Part shown: piece by piece, positions 1 through 64,000 of the stretch
How the letters are laid out: every line of letters begins with the position of its first letter
How positions within the stretch are numbered: the first letter of the stretch is position 1
Assembly: GCF_030913635.1 (NCBI RefSeq)
Contig: NZ_CP133188.1
Location: 1,984,001-2,048,000, forward strand
Origin: Sedimentibacter sp. MB35-C1
Lineage (GTDB): Bacteria; Bacillota; Clostridia; Tissierellales; Sedimentibacteraceae
DNA length: 64,000 nucleotides
Direction: 5' to 3'
Notes under the pieces: model-generated
The model's input: only the letters and a program-made list of their open reading frames with translations
The model's database searches: none
Told to the model about the DNA's origin: nothing
Translations under genes and position numbers: made by a program

Positions 1-378
1 ACTGAGTATTGGAAAGAAGAAGTAGAAAAGTCCTCTCACAGAGATTTTTCCTACGGATTTTTTTTCGGAAATCCATACAAAGACGGTCAGCTCTATACTT
101 CCAGCAGCTATATTCGAACTTATGACGTAGTAGGTATAGTAAGATCCTATGATAAAGAAACAAGAACTGCCGTTATAGAGCAGAGAAATAAGTTTTCTGA
201 GGGAGATGCGCTGGAATGCTTCGGACCTAAAGGAATGCATTTTGAAGTGACAGCAAAAAATATGCATGATGAGCAAGGAAATAAAATTATTTCGGCACCT
301 CATGCTCAAATGATTGTAAAAATAGAAATAGACCATGACGTTGAACCATATTATATATTGAGAAAAAAAGTAGGATAA
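1..378 (+). CDS. Peptidase U32 family protein, C-terminal part (5' end outside window)
   Basis: The frame is open from the first base and encodes about 125 residues ending at TAA. The sequence has the look of the U32 C-terminal domain: a Ser-His-Arg-x-Phe motif with a Gly-Phe run after it, then a Tyr-x-Arg-x-Tyr-Asp-Val-Val-Gly stretch and a beta-rich tail mentioning a Gly-Pro-Lys-Gly turn. U32 proteins include collagenase-like peptidases and tRNA/ubiquinone hydroxylation partners (YegQ/RlhA/UbiU type). The catalytic or iron-sulfur part lies upstream of the window, so the subfamily cannot be decided here. It converges on sigK. Confidence 0.8.
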   Translation, partial: TEYWKEEVEKSSHRDFSYGFFFGNPYKDGQLYTSSSYIRTYDVVGIVRSYDKETRTAVIEQRNKFSEGDALECFGPKGMHFEVTAKNMHDEQGNKIISAPHAQMIVKIEIDHDVEPYYILRKKVG

Positions 379-381
379 TAT

Positions 382-414
382 AAGGAGCTGCAGGCCATCA
401 TGCCGCAGCTCTTT
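382..414. terminator. Shared terminator between U32 peptidase and sigK
   Basis: A GAGCTGC/GCAGCTC stem (385-391 with 405-411) with a 13-nt loop is followed by a short T-rich tail on the plus strand. It lies between two convergent genes and could stop transcription from both sides. Confidence 0.6.
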
Positions 415-422
415 ATGTAGCT

Positions 423-1124
423 CTAATTTCCAACATTTGATACCAAAGCGTCATAAAGCTTTTTTAAAGCTTTTTTTTCGATTCTGGAAACATAGGAACG
501 CGAAATACCCAGCATTTTTGCTATTTCTCTCTGTGTTTTGTGCTCGTTGTTTCTTATGCCGTAACGCATTTCTATAATTGTTTTTTCTCTTTTTTGGAGT
601 GTTTTATCGAGAAGTTCATCAAGAGCTTTGATTTTTTCTTCTTTATCGAGCCTTCCTACGATTTCCTCACCCTCGTACTTGATTATATCAATAAGATAGA
701 TATTATTTCCTTCCTTGTCTGTTCCCAGAGGTCCCTGAAGAGAAACCTCTTTTTTTAGTTTTTTATCACTTCTTATAGTCATGAGTACCTCGTTGTCTAT
801 GCATTTTGCAGCATATGTAGCCAGCCGTATACCTTTGTTGTTGTCAAATGTAGATACTGCTTTTATTAAGCCGATAGTTCCTATAGAGATTAAATCCTCC
901 TGGTCGATTCCAACAGTCTTATATTTTTTTATTACATGAGCAACCAGTCTCAGATTCCTTTCTATAAGAATATTGCGTGCTTCCAGATCTCCGTCCTTAG
1001 ATTTCTGTATCAGCTCGGCTTCTTCTTCTTTATCTAAAGGCTGAGGAAAGGAACTCCCATTAGTTATGTATCCAAAAATAAAAATAGACAATGGAAACAA
1101 GAGCTGCAATATATTTTCTAACAA
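423..1124 (-). CDS. sigK: RNA polymerase sporulation sigma factor SigK (pro-sigmaK)
   Basis: This is the late mother-cell sigma factor. The protein has sigma region 2 (NLRLVAHVIKKY, then DLISIGTIGLIKA) and region 4 with the helix-turn-helix REIAKMLGISRSYVSRIE. A hydrophobic N-terminal stretch ending near Gly-Tyr-Ile-Thr precedes SSFPQPL, like the pro-sequence that SpoIVFB removes. I prefer the TTG at 1124, because GGGGGTGG sits just upstream and it gives a pro-sequence close to 20 residues. The ATG at 1148 has no visible ribosome binding site and would add eight residues. The gene is intact, with no skin-type insertion. SpoIVFA-, SpoIVFB- and BofA-like genes elsewhere in the window fit the regulated cleavage of this protein. 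Confidence 0.9.
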   Translation of the reverse strand: MLENILQLLFPLSIFIFGYITNGSSFPQPLDKEEEAELIQKSKDGDLEARNILIERNLRLVAHVIKKYKTVGIDQEDLISIGTIGLIKAVSTFDNNKGIRLATYAAKCIDNEVLMTIRSDKKLKKEVSLQGPLGTDKEGNNIYLIDIIKYEGEEIVGRLDKEEKIKALDELLDKTLQKREKTIIEMRYGIRNNEHKTQREIAKMLGISRSYVSRIEKKALKKLYDALVSNVGN

Positions 1125-1170
1125 AAAACCACCCCCAGAGTTATACATTATATGCGGAAAGGCTCAAAAA

Positions 1171-1199
1171 ACTGTATGTACACTTTATTAAATAATTGA
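1171..1199 (-). promoter_or_regulatory. Candidate SigE-type promoter for sigK
   Basis: On the minus strand CATACAGT (1171-1178) matches the SigE -10 consensus CATACAnT. A weak -35-like TCAATTA lies 14 nt upstream (1193-1199). SigE control of sigK is the known situation in Bacillus. The -35 is poor, so this is tentative. Confidence 0.35.
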
Positions 1200-1277
1200 T
1201 ACAATAAAAAAATACGTCTATTTATCCGGAAATATATAAAATATGATAAAATTCGACTAATAAGCAGCAGCCTAAAT

Positions 1278-1323
1278 AAATATATGTAATATTCAAAATT
1301 AATTTTGAATATTACATATATTT
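1278..1323. repeat. Perfect 46-bp palindrome, likely terminator of the Met/Asn-rich protein gene
   Basis: The two 23-bp arms are exact reverse complements with no spacer (centre between 1300 and 1301). It begins three bases after the stop codon of the minus-strand gene at 1327-1944 and is entirely AT-rich apart from a few G/C pairs. A rho-independent terminator is the simple reading, but a perfect uninterrupted palindrome of this length is uncommon. Confidence 0.7.
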
Positions 1324-1326
1324 CAT

Positions 1327-1944
1327 TTACCTCATTGTTCTGTTTTGCGTATTGTTGTTCATATTGTTCATATTGTTCATGTTGTTCATGTTGTTCATGT
1401 TATTCATGTTGTTCATGTTATTCATGTGATTCATGTTGCAATTCATGCGCCTCATCATTTCCATTAACTGCTCGCAGGTATATTGCGGCATTTCAGTCAT
1501 GTCTTCCTGAGGTGTTTCAGCCGTCGGTTCTGTCGGAGCGGTTGTTTCAGGTGACACCGGCATTTCAGGCATTACGGGCATTTCAGGCATTACGGGCATT
1601 TCAGGAACAGCAGGGAATCCTGGAAATTCTGGAATATTGGGGAATCCCGGAATCCCCGGATAAATATTAAGATCTTCGGGAATGAATGGCATTGGTCCGC
1701 TGCTCGGCATGTTTGGAAGCGCCGGTGTATCTCCGTCAATAAATGGCAGCTCCTGCATGAGATCTTCAGGCATAAAAGGCAGTTCCTGCATCATGTCACC
1801 GGGCATTGACTGAGAGTTTGCCATGTGTGGATACGGATTTTTATATTGCATCATATCTGGGTAATAGCCTGAGTTAAAACTGAACGGCATTGAATCATAA
1901 TGAGGCATATTTTTATAATTTGGGTAATTCATACTATCCTCCAA
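1327..1944 (-). CDS. Met/Pro/Asn-rich low-complexity repeat protein, unknown function
   Basis: I do not recognise a domain family. The 205-residue protein is rich in Met, Pro and Asn. It contains a doubled MQELPF segment near the middle, a triple MPEMPV-type repeat around residues 115-135, and a C-terminal run of about nine Met-Asn-Asn triplets. One Cys lies in YTCEQLMEMMRRMNC and another at the end of that motif. GGAGG is well placed before the ATG. There is no signal peptide or membrane segment. Spore coat or exosporium proteins often have this kind of composition, and sigK is next door, but a spore role is only inference. The antisense Cys-rich reading of the triplet repeat is an artefact. 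Confidence 0.65.
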   Translation of the reverse strand: MEDSMNYPNYKNMPHYDSMPFSFNSGYYPDMMQYKNPYPHMANSQSMPGDMMQELPFMPEDLMQELPFIDGDTPALPNMPSSGPMPFIPEDLNIYPGIPGFPNIPEFPGFPAVPEMPVMPEMPVMPEMPVSPETTAPTEPTAETPQEDMTEMPQYTCEQLMEMMRRMNCNMNHMNNMNNMNNMNNMNNMNNMNNMNNNTQNRTMR

Positions 1945-2070
1945 TACTTAATTTATTTCTTATAATCAATATACGTAGCAAATGCAAATTAGGTGAATTA
2001 AATTAAATTGTTTCTTTACTAATTTATCAACTTCATTTAAAATATATTTACTACACATAGGAGATAATAA

Positions 2071-2913
2071 ATGCATTTATCAAATTTACACACTCATACC
2101 GACTATTGCGACGGCACATGCAGTGCAGAGGAAATGGTTAAATCTGCAGTACAAGCAGGATTTCATTCAATAGGAATTTCTACTCACGGTCCTGTAACAT
2201 TTGAAACGGACTGGAATATTAAGCATAAAAATATTGAAAAATATATCGATGAAATTTTATTGCTTAAAGAAAAATACAGGAATATTATTGAAATCTATTT
2301 GGGGATGGAACTGGATTACTTGCCGAGAAAAGGATTTGACAAATCTTTAGAACTTCTAATAAAAAGGCTGGATTATTACATCGGTTCGGTTCATTTCCTG
2401 GGGGAACTCAGCGACGGTACTAAGTGGACAGTGGATTATAATCTTAAAGAAATACAATCCGGAATAAAGGACAGCTTTGGAGGAAGTACAAGGCTTGCTG
2501 TGGAAACATATTTCAGCATGTTAGCTGAAATGGCCGAAATGTATGAACCTCCAATAATAGGGCACTTTGATCTAATCAAGAAGTTAAACAAAAACAATAT
2601 TTTGTTTGATGAAAAAAGTGACTGGTACATCAAATCTGTGGTAAAATGTCTTGATGTCATAAAGAATACTGAATCTGTAGTTGAAATAAACACCGGAGGA
2701 ATTATCCGTGGATATACGGAAGAACAATATCCGTCAACATTTATTCTTAAGCTTATCAGGGAAAGAGGGATACCGGTTACAGTAAGTTCAGACGCTCACT
2801 CAAAAGAAGCAATTAGCGGCAAATTTACTGAAATGTACAGCTTGATTAAATCAATTGGATTTAAGAATATTAGGCATCTGACAAAAAACGGGTGGGTCGA
2901 AAAGGAAATATAA
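2071..2913 (+). CDS. Histidinol-phosphatase, PHP family (HisJ/HisK type)
   Basis: The protein probably hydrolyses L-histidinol phosphate to histidinol, the penultimate step of histidine synthesis. It is a PHP-domain metallophosphatase with the His-Thr-His ligand pair at residues 7-9 followed by D11, a central GSVHFL motif, GHFDLIKK, and the C-terminal SSDAHS motif near residue 242. At 280 residues it has the usual length. A GGAG ribosome binding site precedes the ATG. No other his genes lie nearby, so a broader phosphoesterase role cannot be excluded. Confidence 0.8.
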   Translation: MHLSNLHTHTDYCDGTCSAEEMVKSAVQAGFHSIGISTHGPVTFETDWNIKHKNIEKYIDEILLLKEKYRNIIEIYLGMELDYLPRKGFDKSLELLIKRLDYYIGSVHFLGELSDGTKWTVDYNLKEIQSGIKDSFGGSTRLAVETYFSMLAEMAEMYEPPIIGHFDLIKKLNKNNILFDEKSDWYIKSVVKCLDVIKNTESVVEINTGGIIRGYTEEQYPSTFILKLIRERGIPVTVSSDAHSKEAISGKFTEMYSLIKSIGFKNIRHLTKNGWVEKEI

Positions 2914-2934
2914 ACTATTAATGAAGGATTTTTA

Positions 2935-2943
2935 TGTTATAAT
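2935..2943 (+). promoter_or_regulatory. Extended -10 promoter for the PTS operon
   Basis: TATAAT at 2938-2943 is preceded by TG and one base (extended -10). The -35 region is poor. It is the only good promoter between the phosphatase and the PTS IIA gene. Confidence 0.5.
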
Positions 2944-2982
2944 ATAGTATCATGGTTTTAATACAACAAAGGAGCTGAATTT

Positions 2983-3381
2983 ATGATAAATATTTTGATT
3001 GTAACACATGGCAATCTGGGAAAGGAATTATTAAAAAGTTCGGAGCTTATAATAGGTCCTGTAGAAAATGCAGAAAGTATATCCTTTCAGCAGGGAGACA
3101 ACTTTGAAGAATTGCTGGGTAAGGTTGAGGAAGCTGTAGAGCGTTTGTCCGTTGATGATTTAATTGTGTTTACGGACATGTATGGGGGAAGCCCTTTTAA
3201 TGCGGTTTCAAGAACCATGAAAGCAAATAATTTTTATCATATTACCGGAGTGAATTTTCCTCTATTTATTGATATAGCGGTGAACAGAGATACATACAGC
3301 CTAGAGGAGCTGGCGGAAAAAATAATTAAGAACGGAAAGAAGAGTATAGTATTTGTTAATGAGACATTTTTAGCGGAATAA
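2983..3381 (+). CDS. PTS system mannose/fructose-family EIIA component
   Basis: This cytoplasmic subunit takes phosphate from HPr and passes it to EIIB. The predicted phosphorylated residue is His9 in VTHG, and the FTDMYGGSPFNA motif near residues 63-74 is typical of the ManX-type IIA fold. Length (132 aa) matches a free-standing IIA domain. It opens an operon with IIB ten bases downstream and a fused IIC-IID protein after that. The transported sugar cannot be read from the sequence. Confidence 0.9.
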   Translation: MINILIVTHGNLGKELLKSSELIIGPVENAESISFQQGDNFEELLGKVEEAVERLSVDDLIVFTDMYGGSPFNAVSRTMKANNFYHITGVNFPLFIDIAVNRDTYSLEELAEKIIKNGKKSIVFVNETFLAE

Positions 3382-3391
3382 CGGAGGAATA

Positions 3392-3853
3392 ATGAAAAAT
3401 ATTGTGTTGACCAGGATTGATGACAGACTTTTACACGGACAGGTTGTGGTTTCCTGGATACCCTATCTTAAGGCAGATGAGATAGTTATCTTAGATGATG
3501 AGTATGCTGATGATGAGTTTATGTCATTGCTGATAAAAAATGCTGTTCCGGATAATATCAAGATTCACATTCTTTCTTCAGATGCTTGCGAGGCTTATTT
3601 AAATGGCAAAGGTGAAGGAGAGAGGATTCTTGTTTTAGTGAGAACTGTGGAATATTTAAAAAAGCTGATTTGTTCAGGTGTAGAAATAAAAAAAATTAAT
3701 GTTGGTAATCTCGGAGGTGCCCCTGAGAGAAAACAGCATTACAATTCTGTTTATTTAAGCGATGAGGAATTGAAGCTTTTAAAAGACATCGCCAAGAAAA
3801 CGGAAGTTGAAATAAAAATGCTGCCGAACGATAAAGGAATTAGAATGGTATAG
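3392..3853 (+). CDS. PTS system mannose/fructose/sorbose-family EIIB component
   Basis: EIIB accepts phosphate from EIIA and hands it to the incoming sugar. The hallmark RIDDRLLHGQV motif puts the phosphorylated His at residue 15. The 153-residue length is typical. GGAGG lies before the ATG. The gene is followed after one base by the membrane component, so translation of the two is probably coupled. Confidence 0.9.
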   Translation: MKNIVLTRIDDRLLHGQVVVSWIPYLKADEIVILDDEYADDEFMSLLIKNAVPDNIKIHILSSDACEAYLNGKGEGERILVLVRTVEYLKKLICSGVEIKKINVGNLGGAPERKQHYNSVYLSDEELKLLKDIAKKTEVEIKMLPNDKGIRMV

Positions 3854-3854
3854 T

Positions 3855-5300
3855 ATGAATTTAGAAAAATATTTTTTATTGAGTATATTATATTTTTGGG
3901 CAAGCAGCACATCACTTTCATTTGGTGTAGGCTATTATACATTGTACAGGCCTGTGATAACGGGATTGCTGACAGGCATTGTCCTTGGTAGGCCTTATGT
4001 AGGTATGGCAGCAGGAGCAGTTGTTAATATTTTATATATGGATTTTGTGTCCACCGGAGGATCACTTAAGGCGGATCAGTGCCTTACGGCAATTATATCT
4101 GCGGTGAGTTCTGTGCTTCTCGGACTGACTCCGGTTGAAGCGCTGGCTGTTGCATATCCTTTCGGATACTTAGGTACGCTTATTTGGAAATACCGTCTGA
4201 AAATAAATACCGTATTTGTGAAAAAATATGATAATGCATTTTCGAAAAAGATAAATCCCGATATTACTTTGTACAACGGGTTTATGCCGCAGATCCTATT
4301 ATATGTTGTCAGTACAGTTATAGCTGTGCCGGCTGTAATTGTTGTAACTTTGCTTGGGGAATATATTTATGGAATAAGAAATGCACTGTATTTAGCAGGC
4401 TTTTTTCTTATATTTACTTCAATGTTTTATACTCTGTATAAAATGGACAAAAAGAGCAATCTGATTTTTATTTTTCTATTTATGAGTATGTTGATTATGA
4501 ATTTTAGCTCTTATATTATTTTTGCGATTTTTTTGTTTGTATTAGCATACTTGTCAGACAAAAATCTTATATCGACAGATTATAATAAAGCAAAAAAAAG
4601 CGGCATAATTTCTAAAACAGACTTATTTTATTCATGGGCGGTGTGGATGAATTTCTCACATTCATGCTACAGCTTTGAACGGATGCAGGGAATGGCATAT
4701 GCTCAGAGTATGAAAAGAATATTCAGAAAGCTATATGGCGGCAGTGACGCGCAGTACGAAGCTGTTCACAGGCACAGTGCATTTTTTAATACTGAGCCGA
4801 ACATAGGTACACCTATACACGGATATATTATATCTCTTGAAGAAAACAACATTAAGAATAATAGTGATGAAAAGAATGTTATGTTTATGAAAAAAGGAAT
4901 GATGGGGATAGCTGCAGGGATGGGTGATTCTTACACCCAGGTGGTACTGACACCGCTGTTTATTTCAATGTCCGTGCTTCTCTGTCTTGACGGCAGGTAT
5001 ATAGCATCCATTATACCTGTAATTATGCTGGCATTGATAATATTAGCTATTTCTTATACAGGTTTTATGAAAGGGTATTATTTAGGCAGGGAGAGCTTAA
5101 TTGAAAGAATAAATATTGTTAAAAACAGCAAGATTAAATTTTATTTTTCATATATTTTTTCAGGAATATTAGGGTCTTCATTAGGAAGACTATTAACTAC
5201 TTATAATTTGTCAAAGAATTTGACAGTTTATTTATTGATTGGTATAATTTCTTTAAGTTATGTCACGGTTAAAATAAAAAGGAGCTTGAATCAACAATGA
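3855..5300 (+). CDS. PTS mannose-family EIIC-EIID fusion protein
   Basis: This integral membrane protein forms the sugar channel. Residues 1 to about 240 are an EIIC domain with several hydrophobic helices and the LRPYVG/GAVVNILYMDFVSTGG-type region. From about residue 250 the protein reads as EIID, with the signature FSHSCYSFERMQGMAYAQSM, then RHSAFFNTEPNIGTPIHG, and GIAAGMGDSYTQ. The two subunits are normally separate genes of about 260 and 280 residues. Here they are one open frame of 481 residues with no internal stop. The gene overlaps the next start by four bases. Confidence 0.88.
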   Translation: MNLEKYFLLSILYFWASSTSLSFGVGYYTLYRPVITGLLTGIVLGRPYVGMAAGAVVNILYMDFVSTGGSLKADQCLTAIISAVSSVLLGLTPVEALAVAYPFGYLGTLIWKYRLKINTVFVKKYDNAFSKKINPDITLYNGFMPQILLYVVSTVIAVPAVIVVTLLGEYIYGIRNALYLAGFFLIFTSMFYTLYKMDKKSNLIFIFLFMSMLIMNFSSYIIFAIFLFVLAYLSDKNLISTDYNKAKKSGIISKTDLFYSWAVWMNFSHSCYSFERMQGMAYAQSMKRIFRKLYGGSDAQYEAVHRHSAFFNTEPNIGTPIHGYIISLEENNIKNNSDEKNVMFMKKGMMGIAAGMGDSYTQVVLTPLFISMSVLLCLDGRYIASIIPVIMLALIILAISYTGFMKGYYLGRESLIERINIVKNSKIKFYFSYIFSGILGSSLGRLLTTYNLSKNLTVYLLIGIISLSYVTVKIKRSLNQQ

Positions 5301-6415
5301 GAAAAATTGGAATTATGGGAGGCACCTTTGATCCTATACATTTGGGCCATTTGGTGGTTGCCAATGAAGTTTTGAATATTTATAAACTTAACAAAATTAT
5401 ATATATACCTTCTGGGAATCCTCCTCATAAGGACGGGTTAGCAACAAGTTCCTTGCACAGATACTTGATGACTAGCATGGCCACCATGTCAAACAGTAAA
5501 TTCATGGTATCTGATATAGAAATTAAGAAAAAAGATAAATGCTATTCTGTTGACACATTGAAAGAACTGCACAAATTATATCCAGACACCGAATTTTACT
5601 TTATAACAGGGGCTGATGCGGTCATTGAACTGCCTAATTGGCGTGAGCCTAAAGAGCTTCTAAAGCTTTGCAGATTCATTGCCGTTTCCAGGCCGGGAAT
5701 TAGCATGGAAGCTGTTGAATCAAAGATAGAAAAAATAAAAAAAGAGTTAGGTGGAGAAATATATCTTCTTCAAATCCCAATGCTTCAGATTTCATCTACA
5801 GATATCAGGGACAGATTTAGCAAGGGTATCTCTGCGAAGTACTTGATTACAGATGCTGTGGAGCAGTACATAATTAAAAATAATCTATATAGCGGAAAAA
5901 CAGGTTTATGCGAGTTGAAAAAAAAGCTCGAAGTTTACAATCCTAGGCTATATGAACATTGCATAAGAACTATGGAGGAAGCAGATAAACTTGCTGTTCA
6001 TTATGGTGAAGATGTGGAGAAGGCAAAGATAGCAGGGCTTTTGCATGACTGCGGTAAAAAAAAATCGGGCAGAGGTGACAATATAACCCATTCTAAAACA
6101 GGTGCAAGACTTGCAAAAGAGGTTTTCAATATACAAGATGAAGAAATATTAAGTGCCATTATGTATCATACAACAGGCAGAGAAAATATGACCATGCTGG
6201 ATAAAATCATATTTATTGCGGATAAAATAGAACCAAAAAGGGATTATGAAGGCATAGCGGAAATAAGAAAAGCTGCATATACTAATCTTGATAAAGCTAT
6301 AATAATGTCACTGGAAAGCACCATAGAATATGTGAAAATTAGAAATTTAGAGCTTGACAATGATTCACTAAAAACGTTAAAATTTCTAAGGAGGCAAAAT
6401 GAATCAAGACCATAA
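5297..6415 (+). CDS. nadD: NadD-YqeK fusion: nicotinate-nucleotide adenylyltransferase plus HD-domain phosphohydrolase
   Basis: The N-terminal half (about residues 1-195) is NadD, which makes deamido-NAD from nicotinate mononucleotide and ATP. It shows GGTFDPIHLGHL (residues 8-19) and the ISSTDIR nucleotidyltransferase motif near residue 166. The C-terminal half is an HD domain like YqeK, a diadenosine tetraphosphate hydrolase, with AGLLHDCGK and a later IADKIEPKR. The genes are adjacent but separate in Bacillus. The start overlaps the PTS gene stop, with AAGGAGC upstream, and rsfS follows with a 17-base overlap. Confidence 0.92.
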   Translation: MRKIGIMGGTFDPIHLGHLVVANEVLNIYKLNKIIYIPSGNPPHKDGLATSSLHRYLMTSMATMSNSKFMVSDIEIKKKDKCYSVDTLKELHKLYPDTEFYFITGADAVIELPNWREPKELLKLCRFIAVSRPGISMEAVESKIEKIKKELGGEIYLLQIPMLQISSTDIRDRFSKGISAKYLITDAVEQYIIKNNLYSGKTGLCELKKKLEVYNPRLYEHCIRTMEEADKLAVHYGEDVEKAKIAGLLHDCGKKKSGRGDNITHSKTGARLAKEVFNIQDEEILSAIMYHTTGRENMTMLDKIIFIADKIEPKRDYEGIAEIRKAAYTNLDKAIIMSLESTIEYVKIRNLELDNDSLKTLKFLRRQNESRP

Positions 6416-6767
6416 GAATATAGAATTAATATTAAAAGCCTGTGATGATAAGAAGGCGTATAATTTTACAGTGCTTGACGTAAGAAAAACCAGCTCAATT
6501 ACGGATTATTTTGTAATATGCAGTGGAAATAATGAACGTCAGACTGTTGCAATCGGGGAAGAAGTGTTAGAAAAAGGATATGAAGCCGGATTAGATTTTT
6601 ATTATAAAGAAGGTTTCGGTACGGGAAGATGGATTTTATTAGAAACTGATAACATTATTGTTCATATTTTTCACAGAGATGAAAGAGAAGTATATGATTT
6701 GGAGTCTTTGTGGTTTGACAATAACTCAATAGATGTTGAACAATATGGTATAAAAAATTGGAAATAG
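6399..6767 (+). CDS. rsfS: Ribosome silencing factor RsfS
   Basis: RsfS binds ribosomal protein uL14 and blocks subunit joining when nutrients are limiting. The 122-residue protein carries the family core VLDVRKTSSITDYFVICSG, and the C-terminal region with DNIIVHIFHRDEREVYDLESLW. Its start lies inside the end of the nadD-yqeK fusion behind AAGGAGG, an order (nadD, yqeK, rsfS) shared with Bacillus. Confidence 0.95.
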   Translation: MNQDHKNIELILKACDDKKAYNFTVLDVRKTSSITDYFVICSGNNERQTVAIGEEVLEKGYEAGLDFYYKEGFGTGRWILLETDNIIVHIFHRDEREVYDLESLWFDNNSIDVEQYGIKNWK

Positions 6768-6776
6768 GAGGATATT

Positions 6777-7160
6777 ATGTCAAATACAGTAATACAGACA
6801 AGCAACGCACCGGCAGCGGTAGGGCCTTATTCACAGGCAATAAAAGCCGGAAACACAATATATGTTTCGGGCCAGCTGCCAATTAATCCGGCAACAGGAG
6901 AACTTTACAAAGGTGGAGACATCAAGGAAGAGACAAAAATTTCATTAATGAATGTCAAAGCAATATTGGAGCAGGCAGGAGCATCATTGAAAGATGTTGT
7001 TAAATGCACAGTGTTCATCAAGGATATGAACCAGTTTGGACTAATAAACGAAATGTATGCAGAAATATTCGGTGACACTAAACCTGCAAGAGTTTGCGTA
7101 GAGGTAGCCAGACTTCCAAAGGACGCAAACGTGGAAATTGACGCTATAGCTGTTGTTTAA
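6777..7160 (+). CDS. ridA: RidA family 2-iminobutanoate/2-iminopropanoate deaminase
   Basis: RidA hydrolyses reactive enamine/imine products of PLP enzymes. The 127-residue protein has the family landmarks [13 protein letters not shown] near the N terminus, YVSGQLPI, and the C-terminal [13 protein letters not shown] containing the conserved substrate-binding Arg. It is nine bases after rsfS with GGAGG before ATG, and a terminator follows. Confidence 0.92.
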
Positions 7161-7199
7161 TTAAGTATTATTGACAATTAAATTAATATTAAAATACAA

Positions 7200-7230
7200 A
7201 ATTCAGGTTGAAAAACCTGAATTTTTATTT
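7200..7230 (+). terminator. Rho-independent terminator after ridA
   Basis: ATTCAGGTT pairs with AACCTGAAT around a short A-rich loop and is followed by a T tract. Confidence 0.85.
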
Positions 7231-7286
7231 GTCAGAATGAGTTCTAATAAGTAAATGTGGAATGACGTTGTAGATAGATTAGTTAA

Positions 7287-8573
7287 CTAATTATTGTATC
7301 TTTTCCTTCTTTTTTTTCTGTAAATTTTCATTCTTAAATCATTGTAAATTTTTAAAAACAACAACACCGCAACTAGAAACAGAGCGATATATCCCATAAT
7401 TGTTACTATGGCCGAGAATAATTTATTTCCTGATTTTTCGGTATCCATGCCTTCAACATGAGTAGGAGTTATTAAATTTACAGTTCCTATAACGCTGCCG
7501 TCCAGCATATAGTCAATTTTTCCCACTACGCTGTTTTTCTCAAGAGGCAGTGCAATTTCGTTTATGGTAACTTTTGACTCTATATCGTTCTCAGAATCTT
7601 TCTTAATTAAAGCCGTGCAATCATTTTCGGTGATCACAGATATTTCCCTGCTGTCTCCGTTACTTACCTGTATATTTTGAACAAACATATTTTTGCTTAC
7701 TAGTTTTAAGCTTTCATATTCATCGAATCCGTAATTAAACAAATTATGTGCGTCCTGGTACATTTCAAGAGAAACCCCTTTCATTACAACAGCTATAAGC
7801 TCTGTACCGTCTTTTTCGGAACTTGCTACAAGGGTGTTACCAGCTTCAGGAGTGTATCCCGTTTTTACGCCGGTTGCATATTCGTACTCGGGACTTATAT
7901 ACATGCCGTCCACACAAATTTGGCCGTATCCGGAAGGGTGTAACAATTTGTTAAGAGTTGCGAAGTATCGGGTTTCATCTTTCTTATTAGTGGGCTTAAC
8001 TTCATACTTGACAGTTTTAACGATTTTTCTGAAGGTTTCGTTATTCATGGCATACTTGGTTATTAATGCAAGGTCTGCAGCTGTTGTATAATGATTATCG
8101 TCATGAAGCCCGTGAGGATTTACGAAATGTGTGTTATAGGCACCGAGTTCTTTAGCTTTTTCGTTCATAAGATCTACAAATTCTTTTTCGCTGCCGCCGT
8201 AATGCTTGGCTATTGCAAGTGCGGCATCATTGGCTGAAGGTAGCATCAATGCATAGAGCAAATCTTTTAATGTAAGTATTTCGCCGGGTTCAAGGGCAAT
8301 ATGGCTCCCGGAAATTTCGTAAGGGGTATCATCATCGATTTTTATAACATCTGATAATTCTCCCATTTCTATTGCAAGTATGGCTGTCATTATTTTAGTA
8401 AGACTGGCAGGATACATTTTTTTGCTTGCGTCTTTTTCTGCAAGAATGGTTCCTGTCTCAGCATCTATAAGAACCGCAGTTTCACACAAAAGACTGGGGA
8501 CGGCATAAGCCTTGCTAAAAATTAATAAAAAAATTGAAAAGAACAATAGATAGGCAATTATTTTTTTAATCAT
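7287..8573 (-). CDS. D-alanyl-D-alanine carboxypeptidase (DacF/PBP5 type)
   Basis: This low-molecular-mass penicillin-binding protein trims the terminal D-Ala from peptidoglycan stem peptides. The N terminus is a signal peptide (KKIIAYLLFFSIFLL). The active-site motifs are present: SLTK near residue 57, SAN near 114, and KTGYTPEAG near 237. A beta-rich C-terminal domain follows, then a membrane helix (IMGYIALFLVAVLLFL) and a basic tail, so it is membrane anchored at its C terminus. In Bacillus, dacF and dacB relatives are sporulation genes. This one is monocistronic and divergent from comEA. Confidence 0.9.
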   Translation of the reverse strand: MIKKIIAYLLFFSIFLLIFSKAYAVPSLLCETAVLIDAETGTILAEKDASKKMYPASLTKIMTAILAIEMGELSDVIKIDDDTPYEISGSHIALEPGEILTLKDLLYALMLPSANDAALAIAKHYGGSEKEFVDLMNEKAKELGAYNTHFVNPHGLHDDNHYTTAADLALITKYAMNNETFRKIVKTVKYEVKPTNKKDETRYFATLNKLLHPSGYGQICVDGMYISPEYEYATGVKTGYTPEAGNTLVASSEKDGTELIAVVMKGVSLEMYQDAHNLFNYGFDEYESLKLVSKNMFVQNIQVSNGDSREISVITENDCTALIKKDSENDIESKVTINEIALPLEKNSVVGKIDYMLDGSVIGTVNLITPTHVEGMDTEKSGNKLFSAIVTIMGYIALFLVAVLLFLKIYNDLRMKIYRKKRRKRYNN

Positions 8574-8641
8574 ATGTGAACTCCTTTAATACAAATCAAG
8601 TAATAGTATAGCAGAAATCAAAAGATTTGTAATTAAAATTT

Positions 8642-8669
8642 TTGATTTTTCAGCAAAATAATGTATAAT
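8642..8669 (+). promoter_or_regulatory. Promoter of comEA
   Basis: TTGATT at 8642-8647 and TATAAT at 8664-8669 are spaced by 16 nt. The expected start of transcription, near 8676, argues against an ATG at 8681 as the translation start. Confidence 0.6.
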
Positions 8670-8710
8670 GTATTTGTAGTATGTCAAATAATTGCGGAAA
8701 TGGGGGCAAT

Positions 8711-9283
8711 ATGTACAATAACCTTAATAAAAAGGGGCTTGCGATTGTTTTAATCATTGCAATAATAATTATGACTGCTGTGGGGATTAAGCTTTCCGGC
8801 AAGAAAGAAGAAATAGAATTTAACAGCCAGGAACATATGTATGAGAAAATTGCTGAAGAAGTCGAACAGAATGATGATGACGGCATAATAGTGGTTGATA
8901 TCGACGGTTCAGTTGTAAATCCCGGGGTGTATGAGATGAAAAACGGTGACAGGGTTAATGATGCCATAACTGCGGCGGGAGGCCTTAAGGAAAATTCCTT
9001 TACCGAAAATCTTAATAAAGCTAGAAAATTATTGGATGGAGAAAAAATATACGTATATTCAGTAGAAGAATCAAAAAAATATATAAGTGAAAAATTAATA
9101 AATATAAATACAGCATCGGCGGATGACCTCATATCCTTACCGGGAATCGGCCAAGTGTATGCTCAGAGAATTATTGAATACAGAGAAGAAAGAATATTTT
9201 CCTCAATTGAGGAAATAAAAAATATTAACGGAATCGGAGATAAAACCTTCGAAAAAGTTAAAGAAATGATAACAATAGAATAG
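8711..9283 (+). CDS. comEA: ComEA-like DNA-binding protein (SLBB plus helix-hairpin-helix)
   Basis: ComEA binds DNA at the outer face of the membrane during transformation. After a short basic N terminus there is one membrane helix (LAIVLIIAIIIMTAVGI), then a SLBB-type domain (VVDIDGSVVNPGVYEM... AAGGL) and two C-terminal helix-hairpin-helix motifs (INTASADDLISLPGIG and IKNINGIGDKTF). I choose the ATG at 8711 because GGGGGC lies just upstream, while the in-frame ATG at 8681 is almost at the predicted transcript start. No comEC is beside it. selD follows after eleven bases, so the sel genes may share this transcript. Confidence 0.85.
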   Translation: MYNNLNKKGLAIVLIIAIIIMTAVGIKLSGKKEEIEFNSQEHMYEKIAEEVEQNDDDGIIVVDIDGSVVNPGVYEMKNGDRVNDAITAAGGLKENSFTENLNKARKLLDGEKIYVYSVEESKKYISEKLININTASADDLISLPGIGQVYAQRIIEYREERIFSSIEEIKNINGIGDKTFEKVKEMITIE

Positions 9284-9294
9284 AGAGGTGCAGC

Positions 9295-10347
9295 ATGTCT
9301 ATAGATAAAGTGCGTTTGACGCAGATGACAAAAGCTTCTGGCTGAGCAGCCAAAATAGGTCCAGAGACCCTTGCTCAAGTGTTGAGCAAGCTTCCGAAAT
9401 TTAAAAATGATAAATTAATAGTGGGATTGGAAACGTCAGATGATGCATGTGTGTATCAGATAAATGATAAGCTTGCAATGATACAGACAGTGGATTTTTT
9501 TACTCCTGTGGTTGACGATCCGTATACTTTCGGTCAGATTGCAGCTGCAAATTCATTAAGTGATGTATATGCCATGGGAGGCGAGCCTGCTCTTGCTCTT
9601 AATATAATGGCGTTTCCCAACTGCCTGAGCCCTGATATTATGGCAGAAATACTGAAAGGCGGAGCAAACAAGGTAATGGAAGCGGGGGCAACAATAGCAG
9701 GCGGCCATTCAGTGGAAGATGATGAGCCAAAATACGGAATGTGTGTTACAGGATTTGTTGAGCCCGATAAAGTTTTGAAAAACTATGGAGCAAAGCCGGG
9801 AGATGTGCTTATACTTACAAAGCCTATTGGAACAGGCATTATAAATACAGCTTACAAGGCGGAAATTTGTTCGAAAGATACGGAGAATAAGGCAATTCAT
9901 GTAATGGCTTCACTAAATAAAAATGCCAAGAGAGTAATGGAGCATTATCCAGTAAACAGTTGTACAGATATTACCGGTTTTGGGCTTGCTGGACATTCGG
10001 CTGAAATGGCTGAAGCTAGCGATGTAACATTTGTCTTAGATATAAAGAAGGTTCCGGTTATAGGAGATGTTTTTGAATATGCAGAAATGGGCCTTGTCCC
10101 AGCAGGAGCATATAGAAACAGAAAATTTTTCGACGACAGAGTATCATACGAAGGTGTCGAAGAGAAGTATGCTGATTTGGCATTTGACCCACAGACATCG
10201 GGAGGACTTTTATTTTCAGTCAACGAAAAGTATGCTGTGGAAATTCTGGAGAGATTAAAAGAAAGTCTTGATACGGAATTTGCACTGGTAGGAAAAGTAA
10301 CGGAAAAACAGGGTAAACACATAATAATAAAGGATTCACTGGGATAA
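9295..10347 (+). CDS. selD: Selenide, water dikinase SelD, itself a selenoprotein (UGA at codon 17)
   Basis: SelD makes selenophosphate from selenide and ATP. The ATG at 9295 follows GAGAGGTG. The codon at 9343-9345 is TGA, placed exactly where SelD has its catalytic Cys or Sec (Gly-Sec-Ala-Ala-Lys), and the frame continues in register through LAQVLSKLP to the end at 10347. The full length is 350 residues including Sec17. The usual GLETSDDACVYQIN, GGHSVEDDEPKYG and DITGFGLAGH motifs follow. Reading TGA as stop would leave a gene without its active site. selA, selB and tRNA-Sec in the same window support Sec insertion. Confidence 0.95.
9346..9390 (+). promoter_or_regulatory. Candidate bacterial SECIS element of selD
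   Basis: Two hairpins lie just after the UGA. GGTC/GACC at 9358-9361 and 9366-9369 has its loop 17-20 nt downstream. CTTGCTCAA/TTGAGCAAG at 9370-9378 and 9382-9390 has nine pairs around a GTG loop. Bacterial SECIS elements lie within about 40 nt of the UGA. Which stem SelB recognises cannot be told by eye. Confidence 0.55.
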
Positions 10348-10359
10348 TGAGGAGCGATC

Positions 10360-11760
10360 ATGGAGAAAAATAAGTTTTATAGACTGATTCCGAAGGTTGA
10401 CAACCTGATGGAAAGAGATGAGATAAAGTGTCTTTTCACAGATTGCAGCAGAGATCTTGTGGTTGATGCTGCAAGAGATGTTACAGAGAGATTAAGAGAA
10501 TTTATAAACAATTCTGATGATGAAGATGAAATAGCAAAGAAAATTGAAAGTGTTACTGATGATATCAAAAAAGAAGTAAGAAGCTTTTCTTCTTATAACA
10601 TGAAAAGAGTTATAAACGCAACAGGCACTGTTTTACATACAAACCTTGGAAGAGCGGTAATTTCAGAAAATATCGCTGAGAGGGTATTAAAGCTTGTAAC
10701 GGGTTATTCAAATCTTGAGTATGATTTGGAAGAGGGCAAAAGAGGATCAAGATATTCTCATTTTGAAAAAATAGTAACAAAAATTACCGGTGCTGAGGCA
10801 GCTATGGCCGTAAACAATAATGCAGCAGCCGTACTGCTCATACTGTCAGCTTTAGCAAAAGATATGGAAGTTGTCGTATCAAGGGGAGAACTTGTGGAAA
10901 TAGGAGGCTCTTTCAGAGTCCCGGACGTAATGGCGCAGAGTGGAGGACACCTGGTAGAGGTGGGAACAACGAACAAAACGCATTTGCATGATTACGAAAG
11001 CGCAATAAACGAAAATACGGCAGTGCTTTTAAAGGTTCATACAAGTAATTATAGAATTGTTGGATTTACGGAATCGGTTACGGTGGAAGAGCTCGCAGAA
11101 CTTGCGCATAAATATGGCCTTCCTGTGATTGAAGATATTGGAAGTGGTGTGCTTGTGGATTTAAGCAGGTACGGTCTTGAATATGAGCCCACAGTTCAGG
11201 CATCTATCAAGGCTGGAGCAGACATTGTGTGCTTCAGCGGGGATAAGCTTTTAGGAGGGCCTCAGGCAGGAGTTATAGTCGGAAAGAAGCAGCTGATAGA
11301 TAAAATCAAGAAGCATCCTCTGACAAGAGCTTTCAGGATAGATAAATTTACGGCAATTGCCTTGGAGTCAGTTTTCCACGAGTATCTTGATGAAGAAAGA
11401 GCAGTAAATAATATTCCTGTTTTAAAATTGATTAATAGAAGTTTTGGAGATATTCAAAAAGCGGCAGAACTGTTGCAAGAAAAATTAACGACTGTTGCAG
11501 GCGAATATTGCGATATAAGAATTGAGAGTTGTGAGTCTCAAATAGGAGGAGGATCTCTTCCTCTTGAAAGAATTAAAAGCGTCTGTCTTTCAATAAGGCC
11601 GTTAAATATGACTACGGCGGCGCTGGAAAAGCAATTAAGACACATGGAGACCCCGGTTATAGGCAGAGTTGTAAATGACAACCTGATTTTAGATTTAAGA
11701 ACCGTTCTTGAGGGTCAGGAAGCAACTATTGCTGAAGCATTTAAATGCATTTTCAATTGA
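10360..11760 (+). CDS. selA: L-seryl-tRNA(Sec) selenium transferase SelA
   Basis: SelA is a PLP enzyme that converts Ser-tRNA(Sec) to Sec-tRNA(Sec) with selenophosphate. The 466-residue length is typical. Motifs include NATGTVLHTNLGRA, the EYDLEEGKRGSRYSH segment, and the PLP-lysine region CFSGDKLLGGPQAG near residue 295. GAGGAGC precedes the ATG, twelve bases after selD. The selD-selA-selB order suggests one transcript. Confidence 0.95.
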   Translation: MEKNKFYRLIPKVDNLMERDEIKCLFTDCSRDLVVDAARDVTERLREFINNSDDEDEIAKKIESVTDDIKKEVRSFSSYNMKRVINATGTVLHTNLGRAVISENIAERVLKLVTGYSNLEYDLEEGKRGSRYSHFEKIVTKITGAEAAMAVNNNAAAVLLILSALAKDMEVVVSRGELVEIGGSFRVPDVMAQSGGHLVEVGTTNKTHLHDYESAINENTAVLLKVHTSNYRIVGFTESVTVEELAELAHKYGLPVIEDIGSGVLVDLSRYGLEYEPTVQASIKAGADIVCFSGDKLLGGPQAGVIVGKKQLIDKIKKHPLTRAFRIDKFTAIALESVFHEYLDEERAVNNIPVLKLINRSFGDIQKAAELLQEKLTTVAGEYCDIRIESCESQIGGGSLPLERIKSVCLSIRPLNMTTAALEKQLRHMETPVIGRVVNDNLILDLRTVLEGQEATIAEAFKCIFN

Positions 11761-11772
11761 TTCGGAGGTAAG

Positions 11773-13677
11773 ATGAAGAATATTATAATAGGTACGGCAG
11801 GTCATATTGATCATGGCAAAACCACTTTAATAAAAGCATTGACAGGAAGAGATACAGACAGATGGGAAGAAGAAAAAAGAAGGGGTATAACCATAGATTT
11901 GGGATTTACATATTTTGATTTGCCTAATGGTAATAAGGCGGGCATTATTGATGTCCCCGGCCACGAAAAATTTATTAAAAATATGCTTGCAGGTGTAATA
12001 GGAATGGACCTTGTGCTCCTAGTGGTAGCAGCTGACGAGGGAATGATGCCGCAGACGGTGGAACATCTTAATATACTTAATATGCTTGGCGTTAAGAAAG
12101 GAATAGTTGTGCTTACCAAGTATGACATAATAGATCCGGAATGGCTTGAACTTGTTAAAGATGATGTGAGAGAAGGGCTGAAGGATACATTCCTTGAAAG
12201 CGCACCTATAGCAGAAGTATCATCAAAGACGGGGTACGGAATTGATAATCTGGCAAACATCATTGTACAGCAGACTGAAATTGAGGTGGAAGACAGAAAT
12301 ATAAATACAATACCGAGACTTCCTATTGACAGGGTATTTTCTATAAACGGGTTCGGTACTGTAATTACCGGGACGCTAATATCCGGTCAGCTTAAAAAGG
12401 GTGATGAAATAGAGATTTACCCTGTTAACAAGATAAGCAAGATACGTAACATGCAGGTTCATTCTCAGGATGCCGATATAGCTTATGCAGGGCAAAGGAC
12501 AGCTGTAAACCTGTTAGGCGTCAAAAAAACAGATTTGCACAGAGGGTGTGTAATTGCCCCTGTTAATTCTATGAAAGATACGAAGATGCTTGATGTAAAG
12601 TTGAATCTTCTGAAAAATTCACGACGTATTGTTGAAAATCGCTCAAGGCTTCATCTTTATACAGGAACAAGCGAAGTTCTTTGCAGAGTTGTTCTTTTGG
12701 ATAGAGATGAACTTTCACCGGGAGAAAGTTGCTATGCACAGCTTAGACTGGAAGAAGAACTTGCTGTTAGAAGAGGGGATAAGTTTATAGTCAGATTCTA
12801 TTCACCTATGGAAACTATTGGCGGAGGAGAAATAATAGAGCCCATGCCTCTTAAAAAGAAGAGATTTGACGAGAATCTTTTAGAAGAGCTGAAGATAAAA
12901 GAAAAGGGAAGCAATGCAGATGTAATCGAAAAAATTATAAGAGAAAATTCTAAAGATATACCCACATTAACAGAAGTTGCTAAAATTACTGCGTTGTCTG
13001 AGGAAGAAGTAACTAAAAATGTGGAGGCTTTGGAGGAAGAAGAAAAAATAACAGTTTTCAGGCTTAAGAATGATAGATATATATGGCATAAAAGCTTTGA
13101 GAGGAAAATTGAAGAGGATATCGATAAATATTTGTTTAAATATCATGAAAATAACAAATATTCAAAAGGAGCGAAAAAGGCAGAGATAAAAAGCAAGTTC
13201 CTGCCTAAGATGAAACAGAACGTATTTGACGTGGTTGTGAATTCTTTTGAGAAAAAAGGGACAATTAAACTGGAAGGAGAATTTGTATCACTTCCATATT
13301 TTCAAATTCAATATGACGAGTTTTACAGAGCATGTGAAAATAATGTAACAAATACATTAAATAAAGCCATGTTCGATTTCGTCAAACTGGATGATTTGAT
13401 TCAAGCTATTAACAGCGACAAGGCTGAGGAAATTATATCACTTATGATTGATGAAAAAAAGATCGTTAAAATTAATGAGGCTGGAATTACAACAGTGGAA
13501 ATTTTTTATAAAGCCAAAGAACTGTTAGTTGAATATATTAAGAAAAATTCAAAAATTACGGCAGCAGAATATCGCGATGTTTTGAATACAAACAGAAAGA
13601 TAGCCATAGCCCTTCTTGAATATTTTGATATGAGCAGAGTTACAAAAAGGGTTGGAAATGACAGGATATTGTCTTAA
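11773..13677 (+). CDS. selB: Selenocysteine-specific elongation factor SelB
   Basis: SelB brings Sec-tRNA(Sec) to the ribosome at UGA codons marked by a SECIS. The N-terminal GTPase domain shows GTAGHIDHGKT (residues 7-17), RGITIDLGF, DVPGHEKF and TKYD. Domains II and III resemble EF-Tu, and the C-terminal third (from about residue 390) consists of winged-helix repeats that bind the SECIS hairpin. Length (634 aa) is normal for the family. GGAGGT precedes the ATG. Confidence 0.95.
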   Translation: MKNIIIGTAGHIDHGKTTLIKALTGRDTDRWEEEKRRGITIDLGFTYFDLPNGNKAGIIDVPGHEKFIKNMLAGVIGMDLVLLVVAADEGMMPQTVEHLNILNMLGVKKGIVVLTKYDIIDPEWLELVKDDVREGLKDTFLESAPIAEVSSKTGYGIDNLANIIVQQTEIEVEDRNINTIPRLPIDRVFSINGFGTVITGTLISGQLKKGDEIEIYPVNKISKIRNMQVHSQDADIAYAGQRTAVNLLGVKKTDLHRGCVIAPVNSMKDTKMLDVKLNLLKNSRRIVENRSRLHLYTGTSEVLCRVVLLDRDELSPGESCYAQLRLEEELAVRRGDKFIVRFYSPMETIGGGEIIEPMPLKKKRFDENLLEELKIKEKGSNADVIEKIIRENSKDIPTLTEVAKITALSEEEVTKNVEALEEEEKITVFRLKNDRYIWHKSFERKIEEDIDKYLFKYHENNKYSKGAKKAEIKSKFLPKMKQNVFDVVVNSFEKKGTIKLEGEFVSLPYFQIQYDEFYRACENNVTNTLNKAMFDFVKLDDLIQAINSDKAEEIISLMIDEKKIVKINEAGITTVEIFYKAKELLVEYIKKNSKITAAEYRDVLNTNRKIAIALLEYFDMSRVTKRVGNDRILS

Positions 13678-13703
13678 TTTATAATGATAATTCAATATTT
13701 CCC

Positions 13704-13732
13704 TTGACAATTATTTCAATCCAATGTAAGAT
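13704..13732 (+). promoter_or_regulatory. Promoter of the response regulator gene
   Basis: TTGACA at 13704-13709 and TAAGAT at 13727-13732 are spaced by 17 nt, about 50 bases before the ATG. Confidence 0.7.
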
Positions 13733-13781
13733 TAATTAAAAGTTTAATTTTTGTAACAAAATAATTTAAGGAGTGTAACAA

Positions 13782-14468
13782 ATGAAGGTTTTGCTAGTAG
13801 ATGACGAGCTTCTGCTTGTCAAGGGACTTAAGTACAGCTTGGAACAAGATGGATATGAAGTTGATACTGCCCTTGAAGGAAACGATGCATTAAGAAAGAT
13901 TTCGTTGAATGAATTTGACATAGTAATTCTTGACCTGATTCTACCTGATATTGACGGCCTTGAGGTTTGCCAGAAAATAAGAGAAATTTCAAATGTTCCT
14001 CTCCTTATATTGACTGCAAGCAATGAAGATATGAATAAAATATTGAGCCTTGAATATGGAGCCGATGATTATATAACCAAACCTTTTAACATATTGGAAT
14101 TGAAGGCTAGAATTAAGGCTATTCTCAGAAGGACAAAGGGGTCGGCTCAGAAGCCAAATGAACAGACATTAGTTGTTGATGATTTTGTAATCAACTCTCT
14201 TGGAAGAAAAGTTAGTCTTCACGGACATGAAATTAACCTTACCGCAAAGGAGTTTGACTTGCTTCTCTTGCTGGCAACCAATCCGGGCAAAGTGTTTTCA
14301 AGGGAAGAGCTTTTGGAAATTATTTGGGGCTATGAGTATTTCGGAGACCTTAGAACTGTCGATGTTCATGTTAGAAGGCTGAGAGAAAAAATAGAAAACA
14401 AAAACAAAAATTATGAATATATACTTACAAAATGGGGAGTAGGATATTACTTCAGGAATATCCGCTAA
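13782..14468 (+). CDS. OmpR/PhoB-family response regulator, orphan
   Basis: The receiver domain (residues 1 to about 120) has the acidic pair D7-D8, the phosphoacceptor D51 in ILDLILPDIDG, a conserved Thr in LILTASN, and Lys in YITKPF. The C-terminal winged helix (from about residue 130) carries LTAKEFDLLLLLATNPGKVFSREELLEIIWG and VDVHVRRLREKIE, so it binds DNA. No sensor kinase gene lies on either side, so its input is not visible here. A good promoter sits upstream and a hairpin downstream, suggesting it is transcribed alone. Confidence 0.92.
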   Translation: MKVLLVDDELLLVKGLKYSLEQDGYEVDTALEGNDALRKISLNEFDIVILDLILPDIDGLEVCQKIREISNVPLLILTASNEDMNKILSLEYGADDYITKPFNILELKARIKAILRRTKGSAQKPNEQTLVVDDFVINSLGRKVSLHGHEINLTAKEFDLLLLLATNPGKVFSREELLEIIWGYEYFGDLRTVDVHVRRLREKIENKNKNYEYILTKWGVGYYFRNIR

Positions 14469-14493
14469 GGATACACTCCCTTCAGGATATATG

Positions 14494-14515
14494 GTATAAC
14501 GTGAAAGCGTTATAC
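14494..14515 (+). terminator. Hairpin after the response regulator gene
   Basis: GTATAACG pairs with CGTTATAC around a six-base loop. The T run follows about twelve bases later, so it is a weak terminator at best. Confidence 0.45.
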
Positions 14516-14570
14516 ATAAATCGTGTTTTTTTGATTCAAAAATATTCGTAAAATATTTTAAAAATACATA

Positions 14571-14599
14571 TTGACAAATTGCCTGACTTGTGATATTTT
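14571..14599 (+). promoter_or_regulatory. Promoter of the carAB leader
   Basis: TTGACA at 14571-14576 and TATTTT at 14594-14599 are spaced by 17 nt, so transcription should begin near 14606. No other convincing promoter lies between here and carA. Confidence 0.7.
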
Positions 14600-14630
14600 T
14601 TATTGAAAATGTATTTGAGGTCTAAGAGTA

Positions 14631-14729
14631 ATGAAAAATTTTATCTATAAAAAAATAAAATTTAATATAAACAAAACAGCAATTATTGGATCTATTATTA
14701 CTAATGGTATTATTGTTTATTTTTCTTAG
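14631..14729 (+). CDS. Putative 32-residue leader peptide upstream of carA
   Basis: A short frame starts with ATG behind GAGG (14617-14620) and ends with TAG at 14727-14729. The peptide begins MKNFIYKKIK and is rich in Ile, Asn and Lys; it resembles no known protein. Its last codons are very T-rich in the coding strand, and its stop codon is the first part of the terminator stem that follows. That layout is what a transcription-attenuation leader looks like, so I list it despite its size. It has no Arg run, so arginine starvation is not the obvious signal. Confidence 0.45.
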   Translation: MKNFIYKKIKFNINKTAIIGSIITNGIIVYFS

Positions 14730-14757
14730 CTGTCGCATTTGCGACAGCTATTTTTAT
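14727..14757 (+). terminator. Terminator/attenuator in front of carAB
   Basis: TAGCTGTCGC (14727-14736) pairs with GCGACAGCTA (14741-14750) around ATTT and is followed by a T run. It sits between the promoter and carA, so carAB expression must depend on read-through or on a ribosome covering the stem. Confidence 0.8.
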
Positions 14758-14792
14758 ATGCAGTATTTTAATAAATATTTTTGGAGGAAAAC

Positions 14793-15869
14793 ATGAAAGG
14801 AAGACTAATACTGGAAAACGGGATGATATTTGAGGGCCAATGTTTTGGGAAAATAGCCGATTCCGTAGGAGAGGTAGTATTTAATACAGGCATGACAGGA
14901 TATCAGGAAATTTTAACTGATCCATCTTACTACGGTCAGATAGTGACCATGACATATCCTTTGATAGGTAACTACGGTACTAATTTATATGACCTTCAGT
15001 CGGATTCACCGAAGGTTAAGGGGTTTATAGTGAGAGAGCTGTGCAAAATTCCAAATAACTTCAGATGTGAAATAGATTTGGACATTTATTTGAAAAAGAA
15101 TAACGTAATCGGAATTGAAGGAATTGATACAAGATACCTTACTAAAGTAATAAGAAATACAGGAACCATGAAAGGGATTATAACAGTAAACGAATTAAGC
15201 CAAAGTGAAATAGAAAAATATTTTGATGATTTTTCAAATAAGAGTGCAGTGGAAGCAGTATCATCAAAAGAAATAAAAACCATGGGAAGCGGACCTTTGA
15301 GAATAGGAGTTCTGGACTTTGGAATTAAAAATAACATTTTAAGATGCTTTATTGAAAGAGGTTGCTCACTTACGGTTTTTCCGGCATTTACGAATGCCGA
15401 TGAACTGTTGAAATATGACTTTGACGGTATTTTTCTGTCAAATGGTCCGGGTGATCCCAAGGACATTCCTGAGGCAATAGAGACCGTAAAAGCATTAACG
15501 GGAAAAATACCCATAGCGGGAATATGCCTAGGTGTCCAGATAATTGCTCTTTCATTAGGCGCTAAGACTGAGAAGATGAAGTATGGACACAGGGGATGCA
15601 ACCACCCTGTAAAGGATTTGAAAACAGGCAAGGTTACAATCACGTCACAAAATCATGGATATGTGGTAAACAAAGATTCTCTAGGTGATTTTCTGGAGAT
15701 AACACATGTGAATTTAAATGACGGAACCATTGAAGGGTTAAGACATAAGACGTTACCTGTCATGGGAGTGCAGTATCATCCAGAAGCAAGTCCGGGACCT
15801 CACGATTCAAACATAATTTTTGACGACTTTATAAATATGTATAAGGAGAAAAATAATGGCGTTAAATAA
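14793..15869 (+). CDS. carA: Carbamoyl-phosphate synthase small subunit CarA
   Basis: CarA is the glutaminase subunit that feeds ammonia to CarB for carbamoyl phosphate, a precursor of pyrimidines and arginine. The C-terminal class I amidotransferase domain has the nucleophile motif GICLGVQ and the HxE motif YHPEA. The N-terminal half has [21 protein letters not shown]. The ATG at 14793 follows GGAGG; a more upstream TTG lies in that ribosome binding site and is not the start. The gene overlaps carB by 14 bases. Confidence 0.95.
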
Positions 15870-18800
15870 AGACATAAAAAAAGTATTGGTTATAGGGTCA
15901 GGCCCTATTATTATAGGCCAAGCGGCCGAATTTGATTACTCAGGCACGCAGTGCTGCAGAGCTCTGAGAGAAGAAGGAATTGAAACTGTTTTGATAAATT
16001 CCAACCCTGCAACAATTATGACGGATACGGATATTGCGGACAAGGTATATATAGAGCCTCTTACGGCAGAGTACGTTGAAAAGATAATTGCGAAAGAAAG
16101 ACCTGACAGCGTTATCGCCGGAATGGGAGGTCAGACAGGTCTTAATCTTACCGTAGAATTATACGACAGAGGAATACTGGATAAGTACAATGTAAATGTA
16201 ATAGGAACAAGTGTGGAGTCGATTAAAATAGGGGAAGACAGGGAAAAGTTTAAAGAAATGATGAATAAAATAAATGAACCCATTGTCGATTCTGAAATAG
16301 TAAACAGCATGGATGAAGGGCTGAAAGTTGCATCCAGAATAGGCTATCCCATAATTATAAGACCTGCATATACACTTGGAGGAACAGGCGGCGGAATCGC
16401 ATTAGATGAAGACGAACTGAAGGGAATATTGTCAGCAGGTCTTCACCTGAGCATGAACAAACAGGTTCTGATAGAGAAGAGCATTAAAGGCTGGAAGGAA
16501 ATAGAATATGAAGTTATGAGAGACAAAAACGGCACTTGTATTACAGTGTGTAACATGGAGAATTTTGACCCCGTAGGTGTTCATACAGGTGACAGTATCG
16601 TTGTGGCACCTTCCCAGACGCTGTCAGATGTGGAATATCAGATGCTCAGAACCGCCTCTATTAAAATTATAGATGCAATCGGTATTGAAGGAGGCTGCAA
16701 TGTGCAGCTTGCATTAAATCCGAGCAGCCTCGAATATGCGGTTATAGAAATAAATCCGAGAGTGAGCCGTTCATCCGCGCTTGCTTCGAAAGCAACAGGC
16801 TATCCAATAGCAAAAGTTTCAACTAAAATAGCTCTGGGATACGGGCTTGATGAAATATTAAATCAGGTAACAGGAAAAACATATGCTGCGTTTGAGCCTA
16901 CTCTTGATTATGTTGTATTAAAAATACCTAAGTGGCCATTTGATAAATTCTTTAATGCTAAAAGAATATTAGGTACAAAAATGATGGCAACAGGCGAGGT
17001 AATGGCAATAGGCAGCTCGTTTGAACAGGCGCTGTTAAAAGCTGTACGCTCTCTTGAAATAAAGCAGTATACATTGTACAATGAAAAATTATCGCAAAAA
17101 AGTACAGTGGATTTAAAGGCCAGAATTCAAAATCCTGATGACGAGAGACTTTTTTGCATCGCCGAGATGATGAGAAGAGGATATAAGATTGATAAAATTG
17201 CAGAACTTACAGGTGTTGATAAATTTTTCCTGTACAAAGTATGTAACATAATAGAAGAAGAAGAACTTCTCAGAAATTCTTCCTTGCATGAGCTTGATAA
17301 AAACTGGCTTAAGAAGCTAAAAAAAATGGGCTTTTCAGACAAGGGAATAGCAGACTTGACCGGAAGCAGTCCGGAGGATGTTTACAAACTGAGAATGAAA
17401 AACCATATAGTTGCATCATATAAAATGGTGGATACCTGCGGTGGGGAATTTGATGCAGTTTCCCCATACTACTATTCAACCTATGATGAATACGATGAAG
17501 TCAATGTTACAGAAAATAAAAAAATACTTGTAATTGGCTCAGGGCCTATACGAATAGGTCAGGGTGTTGAATTCGACTATTGCTCGGTTCACAGCATATT
17601 TGCTCTTAGAAAATGCGGCATAGAGACAATAATAGTAAATAATAATCCTGAAACGGTGAGTACAGATTTTGATATAGCAGATAAACTGTATTTTGAACCG
17701 CTTACAGAAGAAGATGTTCTGAATATTGTTGAGAAGGAGAAACCTGACGGAGTTATACTTCAGTTTGGAGGCCAGACAGCAATTAAGCTTGCAAATTTCT
17801 TTAAACAAAAGAAAATAGCAATTTTGGGAACTGATCCCGAACAAATAGATATGGCGGAAGACAGAGAAAAGTTTGATGAAATGCTGGAAAGCCTGAATAT
17901 TAAAAGGCCTAAAGGAAAAGCAGTAACCAATATTGAAAATGGTAAAAAAACAGCAGAAAATATAGGGTATCCGGTGCTTGTGAGACCTTCTTATGTACTT
18001 GGCGGTCAGGGAATGGAAATAACATATTCAGAAGAGGAACTGGTAAATTATCTCAGCAATGCATTTGCAAATGATTCAAAAAATCCCGTGTTGATTGACA
18101 AATATATTGTAGGGAGAGAAATAGAGGTAGATGCTATTTGCGACGGAGAAGACATACTTATTCCAGGAATTATGGAGCATCTCGAGCGAGCAGGAGTTCA
18201 TTCGGGAGACAGTATCTCAATTTATCCTCCTAAGAATTTAAGTGCTGAGATAAAAGAGAAGCTTGAAATAATAACAAAAAAAATAGCAACTTCATTAAAG
18301 ACAGTTGGAATGGTTAATATCCAGTTTATAGAATTTGAAGACGAACTTTATATTATAGAAGTAAACCCTCGTTCAAGCAGGACGGTTCCGTACATCAGCA
18401 AGGTAACAAAAATTCCTATGATTGAAATAGCTACAAGAGTTATGCTCGGTGAAAAACTTGAATCCATGGAATACGGCACTGGACTATATAAGGAATCAGA
18501 ATTGGTTGCAATAAAAGTTCCCGTATTCTCCACACAAAAGCTTGAAGGGGTGGAAGTAAGCCTTGGGCCTGAAATGAAATCAACTGGAGAGGTTCTGGGG
18601 GTAGGTAGAAGCTACAGAGAAGCGATGTACAAGGGATTTAAAGCTGCCGGATTCAAAGAGCCAAGTGTCGATAAAATAATTATTGCAACAATAAGGGACA
18701 GGGATAAAGAAAACTTTAAGCCTGTTGCGGTAAAATTAAATCAATTGGGGTATAAATTTGCAGCAACAGAAAAGACTGCTCAATTCCTCAATAATAACGG

Positions 18801-19062
18801 AATAAAGGCTGCAATGGTCAAAAAAGTCAGAGAGGACAGCCCTAACATAATTGATCTGATAAGAAGCGGAAATGTTGGATTTGTTGTGGATATTCCCACA
18901 AAGGCAAATAATTCAAATACGGACGGCTTTAAAATCAGAAGAACAGCAATCGAAAACTCCATCAACGTTTTTACTTCCTTAGATACATTGTCGGCATTGA
19001 CAGATATTATGGAATTGAAAATTATGGATGAGGATACAGATGTTTATAATATATGCAGCTAA
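15856..19062 (+). CDS. carB: Carbamoyl-phosphate synthase large subunit CarB
   Basis: CarB joins bicarbonate, ATP and ammonia to make carbamoyl phosphate. The 1068-residue protein has two homologous ATP-grasp halves, each beginning with a VLVIGSGPI(I/R)IGQ(A/G) motif (near residues 11 and 556). An oligomerisation region lies between them, and a C-terminal MGS-type regulatory domain follows from about residue 940. Length is normal. AAGGAG precedes the ATG inside the end of carA. Confidence 0.96.
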
Positions 19063-19071
19063 AATAAATGC

Positions 19072-19100
19072 TTGAATTTAGTTTGAGTATATGTTATCAT
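19072..19100 (+). promoter_or_regulatory. Promoter of selC
   Basis: TTGAAT at 19072-19077 and TATCAT at 19095-19100 are spaced by 17 nt. The tRNA begins eleven bases after the -10. Confidence 0.65.
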
Positions 19101-19110
19101 GTTATCCGAT

Positions 19111-19207
19111 GGGGATAGATAGGTGCTGGTGTGCCTCCTGGTCTTCAAAACCAGTCGCGGGGCGTTTGCTCGTCCTGGGTGGGTTCAATTCCCACATATT
19201 CCCGCCA
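19111..19207 (+). tRNA. selC: tRNA-Sec (anticodon TCA)
   Basis: The 97-nt molecule has CTGGT/ACCAG anticodon arms around a CTTCAAA loop, giving anticodon TCA at 19145-19147 that reads UGA. It has the features special to tRNA-Sec: a six-pair D stem (AGGTGC with GTGCCT, including G-T pairs), a long variable arm, and an extended acceptor stem. The T arm is GTGGG/CCCAC with loop TTCAATT. CCA is encoded at the 3' end (19205-19207). The universal stress protein start is only 14-17 bases downstream. Confidence 0.96.
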
Positions 19208-19223
19208 TTTAAGGAGAATAATG

Positions 19224-19592
19224 ATGCATAAAAATGTATTAGTGTGCGTTACGCAGCAAAAGACATGCGAGAGGCTCATACATCAAGGCGCTGAATTATC
19301 AAAGGATCAGCCTTCCGGCTTATATGTTCTGCATGTTGTAAATGAAAAAGATAAGCTGCTGTATAACCTCAGTGATGGAGATGCATTAGAGTATTTATTT
19401 GATATTACTAAAGGTGTAGGAGCTGAACTGACAGTTAAAAGATCTAAGGATGTTATTAAAACTATAGTTGATTTTGCGGAAGAAATGAAAATAACCCATA
19501 TTGTGCTGGGAAACCCGGGGAAAAAGGATCCTGCCAATGATTTCGCTTCAAAGCTCAAGAAAAGACTGCCGGACAGGGCCTTTGTAATCTAA
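19224..19592 (+). CDS. Universal stress protein family (UspA/KdpD-type domain)
   Basis: A small cytoplasmic protein of about 122 residues with the fold of universal stress proteins: MHKNVLVCVTQQKTCERLI at the start, LYVLHVV as the second strand, and ITHIVLGNPGK near the end. The N-terminal VCVTQQKTCERLI is closest to the USP domain of KdpD. AAGGAG at 19211-19216 lies immediately after the CCA of selC; ATG at 19221 or 19224 fits. An in-frame ATG inside the tRNA is not credible. No promoter is visible between them, so it is probably co-transcribed with selC. The ligand is unknown. Confidence 0.75.
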   Translation: MHKNVLVCVTQQKTCERLIHQGAELSKDQPSGLYVLHVVNEKDKLLYNLSDGDALEYLFDITKGVGAELTVKRSKDVIKTIVDFAEEMKITHIVLGNPGKKDPANDFASKLKKRLPDRAFVI

Positions 19593-19593
19593 G

Positions 19594-19899
19594 ATGAACA
19601 GATTTTATTTGATTTTTAAATTTTTATTTGATAAAAACATTCCGATTAAGGAAAAATGGTGGATTATACTACCGATGATTTATATTGTAAGCCCTATTGA
19701 CTTGATACCGGCACCGGTGTTGGGATTAAGTATCATTGATGATGCAGTGGTGTTTTTATACCTACTAAGTGTAATAAACGGCAAAACAAAAAAATATTAC
19801 GGAAATGCTTATAAAAAAGATAAAGGTCAAAAAAATCAGCAAGAAAATATAGTTGATAATGTAGAATATGAAATAAAAGATGATGAGGATGAACAGTAG
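19594..19899 (+). CDS. DUF1232 (YkvA-like) membrane protein
   Basis: The 101-residue protein has the DUF1232 signature YIVSPIDLIPAPVLGLSIIDDAVVF at about residues 30-52, spanning one or two membrane segments, followed by a charged, acidic C-terminal tail. The family has no settled function. It starts one base after the universal stress protein stop with no clear ribosome binding site, so translation is probably coupled. Confidence 0.8.
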   Translation: MNRFYLIFKFLFDKNIPIKEKWWIILPMIYIVSPIDLIPAPVLGLSIIDDAVVFLYLLSVINGKTKKYYGNAYKKDKGQKNQQENIVDNVEYEIKDDEDEQ

Positions 19900-20021
19900 T
19901 TCGTCCTTTTTTTATCCAATTTTGCAATATTAACAAATATTATAAAATTTGGTATAAAATGCATTATACTTATGATATAATGTTAAAGGTACAATTAATA
20001 GTATAGCAAGTGGAGGAAAAA

Positions 20022-20459
20022 ATGAGCAAATTGTTTAAATCAGCAAAAATGACATTGATTGCTATTGTTGCCGTAATTTATATGGTTTTGAGCTTATTTA
20101 TATTCTATAAAACTGTTAAACCGTCGCCTGTAATACTATACCCCTCTTTTCAAGAAATAGAAATAAATACGCCTGACAGAGATAATCCTGCTGTTAAGCT
20201 GCTGTCATTTCAAACAACCGTTGTAAACAGGAGTAAAAAACATATAGATTTAAAATTATATTTTTATAAAGATAAAAAGTCCCAAAAATGGTATCCATAT
20301 TATGATCTTATTCCGGAGGTATATGTAACCGAAGTATACAGAATTGAACCGGGACAAAAAAAGGAGATTTCCTCCGAAACGATCATTGAATCAGATGATG
20401 AAAGATTGATAAACTCTTACCTGCTTGATGTTAAAGTAAAATATAAAGTTGTTAAATAA
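20022..20459 (+). CDS. Single-pass membrane protein of unknown function
   Basis: I do not recognise a family. The 145-residue protein starts MSKLFKSAKM and has one membrane helix (about residues 9-30) followed by an extracytoplasmic beta-rich domain. That domain has a VVNRSKKHIDLKLYFYKD segment like the immunoglobulin-style folds that follow membrane anchors. GGAGG is well placed before ATG 20022; the in-frame GTG at 20010 overlaps it and is unlikely. It stands alone between the USP/DUF1232 pair and the pseudokinase gene. Confidence 0.65.
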   Translation: MSKLFKSAKMTLIAIVAVIYMVLSLFIFYKTVKPSPVILYPSFQEIEINTPDRDNPAVKLLSFQTTVVNRSKKHIDLKLYFYKDKKSQKWYPYYDLIPEVYVTEVYRIEPGQKKEISSETIIESDDERLINSYLLDVKVKYKVVK

Positions 20460-20674
20460 TCTAACCATTCATTACATCAATAGGCTTAATTCCGGAAAAA
20501 GTCTAAAAATTTTCCAGCCTTATACTGTTCGACTTCGGGTGCTTAGGCTATATAGAAACAGAAAAATAATTTAACAATAATATTCCAAAATATTAAAATA
20601 TTATTAAAAATATCTTTATTTTTGTCGAAATTACTGTTAAGATATAGTTGGACTACCATATTGGAGGGTGGATT

Positions 20675-22165
20675 ATGAATAACAATTACAAAATCGTCCG
20701 CACTATTTTTGAAAATGTATTCCAAAGAGTGTTGGAATGTAAGGATAATGATACAGGAGATGTGTTTTACAGCAATGTTATAACGAGTCGAAAAATAATT
20801 AATCTTATCAATTTGGAAGAATTGAAGAAAATTCCATCCAACATTTTGGAGTGTTTTAACACTGAAGACAGAATATATATATACACGAAGCCTCTTAAGG
20901 CGGAATGCAAGGGTTTAAAAGAGTATCTTGACTCTTCTCTTACATTGAAGCAGCAGTTTGCTTTATCTGAAAATGTAATAAATCTAGCTCAGAATATTTT
21001 TAATATGACAGATATTGTGCAGCAGAAGATTTTGGATACAGACAAGCTTTATGTTGACTCCGAAAATAACATATATGCAGACTGCAACCTTATATTTGAA
21101 CAGGAGTATGATATTGCAGACAATGAAACATTTAAGAGGCTGGGAAATATAATTCATTTTATTTTTGCCGGTTCCGAAATAATTGATTACAATATTTCAG
21201 ATTCAATTCCACCAGATATTCTTAAGATTATAGTAAGGTGCCTGACAAAGGAATACATATTTCCTAATGATGTAATAGGTGAAATGAAAAAATCTCCAAT
21301 ATATGCAATGATTTTCGGAGAAAAAACGGCTCTGCCTGAGTATGGTACGAATGAAGAAATCAAACCAGATACAGTTATTGAACAGGAGGATTTAAATACA
21401 GCCTATGAGGAATCTGCCTTGGGCGAGTACGATGATGATGGTTCGGTTCTTGATATATATGTTAATGACAGCCGCCCTGTTCCAGAGAAAAACAATAAAA
21501 ATCAATTTAATAAAAAAGAGCTTATAAGAATTGTGCTTACAATACTTGTTGTAGTAATAGTGCTGTTTTTGGGAAATAAGATAATAAAGTCATTCAATAA
21601 AGCTGATCCGGCGAATTCAGATAATACGAACGGCAGCGCAGAAAATGAAACGCCGCCGGAAGTTCCTCCTGCATCAGAAAATCAGACGGGGGATGAAGAA
21701 TCACCGGCTGGTGCAATAACCGATTCAACAGAAGTATATTTTAACGATAATCTTCTGACTAGTATCGGGTATACGGGAAACAAAGCCGGGATAGATGATA
21801 CCATATATGTAGAAGGTAAGAATTCTCTTGTTGTTTCCAACGAGACAGATGAAAAAATCAAATCATTGTTTGCCGCTGTTAACTTCGGGGATGATAAATT
21901 CAGTTATATGCTAAAGAAACAAATAGGTATAGCAGCTAAAATGAAATCTGAAACAGATGTAACGGCACAGGTGGTTATTGAAGCGTACAAAGACGGATCC
22001 TTGACATCAAATTTTCATACAAATACAAAAATCAGCAATGACATATGGTCTCAATTTACAGTACCTATAAATGTAACTGATGCGGATTCACTGAACATAT
22101 ACATAGAATATGAAGGAAAAAATAAGATTTGGATTGATTCTATAAACATTGATGTTATTAAATAA
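20675..22165 (+). CDS. Membrane-anchored pseudokinase-like protein with extracytoplasmic C-terminal domain
   Basis: Residues 1 to about 220 follow the layout of a Hanks-type Ser/Thr kinase but lack the catalytic residues. The glycine loop, the HRD Asp and DFG are not visible, although the segment DTDKLYVDSENNIYADCN sits where HRDxKxxN...DFG should be. A kinase alphaF-like TFKRLGNIIHFIFAG and an alphaI-like ILKIIVRCLTKE follow. A membrane helix (LIRIVLTILVVVIVLFLG) lies near residue 290. After a Pro/Ser/Glu-rich linker a beta-rich domain of about 140 residues ends the protein, like a carbohydrate-binding fold. GGAGGG precedes ATG 20675. The ABC exporter operon starts 156 bases downstream. Confidence 0.6.
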   Translation: MNNNYKIVRTIFENVFQRVLECKDNDTGDVFYSNVITSRKIINLINLEELKKIPSNILECFNTEDRIYIYTKPLKAECKGLKEYLDSSLTLKQQFALSENVINLAQNIFNMTDIVQQKILDTDKLYVDSENNIYADCNLIFEQEYDIADNETFKRLGNIIHFIFAGSEIIDYNISDSIPPDILKIIVRCLTKEYIFPNDVIGEMKKSPIYAMIFGEKTALPEYGTNEEIKPDTVIEQEDLNTAYEESALGEYDDDGSVLDIYVNDSRPVPEKNNKNQFNKKELIRIVLTILVVVIVLFLGNKIIKSFNKADPANSDNTNGSAENETPPEVPPASENQTGDEESPAGAITDSTEVYFNDNLLTSIGYTGNKAGIDDTIYVEGKNSLVVSNETDEKIKSLFAAVNFGDDKFSYMLKKQIGIAAKMKSETDVTAQVVIEAYKDGSLTSNFHTNTKISNDIWSQFTVPINVTDADSLNIYIEYEGKNKIWIDSINIDVIK

Positions 22166-22180
22166 ACTTTGCAATGACGG

Positions 22181-22223
22181 AAAGGTCCGGATTTATCATT
22201 GACATGTGATAATCAGGGCCTTT
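22181..22223 (+). terminator. Possible terminator after the pseudokinase gene
   Basis: AAAGGTCC pairs imperfectly with GGGCCTTT, enclosing an inner ATTTATCA/TGATAAT arm. No T run follows, so termination is uncertain. Confidence 0.4.
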
Positions 22224-22321
22224 AGATTGTTTAAAAAAAATTAAGAAAAATTTAAAAAGGAAGAACTTTTTTGATGTTTTATACGTCATATAAAATGGAC
22301 TGTATCTTAAAGAGGTGAAAT

Positions 22322-23023
22322 ATGGAAATTATAAGAATGGAAAATATCTCAAAGCTCTACAAATCCGGACAGATTGAGGTGGATGCACTAAAGAACATAT
22401 CATTTTCAATAAAAGAAAAGGAATTTGTATCAATAATGGGTCCTTCGGGTTCGGGGAAATCTACTCTGCTAAATGTCATAGGGTGTCTGGATCAAGCATC
22501 AAAAGGTACATATGAGCTTTCAGGCAACCATGTAGATAAATTGAGTGATTCTAAAATGTCAGATATCAGAAACAAATTTATTGGATTTGTGTTTCAGAAC
22601 TTTCATTTGCTGCCGAGAATGACTGCGATAAAAAATGTTGAAATTCCTCTTATCTATAGAGGAATGGATGCGAAGACCAGGCATGAACTTGCGTCAAATG
22701 CATTAGAGCAGGTAGGGTTGAAGGAGAGAATGAAGCATCTTCCTTCACAAATGTCCGGTGGTCAGCAGCAAAGGGTTGCAATTGCAAGAGCAATAGTTGG
22801 AAATCCTTCAATTATTCTTGCGGATGAACCTACGGGTGCACTGGATACGAAGACCGGGGATTTGATTATGGAATTATTTGTTGAATTAAATCAGAAGAGT
22901 TCAATGACAATTGTTCAGGTAACTCATGAGGAAGAAATTGCCGAATATGGCAGCAGAATTATAAGATTGGTAGATGGAGAAATAGTTTCTGACGAAAGCA
23001 GTGGAGGTAAAGTAAATGTATAA
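22322..23023 (+). CDS. ABC transporter ATP-binding protein, MacB/LolD type
   Basis: This cytoplasmic ATPase powers the exporter encoded with the next two genes. Walker A is GPSGSGKST (near residue 40), the Q loop is VFQNFHLLPRM, the signature is MSGGQQQRVAIARAI, and Walker B is IILADEPTGALD. At 233 residues it has the usual length of MacB-type ATPases. The gene ends eight bases inside the membrane fusion protein gene. Confidence 0.93.
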   Translation: MEIIRMENISKLYKSGQIEVDALKNISFSIKEKEFVSIMGPSGSGKSTLLNVIGCLDQASKGTYELSGNHVDKLSDSKMSDIRNKFIGFVFQNFHLLPRMTAIKNVEIPLIYRGMDAKTRHELASNALEQVGLKERMKHLPSQMSGGQQQRVAIARAIVGNPSIILADEPTGALDTKTGDLIMELFVELNQKSSMTIVQVTHEEEIAEYGSRIIRLVDGEIVSDESSGGKVNV

Positions 23024-24803
23024 AAAAGTAGCGTCAATATTAGCAGTTTTATTAGTCGTATTCGCAGGGGGCTATTTTACGGCGAAGCAGTTAGTACCTG
23101 ATTCCGCTCAGGTCTCAACCGGCCCCAGATATGCAACGAAGGCCGTTGAAAGAGGAGATATAACTCAGGGTGTAAACATTTCAGGTCAATTAAACGGAAA
23201 CTGGGGAGGTTCCATTACCGTTCCCAAACCGGAGGGTGTGACTGATTCAAATGGTTCGCCTATAAGTGTTACATACACTGTTGAAGAAGTTTTTGTACAG
23301 CCGAATCAAATGATTAAAAAAGACGATAACCTGGTTAGGCTTTCAGCAAACAATCTTACTGATATATTGGATGAATTAACAGAAAGCATCCAGAAAAAGC
23401 AAGAAGAAATTCAAGATAAAAATGAGGAAATAAGTACCAAAACAAAAGATCTTGGAAAACTCCTAAACAGAGATGTAACAGATATAAGTCAGGTTAATCC
23501 TTATGAAGGCATTGTTTTTTCTGCTCCTATCAGAGGAAGAATCACAGAACTTAATATTGAAGAGGGCGAGAGAGTTGAAAATTATAATATTGCAACCATT
23601 GTTGACGATAGTAAAGTAAAAATATCATTTAAAGTAAATACATATGAATATTCAAACGTTAAAGTCGGACAAAAAGTGTTGATGCAGTACAGGAAAAAAC
23701 TTGAAAGCGGTGGATCACAGACTGCATTTGACGGTTTCTACCTGGGAACCATCAAGAAAATAAATGCAAATTCTGTTCCTAATTCAGACGGAATGACATA
23801 TGTACATACAGGAGTTATTGAAGCCGATAATCCTGGACTTGTGCAGCCGGGAATGATAGTTGCAATTTATACGGATAACAATGGTTTGCCGGGAACCGGT
23901 TTTTCTTACAGCGGAGATGTTGATTCCTTTGTAGATGAAAAAAAGGTATCATACAGCAGATTCTCAGGCGGAGATGATGCAAATATAATTGCAACCGAAG
24001 TTTATGTATCCACAAACGAATTTGTCGAAGAGGGAGATGTGCTGGCAAAAATCGCAGGAAGTGATGTTGTTGATTCCATTCAGACTGAAGTGAATGCTAT
24101 TAAAACAATCTATGAATCTATCGATACATTAAACGAGGATATAGAAGATATTTATAAGAAAATTGATAAGGTTTCAGAACTGACAACAAAATTAATGGTA
24201 ACAGCACCGTCGGACGGGATGGTATCTTATGTTATGTACGATGTGGGAGACACTATAGAGGCATCTGAAAGCAGCGACAAGTGGTCACTGCAGCTTTTGG
24301 ATATGTACAACACCGATGAAATGTATATAAACACCACCGTAAGCGATCTTGACGTGCTGTATATTACACAGGATGCTCCTGTTGAAGTAACTGTGGACGC
24401 TCTTCCCGGAGAAGAATTTGAAGGTACCGTCATGGGGCTGGATCAATATACCAACAGAGAGGGAAAGACTGTATACAATGTGCAGATAAAAGTTGAAGGA
24501 AGAGAAGGGCTGAGACCTGGTATGAATACCAACTGCTTTGTTAATTCGGGAGAATCTGATGATACACTGTTGGTTCCTATAGAAGCAGTATTTGAGGAAG
24601 GCGGAAAGCAAAAGGTTGAAGTGCTTAATGAAGCAGAAGAAGCAGAGGTTGTGGAAATTGAAGTCGGCTTAATGAACGACATGTATGTCGAAGTATTAAG
24701 TGGATTGGAAGAAGGACAGCTTGTTGTAACAGGCAGTACGAAGGATTTAATGCCAAGTCAGTCGGTGCCTGAAAATGACTCATTGCTGCCGGCCGGAAAT
24801 TAA
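23016..24803 (+). CDS. HlyD/MacA-type membrane fusion (periplasmic adaptor) protein of an ABC exporter
   Basis: One N-terminal membrane helix anchors an extracytoplasmic adaptor that contains two biotinyl-lipoyl-like segments (IVFSAPIRGRITELNIEEGERV and LMVTAPSDGMVSYVMYDVGD), each next to a coiled coil (about residues 115-150 and 345-390), and a C-terminal beta-barrel region (VPIEAVFEEGGKQKVEVL). At 595 residues it is longer than MacA (about 370), chiefly because of the duplicated lipoyl/coiled-coil region. It sits between the ATPase and permease genes, which fixes its role as adaptor. Substrate unknown. Confidence 0.85.
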   Translation: MYKKVASILAVLLVVFAGGYFTAKQLVPDSAQVSTGPRYATKAVERGDITQGVNISGQLNGNWGGSITVPKPEGVTDSNGSPISVTYTVEEVFVQPNQMIKKDDNLVRLSANNLTDILDELTESIQKKQEEIQDKNEEISTKTKDLGKLLNRDVTDISQVNPYEGIVFSAPIRGRITELNIEEGERVENYNIATIVDDSKVKISFKVNTYEYSNVKVGQKVLMQYRKKLESGGSQTAFDGFYLGTIKKINANSVPNSDGMTYVHTGVIEADNPGLVQPGMIVAIYTDNNGLPGTGFSYSGDVDSFVDEKKVSYSRFSGGDDANIIATEVYVSTNEFVEEGDVLAKIAGSDVVDSIQTEVNAIKTIYESIDTLNEDIEDIYKKIDKVSELTTKLMVTAPSDGMVSYVMYDVGDTIEASESSDKWSLQLLDMYNTDEMYINTTVSDLDVLYITQDAPVEVTVDALPGEEFEGTVMGLDQYTNREGKTVYNVQIKVEGREGLRPGMNTNCFVNSGESDDTLLVPIEAVFEEGGKQKVEVLNEAEEAEVVEIEVGLMNDMYVEVLSGLEEGQLVVTGSTKDLMPSQSVPENDSLLPAGN

Positions 24804-24815
24804 GGAGTGATGACA

Positions 24816-26168
24816 ATGCGTGATAAGGGAAAAATTCTATCTTCTCTTGTTAGATTGAAGTTTTCGGCATTAATGGCATTTGACGGAATAACGTCTAATT
24901 TGCTGAGGACATTTCTGACTGTGCTTGGCATATCCATAGGGGTTGCTGCAGTTGTAAGTCTGATGGGAATAGGTGAAGGTGCGAGAAGGTCTATTGTTTC
25001 TCAATTTGAAAGCCTCGGCGAAAATGTTATTGTAATCAAATCAAATGCAGATAATGTTGTCTTTGATAATGATGAAGCTGAGTCAATGTCTGAAAGAATA
25101 ACTGGCATAGAGTATTCAACACCTGTGGTGTATACGGAAGATACTCCGGTTAGATGGAGAAGAGATGAAAGTGAAATGAATATAGTCGGTGTAAATCAAA
25201 ATTACCCTGAAATAAAGGACCACCAAGTAGTTTCGGGAAACTTTTTTACATCGCTTCATGTAAAACAAAGATCACCGGTTGCCGTATTAGGATACAATGT
25301 TGCTAATAATTTCTTAAACGGAAGAAGCCCTGTGGGACAATCGCTGAAAATAAATGGAATTAACTATCTTATAGTAGGAGTGCTTTCAGAGAAGGGTGAA
25401 GGGAATGGTGACGGAATAGATGATAAAATAGTAATTCCGTACACCTCGGCAATGAAAATTACCAATACTAAAGATATTTTGGAAATTTGGGCGAAATCAA
25501 ACAGCGCCGAGGATGCGGAGCTTGCTATGGTTCAGCTTGGAAGAATTTATAAACGAAAGATTGGGATGGGAAGCAATATTCGTCCTAGCAACGGACAGGA
25601 AGGTGAAATGACAGAAGAAGGGGAAATTGTTGAAGAGAGCGTTGCTGTTTCCGAAGCGGAACCGGCGCCGGAAACTGGTACGGAAACTTCGGGAAATGAT
25701 GAAAATGTATTTGAAAAGGGAGAAGAACCTCTCACAATTACAAGCCTGAATAACCTGGTCAAGGAAGCTGATCAGGCCAATAGAATAATGACGGTGCTGC
25801 TGGGAGGAATAGCGGCGGTTTCGCTGTTGGTAGGCGGCATAGGAATTATGAATATCATGCTTGTTGCTGTAACGGAAAGAACAAGCGAAATTGGCGTAAG
25901 AAGAGCGTTGGGAGCAAAAAAAGAAGATATGCTTATTCAATTTTTGCTTGAAGCAATATATGTAAGCATTATTGGATGTGTAGTAGGGATATTAATTGGT
26001 TCGTGGGCAGTAAGCATAGTATCAAAATACGGACTGTCAGCAGTTGTAAGTTTTGATTCAATAAAAATATCAGTATTTGTAGCGTTGACTTCGGGACTTT
26101 TGTTTGGAGTTTATCCGGCAATAAACGCATCAAGCCTTCCTCCTGTAGAAGCCTTGAAAAGACAATAA
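24816..26168 (+). CDS. ABC transporter permease, MacB/FtsX type
   Basis: The protein has the MacB layout: an N-terminal helix (LLRTFLTVLGISIGVAAVVSLMGIGEGAR), a large extracytoplasmic domain, and three C-terminal helices within an FtsX domain (GGIGIMNIMLVAVTERTSEIGVRRALGAK, then YPAINASSLPPVEALK). AAGGAG lies at 24802-24807, which favours the ATG at 24816; the ATG at 24810 is closer. An acidic, low-complexity insertion (about residues 265-310) sits before the second helix. With the two genes upstream it forms a tripartite exporter. Confidence 0.9.
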   Translation: MRDKGKILSSLVRLKFSALMAFDGITSNLLRTFLTVLGISIGVAAVVSLMGIGEGARRSIVSQFESLGENVIVIKSNADNVVFDNDEAESMSERITGIEYSTPVVYTEDTPVRWRRDESEMNIVGVNQNYPEIKDHQVVSGNFFTSLHVKQRSPVAVLGYNVANNFLNGRSPVGQSLKINGINYLIVGVLSEKGEGNGDGIDDKIVIPYTSAMKITNTKDILEIWAKSNSAEDAELAMVQLGRIYKRKIGMGSNIRPSNGQEGEMTEEGEIVEESVAVSEAEPAPETGTETSGNDENVFEKGEEPLTITSLNNLVKEADQANRIMTVLLGGIAAVSLLVGGIGIMNIMLVAVTERTSEIGVRRALGAKKEDMLIQFLLEAIYVSIIGCVVGILIGSWAVSIVSKYGLSAVVSFDSIKISVFVALTSGLLFGVYPAINASSLPPVEALKRQ

Positions 26169-26173
26169 ATTTT

Positions 26174-26210
26174 TTAAAAGAGGTTTTAGTTATTTTAAAA
26201 CCTCTTTTAA
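26174..26210 (+). terminator. Terminator after the ABC exporter operon
   Basis: TAAAAGAGGTTTTA (26175-26188) pairs perfectly with TAAAACCTCTTTTA (26196-26209) around a seven-base loop. Confidence 0.85.
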
Positions 26211-26310
26211 ATTTACCATATTTGTTATATAATATGCGTTACAAGCTATTGCATGCAGTTTTAGATGTTCTGCAGTAAGTCAAAAAACTTATACTTAAGG
26301 AAGGTTAATT

Positions 26311-27363
26311 ATGATATTAACAGGTAATTTAGAAGCATCAACAATTGTAAAATCATTTTTCATAATTGTGGCATTATTAATGTTCAGAAGTTTGATAACC
26401 AAGTCGATAATAAAAATCATACGCAAACTTACTGAACGATATAAATTAAGTTATGCCGTATTAATAATTGATTCTATTGAAAAACCTCTTTTAAATTTAA
26501 TTACATACACTGCCGTTTATTTAGGAATCATAGTATTTCCCATAAATCCGTCAATATATGTATTTATAAGCAGACTATACAGGGCTATGTTAATTATAAC
26601 GGTAACACAGGGGCTGCTTAGATTAATTACATCATACTCAGAGGCCCTTAACAGTAATTACATAAATGAAAAATCAAGTTCACAAATGGCTAAAACAGTA
26701 TTTCCTGTTTTATCAAAACTTATAAAGACGGTTGTTGTAATCCTTGCTGTTGTTGCAATAGCTGTTGAGTTTGATTTCAAGCAACTTAGCAGCATACTGG
26801 CAGGCCTGGGAATAGGAGGCGCAGCATTAGCTTTAGCTTCTCAGGATTTAATAAAAAACTTTTTCGGCGGATTCGTCATACTTACTGACAAGTCATTCAG
26901 TGTAGGAGACTGGATAAGGGTAGATTCCTTTGAAGGTACAGTTGAAGAACTGGGGTTGAGAAGTACAAAAATAAGAACAATAGGAAAAGAATTGGTTATT
27001 GTACCAAATTCAAGGTTTGCCGACAGAGAAGTTATAAATTACAGCAACAGGGAAAACAGAAGGGCAAGTTTTACACTTGGCGCTGTATACGGAACACCGG
27101 AAGAAAAAATGAAAATTGCAATAGAAAGAATAAAATCAATGCTGGATTCTCATTCGAGGGTTGCTGGGGATACATCTATTGTTAAATTTACTGGCTTTGG
27201 GCCAAGTTCTTTGGACATTGCGGTTCAATATTTTACAAATACAGCAGACTATGCTGAGTTTATGGATATTACCAACGACGTTAATTTTAAAATAATGGAG
27301 ATATTTACAGAGGAAAACATAGAATTTGCATTCCCTAGCATGAGCGTATATATGAGTAAATAG
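26311..27363 (+). CDS. Mechanosensitive ion channel, MscS family
   Basis: This membrane channel relieves osmotic pressure. Several hydrophobic helices lead into the pore helix region LAGLGIGGAALALASQDLIKNFFGGFVIL (about residues 160-190), followed by the MscS beta domain (GDWIRVDSFEGTVEELGLRSTKIRTIGKELVIVPNS). Length (350 aa) is in the MscS range. AAGGAAGG precedes the ATG. It is monocistronic as far as can be seen. Confidence 0.92.
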   Translation: MILTGNLEASTIVKSFFIIVALLMFRSLITKSIIKIIRKLTERYKLSYAVLIIDSIEKPLLNLITYTAVYLGIIVFPINPSIYVFISRLYRAMLIITVTQGLLRLITSYSEALNSNYINEKSSSQMAKTVFPVLSKLIKTVVVILAVVAIAVEFDFKQLSSILAGLGIGGAALALASQDLIKNFFGGFVILTDKSFSVGDWIRVDSFEGTVEELGLRSTKIRTIGKELVIVPNSRFADREVINYSNRENRRASFTLGAVYGTPEEKMKIAIERIKSMLDSHSRVAGDTSIVKFTGFGPSSLDIAVQYFTNTADYAEFMDITNDVNFKIMEIFTEENIEFAFPSMSVYMSK

Positions 27364-27419
27364 TTTCAAAATTTTGCATAGTAATAGAAAGTTTTGGCAA
27401 AATAGGAAGGGAGATATAA

Positions 27420-27803
27420 ATGGAATTTAATTTAAGAGTCGGGATGAAAAACAAATTAGAAAAAATTGTTACGATGAACGATACCGCAAAAGTATTTGGA
27501 AGCGGAGCTGCTGAAGTATTTGCAACTCCTATGATGATAGGTATGATGGAAGGAGCTTCCATGAATACTGTTAAGGAGTATTTACCCGAAGGCTTTTCAA
27601 CTGTAGGAATAAGCGTTAATATAAAGCATGTAAGCGCAACCCCTGTTGGAAAAAAGGTTTGGTCAGAATCCGAGTTGATTGAAATAGATAGAAAGCGTCT
27701 TGTATTCAGGGTGAATGCGTATGATGAAGACAAGAAGATTGGTGAGGGAGTTCATGAGCGGTTTATAATTGACGAAAAAAAGTTCATGGATAATTTAAAA
27801 TAA
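27420..27803 (+). CDS. Hotdog-fold thioesterase (FlK-like)
   Basis: The 127-residue protein matches the fluoroacetyl-CoA thioesterase-like hotdog family in layout: DTAKVFGSGAAEVFATPMM at about residues 20-38, then MEGASMNTV, and STVGISVNIKHVSATPVG. The C-terminal segment KIGEGVHERFIID is also typical. The acyl-CoA substrate cannot be assigned, and FlK specificity for fluoroacetate should not be assumed. GGAAGGGAG precedes the ATG. Confidence 0.75.
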   Translation: MEFNLRVGMKNKLEKIVTMNDTAKVFGSGAAEVFATPMMIGMMEGASMNTVKEYLPEGFSTVGISVNIKHVSATPVGKKVWSESELIEIDRKRLVFRVNAYDEDKKIGEGVHERFIIDEKKFMDNLK

Positions 27804-27861
27804 TAATTTTGTTTACTTTATACAGTTTTTTTAGTAAAATCAGTAAAAGGAGATAATTATT

Positions 27862-28323
27862 ATGAAATGCCCTAAATGTAATTATTCTGAAAGTAAGGTT
27901 GTTGATACCAGACCTACAGATGACGGTTTTAAGATAAGAAGACGCAGAGAATGCATGGAATGCGGACATCGATTTACAACATATGAAAAAATAGAAGAAA
28001 CACAAATAGTGGTGGTAAAGCGGGATGGAACAAGACAGGGCTACAACAGAGATAAAATTATAAACGGACTAATAAGAGCCTGTGACAAACGTTCAGTCAG
28101 TCTTGAGCAGATAGAGAATATCGCTGACAAAGTGGAAAAACAGCTTTTGAACACATTCCAGAACGAGGTGTCAACTGAAGTTATAGGTGAATTGGTGATG
28201 AATGAACTTCAAGGGGTGGATGATGTAGCATATGTGAGGTTTGCATCAGTTTATAGGAAATTCAAGGATATCAATACTTTCATGGATGAGTTAACAAAAA
28301 TACTTGATGAAAGAAAAAAATAG
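27862..28323 (+). CDS. nrdR: Transcriptional repressor NrdR
   Basis: NrdR represses ribonucleotide reductase genes in response to (d)ATP. The N-terminal zinc ribbon has Cys3 and Cys6 (MKCPKC) and the second pair in RECMECGHRFTTYE. The ATP-cone follows (VVVKRDGTRQGYNRDKI, then YVRFASVYRKFKD). Length (153 aa) is standard. AAAAGGAG precedes the ATG. Confidence 0.96.
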   Translation: MKCPKCNYSESKVVDTRPTDDGFKIRRRRECMECGHRFTTYEKIEETQIVVVKRDGTRQGYNRDKIINGLIRACDKRSVSLEQIENIADKVEKQLLNTFQNEVSTEVIGELVMNELQGVDDVAYVRFASVYRKFKDINTFMDELTKILDERKK

Positions 28324-28338
28324 TAAAAGGAGCATAAT

Positions 28339-28971
28339 ATGTATATTAATTTTGATGTGCTTAACATAACAAACGGAAATACAAAGATGACAGACACTGA
28401 ATTCGGAAGAATGCAGATAGAGAAAATCGAAGCAGGAAAGTTAAAATCGACAACTGGGAAAATAATTGCCACAGATCCTATTTTGATGTATGATGACGAA
28501 AGCTATTCTGAGCGCGTAAAACCGGGCACATACAGTGTGTACATATATGTTGGGAAAACTGAAAACAGAAAGAAACAGACAGTCGCGGCAGAACTAAGAA
28601 TTAATGATAATCCTCCGGTTAAGTGGGAGATGGCACTTCTCAGTGGAGAATCTTCAAACGGATTTGCTCAGGATGAGTTTATGGGCTACGAGGTAGAAAA
28701 CGGACTTGGCTGCTTTATGGATGAATCAGTTATGAATATTTTGGATACTATGAGTGAGGAAGAGCTTGATGAATATGAAAAATCTGTAAGGGATGCAGTG
28801 AGATTGAACGAATGTTCCTGTGCAAATATAGTAGTTGATGAGCCAACAGGCAGAAATATAATTATTTTTGCAAGTGGATGGAATGAGGGTACATTCCCAA
28901 CTTATTACGGATATGATAAAAATAAAAAACTTGCAAGACTTGTTACGGATTTTATGGTTATAGAAAAATAA
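28339..28971 (+). CDS. DUF4241 family protein
   Basis: The 210-residue protein fits DUF4241, with TTGKIIATDPILMYDDE near residue 37, VKPGTYSVYIYV, and a C-terminal SGWNEGTFPTYYGYDKNK. The family function is unknown; some members are immunity-like proteins. It follows nrdR by 15 bases with AAAGGAG and is probably read on the same transcript. A terminator follows. Confidence 0.7.
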   Translation: MYINFDVLNITNGNTKMTDTEFGRMQIEKIEAGKLKSTTGKIIATDPILMYDDESYSERVKPGTYSVYIYVGKTENRKKQTVAAELRINDNPPVKWEMALLSGESSNGFAQDEFMGYEVENGLGCFMDESVMNILDTMSEEELDEYEKSVRDAVRLNECSCANIVVDEPTGRNIIIFASGWNEGTFPTYYGYDKNKKLARLVTDFMVIEK

Positions 28972-28977
28972 ATTATT

Positions 28978-29010
28978 AAGAGCAGCATGGCGAATCAAGC
29001 TGCTCTTTTT
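28978..29010 (+). terminator. Terminator after the DUF4241 gene
   Basis: AGAGCAGC (28979-28986) pairs with GCTGCTCT (28999-29006), followed by five more T's. Confidence 0.9.
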
Positions 29011-29044
29011 TAAATTAGGTAGTGAAAGCTGCATGCAGCTGTTT

Positions 29045-29977
29045 TTACCATAGTTTCTTTTTCTTAAATATCCACAGACAGAACGCTAAAGTAGACATGC
29101 TCAAAATTATGACAAACATATAGCCATACTTCCAGTGAAGCTCAGGCATGGAGGAAAAGTTCATTCCATACCACCCAACTATGAATGTAAGTGGAGAAAA
29201 TATAGCCGTAAGCACGGTAAAAAGTTTCATGATATTGTTAAGGTTTATATCAAGCTGAGCTTGGTAAGATTCTCTTATCTGGGTGACATAGTCGCGAAGA
29301 TTTCCTACTTTTCGGTTTAGCCTCTCAATTCTGTTCAGTAGTATTACGAAGTATGCAATTGATTTTTTATCGAGTATGCTATTTTCATTTTCTGTTAAAT
29401 TTTCAACAACGTCCATCAGGGGCTCATAGTGCTTTTTTAAAAACAAAAGCTTATTTTTCAGTAGGACAATATCCTTTATATAATCTTTTGTTTTTCCTTT
29501 TAAAACATCCTCTTCAACGCTTGAAATTTCAGTTTCCAAATTTGACAGCATGCTGTAATCTTTTAAAGTCATTTTATCAATTAAATTATATAAGATTTTT
29601 TCTGTGCTTATGCCCATTAAGCCTTTGCTGTAAATGTCATTTTGTATTTCTCTGAACAAATCCAAATACTTGTCAGATATAAATACCAGATACTTTTTTG
29701 TAATATAAAAATTCAACTCAGATACAGAAAAAAAGCTTTCATTTGGGCCGATTATGTTTAAAATTCCAAAGCTATAACTGTCATATACATCCAGTTTCGG
29801 CGTATCTTCGTTATGGATGCAATCATAAATTGTCTGGTAGCTGAAATGAAAGAAGTTATTATTTGCATTTATCTCTTCTGGAGTAAGTATGACCCAATAC
29901 TTATTATTTTCATCTTTTTCAAGTTCTTCCATGTTTGATTCAACAAGATTGTCCTGAAGTATTTTATACACAGTCAA
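29045..29977 (-). CDS. corA: CorA-family magnesium/divalent cation transporter
   Basis: CorA proteins form pentameric Mg2+ channels. The N-terminal cytoplasmic domain is helical and charged. Two membrane helices lie at the C terminus, with the signature YGMN (GWYGMNFSSMP) between them and a basic tail (WIFKKKKLW). I start at TTG 29977, since AGAGGTG lies just upstream; the GTG at 29986 overlaps that site. Length about 310 aa is normal. It is transcribed away from the NusG-II gene. Confidence 0.9.
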   Translation of the reverse strand: MTVYKILQDNLVESNMEELEKDENNKYWVILTPEEINANNNFFHFSYQTIYDCIHNEDTPKLDVYDSYSFGILNIIGPNESFFSVSELNFYITKKYLVFISDKYLDLFREIQNDIYSKGLMGISTEKILYNLIDKMTLKDYSMLSNLETEISSVEEDVLKGKTKDYIKDIVLLKNKLLFLKKHYEPLMDVVENLTENENSILDKKSIAYFVILLNRIERLNRKVGNLRDYVTQIRESYQAQLDINLNNIMKLFTVLTAIFSPLTFIVGWYGMNFSSMPELHWKYGYMFVIILSMSTLAFCLWIFKKKKLW

Positions 29978-30112
29978 TAAAATCACCTCTATTTATTAAT
30001 GTAGATTTAAGGAATATAGTATTTAATATATTTTAACAAATTTTTTAAAAATAACAAGTTAACAATTATAAAAATTGCAAGCAATAAAATGATATAAAAT
30101 GAACATAGAATC

Positions 30113-30141
30113 TTGAAATAATATTGAATAAATGATAAAAT
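30113..30141 (+). promoter_or_regulatory. Promoter of the NusG-II/Gx transporter operon
   Basis: TTGAAA at 30113-30118 and TAAAAT at 30136-30141 are spaced by 17 nt, 32 bases before the ATG. Confidence 0.65.
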
Positions 30142-30172
30142 GAGTAATCTAGAAAACATATAAAGGACTATC

Positions 30173-30562
30173 ATGAGAGAAAAGATTAATAAGTACGATA
30201 TTGCTTTGATTTTGACCATTATTGCAGTCAATATATTGATTTTGGCATACGGAACTTTAAACACTGTTGATAAGGGGAAAAAAATTGCGTATATCTATTC
30301 GGACAACCGGTTAGTAGGAGAATACACATTAACCGACGATTACAAGACAGAGTTTGTTGTCGAAAGTGAAAGCGGCTCTAACAAAATACATATCGAAGAC
30401 GGATACGTATGGATTGAAGAAGCAACCTGCCCTGATAAAATTTGCCTGCACCAAGGTAGAATAAGCAATGATGGAGAAGTTATAGTATGCCTTCCAAATA
30501 GGTTGATGGTGCAAATCAAGGATAATAACCCAGAAGATGAATTAGACGTTATAGTCAAATAG
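30173..30562 (+). CDS. NusG domain II-containing membrane-anchored protein
   Basis: One N-terminal membrane helix (IALILTIIAVNILILAYG) precedes a domain of about 90 residues with the NusG-II pattern GYVWIEEATCPDKICLHQGRIS...VICLPNRLMVQI. Its paired Cys in CPDKIC are typical of this family. In Clostridia it often sits beside the Gx transporter and Rnf or FMN-transferase genes; its function is not established. Not the transcription factor NusG itself. Confidence 0.85.
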   Translation: MREKINKYDIALILTIIAVNILILAYGTLNTVDKGKKIAYIYSDNRLVGEYTLTDDYKTEFVVESESGSNKIHIEDGYVWIEEATCPDKICLHQGRISNDGEVIVCLPNRLMVQIKDNNPEDELDVIVK

Positions 30563-30583
30563 CAGAATAAAGAAAGAGAGATT

Positions 30584-31105
30584 ATGAATAAATTAAGAAG
30601 ATACATATTTTTAGCGGTTTTAACGGCAGGAGCTTTGATATTAAGCATATTAGAAGGAATGATGACTCTACCATACATAGCTCCGGGAGCTAAGCTTGGA
30701 TTGTCGAATATTGTGGCATTATCGGTTATAGTAGTATTTGGATTTAAGGATGCATTGATGGTTGTTGTTATCAGGTGCATTTTATTCATGTTGGTTGCAA
30801 CAAATCCAATAACATTTACATACAGTATAGTCAGCGGAATAGTCAGCACTATAGTAATGAGCATAGGACTAAAACATGCCAAAAAATTAAGTCTGATTGG
30901 TATAAGTGTCTTGGGTGCAATGGCTCATAATGCTTCGCAGATATCTGTTGCAGCTATATTATTTGAAACTGCAAATCTTTATTACTATTTACCTATTTTG
31001 TCTTTTGTAAGTATATTTACAGGATGTTTTGTAGGGTATGCTTCCATTTTTGTAACTAATAACTTGAATAAAACTTTTACGAGGCTTGGGAGAGAGTTAA
31101 AATGA
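30584..31105 (+). CDS. Gx transporter family protein (heptaprenyl diphosphate synthase component I-like)
   Basis: The 173-residue protein has about five membrane helices and resembles ECF-type substrate-binding S components, often named Gx or HepPP synthase component I. IAPGAKLGLSNIVALS is its recognisable motif, near residues 30-45. The substrate is unknown. It overlaps the DUF4321 gene by four bases. Confidence 0.8.
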   Translation: MNKLRRYIFLAVLTAGALILSILEGMMTLPYIAPGAKLGLSNIVALSVIVVFGFKDALMVVVIRCILFMLVATNPITFTYSIVSGIVSTIVMSIGLKHAKKLSLIGISVLGAMAHNASQISVAAILFETANLYYYLPILSFVSIFTGCFVGYASIFVTNNLNKTFTRLGRELK

Positions 31106-31347
31106 GAAAAGGTGGTAACTCCATATATTTTATTTTATTGCTTTTGACGTCTGTAATAATAGGTACCATATTGGGAAAGGCATTTTCTAAGTTTTTACCC
31201 ATATTAAACTACGGTGAATCTATAGGATTTGGACCGGCTACATTGGATTTGAGTATTTTTTCTGTAACATTTGGCTTCAGTGCGAGTCTGACTGTTGCAG
31301 GAATACTAGGTATTTTAATAGCAATAATAGTATATAAGAAACTTTGA
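31102..31347 (+). CDS. DUF4321 membrane protein
   Basis: An 81-residue protein with two membrane helices at each end (FILLLLTSVIIGTILG and LTVAGILGILIAIIVY). It contains the IGFGPATLDLSIFSVTFGF segment of DUF4321, found next to maf in many Clostridia. No function is known. Confidence 0.75.
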   Translation: MRKGGNSIYFILLLLTSVIIGTILGKAFSKFLPILNYGESIGFGPATLDLSIFSVTFGFSASLTVAGILGILIAIIVYKKL

Positions 31348-31359
31348 GGATTGATAACT

Positions 31360-31938
31360 ATGAGAAATATAATTTTAGCTTCAAAATCACCAAGGCGCAT
31401 AGAAATGCTTGAAAAATATGTGAAAAACCTTAAAATTTTTTCACCTGATATGGAAGAATCAGTGGACGAAAATGATTTGCCTGAAACAACTGTTATGAGG
31501 TTAGCTTTTGAAAAGGCTGCAAAAGTCGCAGAAACATGCGACGAAAAAGGAATTATTATAGCTGCGGACACTGTCGTTTATCTTGATACAATAATGGGAA
31601 AGCCTAATGATTATGATGAAGGTTTTGAAATGCTTAAATTACTTTCCGGAAAAACACATAAAGTCTTTACAGGCATTTGTATTATAGATAACGAAAATAA
31701 TAGAAAGGTCGTTGATTACGAGGAAACCCTGGTTGAATTTAACAAACTGTCAGATAATTTCATCAAGAGATATCTAGATACAGGCGAATATGGAGATAAA
31801 GCCGGCGCATATGGAATTCAAGGGTATGGAGAACTGCTTGTTAAGGGAATACATGGATGCTACAATAACGTCAAAGGCATGCCATTATCAAAACTGAATA
31901 AATTACTGGCAAAACATTTTTCTTATAATTTGCTTTAG
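31360..31938 (+). CDS. maf: Maf family nucleoside triphosphate pyrophosphatase
   Basis: Maf proteins hydrolyse non-canonical nucleoside triphosphates and influence septation. The N-terminal LASKSPRR motif, the central ADTVVYLD with Asp ligand, and KPNDYDEGFEMLKLLSGKTHKVFTGI are present. I use ATG 31360, which lies nine bases after GAGGA. Length 192 aa fits. It leads into radC and the mre genes, as in Bacillus. Confidence 0.93.
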   Translation: MRNIILASKSPRRIEMLEKYVKNLKIFSPDMEESVDENDLPETTVMRLAFEKAAKVAETCDEKGIIIAADTVVYLDTIMGKPNDYDEGFEMLKLLSGKTHKVFTGICIIDNENNRKVVDYEETLVEFNKLSDNFIKRYLDTGEYGDKAGAYGIQGYGELLVKGIHGCYNNVKGMPLSKLNKLLAKHFSYNLL

Positions 31939-31969
31939 AAATCAAGTATATTGCATATTGGAGGTTTAA

Positions 31970-32659
31970 ATGGACAATACTAATTATACCATAAAATCAA
32001 TACCTAAGGATGATAGGCCTCAGGAAAAACTTCTTAAGTATGGTGCCAATAATTTGTCTAATTCAGAACTCATTGCAGTAATTTTAAGGACAGGAAGCAA
32101 AAATCAAAATGTTGTAATGCTTGCTCAAAGAATATTGAATGAGGATCAAAAAGGGCTCAGGAATATTGCCGAGGGCAGTGTTGAAAAGTTCAAATCATTT
32201 AAAGGAATAAATGACGTAAAAGCAGCTCAGCTTTTGGCTTTAGCTGAGATAAGCAAAAGGATAAGTACATTAAAAATTGAAAAAATAAAAATATCCTCTC
32301 CTAGCGATGTTGCAATCCTTTTAATGGAGGAAATGCGTTACTATAGGAAAGAATATTTTAAAATAATATTGCTGGATACAAAAAATAATATTAAGAAAAT
32401 TTCTGATATATCAATCGGAAGCCTGAATTCGTCAATTGTTCATCCCAGAGAAGTGTTTTTAGAGGCGGTAATTAGTTCATCTTCAGCTATAATTCTTGCG
32501 CATAATCACCCAAGTGGAGAAACAGAGCCAAGTCGCGAGGATATTTCTTTGACAAACAGGCTGGATGAATGCGGAAAGCTTCTAGGAATAAAAGTGCTTG
32601 ACCATATAATAATAGGTGATGGTACATTTTACAGTTTTAAAGAAGAAGGTTTACTTTAA
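31970..32659 (+). CDS. radC: RadC/JAMM-domain protein
   Basis: The N-terminal helix-hairpin-helix-like part (LKYGANNLSNSELIAVILRTGSK) is followed by a JAMM domain with HNHPSG and a spaced S/D (EPSREDISLTNRL). The DNA repair role once claimed for RadC is doubtful; the family is a metalloprotease-like fold of unclear function. TTGGAGG precedes the ATG. In Bacillus it also sits between maf and mreB. Confidence 0.92.
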   Translation: MDNTNYTIKSIPKDDRPQEKLLKYGANNLSNSELIAVILRTGSKNQNVVMLAQRILNEDQKGLRNIAEGSVEKFKSFKGINDVKAAQLLALAEISKRISTLKIEKIKISSPSDVAILLMEEMRYYRKEYFKIILLDTKNNIKKISDISIGSLNSSIVHPREVFLEAVISSSSAIILAHNHPSGETEPSREDISLTNRLDECGKLLGIKVLDHIIIGDGTFYSFKEEGLL

Positions 32660-32681
32660 TTAATATCGAGAGGAAATTAAA

Positions 32682-33728
32682 ATGGGATTTTTTGATATGT
32701 TTACACAAAAGATAGGAATAGATCTTGGAACTTCAAATACATTGGTTTATGTAAGCAATAAAGGAATAACAGTAAACGAGCCGTCGGTTGTAGCAGTTAA
32801 GGTCAGCTCAAACGAAGTGTGTGCCGTAGGCGAATCCGCAAAAGCTATGCTTGATAGAACACCGAAAACAATAAATGCAGTCAGGCCGCTTCAAAACGGC
32901 GTAATTGCAGATTTTGAAATTACAAGAGCGATGATTAAATATTTTATAAACAAAGCGTTAAGCAAAAGAAGATTTGTTAAGTCAAATATAGTAATCTGTG
33001 TACCTGTTGGTGTTACTTCCGTTGAAAAAAAAGCAGTTGAGGACGTTGCATACGATGCGGGATCAAAAAAAGTTAAATTGGTGGAAGAACCTATGGCTGC
33101 GGCAATCGGTGCAGGGTTAGACGTAGATAAGCCTATTGGAAACATGATAATTGACATTGGTGGAGGGACAACAGAAATAGCGGTGATTTCGCTGGGGGGT
33201 ATTGTTGTGTCTGATTCTCTTCGCATTGCTGGAGATGACATGGATGTTGATATTAAGGATTATATAAAAAATAAGTATAAAATGGAAATTGGGATGGTAA
33301 CTGCTGAAAAGATTAAAATGACAATAGGCAATGCCAGCAAAAAGTTTTACAGTATAGCTCGCTACAGTGACGATGAAGACCAGGACGGTGAAAATATAAA
33401 GCCTCATCCTCAAGAAATGCAAATAAGAGGAAGAGACATTGTTTCGGGTCTTCCTTTAAATATTACTGTTACCAGTGATGAAATAAGAGAGGCAATTATT
33501 GAAACAGTAAATAATATTGTAAATGCAATAAAAAGGGTTTTAGAAAAAACGCCTCCTGAGCTTTCCTCGGATATTTATTCCAATGGAATTTACTTATCCG
33601 GAGGGGGAGCATTGCTAAAAGGCCTTGACATTTACATAGAAAAGGAGACGGGACTTAAAGTTTTTATTGCCGAGAATCCATTAAACAGCGTTGCTATGGG
33701 AGCGGGAAAAATTTGTGAATCTCTGTAA
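32682..33728 (+). CDS. mreB: Rod shape-determining protein MreB
   Basis: MreB is the actin-like filament that guides lateral wall synthesis. Motifs: GIDLGTSNTLVYV (phosphate 1), VEEPMAAAIGAGL, and IIDIGGGTTEIAVISLGG (phosphate 2). Length (348 aa) is normal. It starts the mreB-mreC-mreD-PBP2 cluster. Confidence 0.97.
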   Translation: MGFFDMFTQKIGIDLGTSNTLVYVSNKGITVNEPSVVAVKVSSNEVCAVGESAKAMLDRTPKTINAVRPLQNGVIADFEITRAMIKYFINKALSKRRFVKSNIVICVPVGVTSVEKKAVEDVAYDAGSKKVKLVEEPMAAAIGAGLDVDKPIGNMIIDIGGGTTEIAVISLGGIVVSDSLRIAGDDMDVDIKDYIKNKYKMEIGMVTAEKIKMTIGNASKKFYSIARYSDDEDQDGENIKPHPQEMQIRGRDIVSGLPLNITVTSDEIREAIIETVNNIVNAIKRVLEKTPPELSSDIYSNGIYLSGGGALLKGLDIYIEKETGLKVFIAENPLNSVAMGAGKICESL

Positions 33729-33740
33729 AGTGGTGAATAA

Positions 33741-34580
33741 ATGAATTTTATACAAAAATACTTTAAAAGAATACTATTTTTGTTTACAATTTTTGTTTTG
33801 GTTATTTTAATAGGGCTATCATCAATAGGAAAAGTTAACGGAACTGACTTAGGATTCTTTGGGAGCGTGTTAGCCGGTGCCCAAAGAATCATATTTAATA
33901 CCGGGCAGACAGTTACCAGTTCGTTTTATTCTATACAGGATATTGTTAAAATGCGTGAAGAAAACAATATTCTTACAGATACGGTGCATGAGCTTAATGA
34001 GCAGGTTCGAATATTAGAAAACATTGTAAACAAATCTGAGGCATTAGAAACTGAATATGAAATGAAAGAAAATCTAAAGAGTGATCATATAATTGGACAA
34101 GTGATATCACTTGATGATTCAAACTGGTTCAGCAGGATTACAATAGACAAAGGCGAAAAAGACGGTATAAAGAAAAATGACATTGTAATTAATGCGGTGA
34201 AGACCAAAAAGGGAGTTGTTCAGATAGGACTGGTTGGCGTAGTTACGCAGACATCGTCTAATTGGGCTAAAGTTATAACTTTGCTTGATGAAAGCTGCAA
34301 AATAAGCTTTAGAGACATAAACAGCGATGAAAGCGGAATAATGCAGGGAAGTGTTGATGGAAACATTACCGGCTATTTTTTTAATAGCAAGGCTAATGTA
34401 AGCATTGATGATTCTCTTGTTACATCAGGAATAGGTGAAATATATATTCCGGATTTGTATATAGGAAATGTAAAAGAGATTGTCCCAACCACTGACGCAT
34501 CAACTCAGAGGATTATTATTGAACCTGCTGTGGAATTTACAAAGCTGAGCAGAGTTTATGTGCTTAAGGTGGACAGATAG
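33741..34580 (+). CDS. mreC: Rod shape-determining protein MreC
   Basis: A membrane helix near residues 12-30, a coiled coil from about residue 65 to 105, and beta-barrel repeats after it, with the NWFSRITIDKGEKDGIKKND segment typical of MreC. 279 residues. It links MreB to the wall-synthesis machinery. Confidence 0.93.
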   Translation: MNFIQKYFKRILFLFTIFVLVILIGLSSIGKVNGTDLGFFGSVLAGAQRIIFNTGQTVTSSFYSIQDIVKMREENNILTDTVHELNEQVRILENIVNKSEALETEYEMKENLKSDHIIGQVISLDDSNWFSRITIDKGEKDGIKKNDIVINAVKTKKGVVQIGLVGVVTQTSSNWAKVITLLDESCKISFRDINSDESGIMQGSVDGNITGYFFNSKANVSIDDSLVTSGIGEIYIPDLYIGNVKEIVPTTDASTQRIIIEPAVEFTKLSRVYVLKVDR

Positions 34581-34602
34581 TAACAGCGAGAGGTAGAAAT
34601 TA

Positions 34603-35094
34603 ATGAAAAAATTTAGCTTAATGGCTGCTATCATTGTTTTAGGTTTTATTGCTCAGACATCCCTATTTAATTTTTTTAATATATTTGGTACAGTACCTAA
34701 TCTTTCTCTTGTTCTTATTGTTGTTTTTTCAATGATGTCTGATGGTATAACAGGAGGAGTTCTGGGAATTTTAACCGGAGTAGTATACGATGCTATGTTG
34801 TATGATGTTTTTGGTATTTATACGTTGGTATACTTTATTATAGGGGCAATAATAGGAACATACAGTGAAGATATGCTTAGAGACAATTATATTGCATACA
34901 CGTCTGTTACTGCGGCAGCAACAATAGCATGCAACTTTTTTATGTATCTTATTTTGTTTTTTTTGAGGTACAAAGTTGGAAATGCGGGAGGAATATGGAG
35001 CGGCATAATTGTAGAGGTTTTAATGAATACTTTTTTGGTTGTTTTTGTACTTAAATTTATTAATTTTACATTTAATAAATTTAACATTAAATAG
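34603..35094 (+). CDS. mreD: Rod shape-determining membrane protein MreD
   Basis: 163 residues with about five membrane helices and the PNLSLVLIVVFSMMSDGITGGVLGILTGVVYD region typical of MreD. It lies directly between mreC and the PBP2 gene. Confidence 0.9.
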   Translation: MKKFSLMAAIIVLGFIAQTSLFNFFNIFGTVPNLSLVLIVVFSMMSDGITGGVLGILTGVVYDAMLYDVFGIYTLVYFIIGAIIGTYSEDMLRDNYIAYTSVTAAATIACNFFMYLILFFLRYKVGNAGGIWSGIIVEVLMNTFLVVFVLKFINFTFNKFNIK

Positions 35095-35105
35095 AGGTGG
35101 AATAT

Positions 35106-38100
35106 TTGAGTTTACAAAAATTTTTTAAAAACAGATACAACATTTTATACATGATAATATTGTTCCTTCTGTGCGTGCTGGGATTCAGAATGGCTGTACT
35201 TACAATCGTTGAAGGCGAGGAATACAGGGCTGTTGCAGATATTAAGAAAATAAAGGACATTCCTGTTAAAGCACCAAGGGGCAAAATATATGACAAAAAC
35301 GGAGTAATCCTTGCTGATAATGTCTCCAGCTTTACTGTTCAAATGTACACAGACGAAATTGACGCTGAAAATTTCAATGACATATCCTATATTTTAGCGG
35401 AAATATTTGAAGAAAATGGCGAAAAACCTATTGACGAGTTTCCCATTGAGCTTGATACTTTTGATTATATTGACGAAAGCAAGGAAGCAAATAAAACATC
35501 AGATGATGCAGCAGATTCTGCATCTTATATAACTGCTGAAGAAACTGTCATAAATGCGGTAAAGAATAACATAAATGAATGGCTCAATTACAGAACCTTA
35601 ATTTACGGTAAAGAATTCAATCCCAAGCAAAGAGCGCTAGATACTATTTTAAGATATAAAGACATTCCTGTTAAGCTGGAAAATGACCAGTTTATATTTT
35701 ATTTCCCTGAGGAGAAATCAGAAGAAAGCGATGGTGGAAATTCTGAAATAACAGTAGTTGAACAGACAGATGCAACTCAAAAGGAAGATGAAACACAGAT
35801 TATCGAGGGCGAGCAGGATCCCGTAAAAAGATGGTTGGAAGAAAATGATTTTGATAAAAGCCTAAGTGCTGAACAGCTGATTGCCGAGCTTCTTGCTAAA
35901 AATAATAAATATCTTACGAGACTGTTTTCAAATTCAAAAATAAGGAAACTTTCATTTGATTTTATTAATTCAAATGGACTTGGATCAAATATAAAGCTAG
36001 TTGAATATGCATTTGTACAGGATGAAAATTATAAAAATATAAAAAGAAGCCTGAATGCTAATCATGAGGGAATAACACAGGATTCATCGGCTAAGGACGA
36101 TTTTGTTTTGCTTACAATGACGTACTCGCTGGAAAGTTTGCTTCAGTCTGTGTATGAAACTGAAACAGGAAAAGTAGCTCCAGGTGAGGTGCTGATAGAA
36201 AGGCTTAAGGAAATATATCCCGATCTGCCTGTTATGTTTGTTGAGGAAAGTGGATCTGGATCATATCAATACACGGATGAGCAGCTTAAGAACAAATATT
36301 TGGATCAGCATAATTTGGAACAGGATACTCAGCCTTATGATTTTGTTAAGCAGATTTCATTTAAAAATTACGATGTGCTTCAAAATTTCATAACTGACGA
36401 AAGCATTAAATATTATGCTCAATCTGAACTTTTAAAGCATGAAAATCCGTCTATATCAATTTCGGATTGGGAATACACTCCTATACGAGACAAAAGGAAC
36501 TGGATACAAAAAAATGTTGAGATAGATAGTAAAGAAGAATTAAACTATTCAGCAGAAGAAGTATTTTTAATGCTTCGCAAAACATTGAAAATTGATTCAA
36601 GCATAAATGATTATGACATGAGAAATATGATGGTTATAAGAGAAAGATATAATAAGACCAGTTATTTGTCATACCATCCTGTTGATATATGCTACGGTAT
36701 ATCAGAAAAATCTGTTGCAATGATATCAGAGCGTTCTCATGAACTTACAGGGATAAATGTTGAAATAGAGCCTTTGAGAGTATATCCTCAAAATGATATT
36801 GCTGCCCACGCAATAGGATATCTGGGAAAGATAGCACAAGACTATGAGGTGCAGGAATATGTTGTTGAAAAAGGCTACAGCCCTGATGACATAATAGGCA
36901 AGACGGGGCTGGAAGAGAAATTTGAAGAGTATTTAAGAGGAACAAAAGGTAAGAAAACAGTTGAGGTGAATAATGTCGGCAGGACTATAAGGTCTGTTTC
37001 AAGTGAGGCTCCGGAACCGGGAGATAACATATATCTTACACTGGATTCAAGACTTCAAAAAACAGCTCAGGACGTTTTGAAAAAAGGACTGGAACAAATA
37101 CAGATCGGCGGAACCTTTGAGAGTGAATGGGGAGACTTTGATTTTAAAGATAAATATGAAAATGCTAAATCAGGAGCATTGGTTGTGCTTGATGTAAATA
37201 CAGGAGAAGTTCTCGCAATGGCCAACTACCCGTCATATGATTTGAACATGTTTGCTACAGGTATATCTCAAGATGACTGGAACGGCCTGTTAAATGATTC
37301 AAAGAACCCTTTGGCTCCGAGGCCGCTTTACAATATTGCAATGCTTACAGCAATTCAGCCCGGGTCAACGTTTAAGATGATTACTTCACTTGCTGCTCTA
37401 GAAAAAGGAGTAGATCCGAATACAACTGTATATTGTTCAGGTACTATGGAGGTCGGTGATAGATATTTCAGCTGCTGGATATACAATATGTTTGGAGGAG
37501 CACACGGCAGTCAGAACATGTACCAGGCTATTATGAATTCCTGCAACTTTTATTTTTATACAACTATGCTTGGAGAAAACTTGGCCACACATCAGAAGCA
37601 TACTGTCAAAGTATCAGCTGAGGAAATAATAGAAATGGCAAAAAAATTCGGATTGGATTCAAAAACCGGGATTGAAATAGACATTCCTCAGGAAGCTTCA
37701 GGCGGTGTTCCAAGTATAGATGGTAAAAAAATTAATATCAGGGTTTATTTAAGGATGTTTTTGGAAGCCAATATAGAAAAATATTTAGAAACCGGATATA
37801 AAATAGAGGCAGGAATGAAAAATGAGATAGTGGAGGAAATAGTAAGCTGGGTTGATCGGGATGAACCAATGACAAGAGGTGAAGTTTACGAAGGCCTTAA
37901 GGCTCTTAGACTCAATCCTGAAAAAACAAATGATTACAACGTTCCTCTCGTTGATATAATAAAATATTCATATTTAAACCAGGCCGTATGGAATGTGGGA
38001 GATAATCTGAATATAAGCATAGGGCAAGGAAATAATGCTTATACTGTAATGCAGATGGCAAATTATATAGCTTCAATAGCCAACGGAGGATACAGGAACA

Positions 38101-38510
38101 ATGTCAGCATAATAAAAGAAATAAAAACATACGACAGAAAGAATACTGATTATGTTCCGCAGAGAGAAGCAGAGCCTATTGGTTTGTCAGATTACAGCTA
38201 TCTGGATGTTGTAAAAGAAGGAATGAGGCTGGTATCTCTGGATGATTCAGCTAAACCATATTCAAGCTTTCCGGTTGAAGTCGGCAGCAAGACCGGTACG
38301 GCGCAGAATCAGGGAATAAATCCAGATACAGGAGAGCCATACGATGACTTTGCATGGTATGTTGCATTTGCTCCTTATGATGACCCTCAGATTGCAGTTG
38401 CATGTGTGCTGTTTGAAGGGGGTTCGGGACGTTACCCGACTCCAATAGTCAGGGAAGTTATCGGAGAATATCTCAAACTTAACAACGAGGAACCGCAGAC
38501 AGAAGAGTAG
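35106..38510 (+). CDS. mrdA: Penicillin-binding protein 2-like transpeptidase (elongasome), unusually large
   Basis: This class B PBP cross-links side-wall peptidoglycan. One N-terminal helix, a dimerisation domain, and a C-terminal transpeptidase domain with STFK (PGSTFKM), SCN (NSCNFYF) and KTG (SKTGTAQ) are present. I choose TTG 35106 because AGAGGTGG precedes it; the GTG at 35097 is inside that site. The protein is about 1134 residues, well above common PBP2 (600-750), because of a long acidic insertion between about residues 100 and 520 and another before the KTG motif. Confidence 0.92.
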   Translation: MSLQKFFKNRYNILYMIILFLLCVLGFRMAVLTIVEGEEYRAVADIKKIKDIPVKAPRGKIYDKNGVILADNVSSFTVQMYTDEIDAENFNDISYILAEIFEENGEKPIDEFPIELDTFDYIDESKEANKTSDDAADSASYITAEETVINAVKNNINEWLNYRTLIYGKEFNPKQRALDTILRYKDIPVKLENDQFIFYFPEEKSEESDGGNSEITVVEQTDATQKEDETQIIEGEQDPVKRWLEENDFDKSLSAEQLIAELLAKNNKYLTRLFSNSKIRKLSFDFINSNGLGSNIKLVEYAFVQDENYKNIKRSLNANHEGITQDSSAKDDFVLLTMTYSLESLLQSVYETETGKVAPGEVLIERLKEIYPDLPVMFVEESGSGSYQYTDEQLKNKYLDQHNLEQDTQPYDFVKQISFKNYDVLQNFITDESIKYYAQSELLKHENPSISISDWEYTPIRDKRNWIQKNVEIDSKEELNYSAEEVFLMLRKTLKIDSSINDYDMRNMMVIRERYNKTSYLSYHPVDICYGISEKSVAMISERSHELTGINVEIEPLRVYPQNDIAAHAIGYLGKIAQDYEVQEYVVEKGYSPDDIIGKTGLEEKFEEYLRGTKGKKTVEVNNVGRTIRSVSSEAPEPGDNIYLTLDSRLQKTAQDVLKKGLEQIQIGGTFESEWGDFDFKDKYENAKSGALVVLDVNTGEVLAMANYPSYDLNMFATGISQDDWNGLLNDSKNPLAPRPLYNIAMLTAIQPGSTFKMITSLAALEKGVDPNTTVYCSGTMEVGDRYFSCWIYNMFGGAHGSQNMYQAIMNSCNFYFYTTMLGENLATHQKHTVKVSAEEIIEMAKKFGLDSKTGIEIDIPQEASGGVPSIDGKKINIRVYLRMFLEANIEKYLETGYKIEAGMKNEIVEEIVSWVDRDEPMTRGEVYEGLKALRLNPEKTNDYNVPLVDIIKYSYLNQAVWNVGDNLNISIGQGNNAYTVMQMANYIASIANGGYRNNVSIIKEIKTYDRKNTDYVPQREAEPIGLSDYSYLDVVKEGMRLVSLDDSAKPYSSFPVEVGSKTGTAQNQGINPDTGEPYDDFAWYVAFAPYDDPQIAVACVLFEGGSGRYPTPIVREVIGEYLKLNNEEPQTEE

Positions 38511-38549
38511 AAAAAAGAACAAAGATGAAATTATAGTTGGGAGGCAATT

Positions 38550-39251
38550 ATGGGAAAGGCAGTATTGATAGGCTCACAAAAAAGAGACATAGGGAAGACT
38601 GTTATTTGCATAAAGTTGGGAATGAATCTTTCGAAGGACAAGAAGGTTCTGATTGCAGATTTATCATCAGGGAAAAGAAAGATTGCAGAATACTTTAATG
38701 TCAGCGAAAATATTATATATGATATTAAGGATGTGTTGGATTCAACATGTTCATTAGATCAGGCCATAATAGAAATAAATGAAAATTTATCTCTGCTTCC
38801 CGGACCGAGAATTTACGACAAATTAAAAAATATAAGTGCCGACGCATTTCGATTACTGATAGATGAAACAAAAAAGTCATATGATGTAGTAATAGCTGAT
38901 GTTGACAAAGTTTTTCAGAGTTATATAGATTTTAATTTAATTAATGATATTATTACAATAAACAATAATGATTTTTCATGTGTTAAAGAAATTAACAATG
39001 ATAAGATGCTTGCAGAAAGGTATAATGTAGATGGCATTTATACCATATTGAACAAATACAACAAAAAAAATGCAAAAAGAGGAACCTTTATGAGTGCAAA
39101 AGATATTCGTAAAATGACCGAGCTAAACACATGCACCATAATTGAGGACAGCATGAAATATAATGATGTCGATTATGATTTCCTGCTAAGTACTGATGAA
39201 AGTTCCTTTAATAAGTCAATTAAATCCATATCTGGTTGTTTGATAATTTAA
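38550..39251 (+). CDS. MinD/ParA-like ATPase
   Basis: A P-loop of the deviant Walker A kind, SQKRDIGKT, lies near residues 8-16, and YDVVIADVD looks like Walker B. The protein is 233 residues and shorter than MinD (about 265). minC and minE are not adjacent, which is unusual since minD follows mreD/PBP genes with minC in many Clostridia. It may be a diverged MinD or another ParA-like positioning ATPase. No amphipathic C-terminal membrane-targeting helix is obvious. Confidence 0.6.
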   Translation: MGKAVLIGSQKRDIGKTVICIKLGMNLSKDKKVLIADLSSGKRKIAEYFNVSENIIYDIKDVLDSTCSLDQAIIEINENLSLLPGPRIYDKLKNISADAFRLLIDETKKSYDVVIADVDKVFQSYIDFNLINDIITINNNDFSCVKEINNDKMLAERYNVDGIYTILNKYNKKNAKRGTFMSAKDIRKMTELNTCTIIEDSMKYNDVDYDFLLSTDESSFNKSIKSISGCLII

Positions 39252-39262
39252 AGTAGAAAATG

Positions 39263-39300
39263 AAAAACTTTTGCATATGTCAAAAGTTTTTTGCTTTTTT
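39263..39300 (+). terminator. Terminator after the MinD-like gene
   Basis: AAAAACTTTTG (39263-39273) pairs with CAAAAGTTTTT (39281-39291), followed by TTTTTT. Confidence 0.8.
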
Positions 39301-39398
39301 AACCCCCAGTTCCCTTGTCAAATTATTTATGACTTGTCTGCGATATTTTGTAATAAAGTACTAACATTTTAATAAAATGTATGGAAGGGGTGGGTGAA

Positions 39399-40031
39399 AT
39401 GAATAAAATTACCAGAAAAAAATTCAATTTAAAAAGAAAAGATAAGCTTAACAGAAAATTAGCATTGCAGATAATATTCAGCATTGTGCTGGTTGCAGCT
39501 GTAATTGTTACAAAGCAGCTGGACACGAATTTATCTGAACAATTTCTAAATACTGCTGATGAAAAGATAAGCGAAAGTATCGAACCTGCAAAAATAAAAA
39601 GTTCATTTTTTGGATTTTTTACGGGGTTAAAAAATAAAATCCCGTTTTTAGCAGAAGATTCAGCGGAATACTCTGCTCCGGTTAACGGGAAAATATATCA
39701 AAACTACGGGCTTAATAAAACAGAAAATGTTTCATACTACAACCACGGATTAGATATTATATCAAATACTCAATCTGTAAGAGCAATTTCAAAAGGAAAG
39801 GTAACTCAGATAGGGAATAATGAAAAGCTGTCAAACTATGTAGTCATTGAAGATGACGGAAAAACTTTTGTATATGGAAAAATAAATGAGGCTTTTGTCA
39901 GTGAAGGAAACAGAGTTTCACAGGGAGATATAATAGGAGCTCTCAATGAAGAAAATATGCTTTTGCATGTAGAAATATGGGAAGACGGTGAATCCTTAAA
40001 TCCATCTAAATTGTTTAAAATGAACGAATAA
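39399..40031 (+). CDS. SpoIVFA-like protein (LytM/M23 domain, degenerate)
   Basis: A basic N terminus, one membrane helix (IIFSIVLVAAVIVTK) and an extracytoplasmic M23 domain. The first zinc pair is present in NHGLD (His and Asp), but the catalytic His of the usual HxH motif is replaced (LLHVEIW keeps only the second His). SpoIVFA tethers and protects SpoIVFB in the mother-cell-side forespore membrane. I start at ATG 39399 after GGGGTGGG. SpoIVFB-like follows seven bases after its stop. Confidence 0.75.
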   Translation: MNKITRKKFNLKRKDKLNRKLALQIIFSIVLVAAVIVTKQLDTNLSEQFLNTADEKISESIEPAKIKSSFFGFFTGLKNKIPFLAEDSAEYSAPVNGKIYQNYGLNKTENVSYYNHGLDIISNTQSVRAISKGKVTQIGNNEKLSNYVVIEDDGKTFVYGKINEAFVSEGNRVSQGDIIGALNEENMLLHVEIWEDGESLNPSKLFKMNE

Positions 40032-40038
40032 AATGTAA

Positions 40039-40560
40039 ATGTTCATTCTGATTGCATTGGCTGCACATGAAACAGCACATTTAATTTCTGCTCTTATACT
40101 GAGAATAAAATTTTACAAAATCAAAATTACACTTTTTGGTTTCAATTTAAATGCGGAGCTGGAAAGTCTGGCATTGTACAAAAAATTGTTTTTATTTTTG
40201 TCAGGCCCTGTATGCAATATATGCCTGTACTCTATATTTACAAAAACCGAGTATAAAGAATTTGCAGACATAAATCTTTTTTTGGCAGTGATAAATATGA
40301 TACCCATAGTTCCTTTAGATGGAGGAAATATCTGTAAGGCTTTTTTGGAAATGTTTTTGAATATAAAATCCGTATGCAGGTATATGATAATGACCAATAC
40401 ATTTTTTATTGTATTATTTTTAGTAATAATACATATGCATGAAAACTATCTGTACCTTCTTTTAATTTTGATGGGGCTAAAGGGAATACTTGAAGAGAAC
40501 AGGATGCTAATAGAGAAAACAATAAGAAAAAAATATAATTTGATCAAGTTTAAAAAATAA
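40039..40560 (+). CDS. SpoIVFB-like M50 site-2 metalloprotease, short form
   Basis: A membrane protein with the zinc-binding HETAH at residues 10-14 and the second ligand motif NMIPIVPLDGG near residues 89-99. SpoIVFB cleaves pro-sigmaK at the mother-cell face. It is 173 residues against about 280 in Bacillus. The N terminus is short: an in-frame stop at 40036 forbids extension, and no ribosome binding site is visible, so it may be translated by coupling to the SpoIVFA-like gene. No C-terminal CBS domain is seen. Its substrate is probably the SigK encoded here. Confidence 0.75.
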   Translation: MFILIALAAHETAHLISALILRIKFYKIKITLFGFNLNAELESLALYKKLFLFLSGPVCNICLYSIFTKTEYKEFADINLFLAVINMIPIVPLDGGNICKAFLEMFLNIKSVCRYMIMTNTFFIVLFLVIIHMHENYLYLLLILMGLKGILEENRMLIEKTIRKKYNLIKFKK

Positions 40561-40604
40561 AATCAGCTTATTATGAAGATTAATCAAAAAATCAAAAAAA
40601 ATAT

Positions 40605-40632
40605 TTGAAAAAATCTATAAATAGGGTATAAT
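40605..40632 (+). promoter_or_regulatory. Promoter of a short antisense RNA opposite a small hydrophobic gene
   Basis: TTGAAA at 40605-40610 and TATAAT at 40627-40632 are spaced by 16 nt. Transcription would start near 40639 and end at the terminator at 40685-40716, giving an RNA of about 75-80 nt. Confidence 0.65.
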
Positions 40633-40638
40633 AGAATT

Positions 40639-40717
40639 ACATTTGTAAATGAGAATTTATAAATGCCTCTTAAATTTTTTGCCTCAAGCCGTGGGAAACC
40701 ACGGCTTGCCCTTTTTT
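40639..40717 (+). ncRNA. Candidate antisense RNA (antitoxin) of a type I toxin-antitoxin pair
   Basis: It runs from a good promoter to a strong terminator and codes for nothing credible. It is convergent to the minus-strand gene at 40722-40814, whose mRNA would have to pass through this region because its own hairpin lacks a T tail. That is the geometry of the TxpA-RatA system of Bacillus. Confidence 0.5.
40685..40716 (+). terminator. Strong terminator of the short plus-strand RNA
   Basis: CAAGCCGTGG (40685-40694) pairs with CCACGGCTTG (40699-40708) around a GAAA tetraloop, followed by CCC and a T run. On the minus strand the hairpin is followed by A-rich sequence, so it is not a minus-strand terminator. 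Confidence 0.9.
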
Positions 40718-40721
40718 GCAG

Positions 40722-40814
40722 TCATGTTATTGACAGAACAACAATCAGCACACAGAATATAAATATAATAATATATATTTCTTTTTTTATAAAATCGTAT
40801 AATTTGCATATCAT
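40722..40814 (-). CDS. 30-residue hydrophobic peptide, candidate type I toxin
   Basis: The minus-strand ATG at 40814 is preceded by GGGGGG (40821-40826) six bases upstream, a strong ribosome binding site. The peptide begins MICKLYDFIKKE and continues as a run of hydrophobic residues from about residue 13 to 29, forming one membrane helix. It ends with TGA at 40722. This matches type I toxins: tiny, one helix, a few charged residues first. TATAAT lies upstream on the minus strand near 40840, with a weak -35. It has no matched family name I can prove, so the toxin function is inference from architecture. Confidence 0.55.
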   Translation of the reverse strand: MICKLYDFIKKEIYIIIFIFCVLIVVLSIT

Positions 40815-40944
40815 TAAAATCCCCCCGGTTCTATAATTATTATATGTTGAAATAATAATAAATTGATAATTATTGAAAATAAAAGAACAGTCATATCCAG
40901 CCCTGCATAAAATAGAACATATAGTTTAGAAATGGAGGGTTATA

Positions 40945-41706
40945 ATGCCAACAGTATATTTAAGTCCGTCTACACAGGACTTTAACATGTTTGTTACAGG
41001 TGACGGAAGCGAAGAATACTTTATGAATATGATAGCTGATGCAATGATACCGTATCTTCAGCAGTTTGGGATAGATTACTACAGAAATACACCTGAAATG
41101 ACAGCGGGCTCTTCGCTCAGAGATTCAAATTCTAGAGATGTTGATTTTCATATAGCGATTCATTCAAATGCATCAGGTCCGGGACAGGAAGGGCGAAACA
41201 GGGGTGTTATAGTATTCTATTACCCTACAAGTACAAACGGCCAAAGAATGGCTAATATAATGGTTGATAATTTCAGAGAAGTATATCCGCTTCCCAATGA
41301 AGTAAGAGCAGTAGCTACAACGAGCTTGGGAGAAGTTTCAAGAACATCTGCACCGTCGGTATTAATTGAAGTTGCTTATCATGACAATGTAGAAGATGCA
41401 AACTGGATAGAGAATAATATTGATACAATTGCAAGAACTTTGGCTGAATCGGTAAATGAATTCTTTGCAGGAGCTCAGCCCGAGGTTCAGCCCGAAATGC
41501 AACCGGGTGCCGCAAGGACCGGAAGAGTGACGTTATCAAGTGGTTACTTAAACATCAGAAACGGACCGTCTCTAAATGCACCAGTCATAGGTATGGCTCC
41601 AAATGGAACGGTGGTTACAGTTACAGAGCAGGTTGGGGACTGGTATAGAGTTTTATATAACGGAACAGACGGCTATGTAAGTAGACAATATATAACGATT
41701 CAATAG
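40945..41706 (+). CDS. N-acetylmuramoyl-L-alanine amidase-like protein with C-terminal SH3b domain
   Basis: Residues 1 to about 180 form an Amidase_3 fold, with FHIAIHSNA supplying a zinc His and SVLIEVAYHDN the catalytic Glu. The SH3b domain follows (GYLNIRNGPSLNAPVIG, then DWYRVLYNGTDGYVSRQYI), after a Glu/Gln/Pro linker. The first zinc motif (DPGHGG in the family) is replaced by LSPSTQD, so one His ligand is missing. There is no signal peptide, as in mother-cell lytic enzymes such as CwlC. GGAGGG precedes the ATG. Confidence 0.85.
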   Translation: MPTVYLSPSTQDFNMFVTGDGSEEYFMNMIADAMIPYLQQFGIDYYRNTPEMTAGSSLRDSNSRDVDFHIAIHSNASGPGQEGRNRGVIVFYYPTSTNGQRMANIMVDNFREVYPLPNEVRAVATTSLGEVSRTSAPSVLIEVAYHDNVEDANWIENNIDTIARTLAESVNEFFAGAQPEVQPEMQPGAARTGRVTLSSGYLNIRNGPSLNAPVIGMAPNGTVVTVTEQVGDWYRVLYNGTDGYVSRQYITIQ

Positions 41707-41804
41707 GAGGCATCAAATAAATGACGATTTTTTATTGTATAAAACTAGTCGTCATTTTATTATGAAAAAGTTGTTTACATTTATAACAGTGAGTAATATA
41801 ATTA

Positions 41805-41832
41805 TATTTGCAAATGCAAATTATTTGCAATA
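41805..41832. promoter_or_regulatory. Zur/Fur-type dyad, downstream copy
   Basis: The 28-bp sequence is identical to the copy at 43381-43408 except in the middle. Its dyad TTGCAAATG-N5-(T/C)ATTTGCAA has one mismatch. It flanks the metal-related genes on the other side from the upstream copy. Confidence 0.65.
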
Positions 41833-41915
41833 CAACTAAACTTAAAAAAATAACAGCATATACTTAAAAAATTGCTGTTATAATACATTAAAACTGAAAA
41901 AATCGAACCTCCTAA

Positions 41916-42800
41916 TTAATAAGGATAAATATAACCTTTAATTTCCAGGGCAGGCATAATAGATGTTACAGCTATTTGGGGTTCGACCTGCCCCTCGTAC
42001 TGACCTCTGATAATTTCACCCTCTACAGTTATCCACTCATTGGATGCAAGTTCAGATGCCTTGTCGTACCTGCACAGTATTCCGATAGGAGCCAGATCAG
42101 CTGCGCAGCATACCATTGCAAGTCTGGCAGCTACGAATTCATCCTCTTCGAAATACTCCATGTCATTGAATACAAAACCTGTTATTGTAATCATATAGCC
42201 TTCATAAGCATCTAAGTTTCCGTATATCTCTGCAATCCACGGGTAAAATTCTTCGTTGCTCACAGTTATTATCTTATTTTCCTTATCTAAGCCGGTAAGG
42301 TCAAGGCTGTTGTCCTCGCTTGAAGGAACGGTATCTTCAGGTGATGAATTAGCAGTATCAGGTTGAGTGATTTCCTCTCCACCAAAATCATTTTCAGTAA
42401 TGCCGGGTATAGAATCCAGATTAAAGTCAGAATTGTCTGACAAAGCTTGATTGTTGCTCCTATTGGAAGTTCCCTGATAAAAAGTACTGCCTCCTGCGTA
42501 ATTTGATGCCAGATTTGCCATATCAAGAGGCTTGTGGGGCAATAACAGAAGCAAGGATGGAAGCACCAGCACAAGGAAGTGAAAAGCGCGTATTTTGTGA
42601 TGGGGTCTGAACATTCTAAAAAGGCTCATGCATGCCCATATAATCATAATTATCGCAGTAAAATACAGATAAGGTTTCATTTTGGGGGTAACATACAAAA
42701 GATATTTGTCACTTGTTATAAAATAAAACATGTATCCGCCGAAAATCAAATAAGAAATAAATTCTAAAAAAACCTGAGCGTTGAACGATCTTGCTTTCAT
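41916..42800 (-). CDS. TIGR03943/DUF1980 family putative metal permease subunit
   Basis: The protein starts with two or three membrane helices (FLEFISYLIFGGYMFYFIT, YFTAIIMIIWACMSL, FLVLVLPSLLLLLP), then an acidic low-complexity linker, then a C-terminal domain (residues about 170-294) with FVFNDMEYFEEDEFVAARLAMVCCAADLAPIG, the CC pair being the family signature. The family goes with COG0701 permeases and CobW proteins in zinc-regulated loci, which fits the dyads here. The partner permease is not intact in this window. GGAGGT precedes the ATG. Confidence 0.75.
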   Translation of the reverse strand: MKARSFNAQVFLEFISYLIFGGYMFYFITSDKYLLYVTPKMKPYLYFTAIIMIIWACMSLFRMFRPHHKIRAFHFLVLVLPSLLLLLPHKPLDMANLASNYAGGSTFYQGTSNRSNNQALSDNSDFNLDSIPGITENDFGGEEITQPDTANSSPEDTVPSSEDNSLDLTGLDKENKIITVSNEEFYPWIAEIYGNLDAYEGYMITITGFVFNDMEYFEEDEFVAARLAMVCCAADLAPIGILCRYDKASELASNEWITVEGEIIRGQYEGQVEPQIAVTSIMPALEIKGYIYPY

Positions 42801-43004
42801 CTAAATACCTCCCATTGAAAACATAAATACCGCAAAAAAGAATACTGCAAATATGGTAAACAATAGCTTTCCAATAAACCGTCTTGTAAACTGTGCTACA
42901 AGAATATTTATTTCTTTGGATTCATTTTTGTTTAGCAAATTGTTCAAAAAGGTTGTTTTTCCGGAATCCAGAAATCCGGTAGCTATATAAACAGGTATGC
43001 TCAT
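42801..43004 (-). pseudogene. Rearranged remnant: CobW GTPase N terminus joined to a foreign membrane tail
   Basis: Residues 1 to about 37 are the start of a CobW-like GTPase: IPVYIATGFLDSGKTTFLNNLL contains the P loop. The rest of the GTPase is missing. From about residue 40 the frame continues as a basic segment and one membrane helix, like the last helix of a COG0701-type permease. The simplest reading is an internal deletion that fused the two genes in frame. It overlaps the upstream fragment by one base (TAATG) and the permease gene follows directly. Confidence 0.6.
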
Positions 43005-43285
43005 TATTGTTCTCCGCTAAAAATATATTCAAGCTCACGAGAGCTTAAGTTTTTGCCTATAATGCATAATATGGGACTGCCTTCAACTGTGCACTTTATC
43101 AACTGAATGTTTCCCGGAATGTATTGTAAATTTAAATATCCGTTCTCACTGCACAAAATTCCCTTTGCCCTGAGAATAGTTCCTGATGCGTTTTGCTCCA
43201 TAAAGTTAATCTTGTCTTTTAATTCATTTATGCTGAATAGCTTGTCTGTATGTAATAAAAGTTCATTCGAATTAATTTTATCCAA
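43004..43285 (-). pseudogene. CobW C-terminal domain fragment, 5' truncated
   Basis: The 93 residues match the C-terminal domain of CobW/ZNG-type metal chaperones (INELKDKINFMEQNASGTILRAKGIL). The TTG at 43285 has no ribosome binding site, and the frame stays open upstream to about 43345 with CobW-like sequence (LNSKSRIFSE), but no P-loop domain is present. A different frame starts after GGAG near 43340 and stops after five codons. The gene looks truncated by loss of its 5' part. Confidence 0.6.
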
Positions 43286-43380
43286 AGACTCTGAAAAAAT
43301 ACGAGATTTTGAATTAAGCTTTTTAAATATCTGTAGCCATAAAATTCTCCAATATTTTGGTGTGCAAATATAAATCCAAG

Positions 43381-43408
43381 TATTTGCAAATGCGTATCAT
43401 TTGCAATA
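43381..43408. promoter_or_regulatory. Zur/Fur-type operator upstream of the CobW/permease genes
   Basis: A perfect dyad TTGCAAATG-N5-CATTTGCAA within a 28-bp block, placed just upstream of the minus-strand operon. Length, AT content and position fit a Fur-family metal repressor, and the CobW and TIGR03943 genes point to zinc. The consensus is not identical to the Bacillus Zur box, so the regulator is inferred. Confidence 0.65.
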
Positions 43409-43498
43409 AATTTATTATATAATGACGTTTTCTCAAAGTCAAGAAAATGAAACCGACAAGATAAATATTGTTAGATAAAAACAGAGCATGGTATATAC

Positions 43499-43539
43499 AA
43501 GAAAGACATATCCAACACTTATGTGGATATGTCTTTCTT
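43499..43539 (-). terminator. Terminator of tRNA-Leu
   Basis: A 16-pair perfect stem (43499-43514 with 43524-43539) lies just 3' of the tRNA on the minus strand and ends in TTTCTT. Confidence 0.75.
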
Positions 43540-43541
43540 AA

Positions 43542-43624
43542 TGCGGTCGGGGGGATTTGAACCCCCACGAATATACATTCGCTAGCCCCTCAAGCTAGTG
43601 CGTCTGCCGTTCCGCCACGACCGC
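43542..43624 (-). tRNA. tRNA-Leu (anticodon GAG)
   Basis: GCGGTCG pairs with CGACCGC in the acceptor stem, CTAGC/GCTAG make the anticodon stem around TTGAGGG giving anticodon GAG, and the variable arm is long as in class II tRNA-Leu. The T arm is GGGGG/CCCCC around TTCAAAT. The length is 83 nt and CCA is not encoded. Confidence 0.95.
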
Positions 43625-43839
43625 GAACTGCTTTATTATTATAAGTGATGCAAAGGAATTTGTAAAGAGAAATTTTCAAGAAAATTATGGTATAATATGA
43701 ATATTCATGGTAAGAATACTAAAAATTCAGACCTTAATTCTCTTGTAATATTTTCCTGAATGGATTATAATTATATTATAATATATAGTTAAAGTGTGCA
43801 TAATGCAATATGGAAATCCTTTACTCAAAACAGGCATAA

Positions 43840-43862
43840 TGTTATTTGACAAACAAATAACA
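43840..43862. promoter_or_regulatory. Perfect 9-5-9 dyad over a -35 element upstream of the redox-sensor module
   Basis: TGTTATTTG (43840-43848) and CAAATAACA (43854-43862) are exact reverse complements around ACAAA, and TTGACA at 43846-43851 overlaps the dyad. It resembles operators of redox or metal regulators in layout but matches no consensus I can name with certainty. The rest of 43625-44006 holds an AT-rich spacer, the tRNA promoter and a weak stem at 43910-43934. Confidence 0.55.
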
Positions 43863-44006
43863 AATGTATTAATCGGAAGACTGTAACGTAAATCGGTTAA
43901 ATAAACCAATCAGCTTTAAATGAAAAAGCTGATAGATGATGAATAACTGTTATGTTGACAGCAATGTTTCTTTTATAAAAAAATAAGTATAGGAGTTGGG
44001 GACTTT

Positions 44007-44360
44007 ATGAAAATTAAGGAGATGGCTGAAATTTTAAACGCTGAAATACTGACTGATTTTAGTAAGGATGATACTGACATAAAACATGGATTTGCAAGTG
44101 ATTTGATGAGTGATGTACTGGCATATGCCAACAGTGAGTCGCTGCTTGTTACCGGATTAAACAATGGTCAGGTTATAAGAACTGCAGAGATGTTGGACAT
44201 GTGTACTGTGTTGTTTGTAAGAGGCAAGCAGCCGTGCAAGGAAGTAATAGAGCTTGCACGGGAGAATTCAATAACGGTACTTGCAACAAATTATACCATG
44301 TTTAAAACATGCGGAAAATTAGTGTTAAACGGTATGAAGGGAATAGAATCGGATGACTGA
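44007..44360 (+). CDS. DRTGG domain protein (first copy of redox-sensor module)
   Basis: A 117-residue protein with one DRTGG-type domain (AEILNAEILT, ASDLMSDVLAYANSESLLVTGLNNGQVIRTAEMLD, CTVLFVRG). Such domains are often nucleotide- or regulatory-binding units. It starts a cluster of six overlapping or closely spaced genes, the next start lying eight bases inside its end. Confidence 0.8.
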   Translation: MKIKEMAEILNAEILTDFSKDDTDIKHGFASDLMSDVLAYANSESLLVTGLNNGQVIRTAEMLDMCTVLFVRGKQPCKEVIELARENSITVLATNYTMFKTCGKLVLNGMKGIESDD

Positions 44361-44778
44361 AAGTTTCTTAAAGCGTTACAGCTTTGACATCGTTGCAAAT
44401 GATTTCATAGCTGCCGGCAAGGGGTCGAGCACCATCAAGAATTTACTAAAGTCAATGGGAATAGAAGCAAATCTTATCAGAAAGATAGCTATTACATCTT
44501 ATGAAGCGGAGATAAATATTGTAATACATTCATATGGAGGTCAGCTTCACTGTGATTTGTATGAAGATAAAATAGTTATTGTTTCTCAGGATACCGGTCC
44601 CGGAATTAAAGATGTGGAGCTTGCATTAACTGAAGGATACTCCACTGCGACTGAAAGTGTCAGGGAACTTGGTTTTGGCGCAGGCATGGGTCTGCCGAAT
44701 ATGATGAAATATTCTGATGACTTTGAAATTACTTCAAGCAGTGACGGCACGGTTATTAAAATTACTATTTTATTATAG
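44353..44778 (+). CDS. GHKL-type ATP-binding regulatory protein (anti-sigma factor-like)
   Basis: A 141-residue stand-alone ATPase domain of the RsbW/SpoIIAB kind, with the N box EAEINIVIH, the G1 box DTGPGIKD and the G2 box GFGAGMGLPNM. No dimerisation domain of a histidine kinase is present. It may act as a protein kinase or switch toward another member of this cluster. GAATCGGATG overlaps the DRTGG end. Confidence 0.8.
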   Translation: MTESFLKRYSFDIVANDFIAAGKGSSTIKNLLKSMGIEANLIRKIAITSYEAEINIVIHSYGGQLHCDLYEDKIVIVSQDTGPGIKDVELALTEGYSTATESVRELGFGAGMGLPNMMKYSDDFEITSSSDGTVIKITILL

Positions 44779-44787
44779 GAGGCAAAC

Positions 44788-46044
44788 ATGAATTTTTCAA
44801 TAATGTTTGATAAGGATAAATGTAAATGCTGTACAAACTGCATCAAGAGATGTCCAACACAAGCTATAAGGCTGGTGGATGGAAAAGCTTTCATAAATAA
44901 TGACAAATGCATACACTGTGGCGAATGCATAAAGGTTTGTCCATATAATGCGTATACGCCTGAGCCAATTGAATGGTACGAAGAAATGCATTTTTCATCA
45001 TATAAACATAAAATTGCAATTTCATCCACACCGCTATACGGACAGTTTCCCAAAGGAACTGATATATGTAAGGTTCAGAATTCCATACTAAAACTGGGAT
45101 TTGATTCTGTATATGATGCCAGCTGGGCGGCTGAAATGGTAGGAATGGCCATAAAAAGAAAAATTAATGAAGAAAAAATAAGGCCATTTATTTCTACAAA
45201 CTGTCCTGCAGTGGTAAGATTAATAAAAAACAGATATCCTTCGTTAATGGATCATTTGATTTTGATAAAGGAGCCAATGGTAATTGCAGCAATGCTTGCC
45301 AGAGAAAAAGCAAAAAAGAAACTGGACCTGAAAGATGACGAAATCGGTGTGTTTTACCTTTCACCATGCCCGGCCAAGCTGCTTGCGGTAACGGATCCTG
45401 TTGGTGATTACAAGCCGTATGTGGATTGGGTTATACCTCTTAATACTATTTACGGAGAATTATACAGAGAATTGGTTAAGGGTGACAACGGATTATGCTC
45501 ACATCCTTCACTGAACGGTACAAAATGGGCTGTATCGGGAGGTCAATCGGAATCAGCTGGGCTTACAAATTATATTGCCGTAAACGGGATGGAAAACATA
45601 ATTCAGATTCTTGACGAAGTAGAAAATGGAAATCTTACTAATGTTGATTATGTTGAGACACTTGCTTGTGTTCAGGGGTGCGTAGGAGGGACGTTCAATG
45701 TAATAAATCCGTTTATAGCCCAAAGCAATATTAATTATATTTTGGGAAACACAAAAGATGAGAGCATAATAGAAGAACTTGATGAATTTGATGAAATGTA
45801 TGAGTCTGGGGTCTTTAAATTTTCTCTTAAGCCGGAAGAAAACCAAGGGAAATTTAATATGAAGGAAGCAATTATCAAAAGAGAAAAAATAAAAGAAATA
45901 TATGATAAACTTCCCGGTTTGGACTGTGGCTCATGTGGAGCGCCAACCTGTTATGCTCATGCAGAGGATATATATAATAATGAATCAACTCTTTATAATT
46001 GTGTAGTGTTGAGAGCCAACAAAATAACTGAGGAGGGAAGATGA
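44788..46044 (+). CDS. [FeFe]-hydrogenase-like iron-sulfur protein, sensory type (HsfB/group D-like)
   Basis: Two 4Fe-4S ferredoxin clusters lie at the N terminus (CKCCTNCIKRCP and CIHCGECIKVCP). An H-cluster-like domain follows with reduced motifs: TNCP in place of TSCCP, SPCPAK, and ETLACVQGCVGG. The C terminus ends with CGSCGAPTCYAHA, a further 4Fe-4S motif. The four motif Cys for a cubane remain, but the usual two-Cys first motif does not, so a sensing rather than hydrogen-producing role is likely. Start AGGAGG. The gene overlaps the following DRTGG start by ATGA. Confidence 0.85.
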   Translation: MNFSIMFDKDKCKCCTNCIKRCPTQAIRLVDGKAFINNDKCIHCGECIKVCPYNAYTPEPIEWYEEMHFSSYKHKIAISSTPLYGQFPKGTDICKVQNSILKLGFDSVYDASWAAEMVGMAIKRKINEEKIRPFISTNCPAVVRLIKNRYPSLMDHLILIKEPMVIAAMLAREKAKKKLDLKDDEIGVFYLSPCPAKLLAVTDPVGDYKPYVDWVIPLNTIYGELYRELVKGDNGLCSHPSLNGTKWAVSGGQSESAGLTNYIAVNGMENIIQILDEVENGNLTNVDYVETLACVQGCVGGTFNVINPFIAQSNINYILGNTKDESIIEELDEFDEMYESGVFKFSLKPEENQGKFNMKEAIIKREKIKEIYDKLPGLDCGSCGAPTCYAHAEDIYNNESTLYNCVVLRANKITEEGR

Positions 46045-46373
46045 AAATTATAGATTTTGCAAAAAAAATGGATTTATATCAGTTATATGATTCAAAAGAC
46101 GATATTGAAATAGAAGGAGTATATATAGGTGACTTGCTTAGCATAGTGATGTCAAAGGCAAAAATGAACTATGCATGGATAACAATTCAAACACATGTTA
46201 ACATAGTAGCTGTTGCTGAACTGCTGGATTTGTCCTGCATTATTGTAGTTGAGGACATGGAGGTTGAGCAGGAAACAATTGAAAAGGCAAAGGAACACGG
46301 AATTCCTCTGTATAAATCGAAAGAAAGCGCCTATGAAACAGCATGCAGGCTGCAAAGCATGGGAATAAAATGA
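46041..46373 (+). CDS. DRTGG domain protein (second copy)
   Basis: A 110-residue protein with the same fold as the first member: ITIQTHVNIVAVAELLDLSCIIVVED and a YIGDLLSIVMSKAK segment. It overlaps the hydrogenase-like gene and the PHP gene with ATGA junctions, so the three are translationally coupled. Confidence 0.75.
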   Translation: MKIIDFAKKMDLYQLYDSKDDIEIEGVYIGDLLSIVMSKAKMNYAWITIQTHVNIVAVAELLDLSCIIVVEDMEVEQETIEKAKEHGIPLYKSKESAYETACRLQSMGIK

Positions 46374-47095
46374 AATATTATTATGACTTGCATATCCATT
46401 CTGATTTGTCGCCATGTGCAAGCGAAGATATGACTCCAAGCAATATTGTAAACATGTCATATATAAAAGGATTAAATATTATTTCAGTAACAGACCACAA
46501 CACTACTGAAAATCTTCCTTCGTTTTTACAATTGTGTGACAATAGAGGAATTAAATTTATACCGGGTATTGAGGTTACTACAAAGGAAGAAGTACATGCT
46601 CTTTGCTATTTCATGAAACTTGATAGGGCGATGGACTTCGGAAGACTAATATATGATTCTCTTCCGGATATAAAAAACATTCCATCAATTTTTGGGCAGC
46701 AGAATATTTACAACAACAAAGATGAAGTAACGGGAACTTTGGATAAGCTTTTGCTGAGTGCTTCAGGCTATTCGCTTGAAGAAGTGTGTTCTTTAGCTCA
46801 TAAACATTGTGGAACAATGATTCCTGCTCATATAAATAAAAAATCTAACAGTGTCCTGGGTATACTTGGGTTTATCCCTCCAGGACTTAAAATCAATTTT
46901 GTGGAAATTCACTCTAAATCGGAAATAAATGAAAAAGTTATAAAAAAATACAACATCATAAAAAATTCAGATGCACATTATTTAACGGATATATCAGAGG
47001 CAGTAAACAGTATTGAGCTTAACAATGCAGATGAGATTTACAAATACCTTTTTATAAACAGTTTGTTAAATGACTGCGGTACGGAGGGATCATGA
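46370..47095 (+). CDS. PHP domain phosphoesterase
   Basis: The metal motifs are DLHIHSDLSPCASED near the start, SVTDHNT, HINK, and a C-terminal NSDAHY. It belongs to the COG0613 kind of PHP phosphoesterases, usually 240-280 residues; this is 241. Start ATG at 46370 overlaps the previous stop (ATGA). Substrate unknown. In this setting it could act in the signalling module. Confidence 0.8.
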   Translation: MKYYYDLHIHSDLSPCASEDMTPSNIVNMSYIKGLNIISVTDHNTTENLPSFLQLCDNRGIKFIPGIEVTTKEEVHALCYFMKLDRAMDFGRLIYDSLPDIKNIPSIFGQQNIYNNKDEVTGTLDKLLLSASGYSLEEVCSLAHKHCGTMIPAHINKKSNSVLGILGFIPPGLKINFVEIHSKSEINEKVIKKYNIIKNSDAHYLTDISEAVNSIELNNADEIYKYLFINSLLNDCGTEGS

Positions 47096-47637
47096 AAGAA
47101 ATATCAATGCACATACTTGACATTGTAATGAACAGCATTAAAGCCGGAGCAACATTAATAGAAATCAATATATACGACAGCATTAAAAATAATTGTTTAA
47201 TAATTACAATAAAGGATAACGGAATAGGTATGAGCAGTGAAACAGCTAAGCTTGTAACTGATCCGTTTTTTACTACCAGGACAACAAGAAAGGTGGGGCT
47301 GGGCATACCAATGCTGAAGGAAGCATGTGAAAGATGCAACGGAAGCATGGAAATAAATTCGGAAATAGGTAAGGGGACAGTAATTAAATGCTGTTTTGAA
47401 AGAAATAATATAGATAGAGCGCCCCTTGGAAATATGGGTGACACAATTATGACAATAGTCAATAGCCTCGAAGAATGTGAATTAATATACAATCATAAGA
47501 CCGACGAGGGAACATTTTCCTTGAACACTACTGAAGTGAGAGAAGTGCTTGACGGTGCCAGCATAAAGAGCGGTAAAATCTTACTCTGGGTTAAAGAGTA
47601 TGTTAATGAAAATATAAAAAGTATATCTATTATTTAA
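47092..47637 (+). CDS. GHKL ATPase domain protein (histidine kinase-like)
   Basis: A 181-residue stand-alone GHKL ATPase. The N box is HILDIVMNSIKAGA, the G1 box DNGIGM, the F box DPFFTTR, and the G2 box GLGIPMLKEA. There is no His-phosphotransfer domain, so it likely needs a partner. It overlaps the PHP gene by ATGA, and closes the module in front of rnf. Confidence 0.8.
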   Translation: MKEISMHILDIVMNSIKAGATLIEINIYDSIKNNCLIITIKDNGIGMSSETAKLVTDPFFTTRTTRKVGLGIPMLKEACERCNGSMEINSEIGKGTVIKCCFERNNIDRAPLGNMGDTIMTIVNSLEECELIYNHKTDEGTFSLNTTEVREVLDGASIKSGKILLWVKEYVNENIKSISII

Positions 47638-47733
47638 CAAGGAAAACGGAGCAAATCGATAATAATTGTTTTAAATAATTAGAAATTTAAATAATAATTA
47701 AAAAAATAATCAAAAAAGGTGTTTAAAAGTTGT

Positions 47734-47752
47734 CGATTATCTGATATAATCG
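47734..47752. promoter_or_regulatory. Extended -10 promoter of the rnf operon with an overlapping dyad
   Basis: TATAAT (47745-47750) with TG in the extended position (TGATATAAT) sits inside CGATTAT-CTGAT-ATAATCG, a perfect 7-5-7 dyad. A half site ATCGATAAT lies near 47656. An operator at the rnf promoter is plausible. The regulator cannot be named. Confidence 0.55.
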
Positions 47753-47819
47753 ATTTGTTTGATTATTAAATAACTTTTATATATCACTTATATAAAACAT
47801 TAAAACAAGAGGTGAAAAT

Positions 47820-49151
47820 ATGAGCACAAAATTGTTTACATTTAAGGGCGGAGTCCACCCACCCACAAACAAGACGCTAACACAAAATGTGCCAATTGAG
47901 AATGCAGTTGATCCTAAAGTTGTTGTTATACCTTTATCACAGCATATAGGAGCACCATGCGACCCATTAGTTGCTGTGGGAGATACGGTAAAAGTTGGAC
48001 AAAAAATAGGCGAATCAAAAGCCTTTATGTCAGTACCGGTACATTCCAGCGTATCAGGAACAGTTAAAAAAATTGAGCAGCATTATGTGCCGAACGGTTC
48101 TAAAGTTAATTGCATCGTAATAGAATCAGACGGCAATTTTGAGGTTTATGAATCTGTTCAACCGAAAGGAAACATTGAAGACCTTACAAAAGAAGAAATC
48201 TTATCAATAATCAAAGAAGGCGGTATGGCAGGTATGGGAGGGGCAACATTCCCTACTCACATTAAATTAAGTCCTCCAAAAGACAAGCCAATTGATGTTT
48301 TACTTGTTAACGGCGCAGAATGTGAGCCTTATTTAACTGCCGACCATAGAATAATGCTTGAAAAACCTGAGCTTGTATTATTGGGTGTTAAAGCAATAAT
48401 GAAGGCTCTTGGTGTTGATAAATGCTTTATCGGAATTGAAAAGAACAAACCTGATGCAATAGAAATAATTCAGAAGGCAGTTGAAGGACAGGAAGGCATA
48501 GAAGTTGCTCCATTGGAAATAAAGTACCCTCAGGGAGACGAAAAGAGAATAATTAATGCCATAACAGGAAGGATAGTACCATCAGGCGGACTTCCTATGG
48601 AAGTTGGATGCGTGGTTGAAAATGTCGGCACTGTTGCTACAATAGGCAATATTTTTAAAACAGGCATGCCTTTGATACAAAGAGTTGTTACTGTATCAGG
48701 AAGTGCGGTTCAAAATCCAAAGAACCTTTATGTTAGAATAGGTACTTCTTACAAAGATGTAATTGAACAATGCGGAGGATATAAGGAAGAACCTGGGAAG
48801 CTTATAAGTGGCGGACCTATGATGGGATTTGCACAATTTACAGATGAAGTATCCGTTATAAAAGGCACTTCAGGAATTCTTGCGTTCAGCAAAAAAGAGG
48901 CAGATCTTGGGGAACCATCCAACTGTATTATGTGCGGAAGATGTTTGGAAGCATGTCCTGTTCACCTTCAGCCATATAAAATCAGTAGATATTCTATTCA
49001 AAAGAATTTTGATGCTGCTGATGAGTTCCATGCTGCAGATTGTATAGAATGCGGCGGATGCTCTTACATATGTCCGTCAAAAAGACCGTTGAAAGAAACT
49101 ATATCTGTTGCAAAAAAAGAAATTTTAGCAAGACGTAGAAAGGTAAAATAG
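47820..49151 (+). CDS. rnfC: Ion-translocating oxidoreductase subunit RnfC
   Basis: RnfC links NADH to the Rnf chain, which couples ferredoxin:NAD electron transfer to ion pumping. It has GGVHPP near the N terminus, a flavin/NAD fold with GGMAGMGGATFPTHIKL, and two C-terminal 4Fe-4S motifs (CIMCGRCLEACP and CIECGGCSYICP). The length of 443 aa is normal. AGAGGTGA precedes the ATG. It opens the operon rnfCDGEAB. Confidence 0.97.
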   Translation: MSTKLFTFKGGVHPPTNKTLTQNVPIENAVDPKVVVIPLSQHIGAPCDPLVAVGDTVKVGQKIGESKAFMSVPVHSSVSGTVKKIEQHYVPNGSKVNCIVIESDGNFEVYESVQPKGNIEDLTKEEILSIIKEGGMAGMGGATFPTHIKLSPPKDKPIDVLLVNGAECEPYLTADHRIMLEKPELVLLGVKAIMKALGVDKCFIGIEKNKPDAIEIIQKAVEGQEGIEVAPLEIKYPQGDEKRIINAITGRIVPSGGLPMEVGCVVENVGTVATIGNIFKTGMPLIQRVVTVSGSAVQNPKNLYVRIGTSYKDVIEQCGGYKEEPGKLISGGPMMGFAQFTDEVSVIKGTSGILAFSKKEADLGEPSNCIMCGRCLEACPVHLQPYKISRYSIQKNFDAADEFHAADCIECGGCSYICPSKRPLKETISVAKKEILARRRKVK

Positions 49152-49163
49152 GAGGAAATACAG

Positions 49164-50111
49164 ATGGAAAACAAATTAATTGCTTCATCGTCACCTCATA
49201 TTAGATCGAATGAAACAACTCAAGGTTTAATGCTGGACGTAATTATTGCAATGCTGCCGGCATTAGTAGCAAGTGTATTTTATTTTGGATTTAATTCAGT
49301 TGTATTAGTGGTGGCTTCAGTTATATCAGCAGTTATAACAGAATATATATGTAACAAATTAATGAAAAAATCGGTTTCAATTGGTGATTTAAGTGCGGTT
49401 GTAACAGGAATATTATTAGCATTCAACATACCCGCATCAGCACCATGGTGGTTGCCTGTTATGGGATCTGTTTTTGCTATTGCAATAGTAAAACAGATTT
49501 TTGGAGGAATAGGGTTCAATATAGTAAACCCAGCATTAGCTGGAAGAGCATTTTTGATGTCATCTTGGTCAACTCATATGACAGGCGGATTTATAGATCC
49601 TGTTACTGACGCTGTTTCTGCTGCCACTCCTTTAACATTGATTAAAGGTGGTTCAACAGGACAGTTACCTTCAATTTTTGATATGCTTCTTGGAAACATC
49701 CCGGGCTGCATTGGAGAGACATCAGCAATATTAATAATACTAGGCGGCTTATACTTAATATACAGAGGAACTATTAAATGGATTATCCCTGTATTTTATA
49801 TAGGAACTGTTGCGGTTTTAGCACTGATATTTGACGGCGGAAGCATGGCTTTGTATCATTTGTTCGGAGGCGGACTGATGCTTGGTGCTTTCTTTATGGC
49901 TACAGACTATGCAACAAGCCCTATTACAGATAAAGGTAAAATTATTTATGCAGTAGGAGCGGGTGCTCTTACGATTTTAATAAGAAAAATCGGCGGATAC
50001 CCTGAAGGAGTCTCTTATTCAATACTTCTAATGAATGTTATCACTCCTTTAATTAATAAGTACGTTACCCCTAATGTATTTGGAGTTGCAGGAGGTAAAA
50101 ATGAAAAATAA
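49164..50111 (+). CDS. rnfD: Ion-translocating oxidoreductase subunit RnfD
   Basis: A membrane subunit with about nine helices. It has the PHIRSNETTQGLMLDVIIAMLPA start and the DAVSAATPLT segment that includes the covalent FMN site. 315 aa. It overlaps rnfG by eleven bases. Confidence 0.96.
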   Translation: MENKLIASSSPHIRSNETTQGLMLDVIIAMLPALVASVFYFGFNSVVLVVASVISAVITEYICNKLMKKSVSIGDLSAVVTGILLAFNIPASAPWWLPVMGSVFAIAIVKQIFGGIGFNIVNPALAGRAFLMSSWSTHMTGGFIDPVTDAVSAATPLTLIKGGSTGQLPSIFDMLLGNIPGCIGETSAILIILGGLYLIYRGTIKWIIPVFYIGTVAVLALIFDGGSMALYHLFGGGLMLGAFFMATDYATSPITDKGKIIYAVGAGALTILIRKIGGYPEGVSYSILLMNVITPLINKYVTPNVFGVAGGKNEK

Positions 50112-50667
50112 TATATTTAAACTCGGTGGAGTATTATGCTTAATCTGCGCTATAGCAGGCGGTGTTCTTGCATTTGTAAATGATTTTACAAAGGATAAAA
50201 TTGCTGAGGCTGAATTAAAAGCAAGTATGGATCCTGCGGTTCTTGAGGCTGTTATGCCTGGTTCTACAATGTTTGAACCATATGAAGATCAGGCGATTGT
50301 TGAAACAATTAAATCAGAGAACACAAAATTTGAAGATTTATATGTTGCGGTTGATGATTCCGGCAATCAGATGGGATACGTTGTGAAAACATTGAGCACT
50401 GTTGCAGGATACGGTGGAGATATGGAATTATTCGTAGGTTTCGCAGACGGTAAAATTTCTGGTATGAGCGTTTTATCTCATCAGGAAACTTCAGGACTTG
50501 GTTCAAGAACAACAGAACCTGAATTCCAAAGCCAGTTTATCGGAAAAGACGCAAGTACCGAAATAACAGATTATGATGCAATAACAGGTGTTACAAAATC
50601 TTCTGTTTCATTTACAAGCGCCTTGAATAATGCAATCAGTGTTTATAATCAATATGTAAATAAATAG
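50101..50667 (+). CDS. rnfG: Ion-translocating oxidoreductase subunit RnfG
   Basis: One N-terminal membrane helix and an extracytoplasmic FMN domain, with the covalent flavin attachment motif ITGVTKSSVS near residue 165. ATG 50101 follows GGAGGT inside the end of rnfD. An upstream in-frame ATG is not needed. 188 aa. Confidence 0.95.
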   Translation: MKNNIFKLGGVLCLICAIAGGVLAFVNDFTKDKIAEAELKASMDPAVLEAVMPGSTMFEPYEDQAIVETIKSENTKFEDLYVAVDDSGNQMGYVVKTLSTVAGYGGDMELFVGFADGKISGMSVLSHQETSGLGSRTTEPEFQSQFIGKDASTEITDYDAITGVTKSSVSFTSALNNAISVYNQYVNK

Positions 50668-50676
50668 GAGGTAGAG

Positions 50677-51273
50677 ATGGACAAGAGAAAAATATTAACA
50701 AACGGTTTTATTAAAGAAAACCCTGTTTTTGTTCAGCTGCTTGGAATGTGTTCTGTACTTGCAATAACCACATCGGTTATGAATGGAATAGGTATGGGTG
50801 TTGCCGTTACTGTAGTATTAATAGGATCAAACTTTGTTATATCACTTTTAAGAAAAGTTATACCCGATGAGGTTCGTATACCTGCATTTATAATAGTAAT
50901 AGCAACTTTTGTAACAATAATAGATTTATTTATGCATGCGTACACGTATGATTTGTATAAGTCTCTTGGTGTATTTATACCACTTATTGTTGTTAACTGT
51001 ATTATACTTGGAAGAGCTGAATCATTTGCTTCTAAAAATGGCATCGTTGATTCAATAATAGATGGTTTAGGAATGGGTATGGGATATACATTCGCAGTAG
51101 TTGTATTAAGTGCTATAAGAGAGCTTATAGGTAACGGTACTTTGTTAGGAATACAAGTTATGGGAGAAAGTTATGAACCTATGATGATGATGGTTCAGCC
51201 TCCTGGAGCGTTCATTGCATTAGGCTTGCTAATAGGTCTTGTTAACTTCTTGACAAGAAAAAAGAAAGCATAG
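50677..51273 (+). CDS. rnfE: Ion-translocating oxidoreductase subunit RnfE
   Basis: A polytopic membrane protein of 198 aa of the RnfA/RnfE pair, with NPVFVQLLGMCSVLAIT and GVFIPLIVVNCIILGRAES. It holds the conserved Cys used for the membrane Fe-S centre in this pair. Confidence 0.96.
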   Translation: MDKRKILTNGFIKENPVFVQLLGMCSVLAITTSVMNGIGMGVAVTVVLIGSNFVISLLRKVIPDEVRIPAFIIVIATFVTIIDLFMHAYTYDLYKSLGVFIPLIVVNCIILGRAESFASKNGIVDSIIDGLGMGMGYTFAVVVLSAIRELIGNGTLLGIQVMGESYEPMMMMVQPPGAFIALGLLIGLVNFLTRKKKA

Positions 51274-51285
51274 GAGGTATATTAA

Positions 51286-51861
51286 ATGGATTTAGTTAGT
51301 ATATTTATTTCATCATTTATAGTAAATAACATTATATTTATGCAGTTCTTGGGAGTTTGTCCCTTCCTAGGAGTTTCCAAAAAAATTGATACTGCTGCAG
51401 GCATGGGTATTGCAGTTATATTTGTTATAACTCTGTCATCAATAATAACTTATATTATTCAGACAGCTGTTTTAGATAGATTTGGACTTGAATATTTGCA
51501 GACGATAGTCTTTATATTGGTTATAGCTTCATTGGTTCAGTTTGTTGAAATGTTCTTAAAGAAATCAAGTCCTGGTTTATATCAGGCACTTGGCGTTTAT
51601 TTGCCGTTAATCACAACAAACTGTGCGGTTCTTGGTGTTGCTATCAATAACTTTGGATATGAGTACAATTTTATTCAGGCATTGATATATTCCATCGGTA
51701 CATCGGGAGGATTTTTATTGGCTATTGTATTATTTGCGGGAGTCAGAGAAAAAGTTGATTCTGCAGATGTTCCTGGTTGCTTAAAAGGTTCACCGATTGC
51801 TTTAGTGGCGGCAGGTTTGATGTCTATTGCATTCCTTGGATTCTCAGGATTAAAACTTTAG
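51286..51861 (+). CDS. rnfA: Ion-translocating oxidoreductase subunit RnfA
   Basis: A polytopic membrane protein of 191 aa, inverted relative to RnfE. Its motifs are NNIIFMQFLGVCPFLGVSKK and LGVYLPLITTNCAVLGVAI. The two TNCAVLG/VNCIILG segments of RnfA and RnfE are matching halves. Confidence 0.96.
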   Translation: MDLVSIFISSFIVNNIIFMQFLGVCPFLGVSKKIDTAAGMGIAVIFVITLSSIITYIIQTAVLDRFGLEYLQTIVFILVIASLVQFVEMFLKKSSPGLYQALGVYLPLITTNCAVLGVAINNFGYEYNFIQALIYSIGTSGGFLLAIVLFAGVREKVDSADVPGCLKGSPIALVAAGLMSIAFLGFSGLKL

Positions 51862-51873
51862 GAGGAATAGATT

Positions 51874-52680
51874 ATGGTTATAGTAAAGGCAATTGGAGTA
51901 TTAGCTGGATTAGGCGTCCTATCCGGAGGATTATTGGCAGTAGCCTCTAAAATTTTCCATGTGGATGTTGATCAGAAAATTATTGATATAAGAAACATTC
52001 TTCCTGGTGCAAACTGCGGTGCATGCGGTTTTCCCGGGTGTGACGGTATGGCAGCTGCAATAGCTGAAGGAAAAGCACCTGTAAATGGTTGTCCTGTGGC
52101 AAGCAGTGAAAAGCATCAGCAGATAGCTGCTATTATGGGAACATCGGCAGAAGAAACAGAAAAGATGGTCGCACATGTTTTGTGTCAGGGCTGTGACAGC
52201 GTAGCTGTTAAAAAATATGAATATGACGGTGTAAGAGACTGTAAGGCTGCTGCTGCGGTGCAGGGCGGACCGAAATCCTGCAGCAGAGGATGCCTGGGAT
52301 TTGGAAACTGTGTTGCTGTCTGTGACTTTGATGCTATTAAGATAGTTGACGGGATAGCAGTAATAGATAAAGAAAAATGTACAGCATGCGGTAAATGTGT
52401 AGCGGAATGTCCGAAATCGGTAATAGAATTTGTGCCGTACAAGAATAATGTGGTTGTTGGATGCAACAACAAAGACTTTGGAAAAGCGGTTAAGGATGTG
52501 TGTAAGGTAGGCTGTATCGGCTGCAAAATCTGTGAAAAGAACTGTGCTTTCGATGCCATACACGTTGTTGATAACCTTGCAAAAGTTGATTACGACAAAT
52601 GTACACATTGCATGGTCTGCGTACAGAAATGTCCTACAAAAGCAATACAAGGTGATTTAACAATATTAGAAAATAAATAA
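51874..52680 (+). CDS. rnfB: Ion-translocating oxidoreductase subunit RnfB
   Basis: RnfB accepts electrons from ferredoxin. It has an N-terminal helix, a Cys cluster (NCGACGFPGCDG), and several ferredoxin-type 4Fe-4S motifs toward the C terminus (CTACGKCVAECP, CIGCKICEKNC, CTHCMVCVQKCP). 268 aa. It closes the operon, with a terminator eleven bases later. Confidence 0.96.
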   Translation: MVIVKAIGVLAGLGVLSGGLLAVASKIFHVDVDQKIIDIRNILPGANCGACGFPGCDGMAAAIAEGKAPVNGCPVASSEKHQQIAAIMGTSAEETEKMVAHVLCQGCDSVAVKKYEYDGVRDCKAAAAVQGGPKSCSRGCLGFGNCVAVCDFDAIKIVDGIAVIDKEKCTACGKCVAECPKSVIEFVPYKNNVVVGCNNKDFGKAVKDVCKVGCIGCKICEKNCAFDAIHVVDNLAKVDYDKCTHCMVCVQKCPTKAIQGDLTILENK

Positions 52681-52690
52681 AAGTAAAAAT

Positions 52691-52720
52691 AAAAACCGTG
52701 CTGTCACGGTTTTTATTTTT
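52691..52720 (+). terminator. Terminator of the rnf operon
   Basis: AAAAACCGTG (52691-52700) pairs with CACGGTTTTT (52705-52714) around CTGT, followed by T's. Confidence 0.9.
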
Positions 52721-52748
52721 GTAAAATATATTACAGGATTAATTAACT

Positions 52749-52777
52749 TTGACAAAATTTGGTTATCGAATTATAAT
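52749..52777 (+). promoter_or_regulatory. Near-consensus promoter of the NAD salvage genes
   Basis: TTGACA at 52749-52754 and TATAAT at 52772-52777 are spaced by 17 nt, a perfect vegetative promoter. It overlaps any start codon upstream of 52821, ruling those out. Confidence 0.8.
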
Positions 52778-52820
52778 ATATGTTGATTGTAAAAAAATTA
52801 AATTTATAGAGGATGATTTT

Positions 52821-53459
52821 ATGGATGCAGCTAAGAAAATGGAACAGGAGTTAAGAGGGACGACATTGGATTTGGAATCTCTGGGAAAGAAGAAAACAGC
52901 CCTGTTTGTAATGGATATGGTAGTAGGATTTGTTTATTCAGGAGCATTATCATCGCCCCGCGTAGCATCGATTGTAGATAATATTGCAGAGTTGAATAAG
53001 AAAACAAGTGGTTATAGAAAAATATTTTTTTTAGACAGTCATGAAAATGATTCCCAGGAGTTTAGATATTTTCCGCCTCATTGTGTGTCCGGAACAGAGG
53101 AAGCTGCTCTGATACAGGAACTAGACAATGAAGATTCCAAGGGGGTTGAAACCGTATATGCAGAGAAGAACAGCACAAATGGGTTTCACAGCGCTATATT
53201 TAAAGAGTGGCTTGCGAATAATGAAGAAGAAGTTGATAACTATATTATTACAGGATGTGTTACTGATATCTGTGTTTTGCAGTTTGCATTAAGCTTAAAA
53301 TCATATTTTAATGAAATAAATAAAAATAAAAGAGTAATAATTCCTATGAATTGTGTGCAGACTTATGATGGTGGAGCTCACGACGGGTATCTTATGAATT
53401 TGTTTGCTCTTTACAATATGCATAACAGTGGAATAGAAATAGTAGAAAAAATAATTTAG
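52821..53459 (+). CDS. Nicotinamidase/isochorismatase family protein (PncA-like)
   Basis: It probably deamidates nicotinamide to nicotinate for NAD salvage. The catalytic triad is visible as Asp in ALFVMDMVVGF, Lys in AEKNSTNGF, and Cys in TGCVTDICVLQ. Length 212 aa is usual. ATG 52821 follows AGAGGA. The nicotinate phosphoribosyltransferase gene follows after thirteen bases, which supports nicotinamide as the substrate among isochorismatase-like enzymes. Confidence 0.85.
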   Translation: MDAAKKMEQELRGTTLDLESLGKKKTALFVMDMVVGFVYSGALSSPRVASIVDNIAELNKKTSGYRKIFFLDSHENDSQEFRYFPPHCVSGTEEAALIQELDNEDSKGVETVYAEKNSTNGFHSAIFKEWLANNEEEVDNYIITGCVTDICVLQFALSLKSYFNEINKNKRVIIPMNCVQTYDGGAHDGYLMNLFALYNMHNSGIEIVEKII

Positions 53460-53472
53460 CAGGAGAATACTG

Positions 53473-54948
53473 ATGTACCACAATAATTTTAGTGACAGGA
53501 AATTATCCATGCTTATGGATTTTTACGAACTTACGATGGCTAATGGATATTTTTCAAGCGGGATGAAAGATGAAATTGTTTATTTTGATATGTTTTTTAG
53601 AAAAAACCCTGATGGAGCAGGCTTTTCTATAGTTGCTGGGCTGGAGCAGGTTATAGAATATATAAAAGAGTTAAAGTTTACTGATGATGATATCGATTTT
53701 TTAAGAAATAAGAATTTGTTTAAAGAAGAATTTTTACAATATTTGAGGGACTTTAAGTTTTCCGGAGATATTTATGCAATACCTGAGGGCACTCCGGTTT
53801 TCCCGGGAGAGCCGCTGATTACAGTAAGAGCCAAGACTATAGATGCGCAGCTTATAGAAACGATGATGCTTTTAACAATTAATCATCAGAGCCTTATAGC
53901 AACAAAGGCGAACAGAATTGTGAGATCTGCCAAGGGCAGGCCTATAATGGAATTTGGAGCGAGAAGAAGCCAGGGATATGATGGTGCAATATATGGCGGA
54001 AGGGCCGCATACATTGGAGGTGTTGCAGGGACTGCAACTACGCTGGCTGACGAAATGTTTGGCGTTCCGGCACTTGGGACAATGGCACATTCTTGGGTTC
54101 AAATGTTTGAAAACGAATACGAATCATTTAAAGCTTATGCGGAGAATTATCCGGATAGTTGTACATTGTTGGTAGACACATATAATGTTATAAAAAGTGG
54201 AATTCCAAATGCTATTAAGGTTTCAAGAGAAATTCTTGAGCCAATGGGCAAGAGACTGAAAGGTGTACGTATTGATTCAGGTGATATTGCTTATTTGAGT
54301 AAAAAGTGCAGAGAAATGCTGGATGAAGCTGGGCTTACAGATTGCGGTATCGTTGCTTCAAACAGTCTGGATGAGTTTATAATAACCGATTTACTGGATC
54401 AAGGGGCAAAAATTGATTCCTTTGGTGTGGGAGAAAGACTTATTACAGCTAAATCCGAACCTGTATTTGGATGTGTATACAAGCTTGTGGCAATAGAGAA
54501 TGAAGGACAAATTATTCCTAAAATTAAATTATCTGAAAATGAAGAAAAGATAACTAATCCTGGCTATAAGAGAGTTTGGAGATTATATGACAGAAAGAAA
54601 AACAATCCTATTGCTGATGTTGTGTGTCTGTCACATGAAACTATTGATGATACAAAGCCCTATACCATATTTGATGAAATACATGTATGGAAGAAGAAAA
54701 AAATTAAAGACTTTTATGCAAAAAACCTTCAGGTACCTATATTTATAAAAGGAGAATGTGTGTATAAGAGTCCTACACTGGATGAGATAAGAGAGTACTG
54801 TCTGAAAGAGGTTTCAAACTTGTGGAATGAAGTCAAGAGGTTTATTAACCCTCATAGTTATTATGTGGATCTTTCTCCTGAACTCTGGAACTGCAAACAG
54901 GATTTAATAAGCCAGTTCAGTTTTAAGGATCCGGCTAATTTTTCTTAA
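53473..54948 (+). CDS. pncB: Nicotinate phosphoribosyltransferase
   Basis: It makes nicotinate mononucleotide from nicotinate and PRPP, the substrate of NadD, whose gene lies at 5.3 kb. The N-terminal DFYELTMANGYF is a hallmark, with EFGARRSQGYDGA and VRIDSGDIAYLS as active-site motifs. Length 491 aa fits the long bacterial type. AGCAGGAG precedes the ATG. Confidence 0.95.
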   Translation: MYHNNFSDRKLSMLMDFYELTMANGYFSSGMKDEIVYFDMFFRKNPDGAGFSIVAGLEQVIEYIKELKFTDDDIDFLRNKNLFKEEFLQYLRDFKFSGDIYAIPEGTPVFPGEPLITVRAKTIDAQLIETMMLLTINHQSLIATKANRIVRSAKGRPIMEFGARRSQGYDGAIYGGRAAYIGGVAGTATTLADEMFGVPALGTMAHSWVQMFENEYESFKAYAENYPDSCTLLVDTYNVIKSGIPNAIKVSREILEPMGKRLKGVRIDSGDIAYLSKKCREMLDEAGLTDCGIVASNSLDEFIITDLLDQGAKIDSFGVGERLITAKSEPVFGCVYKLVAIENEGQIIPKIKLSENEEKITNPGYKRVWRLYDRKKNNPIADVVCLSHETIDDTKPYTIFDEIHVWKKKKIKDFYAKNLQVPIFIKGECVYKSPTLDEIREYCLKEVSNLWNEVKRFINPHSYYVDLSPELWNCKQDLISQFSFKDPANFS

Positions 54949-54958
54949 AATAGAAGAC

Positions 54959-54995
54959 AAAGCCTTTCGGGTAAACCGAAAGGCTTTATTTTTAT
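54959..54995 (+). terminator. Terminator after pncB
   Basis: AAAGCCTTTCGG (54959-54970) pairs with CCGAAAGGCTTT (54976-54987) and is followed by T's. Confidence 0.9.
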
Positions 54996-55084
54996 AATAC
55001 AGTTTCAATATAAGTGTTTGAAATATATGATTTATGGGTTGATTATAGGGTAGGAATTATAGTACATAGCAAACGGAGGTAGTT

Positions 55085-55720
55085 ATGAAAATCCCTAGTA
55101 TAGGAATGCGAAACATTAAAACAGCTACGGCTGTGTTTATGTGTTTGCTGCTTTTCGAGTTTGTAAACAGAGAAAGCTCAATTTATGCTTGTATTGCTGC
55201 AGTTATATGCATGCAGAACACAATTGTAAATTCATTCAAAAAGGGTATTGAGAGAATCATCGGTACAGTAATCGGAGGTGTAGCAGGTATTATTATATTG
55301 TTCATTGTCACATCCCTCGGCCGTGATGAACTTTTAATATTTATTATACCGCTGGGAATTATTGTATTAATTGAGATATGCGTTTCTATTGATATGCGGC
55401 AGTCCGTAGTAATTTGCTCTGTTGTTTATCTTATTATTCTAGTAACCAAGGGGCATGAGGACAGCTATGTTATGTACACATTTAACAGAGTGCTCGACAC
55501 CACGCTTGGAATTTTAATTGCTCTTTTGGTTAACAAATATATGTTATTACCCGATAGACTAAAAAAAGTGCTGAAATTTAACCTATCTGGTGATAATTCT
55601 GGTGCAAGAAATAAAACATTTCTTGAAAAGACGGATAAATTATCGGAAGAATTAAGCATAAACTCTGAAGAAAATTCTACTCCTCATATTGAAATCAACG
55701 AAAAAGTTGATGCAAATTAA
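55085..55720 (+). CDS. FUSC/aromatic acid exporter family membrane protein (ArAE-like)
   Basis: The 211-residue protein has about four to five membrane helices in the first 150 residues, with the ArAE_1-like start GMRNIKTATAVFMCLLLFEF and RIIGTVIGGVAGIII. The C-terminal region is charged and cytoplasmic. Related proteins export aromatic acids or resemble the N-terminal half of FUSC transporters. The substrate cannot be told. GGAGGT precedes the ATG. Confidence 0.75.
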   Translation: MKIPSIGMRNIKTATAVFMCLLLFEFVNRESSIYACIAAVICMQNTIVNSFKKGIERIIGTVIGGVAGIIILFIVTSLGRDELLIFIIPLGIIVLIEICVSIDMRQSVVICSVVYLIILVTKGHEDSYVMYTFNRVLDTTLGILIALLVNKYMLLPDRLKKVLKFNLSGDNSGARNKTFLEKTDKLSEELSINSEENSTPHIEINEKVDAN

Positions 55721-55834
55721 AATTAATTATTGACAACAGGACCTCATTAATGTAATGTATGTTTTGTTATCATGAAGCATAAAAACAAGGACAACTTCAT
55801 AAAATTTAGAAAAAGGTAAATAGGAGGTTGTCTC

Positions 55835-56104
55835 GTGGGAATAGCAGATGTAGGAATTGTTCTGGCATATTCAGCCGGAGTCATGTTAATCTTTATGTTA
55901 TCATGGATTTTTGTGAAACCGTTCAAAATTTTAGGCAGATTGATATTAAATTCATTTTTAGGTGCATTATTTTTGATAATATTTAATTTTTTCGGAAAAT
56001 TCACGGGGATATTTATAGGAGTGAACATATTTACCGCATTGATGCTGGGAATTTTAGGAATACCCGGTTTTATTGCATTATTGCTGCTAAAATTTCTGAT
56101 TTAG
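55835..56104 (+). CDS. bofA: BofA-like pro-sigmaK processing inhibitor
   Basis: BofA inhibits SpoIVFB until a forespore signal arrives. The 89-residue protein has two hydrophobic segments and the family core FLGALFLIIFNFFGKFTGIFIGVNIFTALMLGILGIPGFIALLLLKF. The start is GTG behind AGGAGG at 55823-55828. Spore control genes sigK, SpoIVFA-like and SpoIVFB-like lie in this same window but not adjacent. Confidence 0.85.
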   Translation: MGIADVGIVLAYSAGVMLIFMLSWIFVKPFKILGRLILNSFLGALFLIIFNFFGKFTGIFIGVNIFTALMLGILGIPGFIALLLLKFLI

Positions 56105-56161
56105 CAAATAATATATTTATACTTAAAATTTGAAGATATTTTAATGCATAAAGAAGTTTTG

Positions 56162-56236
56162 TTGGACAAGAAATTGTTGCTGTTATATAATAGAATTAAC
56201 GCTTATTAATTTTTATATACTATGGTGTATATAAAA
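56162..56236 (+). promoter_or_regulatory. Promoter and leader hairpin upstream of the small membrane protein gene
   Basis: TTGGAC (56162-56167) and TATAAT (56186-56191) are spaced by 18 nt. Downstream, TTTTATATAC (56211-56220) pairs with GTATATAAAA (56227-56236), with no T tract. The stretch up to 56307 is otherwise featureless. Confidence 0.45.
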
Positions 56237-56307
56237 GGAAAAATGCAAAGGGCAGCTTTTTTGTAAGATACTCACAGCGTTTTTATTATTATAACAGAGG
56301 GTGCATT

Positions 56308-56439
56308 ATGTGGATTGAATACATTGTTCTTTTTTCTATCGTAGCCATGATATTATCAATAATGGTTGTGCTGGTTGTAGAGACCGTGCACACCACTAAA
56401 AGCATTGCAAGAAAGAGAAATAACAATACTATTAAATGA
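56308..56439 (+). CDS. Small single-pass membrane protein (43 aa), unknown function
   Basis: AGAGGG precedes the ATG at 56308. The peptide starts MWIEYIVLFSIVAM, continues hydrophobic to about residue 24, and ends with a basic, polar tail (ARKRNNNTIK). This is typical of small membrane proteins. No family is recognised. Its own promoter lies about 115 bases upstream and the speA/yaaO-like gene 107 bases downstream. Confidence 0.55.
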   Translation: MWIEYIVLFSIVAMILSIMVVLVVETVHTTKSIARKRNNNTIK

Positions 56440-56546
56440 CAGCAATATTATGAAGAAGGAGATGAGTACTAATCCCAATATACAACAATGAGTCAGGAAC
56501 ATAGTTCTGATTTATTCAAGTATCAATATTTAACGGGAGATAAACA

Positions 56547-57977
56547 ATGAAGAAACTTAATATTATTTCGGGGATCCAGCAGTATCGAAGCGAGGTAGAT
56601 ACAAATTTTCATATGCCGGGTCACAAGGGTAAAGACGGTATATTGAACGAGATAGGAAACAGGCTTAATTTTTATGACATCACAGAAACTTTAGGTACAG
56701 ATAATTTACATTACCCGACAGGTTTTTTGAAAGATGCCTTGGATTATATATCGGAATCCTATGGCTCTAAAAAATCATACATGGTCGTTAACGGGACATC
56801 CTGTGGAATTATATCGGCCATAATGGCATGTACTAACCCCGGAGATAAGATAATTGTGCAGCGAGACTGTCACAAATCCGTTTATAATGCTTGTATATTA
56901 GGAGATTTAAAGTTATATTATTTATATCCGGAATTTAATAAGAAACATGGCTTGAATTTCAGCATCAGCTTGGAAAAACTGGAACAAATGCTGGCTGATA
57001 ATCCGGATGTAAAGATGGTAGTATTAACATACCCTACATTTTACGGTATTTGCTTTGATATTAAAAAAGCAGCTGAAATAGTTCACAAGTATGGTAAAAT
57101 CCTTATGATTGATGAAGCTCATGGATCACACTTGCATTTTTGCAAGGATATGCTTCCGCCGTCAGCTGAAAGTTCAGGAGCTGACATTGTTACACAAAGC
57201 ACACATAAAACACTTCCGTGTTTAACACAAGGGTCGATTTTACACGTATGTTCTGACAGAGTAGATACAAGCAATATTGAGTCAATGCTTAGAATGCTTC
57301 AAACTACTTCTCCTTCGTATGTGCTCATGGCATCAATAGAAAATGCTGTGCACTGGATGAATCAGCATGGGGAAGAAAGACTAAAAAGAAATATCGAGGT
57401 GTTTAAGAGAAGAACCCTTGAGCTAAGAAATATGGGAATCAATGTGTTAGAAGATGATTTTCTCATAGGTGAAGGATGTTATGATTTTGACGCTACGAGA
57501 GCCGTAATCAGCATGAGTGAACTAGGTATAACAGGTACAGAGCTGCAAGAGATTCTTAGATATAAGTATAAGATTCAGATGGAATTTGCAGACTTGCAAT
57601 ATACTGTAGGATATATTACGGCAACTGATGAAATTGTAGATATAGATAGACTGTTTGACGCGGTTAAGGAAATTTATCTTGAAGAAAGCAAGAGCAAGGA
57701 AAAGAGAGAAATCATTGAAATAGAACCTTTCCCGCAGTTGCAACACGAAAGAAAAATGCGTAAGGCTTTTTATGCTGTTAACGAGCTGGTAAATATGGAT
57801 GATGCAATAGGGAGAACTGCTGCTGAATTCATAATACCTTATCCTCCGGGAATTCCTTTGGTTTGCCCGGGTGAAATAATTATACAGGACACCGTTGATT
57901 ATGTAAAAGTCATGCTTGAAAACAGCATTAATGTTAACGGTGTTGACAAAAATTATCAAGTGAGAGTTGTTAAATGA
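56547..57977 (+). CDS. Orn/Lys/Arg decarboxylase family protein (YaaO/SpeA-like)
   Basis: A PLP-dependent decarboxylase of basic amino acids. NFHMPGHKGK near the start, the VVNGTSCGIISAIMA segment, DEAHGSHLHF with the catalytic Asp, and STHKTLPCLTQGS with the PLP lysine are present. The C-terminal domain has YPPGIPLVCPGE. The 476-residue length fits the short, YaaO-like group. Which amino acid it uses cannot be settled. tmk overlaps its end by ATGA, as yaaO-tmk do in Bacillus. Confidence 0.88.
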   Translation: MKKLNIISGIQQYRSEVDTNFHMPGHKGKDGILNEIGNRLNFYDITETLGTDNLHYPTGFLKDALDYISESYGSKKSYMVVNGTSCGIISAIMACTNPGDKIIVQRDCHKSVYNACILGDLKLYYLYPEFNKKHGLNFSISLEKLEQMLADNPDVKMVVLTYPTFYGICFDIKKAAEIVHKYGKILMIDEAHGSHLHFCKDMLPPSAESSGADIVTQSTHKTLPCLTQGSILHVCSDRVDTSNIESMLRMLQTTSPSYVLMASIENAVHWMNQHGEERLKRNIEVFKRRTLELRNMGINVLEDDFLIGEGCYDFDATRAVISMSELGITGTELQEILRYKYKIQMEFADLQYTVGYITATDEIVDIDRLFDAVKEIYLEESKSKEKREIIEIEPFPQLQHERKMRKAFYAVNELVNMDDAIGRTAAEFIIPYPPGIPLVCPGEIIIQDTVDYVKVMLENSINVNGVDKNYQVRVVK

Positions 57978-58585
57978 AAGGAATATTTATAGTATTAGAA
58001 GGCCCGGACGGTTCAGGCAAAAGTACAATGGCAAAAAAAATAGGTGAGTACTACAGGGGAAATGGAAGAGAAATAGAATTTACCAGAGAACCTGGCGGAA
58101 CTGAAATAGGCGAAAAGGTAAGAAACATAATTTTGGATAACAATAATACAGAAATGGATTACAGAACAGAAGCTCTTCTTTACGCTGCGGCAAGAGCACA
58201 ACTGGTTGCCGAAAAAATAAAGCCATGGCTTGAAGAAGGTAAAATTGTAATAAGCGAAAGATACGTTTATTCCAGCCTTGTTTACCAGGGGATTGGAAGA
58301 GGCATCGGAATTGAAGAAGTGAAAAAAATCAATGACTTTGCCATTGCAGGACTTGTACCTGATAAAGTGTTGTTTTTGGATGTAAATCCTGAGAAGGGTT
58401 TGAGACGGAAAAGGCGTATTAACGGAGGAGACAGACTTGAGAATGAGGATATTTCATTCCATGAGAAAGTATACAGAGGATATGGCAAACTTAAGCCTCT
58501 CTTCCCTGAAATTAAAACAATTAACGCTGAACGGACTATTAATGAAATTTTTAGAGATATAAAAGAAATAATAAATTCAATATAG
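57974..58585 (+). CDS. tmk: Thymidylate kinase
   Basis: It phosphorylates dTMP to dTDP. The P loop is EGPDGSGKST at residues 8-17, followed by TREPGGTEIGE, the DRY-like SERYVYSSLVYQG, and the LID region with RKRR. 203 aa. It lies in the same order as in Bacillus next to yaaQ, holB and yaaT. Confidence 0.95.
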   Translation: MKGIFIVLEGPDGSGKSTMAKKIGEYYRGNGREIEFTREPGGTEIGEKVRNIILDNNNTEMDYRTEALLYAAARAQLVAEKIKPWLEEGKIVISERYVYSSLVYQGIGRGIGIEEVKKINDFAIAGLVPDKVLFLDVNPEKGLRRKRRINGGDRLENEDISFHEKVYRGYGKLKPLFPEIKTINAERTINEIFRDIKEIINSI

Positions 58586-58596
58586 GAGGAATTGTT

Positions 58597-58929
58597 ATGA
58601 AGTCAATAACTGCCATAGTTCAAAATGATGATGCCAATAAACTGATATCAGCATTGAGAGAAAATGGTTTTTCATCCACAAAGATGTCGTCAACCGGTGG
58701 CTTTTTAAGCTCCGGAAACACAACAATAATTTCGTTGGTTGAAGATGACAAGGTTGATGAGGAAATAGAGATAATCAGAAAAATATGCAAATCAAAAAAG
58801 AAAATTACGGCAGCTATACCTCCCAGTTCATTTAGCACAGTAGGAGGATATTTGCCTCAAACAATCGAAGTAACAGTTGGAGGAGCGGTTGTTTTTGTAA
58901 CAAATATTGAGCGATTTGAGAAGATTTAG
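58597..58929 (+). CDS. darA: Cyclic-di-AMP receptor DarA/PstA (YaaQ)
   Basis: A PII-like protein of 110 aa with AIVQNDDANKLISALRENGFSSTKMSSTGGFLSSGNTT, the family's long T-loop region, then VGGAVVFVTNIERFEKI at the end. These proteins bind c-di-AMP. AGGAGG precedes the ATG. Confidence 0.93.
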   Translation: MKSITAIVQNDDANKLISALRENGFSSTKMSSTGGFLSSGNTTIISLVEDDKVDEEIEIIRKICKSKKKITAAIPPSSFSTVGGYLPQTIEVTVGGAVVFVTNIERFEKI

Positions 58930-58937
58930 GTGATAGA

Positions 58938-59918
58938 ATGTTTTACGACCAGGCAATAGTCCAGGAAGAAATAATGAAATCGCTGGCAAAGGCGATAAAT
59001 AACAACCAAATATCCCACTGCTATATATTCGAAGGAACAAAAGGCATGGGCAAGTATGAAACAGCTTTGATATTTGCCCAGTCTTTATTCTGTGAAAATT
59101 TTACATCAGAACCATGCAATAAATGCTCCAGCTGCGTCAAGTTTAACTCAAACAACCATCCTGATATTCATGTAATCAACAGCGGCGAAACAACAATCAA
59201 AAGGGAAGAAATAGATAATCTTATAGAATCGGTATATAAAAAACCTTATGAATCGAGTAAAAAGGTTTTTATAATTAAAGACGTTCATCAAATGACAACT
59301 CAGGCAGCCAATACATTTTTAAAAACACTGGAAGAACCCCCAGAGGATTCTGTTATAATACTTTTAACAACAAATTCAAATTTATTGCTGCCTACAATCG
59401 TATCCAGATGCCAGATGCTGAAGTTTAGAAGCATGAGCAAGGATAAGATTAAGGAATTTTTAATTAAAAACTGTGGGGCGTCAGAGGAACTTTCCGGACT
59501 AGCGTCAGAATATTCAAAAGGCGTGCTGAAAAAAGCAATTGAAATGGTCAAGGGTAATGACGGAACACTTAGGCAGAGAGAAGATATAATTAAGCTGTTT
59601 GACAAGATTGTAAATTCAGATTCCGGTATTATTTATGAATTAGAAAATTACTTTGAAGAAAATAAAGATAATATAGATATAATTGTTGAAATAATAATGG
59701 TGTGGATAAGAGACATTATGTTTGTTCAAAACGGCATGATTGATCTTGTAATCAATAAGGACTTCATTCAGCTTGCTGAAATTCACTCCGGCATTATGAA
59801 AAGAAATACAGATTTAATAGAACAAATGCAGTATACATGTGATAATATAAAGAGCAATGTTAACTATAAGCTTGCAATAGATAATATGCTTTTAAAGATT
59901 CAGGAGGTCTTTAAATGA
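58938..59918 (+). CDS. holB: DNA polymerase III subunit delta'
   Basis: A clamp-loader AAA+ subunit. The N-terminal part has EGTKGMGKYETAL (degenerate P loop), four Cys zinc ligands (CNKCSSCVKF and upstream CEN), FLKTLEEPP, and NLLLPTIVSRCQ (sensor 1 region). 326 aa is normal. It starts nine bases after darA with GGTGATAG only; yaaR, present here in Bacillus, is absent. Confidence 0.92.
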   Translation: MFYDQAIVQEEIMKSLAKAINNNQISHCYIFEGTKGMGKYETALIFAQSLFCENFTSEPCNKCSSCVKFNSNNHPDIHVINSGETTIKREEIDNLIESVYKKPYESSKKVFIIKDVHQMTTQAANTFLKTLEEPPEDSVIILLTTNSNLLLPTIVSRCQMLKFRSMSKDKIKEFLIKNCGASEELSGLASEYSKGVLKKAIEMVKGNDGTLRQREDIIKLFDKIVNSDSGIIYELENYFEENKDNIDIIVEIIMVWIRDIMFVQNGMIDLVINKDFIQLAEIHSGIMKRNTDLIEQMQYTCDNIKSNVNYKLAIDNMLLKIQEVFK

Positions 59919-60796
59919 TAAAAGTAGTAGGCGTAAGGTTTAAAAAGGCAGGGAAAATATACTATTTTGATCCTGATAGGAAATGGATAAACGAAGGTGA
60001 CAATGTAATAGTAGAAACAGTAAGAGGAATTGAGTTTGGTCAGGTTGTAGTAGGGCCTAAGCTTGTGAAGGAAGAAGATATTGTTCAGCCTTTAAAAAAA
60101 GTTTTAAGAATAGCAACCGATGAAGACATAAAACTAAATCAGGAAAACAAGGACAAGGAAAAAACAGCCTTTGATTTGTGCTTTAAAAAAATTGAAGCTC
60201 ACGGACTGGAAATGAAGCTGGTTGATATAGAATACACATTTGATAACAACAAAGTAATATTCTATTTTACCGCAGATGGAAGAATTGATTTTAGGGAGCT
60301 TGTAAAGGATTTAGCTTCAATATTCAGAACAAGAATTGAATTGAGACAGATTGGAGTTCGAGATGAGGCTAAAATGATAGGCGGGCTAGGTCCATGTGGA
60401 AGGCCACTGTGTTGTTCATCATTCTTAGGAGAATTTTATCCCGTATCTATTAAAATGGCCAAGGAGCAGAAATTGTCTCTTAACCCAGCAAAAATATCAG
60501 GTATATGCTCTAGGCTTATGTGCTGTTTAAACTATGAGCATGAAGTGTATGAGGAAAATATAAAAGAGCTTCCGGATGTGGGAGATAGAGTTTTGGTCAA
60601 GGGAACTAACAAAAACGGTATAGTAATTGATGTAAATCCATTATTCAAAACTGCCAAGGTCAACATACACAAGCCTGACGGAACGTATGAAGCAGAAGAA
60701 ATAAACGGATCTGACCTTAAGGTTGTGGAAGAAGGAGCAATCAAGCATAAAAAGGAAGATGTGGATTTTGAACAATTAAAGGAATTGGAAGACTAA
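59915..60796 (+). CDS. ricT: PSP1 domain protein (RicT/YaaT)
   Basis: A regulatory protein that in Bacillus acts with RlbA partners (RicA/RicF) in RNA maturation and sporulation. The PSP1 core runs GVRFKKAGKIYYFDP to IELRQIGVRDEAKMIGGLGPCGRPLCC. Cys-rich motifs follow in GICSRLMCCLNYEHE, which bind Fe-S clusters in the complex. 293 aa. It overlaps holB by ATGA. Confidence 0.92.
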   Translation: MIKVVGVRFKKAGKIYYFDPDRKWINEGDNVIVETVRGIEFGQVVVGPKLVKEEDIVQPLKKVLRIATDEDIKLNQENKDKEKTAFDLCFKKIEAHGLEMKLVDIEYTFDNNKVIFYFTADGRIDFRELVKDLASIFRTRIELRQIGVRDEAKMIGGLGPCGRPLCCSSFLGEFYPVSIKMAKEQKLSLNPAKISGICSRLMCCLNYEHEVYEENIKELPDVGDRVLVKGTNKNGIVIDVNPLFKTAKVNIHKPDGTYEAEEINGSDLKVVEEGAIKHKKEDVDFEQLKELED

Positions 60797-60800
60797 TATG

Positions 60801-60826
60801 AAACCGGCATTTGTGCCGGTTTTTTG
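60801..60826 (+). terminator. Terminator after the tmk-holB-ricT block
   Basis: AAACCGGCA pairs with TGCCGGTTT around a four-base loop, followed by TTTT. Confidence 0.9.
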
Positions 60827-60920
60827 CACATTCTAAAATATTTGTATTTTTAGATAAAAAGTTCTTTTCAATGCGGACAAATAGTGTTAAAATGATAAAT
60901 GATGATATTGGGGGAGGTGA

Positions 60921-61097
<177 letters not shown>

Positions 61098-61109
61098 TAA
61101 TATTTAAGT

Positions 61110-61135
61110 AAAAAAAGCCTATTACGGCTTTTTTT
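61110..61135 (+). terminator. Terminator after the ferredoxin gene
   Basis: AAAAAAAGCC pairs with GGCTTTTTTT around TATTAC, followed by T's. Confidence 0.85.
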
Positions 61136-61165
61136 ATTAATCCTAAATTCTGCGAGATTTAACTT

Positions 61166-62860
61166 TTATAGTTTTGTATCATCAATACCGTCAAGGTAAT
61201 CCTTTATATGATTTGTGATACTTCTGATAGTACCCTCATCAAAAGGACTTTTCAAATTGCCGGTTTTTAGTATTTCAAGAAAAGACTGGCTGCCTCCAAC
61301 TTTGCATATGTTCATATAATCATCCCATGCCTTTTTTCTGTCATCATTGAATTTTATCCAGAACTGGTAGGCGCATATTTGGGCAAGCGTATAGTCGATG
61401 TAATAAAACGGTCCGTTAAAAATATGACCCTGCTTAAACCAAAAAGTTCCCTTGTCTAAGAATCTGTTGTCGTCATAGTCTTTGTACGGAGTGTATTTCT
61501 TTTCTATATCTCTCCATGCTTTTTTTCTTTCATCAGGAGTCATATCAGGATTCTCATAAATAACATGCTGGAATTCATCTACCGTAACTCCATAGGGGAT
61601 AAACATCAATGAATCCGCAAGGTGGAAAAATTTAAACTTATCAGTAGCATCTTTAAAGAAAAGCTTCATCCAAGGCCATGTGATAAATTCCATGCTCATG
61701 GAATGAATTTCACATGCTTCCGAAGTAGGAAAGCCAAACTCCGGAGAATCTAAAAATCTGCTCTCATAAGTTTGAAAAGCGTGACCGGCTTCGTGGGTAA
61801 CAACTGTTACATCATCCTGAGTTCCATTAAAATTTGCGAAAATAAACGGTGACTTGAAGTTGTGCAGGAATGTGCAGTAGCCTCCGGCTTGCTTATTCGG
61901 CTTTGTTTCAAGGTCAAACAAATCTCTTTCCAGCATCATGTTTATAAATTCACCCGTTTCAGGAGATAATTCTTCATACATTTTCTTAGCTCTTGTCATT
62001 ATCCATTCCTTATTTCCTTTGGGTGCAGGGTTTCCTGTCATGAAGTTCAAAGGAATATCATAATACTTTAATTTGTCTACTCCTATTCGTATCCTTTGCT
62101 TTTCTCTTAAACCATTTGAAATAGGTACAATATACTTAAGGACATGGTCTCTGAAGTCAGCAACATCATGGGCATTGTAATCAGATCTTCCCATTCTTAG
62201 GTATCCCAGCTCTACAAAGTTTTTGAAACCAAGCTTGTGAGCAATTTCATTTCTCACCTTTACCATTTTATCATAAATAATATCAAACTTTGATTCGTTT
62301 TCCATAAAAAAGCTGCTCCATTTTTCAGAAGCTTCTTTTCTTGTTGCTCTGTTTGTGGATTCCATGTATGGCTGCAATTGGGACAGGTTAAGCAATTTGC
62401 CATCATAGCTTATTTGTGCGGAGGAAACTAATTTAGAGTATTCGCTTACCAGCTTGTTTTCTTCTTGCATTAAAGGAACAACCTCATCTGAAAATGTTCT
62501 GATTTCAATTTCAGCTAAAGTAAAAAGCTGGGGCTTAGTTTTTTCCTTTAGATCATCTTTAAATTTTGAATTCAAAAGTGCTTTGTAAAATTCGACTCTT
62601 AATCCGTGAAGTTTTGGAGAAATCATATCAATGTATTCATTTTCTCTATCATAGAATTCATCCGAAGTGTTAATGGAGTTTCTTATCATAACCAGTTGAG
62701 CCATTGTTTCGACATCTTTCTGAAGCTTATTAATTTTTTGTACATATTCATACTGTTCGTCAGAGCTGTTTGATCTGTTAAACAGTTCTATTAATTCAGT
62801 GTATTTGGCCTTAATGCTGTCATAATCAGGTCGTTTGTATTCATATTCGTTGAATTTCAT
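61166..62860 (-). CDS. M3 family oligoendopeptidase (PepF-like)
   Basis: A zinc metallopeptidase with HEAGH near residue 358 in VVTHEAGHAFQTYE and the downstream SEACEIHSMSMEF. 564 residues is normal for M3 oligoendopeptidases. GAGGTGA precedes the ATG. It degrades cytoplasmic peptides. Monocistronic on the minus strand. Confidence 0.92.
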   Translation of the reverse strand: MKFNEYEYKRPDYDSIKAKYTELIELFNRSNSSDEQYEYVQKINKLQKDVETMAQLVMIRNSINTSDEFYDRENEYIDMISPKLHGLRVEFYKALLNSKFKDDLKEKTKPQLFTLAEIEIRTFSDEVVPLMQEENKLVSEYSKLVSSAQISYDGKLLNLSQLQPYMESTNRATRKEASEKWSSFFMENESKFDIIYDKMVKVRNEIAHKLGFKNFVELGYLRMGRSDYNAHDVADFRDHVLKYIVPISNGLREKQRIRIGVDKLKYYDIPLNFMTGNPAPKGNKEWIMTRAKKMYEELSPETGEFINMMLERDLFDLETKPNKQAGGYCTFLHNFKSPFIFANFNGTQDDVTVVTHEAGHAFQTYESRFLDSPEFGFPTSEACEIHSMSMEFITWPWMKLFFKDATDKFKFFHLADSLMFIPYGVTVDEFQHVIYENPDMTPDERKKAWRDIEKKYTPYKDYDDNRFLDKGTFWFKQGHIFNGPFYYIDYTLAQICAYQFWIKFNDDRKKAWDDYMNICKVGGSQSFLEILKTGNLKSPFDEGTIRSITNHIKDYLDGIDDTKL

Positions 62861-63078
62861 AGTTCACCTCAACAATTTTTTGATTTCGAAAATTAGTAAA
62901 AATTTCCGATATTATTATTATACCAAAAAGCCATAAAAATACAAATAAAGAAAAATTTTAATAAAGGTGTACAAGAGATTTAAATTCAACAAATCTATAT
63001 TGTTAAAAAATAAATTGCAGTTCATAAAACAGATATGTTATAATGTCCGTGAAGTAATTGCGTATAAAGGAAAAGCTA

Positions 63079-64000
63079 ATGAAGAACATAATAGTTAAAG
63101 TTTTAAAAAATTCGATTGCTGAGGAAATGGAGCTTGAACCGGGAGATGAGCTTGTTTCGGTGAACAATTGTCCGGTTAAGGATTATATAGATTATAAATA
63201 CCAGATATCAGACGAAAATATATTGTTTGAAATAAAAAAGCCCGATGGGGAGATTTGGGAGCTTGAAATCGAAAAGGAATATGACGAGGATATAGGGATA
63301 GTATTTGAAAATTCTCTTATGGACAACATAAAGGTGTGCTCAAACAAATGCATTTTTTGCTTTATAGATCAGCTGCCCAAAGGAATGCGTAAAACACTCT
63401 ATGTTAAAGATGATGATACAAGGCTGTCATTTCTTTATGGAAATTTTATAACATTGACCAATTTAAAAGACGAAGAGATAGAAAGAATAATAAAGTACAA
63501 AATAAGCCCTATTAAGGTATCGGTGCATACAACCGATCCTGAATTGAGAAAATATATGATGGGCAACAATAAACATATTGATGTTCTGGAATATCTCAAA
63601 AAACTTATAGATGCGGGAATAACCGTGGACTGTCAGATCGTGCTGGTAAGAGGCGTAAATGACGGGAAGCAGCTTGAAAAAACTATCGATGATTTATCAT
63701 CTCTCCACCCGGGGCTAAGAAGTGTTGCAGTTGTACCTGTGGGGCTTACAAGATACAGAGACAGACTGACTGAGATCATTCCTTTTGACAAAGCAAGTGC
63801 AGAAGAAGTGGTAAATCAGGTGTCTCGTATACAAGATAAATTATATCAAAAGCTGGGAACGAGATTTATATTTATCGCAGATGAATTTTATATTACAAGC
63901 GAAAGAGATTTCCCGAAGTATGATGCCTATGAAGAGTTCGATCAACTAGAAAATGGAATAGGCATGAGCAGGCTGTTCAAACATCAGGTAGAGGTATTAT
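63079..64000 (+). CDS. DUF512 family radical-SAM-type protein, 3' end outside window
   Basis: The open frame runs from ATG 63079 off the right edge. A PDZ-like start (MKNIIVKVLKN, ELEPGDELVSVN) is followed by the iron-sulfur motif CSNKCIFCF, a CX3CX2C radical-SAM-like pattern, in VCSNKCIFCFIDQLPKGMRK. FLYGNFITLTNL and VSVHTTDP follow. In many Firmicutes this gene precedes the GTPase der. AAAGGA lies before the ATG. Confidence 0.85.
   Translation, partial: MKNIIVKVLKNSIAEEMELEPGDELVSVNNCPVKDYIDYKYQISDENILFEIKKPDGEIWELEIEKEYDEDIGIVFENSLMDNIKVCSNKCIFCFIDQLPKGMRKTLYVKDDDTRLSFLYGNFITLTNLKDEEIERIIKYKISPIKVSVHTTDPELRKYMMGNNKHIDVLEYLKKLIDAGITVDCQIVLVRGVNDGKQLEKTIDDLSSLHPGLRSVAVVPVGLTRYRDRLTEIIPFDKASAEEVVNQVSRIQDKLYQKLGTRFIFIADEFYITSERDFPKYDAYEEFDQLENGIGMSRLFKHQVEVL

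Follow-up and report, generated by a model that had tools for sequence, protein, structure and literature searches.

A six-gene module with a group D-type [FeFe]-hydrogenase-like protein directly upstream of the rnf genes in Sedimentibacter sp. MB35-C1

The [FeFe]-hydrogenase-like protein HydS has been proposed to act as a sensor, and its partners are described as unknown in the excerpts of the two papers used here (PMC8163306, PMC13104023); the statements below on the other cited systems likewise follow excerpts of the papers. TamHydS from Thermoanaerobacter mathranii combines two N-terminal [4Fe-4S] motifs, an H-domain and a C-terminal Cx2Cx4Cx16C motif and has no PAS domain, and its gene adjoins that of a histidine kinase-like ATPase (PMC8163306). 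In Clostridium thermocellum (Cthe_0335, Cthe_0340-0342) and others a group D hydrogenase is encoded 5' of a bifurcating one, a gene for a histidine/serine kinase often lying between the two (PMC3561251), and the hydrogenase operon of Acetobacterium woodii holds HydE, a protein resembling the ATP-binding domain of histidine kinases (PMC3315566). The PAS-type TmHydS of group C is also an H-domain sensor that lacks C299 and has a C-terminal FeS motif (PMC8163306), and HfsB, of the same group C type, shares an operon with a hydrogenase and the phosphatase-like HfsC (PMC11837493). With regard to rnf, the regulator gene rseC of Clostridium ljungdahlii lies directly 5' of rnfC and is described as a separate transcript (PMC9124969).

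The locus described here is located in a stretch of 64,000 nucleotides from Sedimentibacter sp. MB35-C1 (the window). Its HydS has the same domain layout as TamHydS, and here too an ATPase gene is adjacent. In contrast to the group D genes found upstream of hydABC, the module precedes rnfCDGEAB, and unlike the hyd clusters of A. woodii and C. thermocellum it has no hydC, hydD, hydB or hydA downstream, rnfC following hydE instead. It also differs from the group C sensors in having no PAS domain and in its partners, which are DRTGG, GHKL and PHP proteins. RseC belongs to PF04246, which is matched by none of the six module proteins (E 0.01).

Layout of the module and properties of HydS

As the preliminary description had stated, six tightly packed open reading frames occupy positions 44007-47637 of the + strand directly 5' of rnfCDGEAB. 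Domains were assigned from Pfam matches using the gathering cut-offs, and absences were judged at E 0.01. The features are as follows:

44007..44360, + strand: DRTGG1, DRTGG-domain protein of 117 aa (PF07085, 35.1 bits, cut-off 25.2)
44353..44778, + strand: GHKL1, SpoIIAB/RsbW-like ATPase of 141 aa (HATPase_c_2, 36.2 bits, cut-off 27.4)
44788..46044, + strand: HydS, group D (M2e)-type [FeFe]-hydrogenase-like protein of 418 aa (Pfam, motifs and the group D marks of PMC8163306)
46041..46373, + strand: DRTGG2, DRTGG/HprK-N-like protein of 110 aa (Hpr_kinase_N, 25.7 bits, cut-off 24)
46370..47095, + strand: PHP, metal-dependent phosphoesterase-domain protein of 241 aa (PF02811, 39.7 bits, cut-off 26.4)
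47092..47637, + strand: GHKL2, HydE-type GHKL protein of 181 aa, not the maturase HydE (PF02518 HATPase_c, 55.9 bits, cut-off 26.4)
47722..47750, + strand: promoter-like site 5' of rnfC (TTTAAA, 17 bases, TATAAT with an extended -10; 10/12)
47820..52680, + strand: rnfC, rnfD, rnfG, rnfE, rnfA and rnfB (rnfD to rnfB named by order and translation)

The first two genes overlap by 8 bases (44353-44360), GHKL1 and HydS are separated by 9 bases, and three 4-base ATGA overlaps follow (46041-46044, 46370-46373 and 47092-47095). No fusion between module members was reported by the script in the 151 loci scanned, and the only RNA element to reach its gathering score between 41500 and 54000 is a tRNA at 43542-43624. 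In 19 loci a further gene (c8) lies 5' of the module; having no Pfam match at 1e-5 and a weak NCBIfam match, it was left out of the module membership.

HydS is composed of FeS, Fer4 and Fe_hyd_lg_C domains, with two [4Fe-4S] motifs in the N-terminal part (Fer4_7 at 11-55) and the H-domain (PF02906) at 94-301, which scores 93.7 bits against a cut-off of 22.1. The H-domain motifs read TNCP, SPCPAK and LACVQGC. The preliminary description had regarded them as reduced, and this holds for the first motif, TNCP, but not for the cluster ligands: C139, C194, C294 and C298 align with the four cubane cysteines and are kept in all 146 orthologues. The C-terminal Cx2Cx4Cx16C motif (C380, C383, C388 and C405) is kept in 145-146 of the 146. 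The position of CpI C299 is N138 in the window's HydS (Ala in 112 and Asn in 11 of the 146 orthologues), and that of M353 is S192 (Ser or Thr in 145/146). Loss of C299 is a mark of group D, whose members normally have a changed TSCCP motif, and TamHydS and the window's HydS have in common this loss as well as the changes of M353 to Ser and M497 to Leu (PMC8163306). Since these marks and all the cubane cysteines are present, HydS is not a decayed hydrogenase, and the suggestion that the Fe-S protein is an H-cluster remnant is not supported. HydS thus has the sequence marks of the group D (M2e) putative sensory [FeFe]-hydrogenases of the TamHydS type. Compared with TamHydS by these published marks, it differs in its minority Asn at the C299 position and in its long branch, long branches being flagged for the window's lineage in the quick HydS tree. 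An AlphaFold2 model built from 8 close sequences had a pLDDT of 34.0 and was set aside.

The genome itself encodes the maturases HydF and HydG, with a third radical-SAM-like gene adjoining. Absence of maturases proved unusable in general for inferring loss of the H-cluster, as 24 of the 27 genomes that have HydS but neither HydF nor HydG above the cut-off still carry another long H-domain protein. In one genome (G140, 97% complete), however, HydS is the sole H-domain match, there is no HydF or HydG match, and hydCEDB runs into rnf with no hydA, which agrees with an H-cluster-free form of the HydS sensor. G240 (82% completeness) and G083 (fragmentary, at a contig end) are weaker cases.

The small partner proteins and the HydE-type ATPase

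The small proteins encoded around HydS have strongly conserved motifs. In DRTGG1 the segments DLMS and LLTGLxN...RTAEM are near-invariant (S35 in 129/129, T49 in 128/129 and T59 in 127/129). DRTGG2, whose PF07085 score is just under the cut-off (24.4 against 25.2), has D31, S34, T48 and N54 in all 135 sequences. In GHKL1 the N-box E51..N55, DxGPGI and GFGAGMGL are intact, the motif residues being kept in 133-137 of 137 sequences. The PHP protein retains HxH, DHN, E, H, H and SDAH; with a residue numbering that begins 9 residues upstream, the H, D and E residues were counted in 131-132 of 132 sequences and the Ala of SDAH in 126.

Pfam (E 0.01) shows neither DHp/HisKA nor receiver domains in the six proteins, which makes a classical phosphorelay within the module unlikely. 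Judged by its motifs, the module would be better suited by a SpoIIAB-like serine-kinase scheme. The top NCBIfam match of GHKL1 is anti-sigma F factor SpoIIAB (TIGR01925, 3.8e-12), as would be expected if GHKL1 were a SpoIIAB-type anti-sigma factor and HydS and the DRTGG proteins freed or held a sigma factor for the neighbouring operon. We consider such a transcriptional switch quite unlikely: the match reaches 46.3 bits, below the family cut-off of 135, and Pfam assigns neither a STAS nor a sigma domain to any of the six.

A small messenger might also replace protein phosphorylation, with the DRTGG proteins binding a nucleotide that PHP degrades. DRTGG1 has some likeness to part of the Mn-dependent pyrophosphatases, and the closest likeness of PHP is to phosphoesterases acting on nucleic acids and nucleotides (EndoQ, 2yb1). 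However, the database scores are weak and the six proteins contain no nucleotide-synthase domain according to Pfam, and we regard a nucleotide signal, too, as improbable.

By its position the sixth gene would correspond to the 'HydE' of A. woodii, an assignment made from gene order and domain. The protein has its own C-terminal part (NNIDRAPLGNM...). Its AlphaFold2 model has a mean pLDDT of 81.5, with the last ten residues below 50, and matches MutL-, TopoVI- and GyrB-type ATPases at Z ~11-13. The modelled fold thus appears at least as similar to these ATP-clamp GHKL proteins as to histidine kinases. No separate fold could be named for the C-terminal part, the structure match lists being filled by the ATPase domain.

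The likeness to MutL, TopoVI and GyrB would also suit a role in assembly or repair, in which GHKL and DRTGG proteins act like chaperones that insert or protect the flavin/Fe-S centres of Nuo51-type subunits, with HydS as electron donor or scaffold. Assembly is named as one possibility in the excerpt of PMC3315566, and HydE adjoins hydB or rnfC. On the other hand, the genome's own hydCDBA cluster (L044) has no adjacent hydE; the single hydE is that 5' of rnf, and no second copy was found in this genome. On balance, we find assembly or repair unlikely, also in view of the distribution described below.

Distribution in Clostridia and the link to rnf

Across a class-wide sample of 291 genomes, HydS was found in 138. 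Both DRTGG genes, GHKL1 and PHP surround HydS in 103 of the 112 loci with adequate flanks (1.2 kb or more on the 5' side of HydS and 3 kb or more on the 3' side); the clustering of these four partners with HydS is not due to chance. The preliminary description had proposed that similar modules elsewhere precede bifurcating hydrogenase genes, and this is the case in 59 of the 99 well-flanked class loci; the linkage to redox genes, whose absence among relatives it had named as refuting, is thus present. In 10 of the 99, all from one family, the core adjoins pyrK/pyrD, and in 19 it is beside none of the enzymes sought. HydS and its relay can accordingly be encoded at a distance from any such enzyme. 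The four partners are still together in 13 of these 19, which argues against assembly or repair.

HydS and HydE occur together: kinship ignored, 134 of the 291 genomes hold both, 4 HydS only, 14 HydE only and 139 neither, the last figure again disfavouring assembly or repair. The four HydS-only genomes are G057 (73% complete), G178 (84%) and two with contig ends, G204 and G215, of which G215 has a HydE fragment. In many genomes with both, the two genes are unlinked.

It is also evident that hydE is nearly always 5' of hydD-hydB or rnfC. In most genomes it lies between hydC and hydD; the window's copy is instead 5' of rnfC. Over 145 genomes, the downstream context is hydB in 122, hydB and then rnf in 7, rnfC in 6, hydD only in 2, hydC only in 1 and none of these in 7 (3 at contig ends). 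In three genomes of one family (f25) hydE is 5' of another gene, of the Mo-hydroxylase type in the one tested. An NqrF-like protein follows at locus L097 and an ORF of similar length from the same cluster at L154, and both were counted as Nqr-like, not as Rnf. Linkage to rnf is no isolated case: in families f1, f47, f49, f71 and f78 hydE directly precedes rnfC, and in f23 and f33 rnf comes after hydCEDB with no hydA adjacent. Sedimentibacter saalensis DSM 13558 (L012) shares the gene order of the window. The direct link requires two changes on a quick HydE tree.

RnfC contains a Nuo51 FMN-binding domain (PF01512, 1e-52), RnfC_N (9.2e-42) and SLBB, and the rnf operon is the probable target of the module. 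In the window rnfC starts at 47820, 182 bases past hydE, and the gap between hydE and the rnfC ORF is 141-370 bp in ten loci, compared with a median of 0 between hydE and hydD in 80 loci. The promoter-like site in this gap is weak evidence when taken singly, as the scan gave 31 sites in 4.5 kb against 20.6 expected, but the block around it is conserved in Sedimentibacter (alignment of 7 loci). With this promoter-like block of its own, rnf may have a transcript separate from that of the module, and gaps and block together make the rnf link look looser than the hyd link. The block would favour the sigma-factor switch considered above, whereas the zero median gap between hydE and hydD counts against it. 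Control of rnf by Rex was dropped: no site is present within 47638-47819, and the motif TTGTTAA-N4-TTAACAA with up to 3 mismatches has 21 matches in the window against 15.0 expected, with 10 of 100 shuffles giving an equal result.

A possible relay and its meaning

From the order of the genes, the families they belong to, their retained catalytic motifs, the co-occurrence of HydS and HydE and the position of hydE 5' of hydD-hydB or rnfC, we infer an ATP-dependent HydS sensor-relay set that tunes the adjoining ferredoxin/NAD oxidoreductase, usually HydABC and here Rnf, an explanation that in our judgement stands evenly balanced between right and wrong. Also in its favour are the Nuo51 domain of RnfC, the lack of hydE at the genome's own hydCDBA and the two changes required on the quick HydE tree; against it count the 19 loci beside none of the enzymes sought, the 10 beside pyrK/pyrD, the 14 genomes with HydE but no HydS, the f25 cases and the looser link to rnf. 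HydS would read H2 and/or the redox state of ferredoxin, and its reduction would lead to a conformational change that alters the SpoIIAB-like ATPase GHKL1. GHKL1 may then phosphorylate invariant Ser/Thr residues in DRTGG1, DRTGG2 or both, from which the PHP protein would take off the phosphate. The state of the DRTGG proteins would be passed on to HydE as an ATP-binding adaptor, which may act on HydB or RnfC, the flavoprotein subunit of Nuo51 type. The signal, the phosphorylation, the order of steps and an action on HydB or RnfC rather than on transcription are all parts that we infer, as are the sensor adjusting Rnf and the phosphorelay using GHKL domains of the preliminary description. It is conceivable, though we think it doubtful, that the module represents a new kind of redox signalling unit, one that needs neither a histidine kinase nor a response regulator nor a DNA-binding protein. 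Its H-domain protein, lacking a matured H-cluster in some hosts, would serve as redox sensor and drive a SpoIIAB-like kinase and a PHP phosphatase that work on DRTGG proteins, and HydE would be a portable Nuo51 gate moved between HydABC and Rnf, both of them energy-converting machines.

In vitro work exists on the group D 'sensory' hydrogenases, and the TamHydS paper of 2026, in the excerpt used here, ends by calling the finding of interaction partners critical (PMC13104023). The four small proteins that are encoded with HydS at most loci can now be named as partner candidates. HydE accompanies HydS even when their genes are unlinked, and the neighbour of the module has changed from a hydrogenase to Rnf. 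If it is true that the module regulates Rnf, control of a main ion pump of many anaerobes would become testable via small soluble proteins.

Architecture of the module and identity of its Fe-S protein

The six ORFs assigned to the module in the preliminary description (DRTGG1, GHKL1, the group D-type [FeFe]-hydrogenase-like Fe-S protein HydS, DRTGG2, PHP and a second GHKL protein, HydE) were all recovered on the plus strand at 44007-47637, connected by three ATGA overlaps, one 8-base overlap and one 9-base gap. The rnfCDGEAB genes are located 182 bases 3' of the module, and a tRNA-Leu gene and opposite-strand ORFs are found 5' of it. The genome consists of one contig of 3.62 Mb. The nearest relative of HydS is that of Sedimentibacter sp. 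LM3-B4.1 (locus L007, 99% identity), and hydE is followed by rnfC in six of the seven relatives found, including S. saalensis DSM 13558 (L012); the sequence of L009 stops short of rnfC.

Further genes were seen in the window. Genes for an isochorismatase-family protein and a nicotinate phosphoribosyltransferase follow rnfB (52821-54948), a pair also present 3' of rnf in five other Sedimentibacter loci and possibly representing NAD salvage beside an NAD-linked pump. Adjoining a DUF1980 gene, a 66-aa CobW-like fragment and an ORF of 93 aa (42801-43285) are possibly a broken gene; in the near-identical L007, roughly this position is taken by an ORF of 394 aa on the strand opposite to the module. 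A selenocysteine tRNA (tca) gene is located at 19111-19207.

From the N- to the C-terminus, HydS comprises a Fer4 pair, the H-domain (PF02906, 93.7 bits) and an FeS domain. Its residues C380, C383, C388 and C405 form Cx2Cx4Cx16C, the pattern given for the M2e and M2f classes by Land et al. 2020 (PMC8163306). When the CpI-type positions were placed on HydS by alignment, it proved to be like TamHydS as described in that paper: in both, C299 is gone, M353 is replaced by Ser and M497 by Leu, and no PAS is seen. All four cubane ligands were kept in every one of the 146 HydS sequences compared, of which 138 come from class loci, seven from relatives and one from the window. The H-cluster motif had earlier been described as reduced, which is correct in that C299 is gone, whereas a reading as decay does not hold: since the cubane ligands are kept throughout and the TamHydS-like marks are present, the motif represents the group D state. 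The Sedimentibacter HydS lineage nevertheless has a long branch, and Asn takes the place of C299 in it. As the genome encodes the maturases HydF and HydG, with a third radical-SAM-like gene beside them, an H-cluster is possible in this organism.

Distribution and neighbours of the HydS core

HydS was matched at E ≤ 1.1e-60 in 138 of 291 class genomes; weaker matches began only at 1.1e-35 and were long ORFs, the size of ordinary hydrogenases. The 12 genomes sampled from the order to which the window's organism belongs all lacked it. From 137 genomes, the window's own apart, 138 HydS loci were fetched. The flanks reached 1.2 kb or more upstream and 3 kb or more downstream of HydS in 112 loci, and in 103 of these the DRTGG, GHKL1, DRTGG and PHP genes were all found around it, leaving nine exceptions.

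The motifs of these proteins are well conserved. The N-box Glu and Asn, DxGPGI and GFGAGMGL of GHKL1 are retained in 133-137 of 137 sequences, the H, D and E motif residues of PHP in 131-132 of 132, S35, T49 and T59 of DRTGG1 in 127-129 of 129, and S34 and T48 of DRTGG2 in 135 of 135. Serine kinase activity characterizes SpoIIAB-type proteins, and protein phosphatases are known among PHP proteins; we infer that GHKL1 may be a serine kinase and the module PHP a protein phosphatase.

Neighbours were counted in 99 loci (at least 1.2 kb upstream and at least 6.8 kb downstream). The neighbour was hydABC in 59, hydCEDB and then rnf, with no hydA, in six, rnf directly in three, an Nqr-like cluster preceded by HydS alone in two, and pyrK/pyrD in ten, every one from family f9; none of these was found in the remaining 19. 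Families f47 and f49 repeat the architecture of the window. In f78, a HydS-less GHKL1-DRTGG2-PHP-hydE array precedes rnfC (L202) and HydS is located elsewhere, and f71 is alike within a shorter flank (DRTGG2-PHP-hydE-rnfC in L195):

L097 (f78), 8009-9277: HydS alone before Nqr-like cluster
L154 (f71), 7993-9240: HydS alone before Nqr-like cluster

Both clusters encode RnfD/G/E/A homologues, and that of L097 an NqrF-like protein too. The HydS tree gives the pyrK/pyrD linkage a single origin. The core precedes pyrK-/pyrD-like genes in each of the 13 HydS loci sampled from f9 (L090, L094, L100 and ten others), and a pyrE-like gene comes next in L090. In family f28, a GGDEF-EAL protein is encoded 3' of the five-gene core in L125 (10493-13609), and an ORF of similar length takes its place in L137.

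Published work (PMC3561251, PMC3608648, PMC8163306) already describes group D sensor genes that lie upstream of hydABC and are accompanied by a kinase-like gene. Among open-licence PMC papers, no report was found of the DRTGG-PHP-GHKL module as such (PMC10102598 alone contains both 'DRTGG' and 'hydrogenase') or of its rnf-linked form.

Maturases and the nature of the signal

Thirty HydS genomes were chosen in which no match to the HydF model reached 1e-40. The HydF-specific domain PF18133 was unmatched in all thirty and matched in the window's genome and four controls, and a HydG match over the cut-off was absent in 27 of the thirty. The 27 genomes lacking both include G063, G163, G134, G252 and G101; the single-contig G063 lacked HydG also when rechecked with the HydG protein of the window's genome. 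Because 24 of the 27 keep other long [FeFe]-hydrogenase H-domain proteins, the absence is mainly a puzzle in itself, reflecting either hydrogenases that do without the known maturases or gaps in the searches or assemblies. In genome G140, however, HydS is the only H-domain match, HydF and HydG are lacking, and hydCEDB runs into rnf without hydA. This case, a single genome assembled in about 130 contigs, makes redox a likelier signal than H2.

A separate gene pair is common to the window's genome and G096; in the latter it shares the strand of HydS and is located about 13 kb downstream of that gene. The pair consists of an 86-aa ORF and an H-domain protein of 571-577 aa:

L048, 8565-10542: 86-aa ORF and H-domain protein
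L166, 1510-3478: 86-aa ORF and H-domain protein

HydE and its link to rnf

In position and domain, the product of the sixth gene fits the GHKL protein called HydE in the A. woodii hydrogenase operon (PMC3315566), which is distinct from the maturase of that name. Its model has a GHKL fold (Z about 11-13 versus the MutL, TopoVI and GyrB ATPase domains), and its Foldseek matches include histidine kinases, WalK first. A 28-row profile found HydE in 148 of the 291 genomes, with a single match in all but two. Uncorrected for kinship, 134 genomes have both HydS and HydE, four HydS only, 14 HydE only and 139 neither. Two of the HydS-only genomes are 73% and 84% complete, and contig ends truncate the other two, one of which holds a HydE fragment.

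The context of hydE was read in 145 of the 147 HydE genomes other than the window's own. Downstream were hydB (122), hydB then rnf (7), rnfC (6), hydD only (2), hydC only (1) or none of these (7). The last seven comprise three contig ends, one hydE after hydA and three f25 genomes; in the one f25 genome scanned the next large gene is of Mo-hydroxylase type, the gene of the second starts with the same residues, and that of the third matches in length. In f9 the core lies by pyrK, yet hydE stays with hydB. The hydCDBA genes of the window's genome (L044) lack hydE, and its sole hydE precedes rnf. RnfC contains a Nuo51 FMN-binding domain, and HydB is likewise a Nuo51-type flavoprotein, in agreement with the clustering of the two in an all-against-all comparison. 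The rnf-linked HydE rows needed two changes on a quick HydE tree (149 rows), two being forced by well-supported branches.

The spacing speaks against an action of the module on Rnf: in ten loci, 141-370 bp separate hydE from the rnfC ORF, whereas the median hydE-hydD distance is 0 in 80. Given this gap, and the conserved promoter-like block that it contains in Sedimentibacter, rnf may have its own transcription. A sequence scan found no terminator-like site on the plus strand between module and rnf, and read-through from the module into rnf is therefore possible. The link could work via protein contact, or be one of neighbourhood only. By the co-occurrence and context counts, hydE thus accompanies HydS at the level of the genome, and its adjacent genes are mainly of two kinds.
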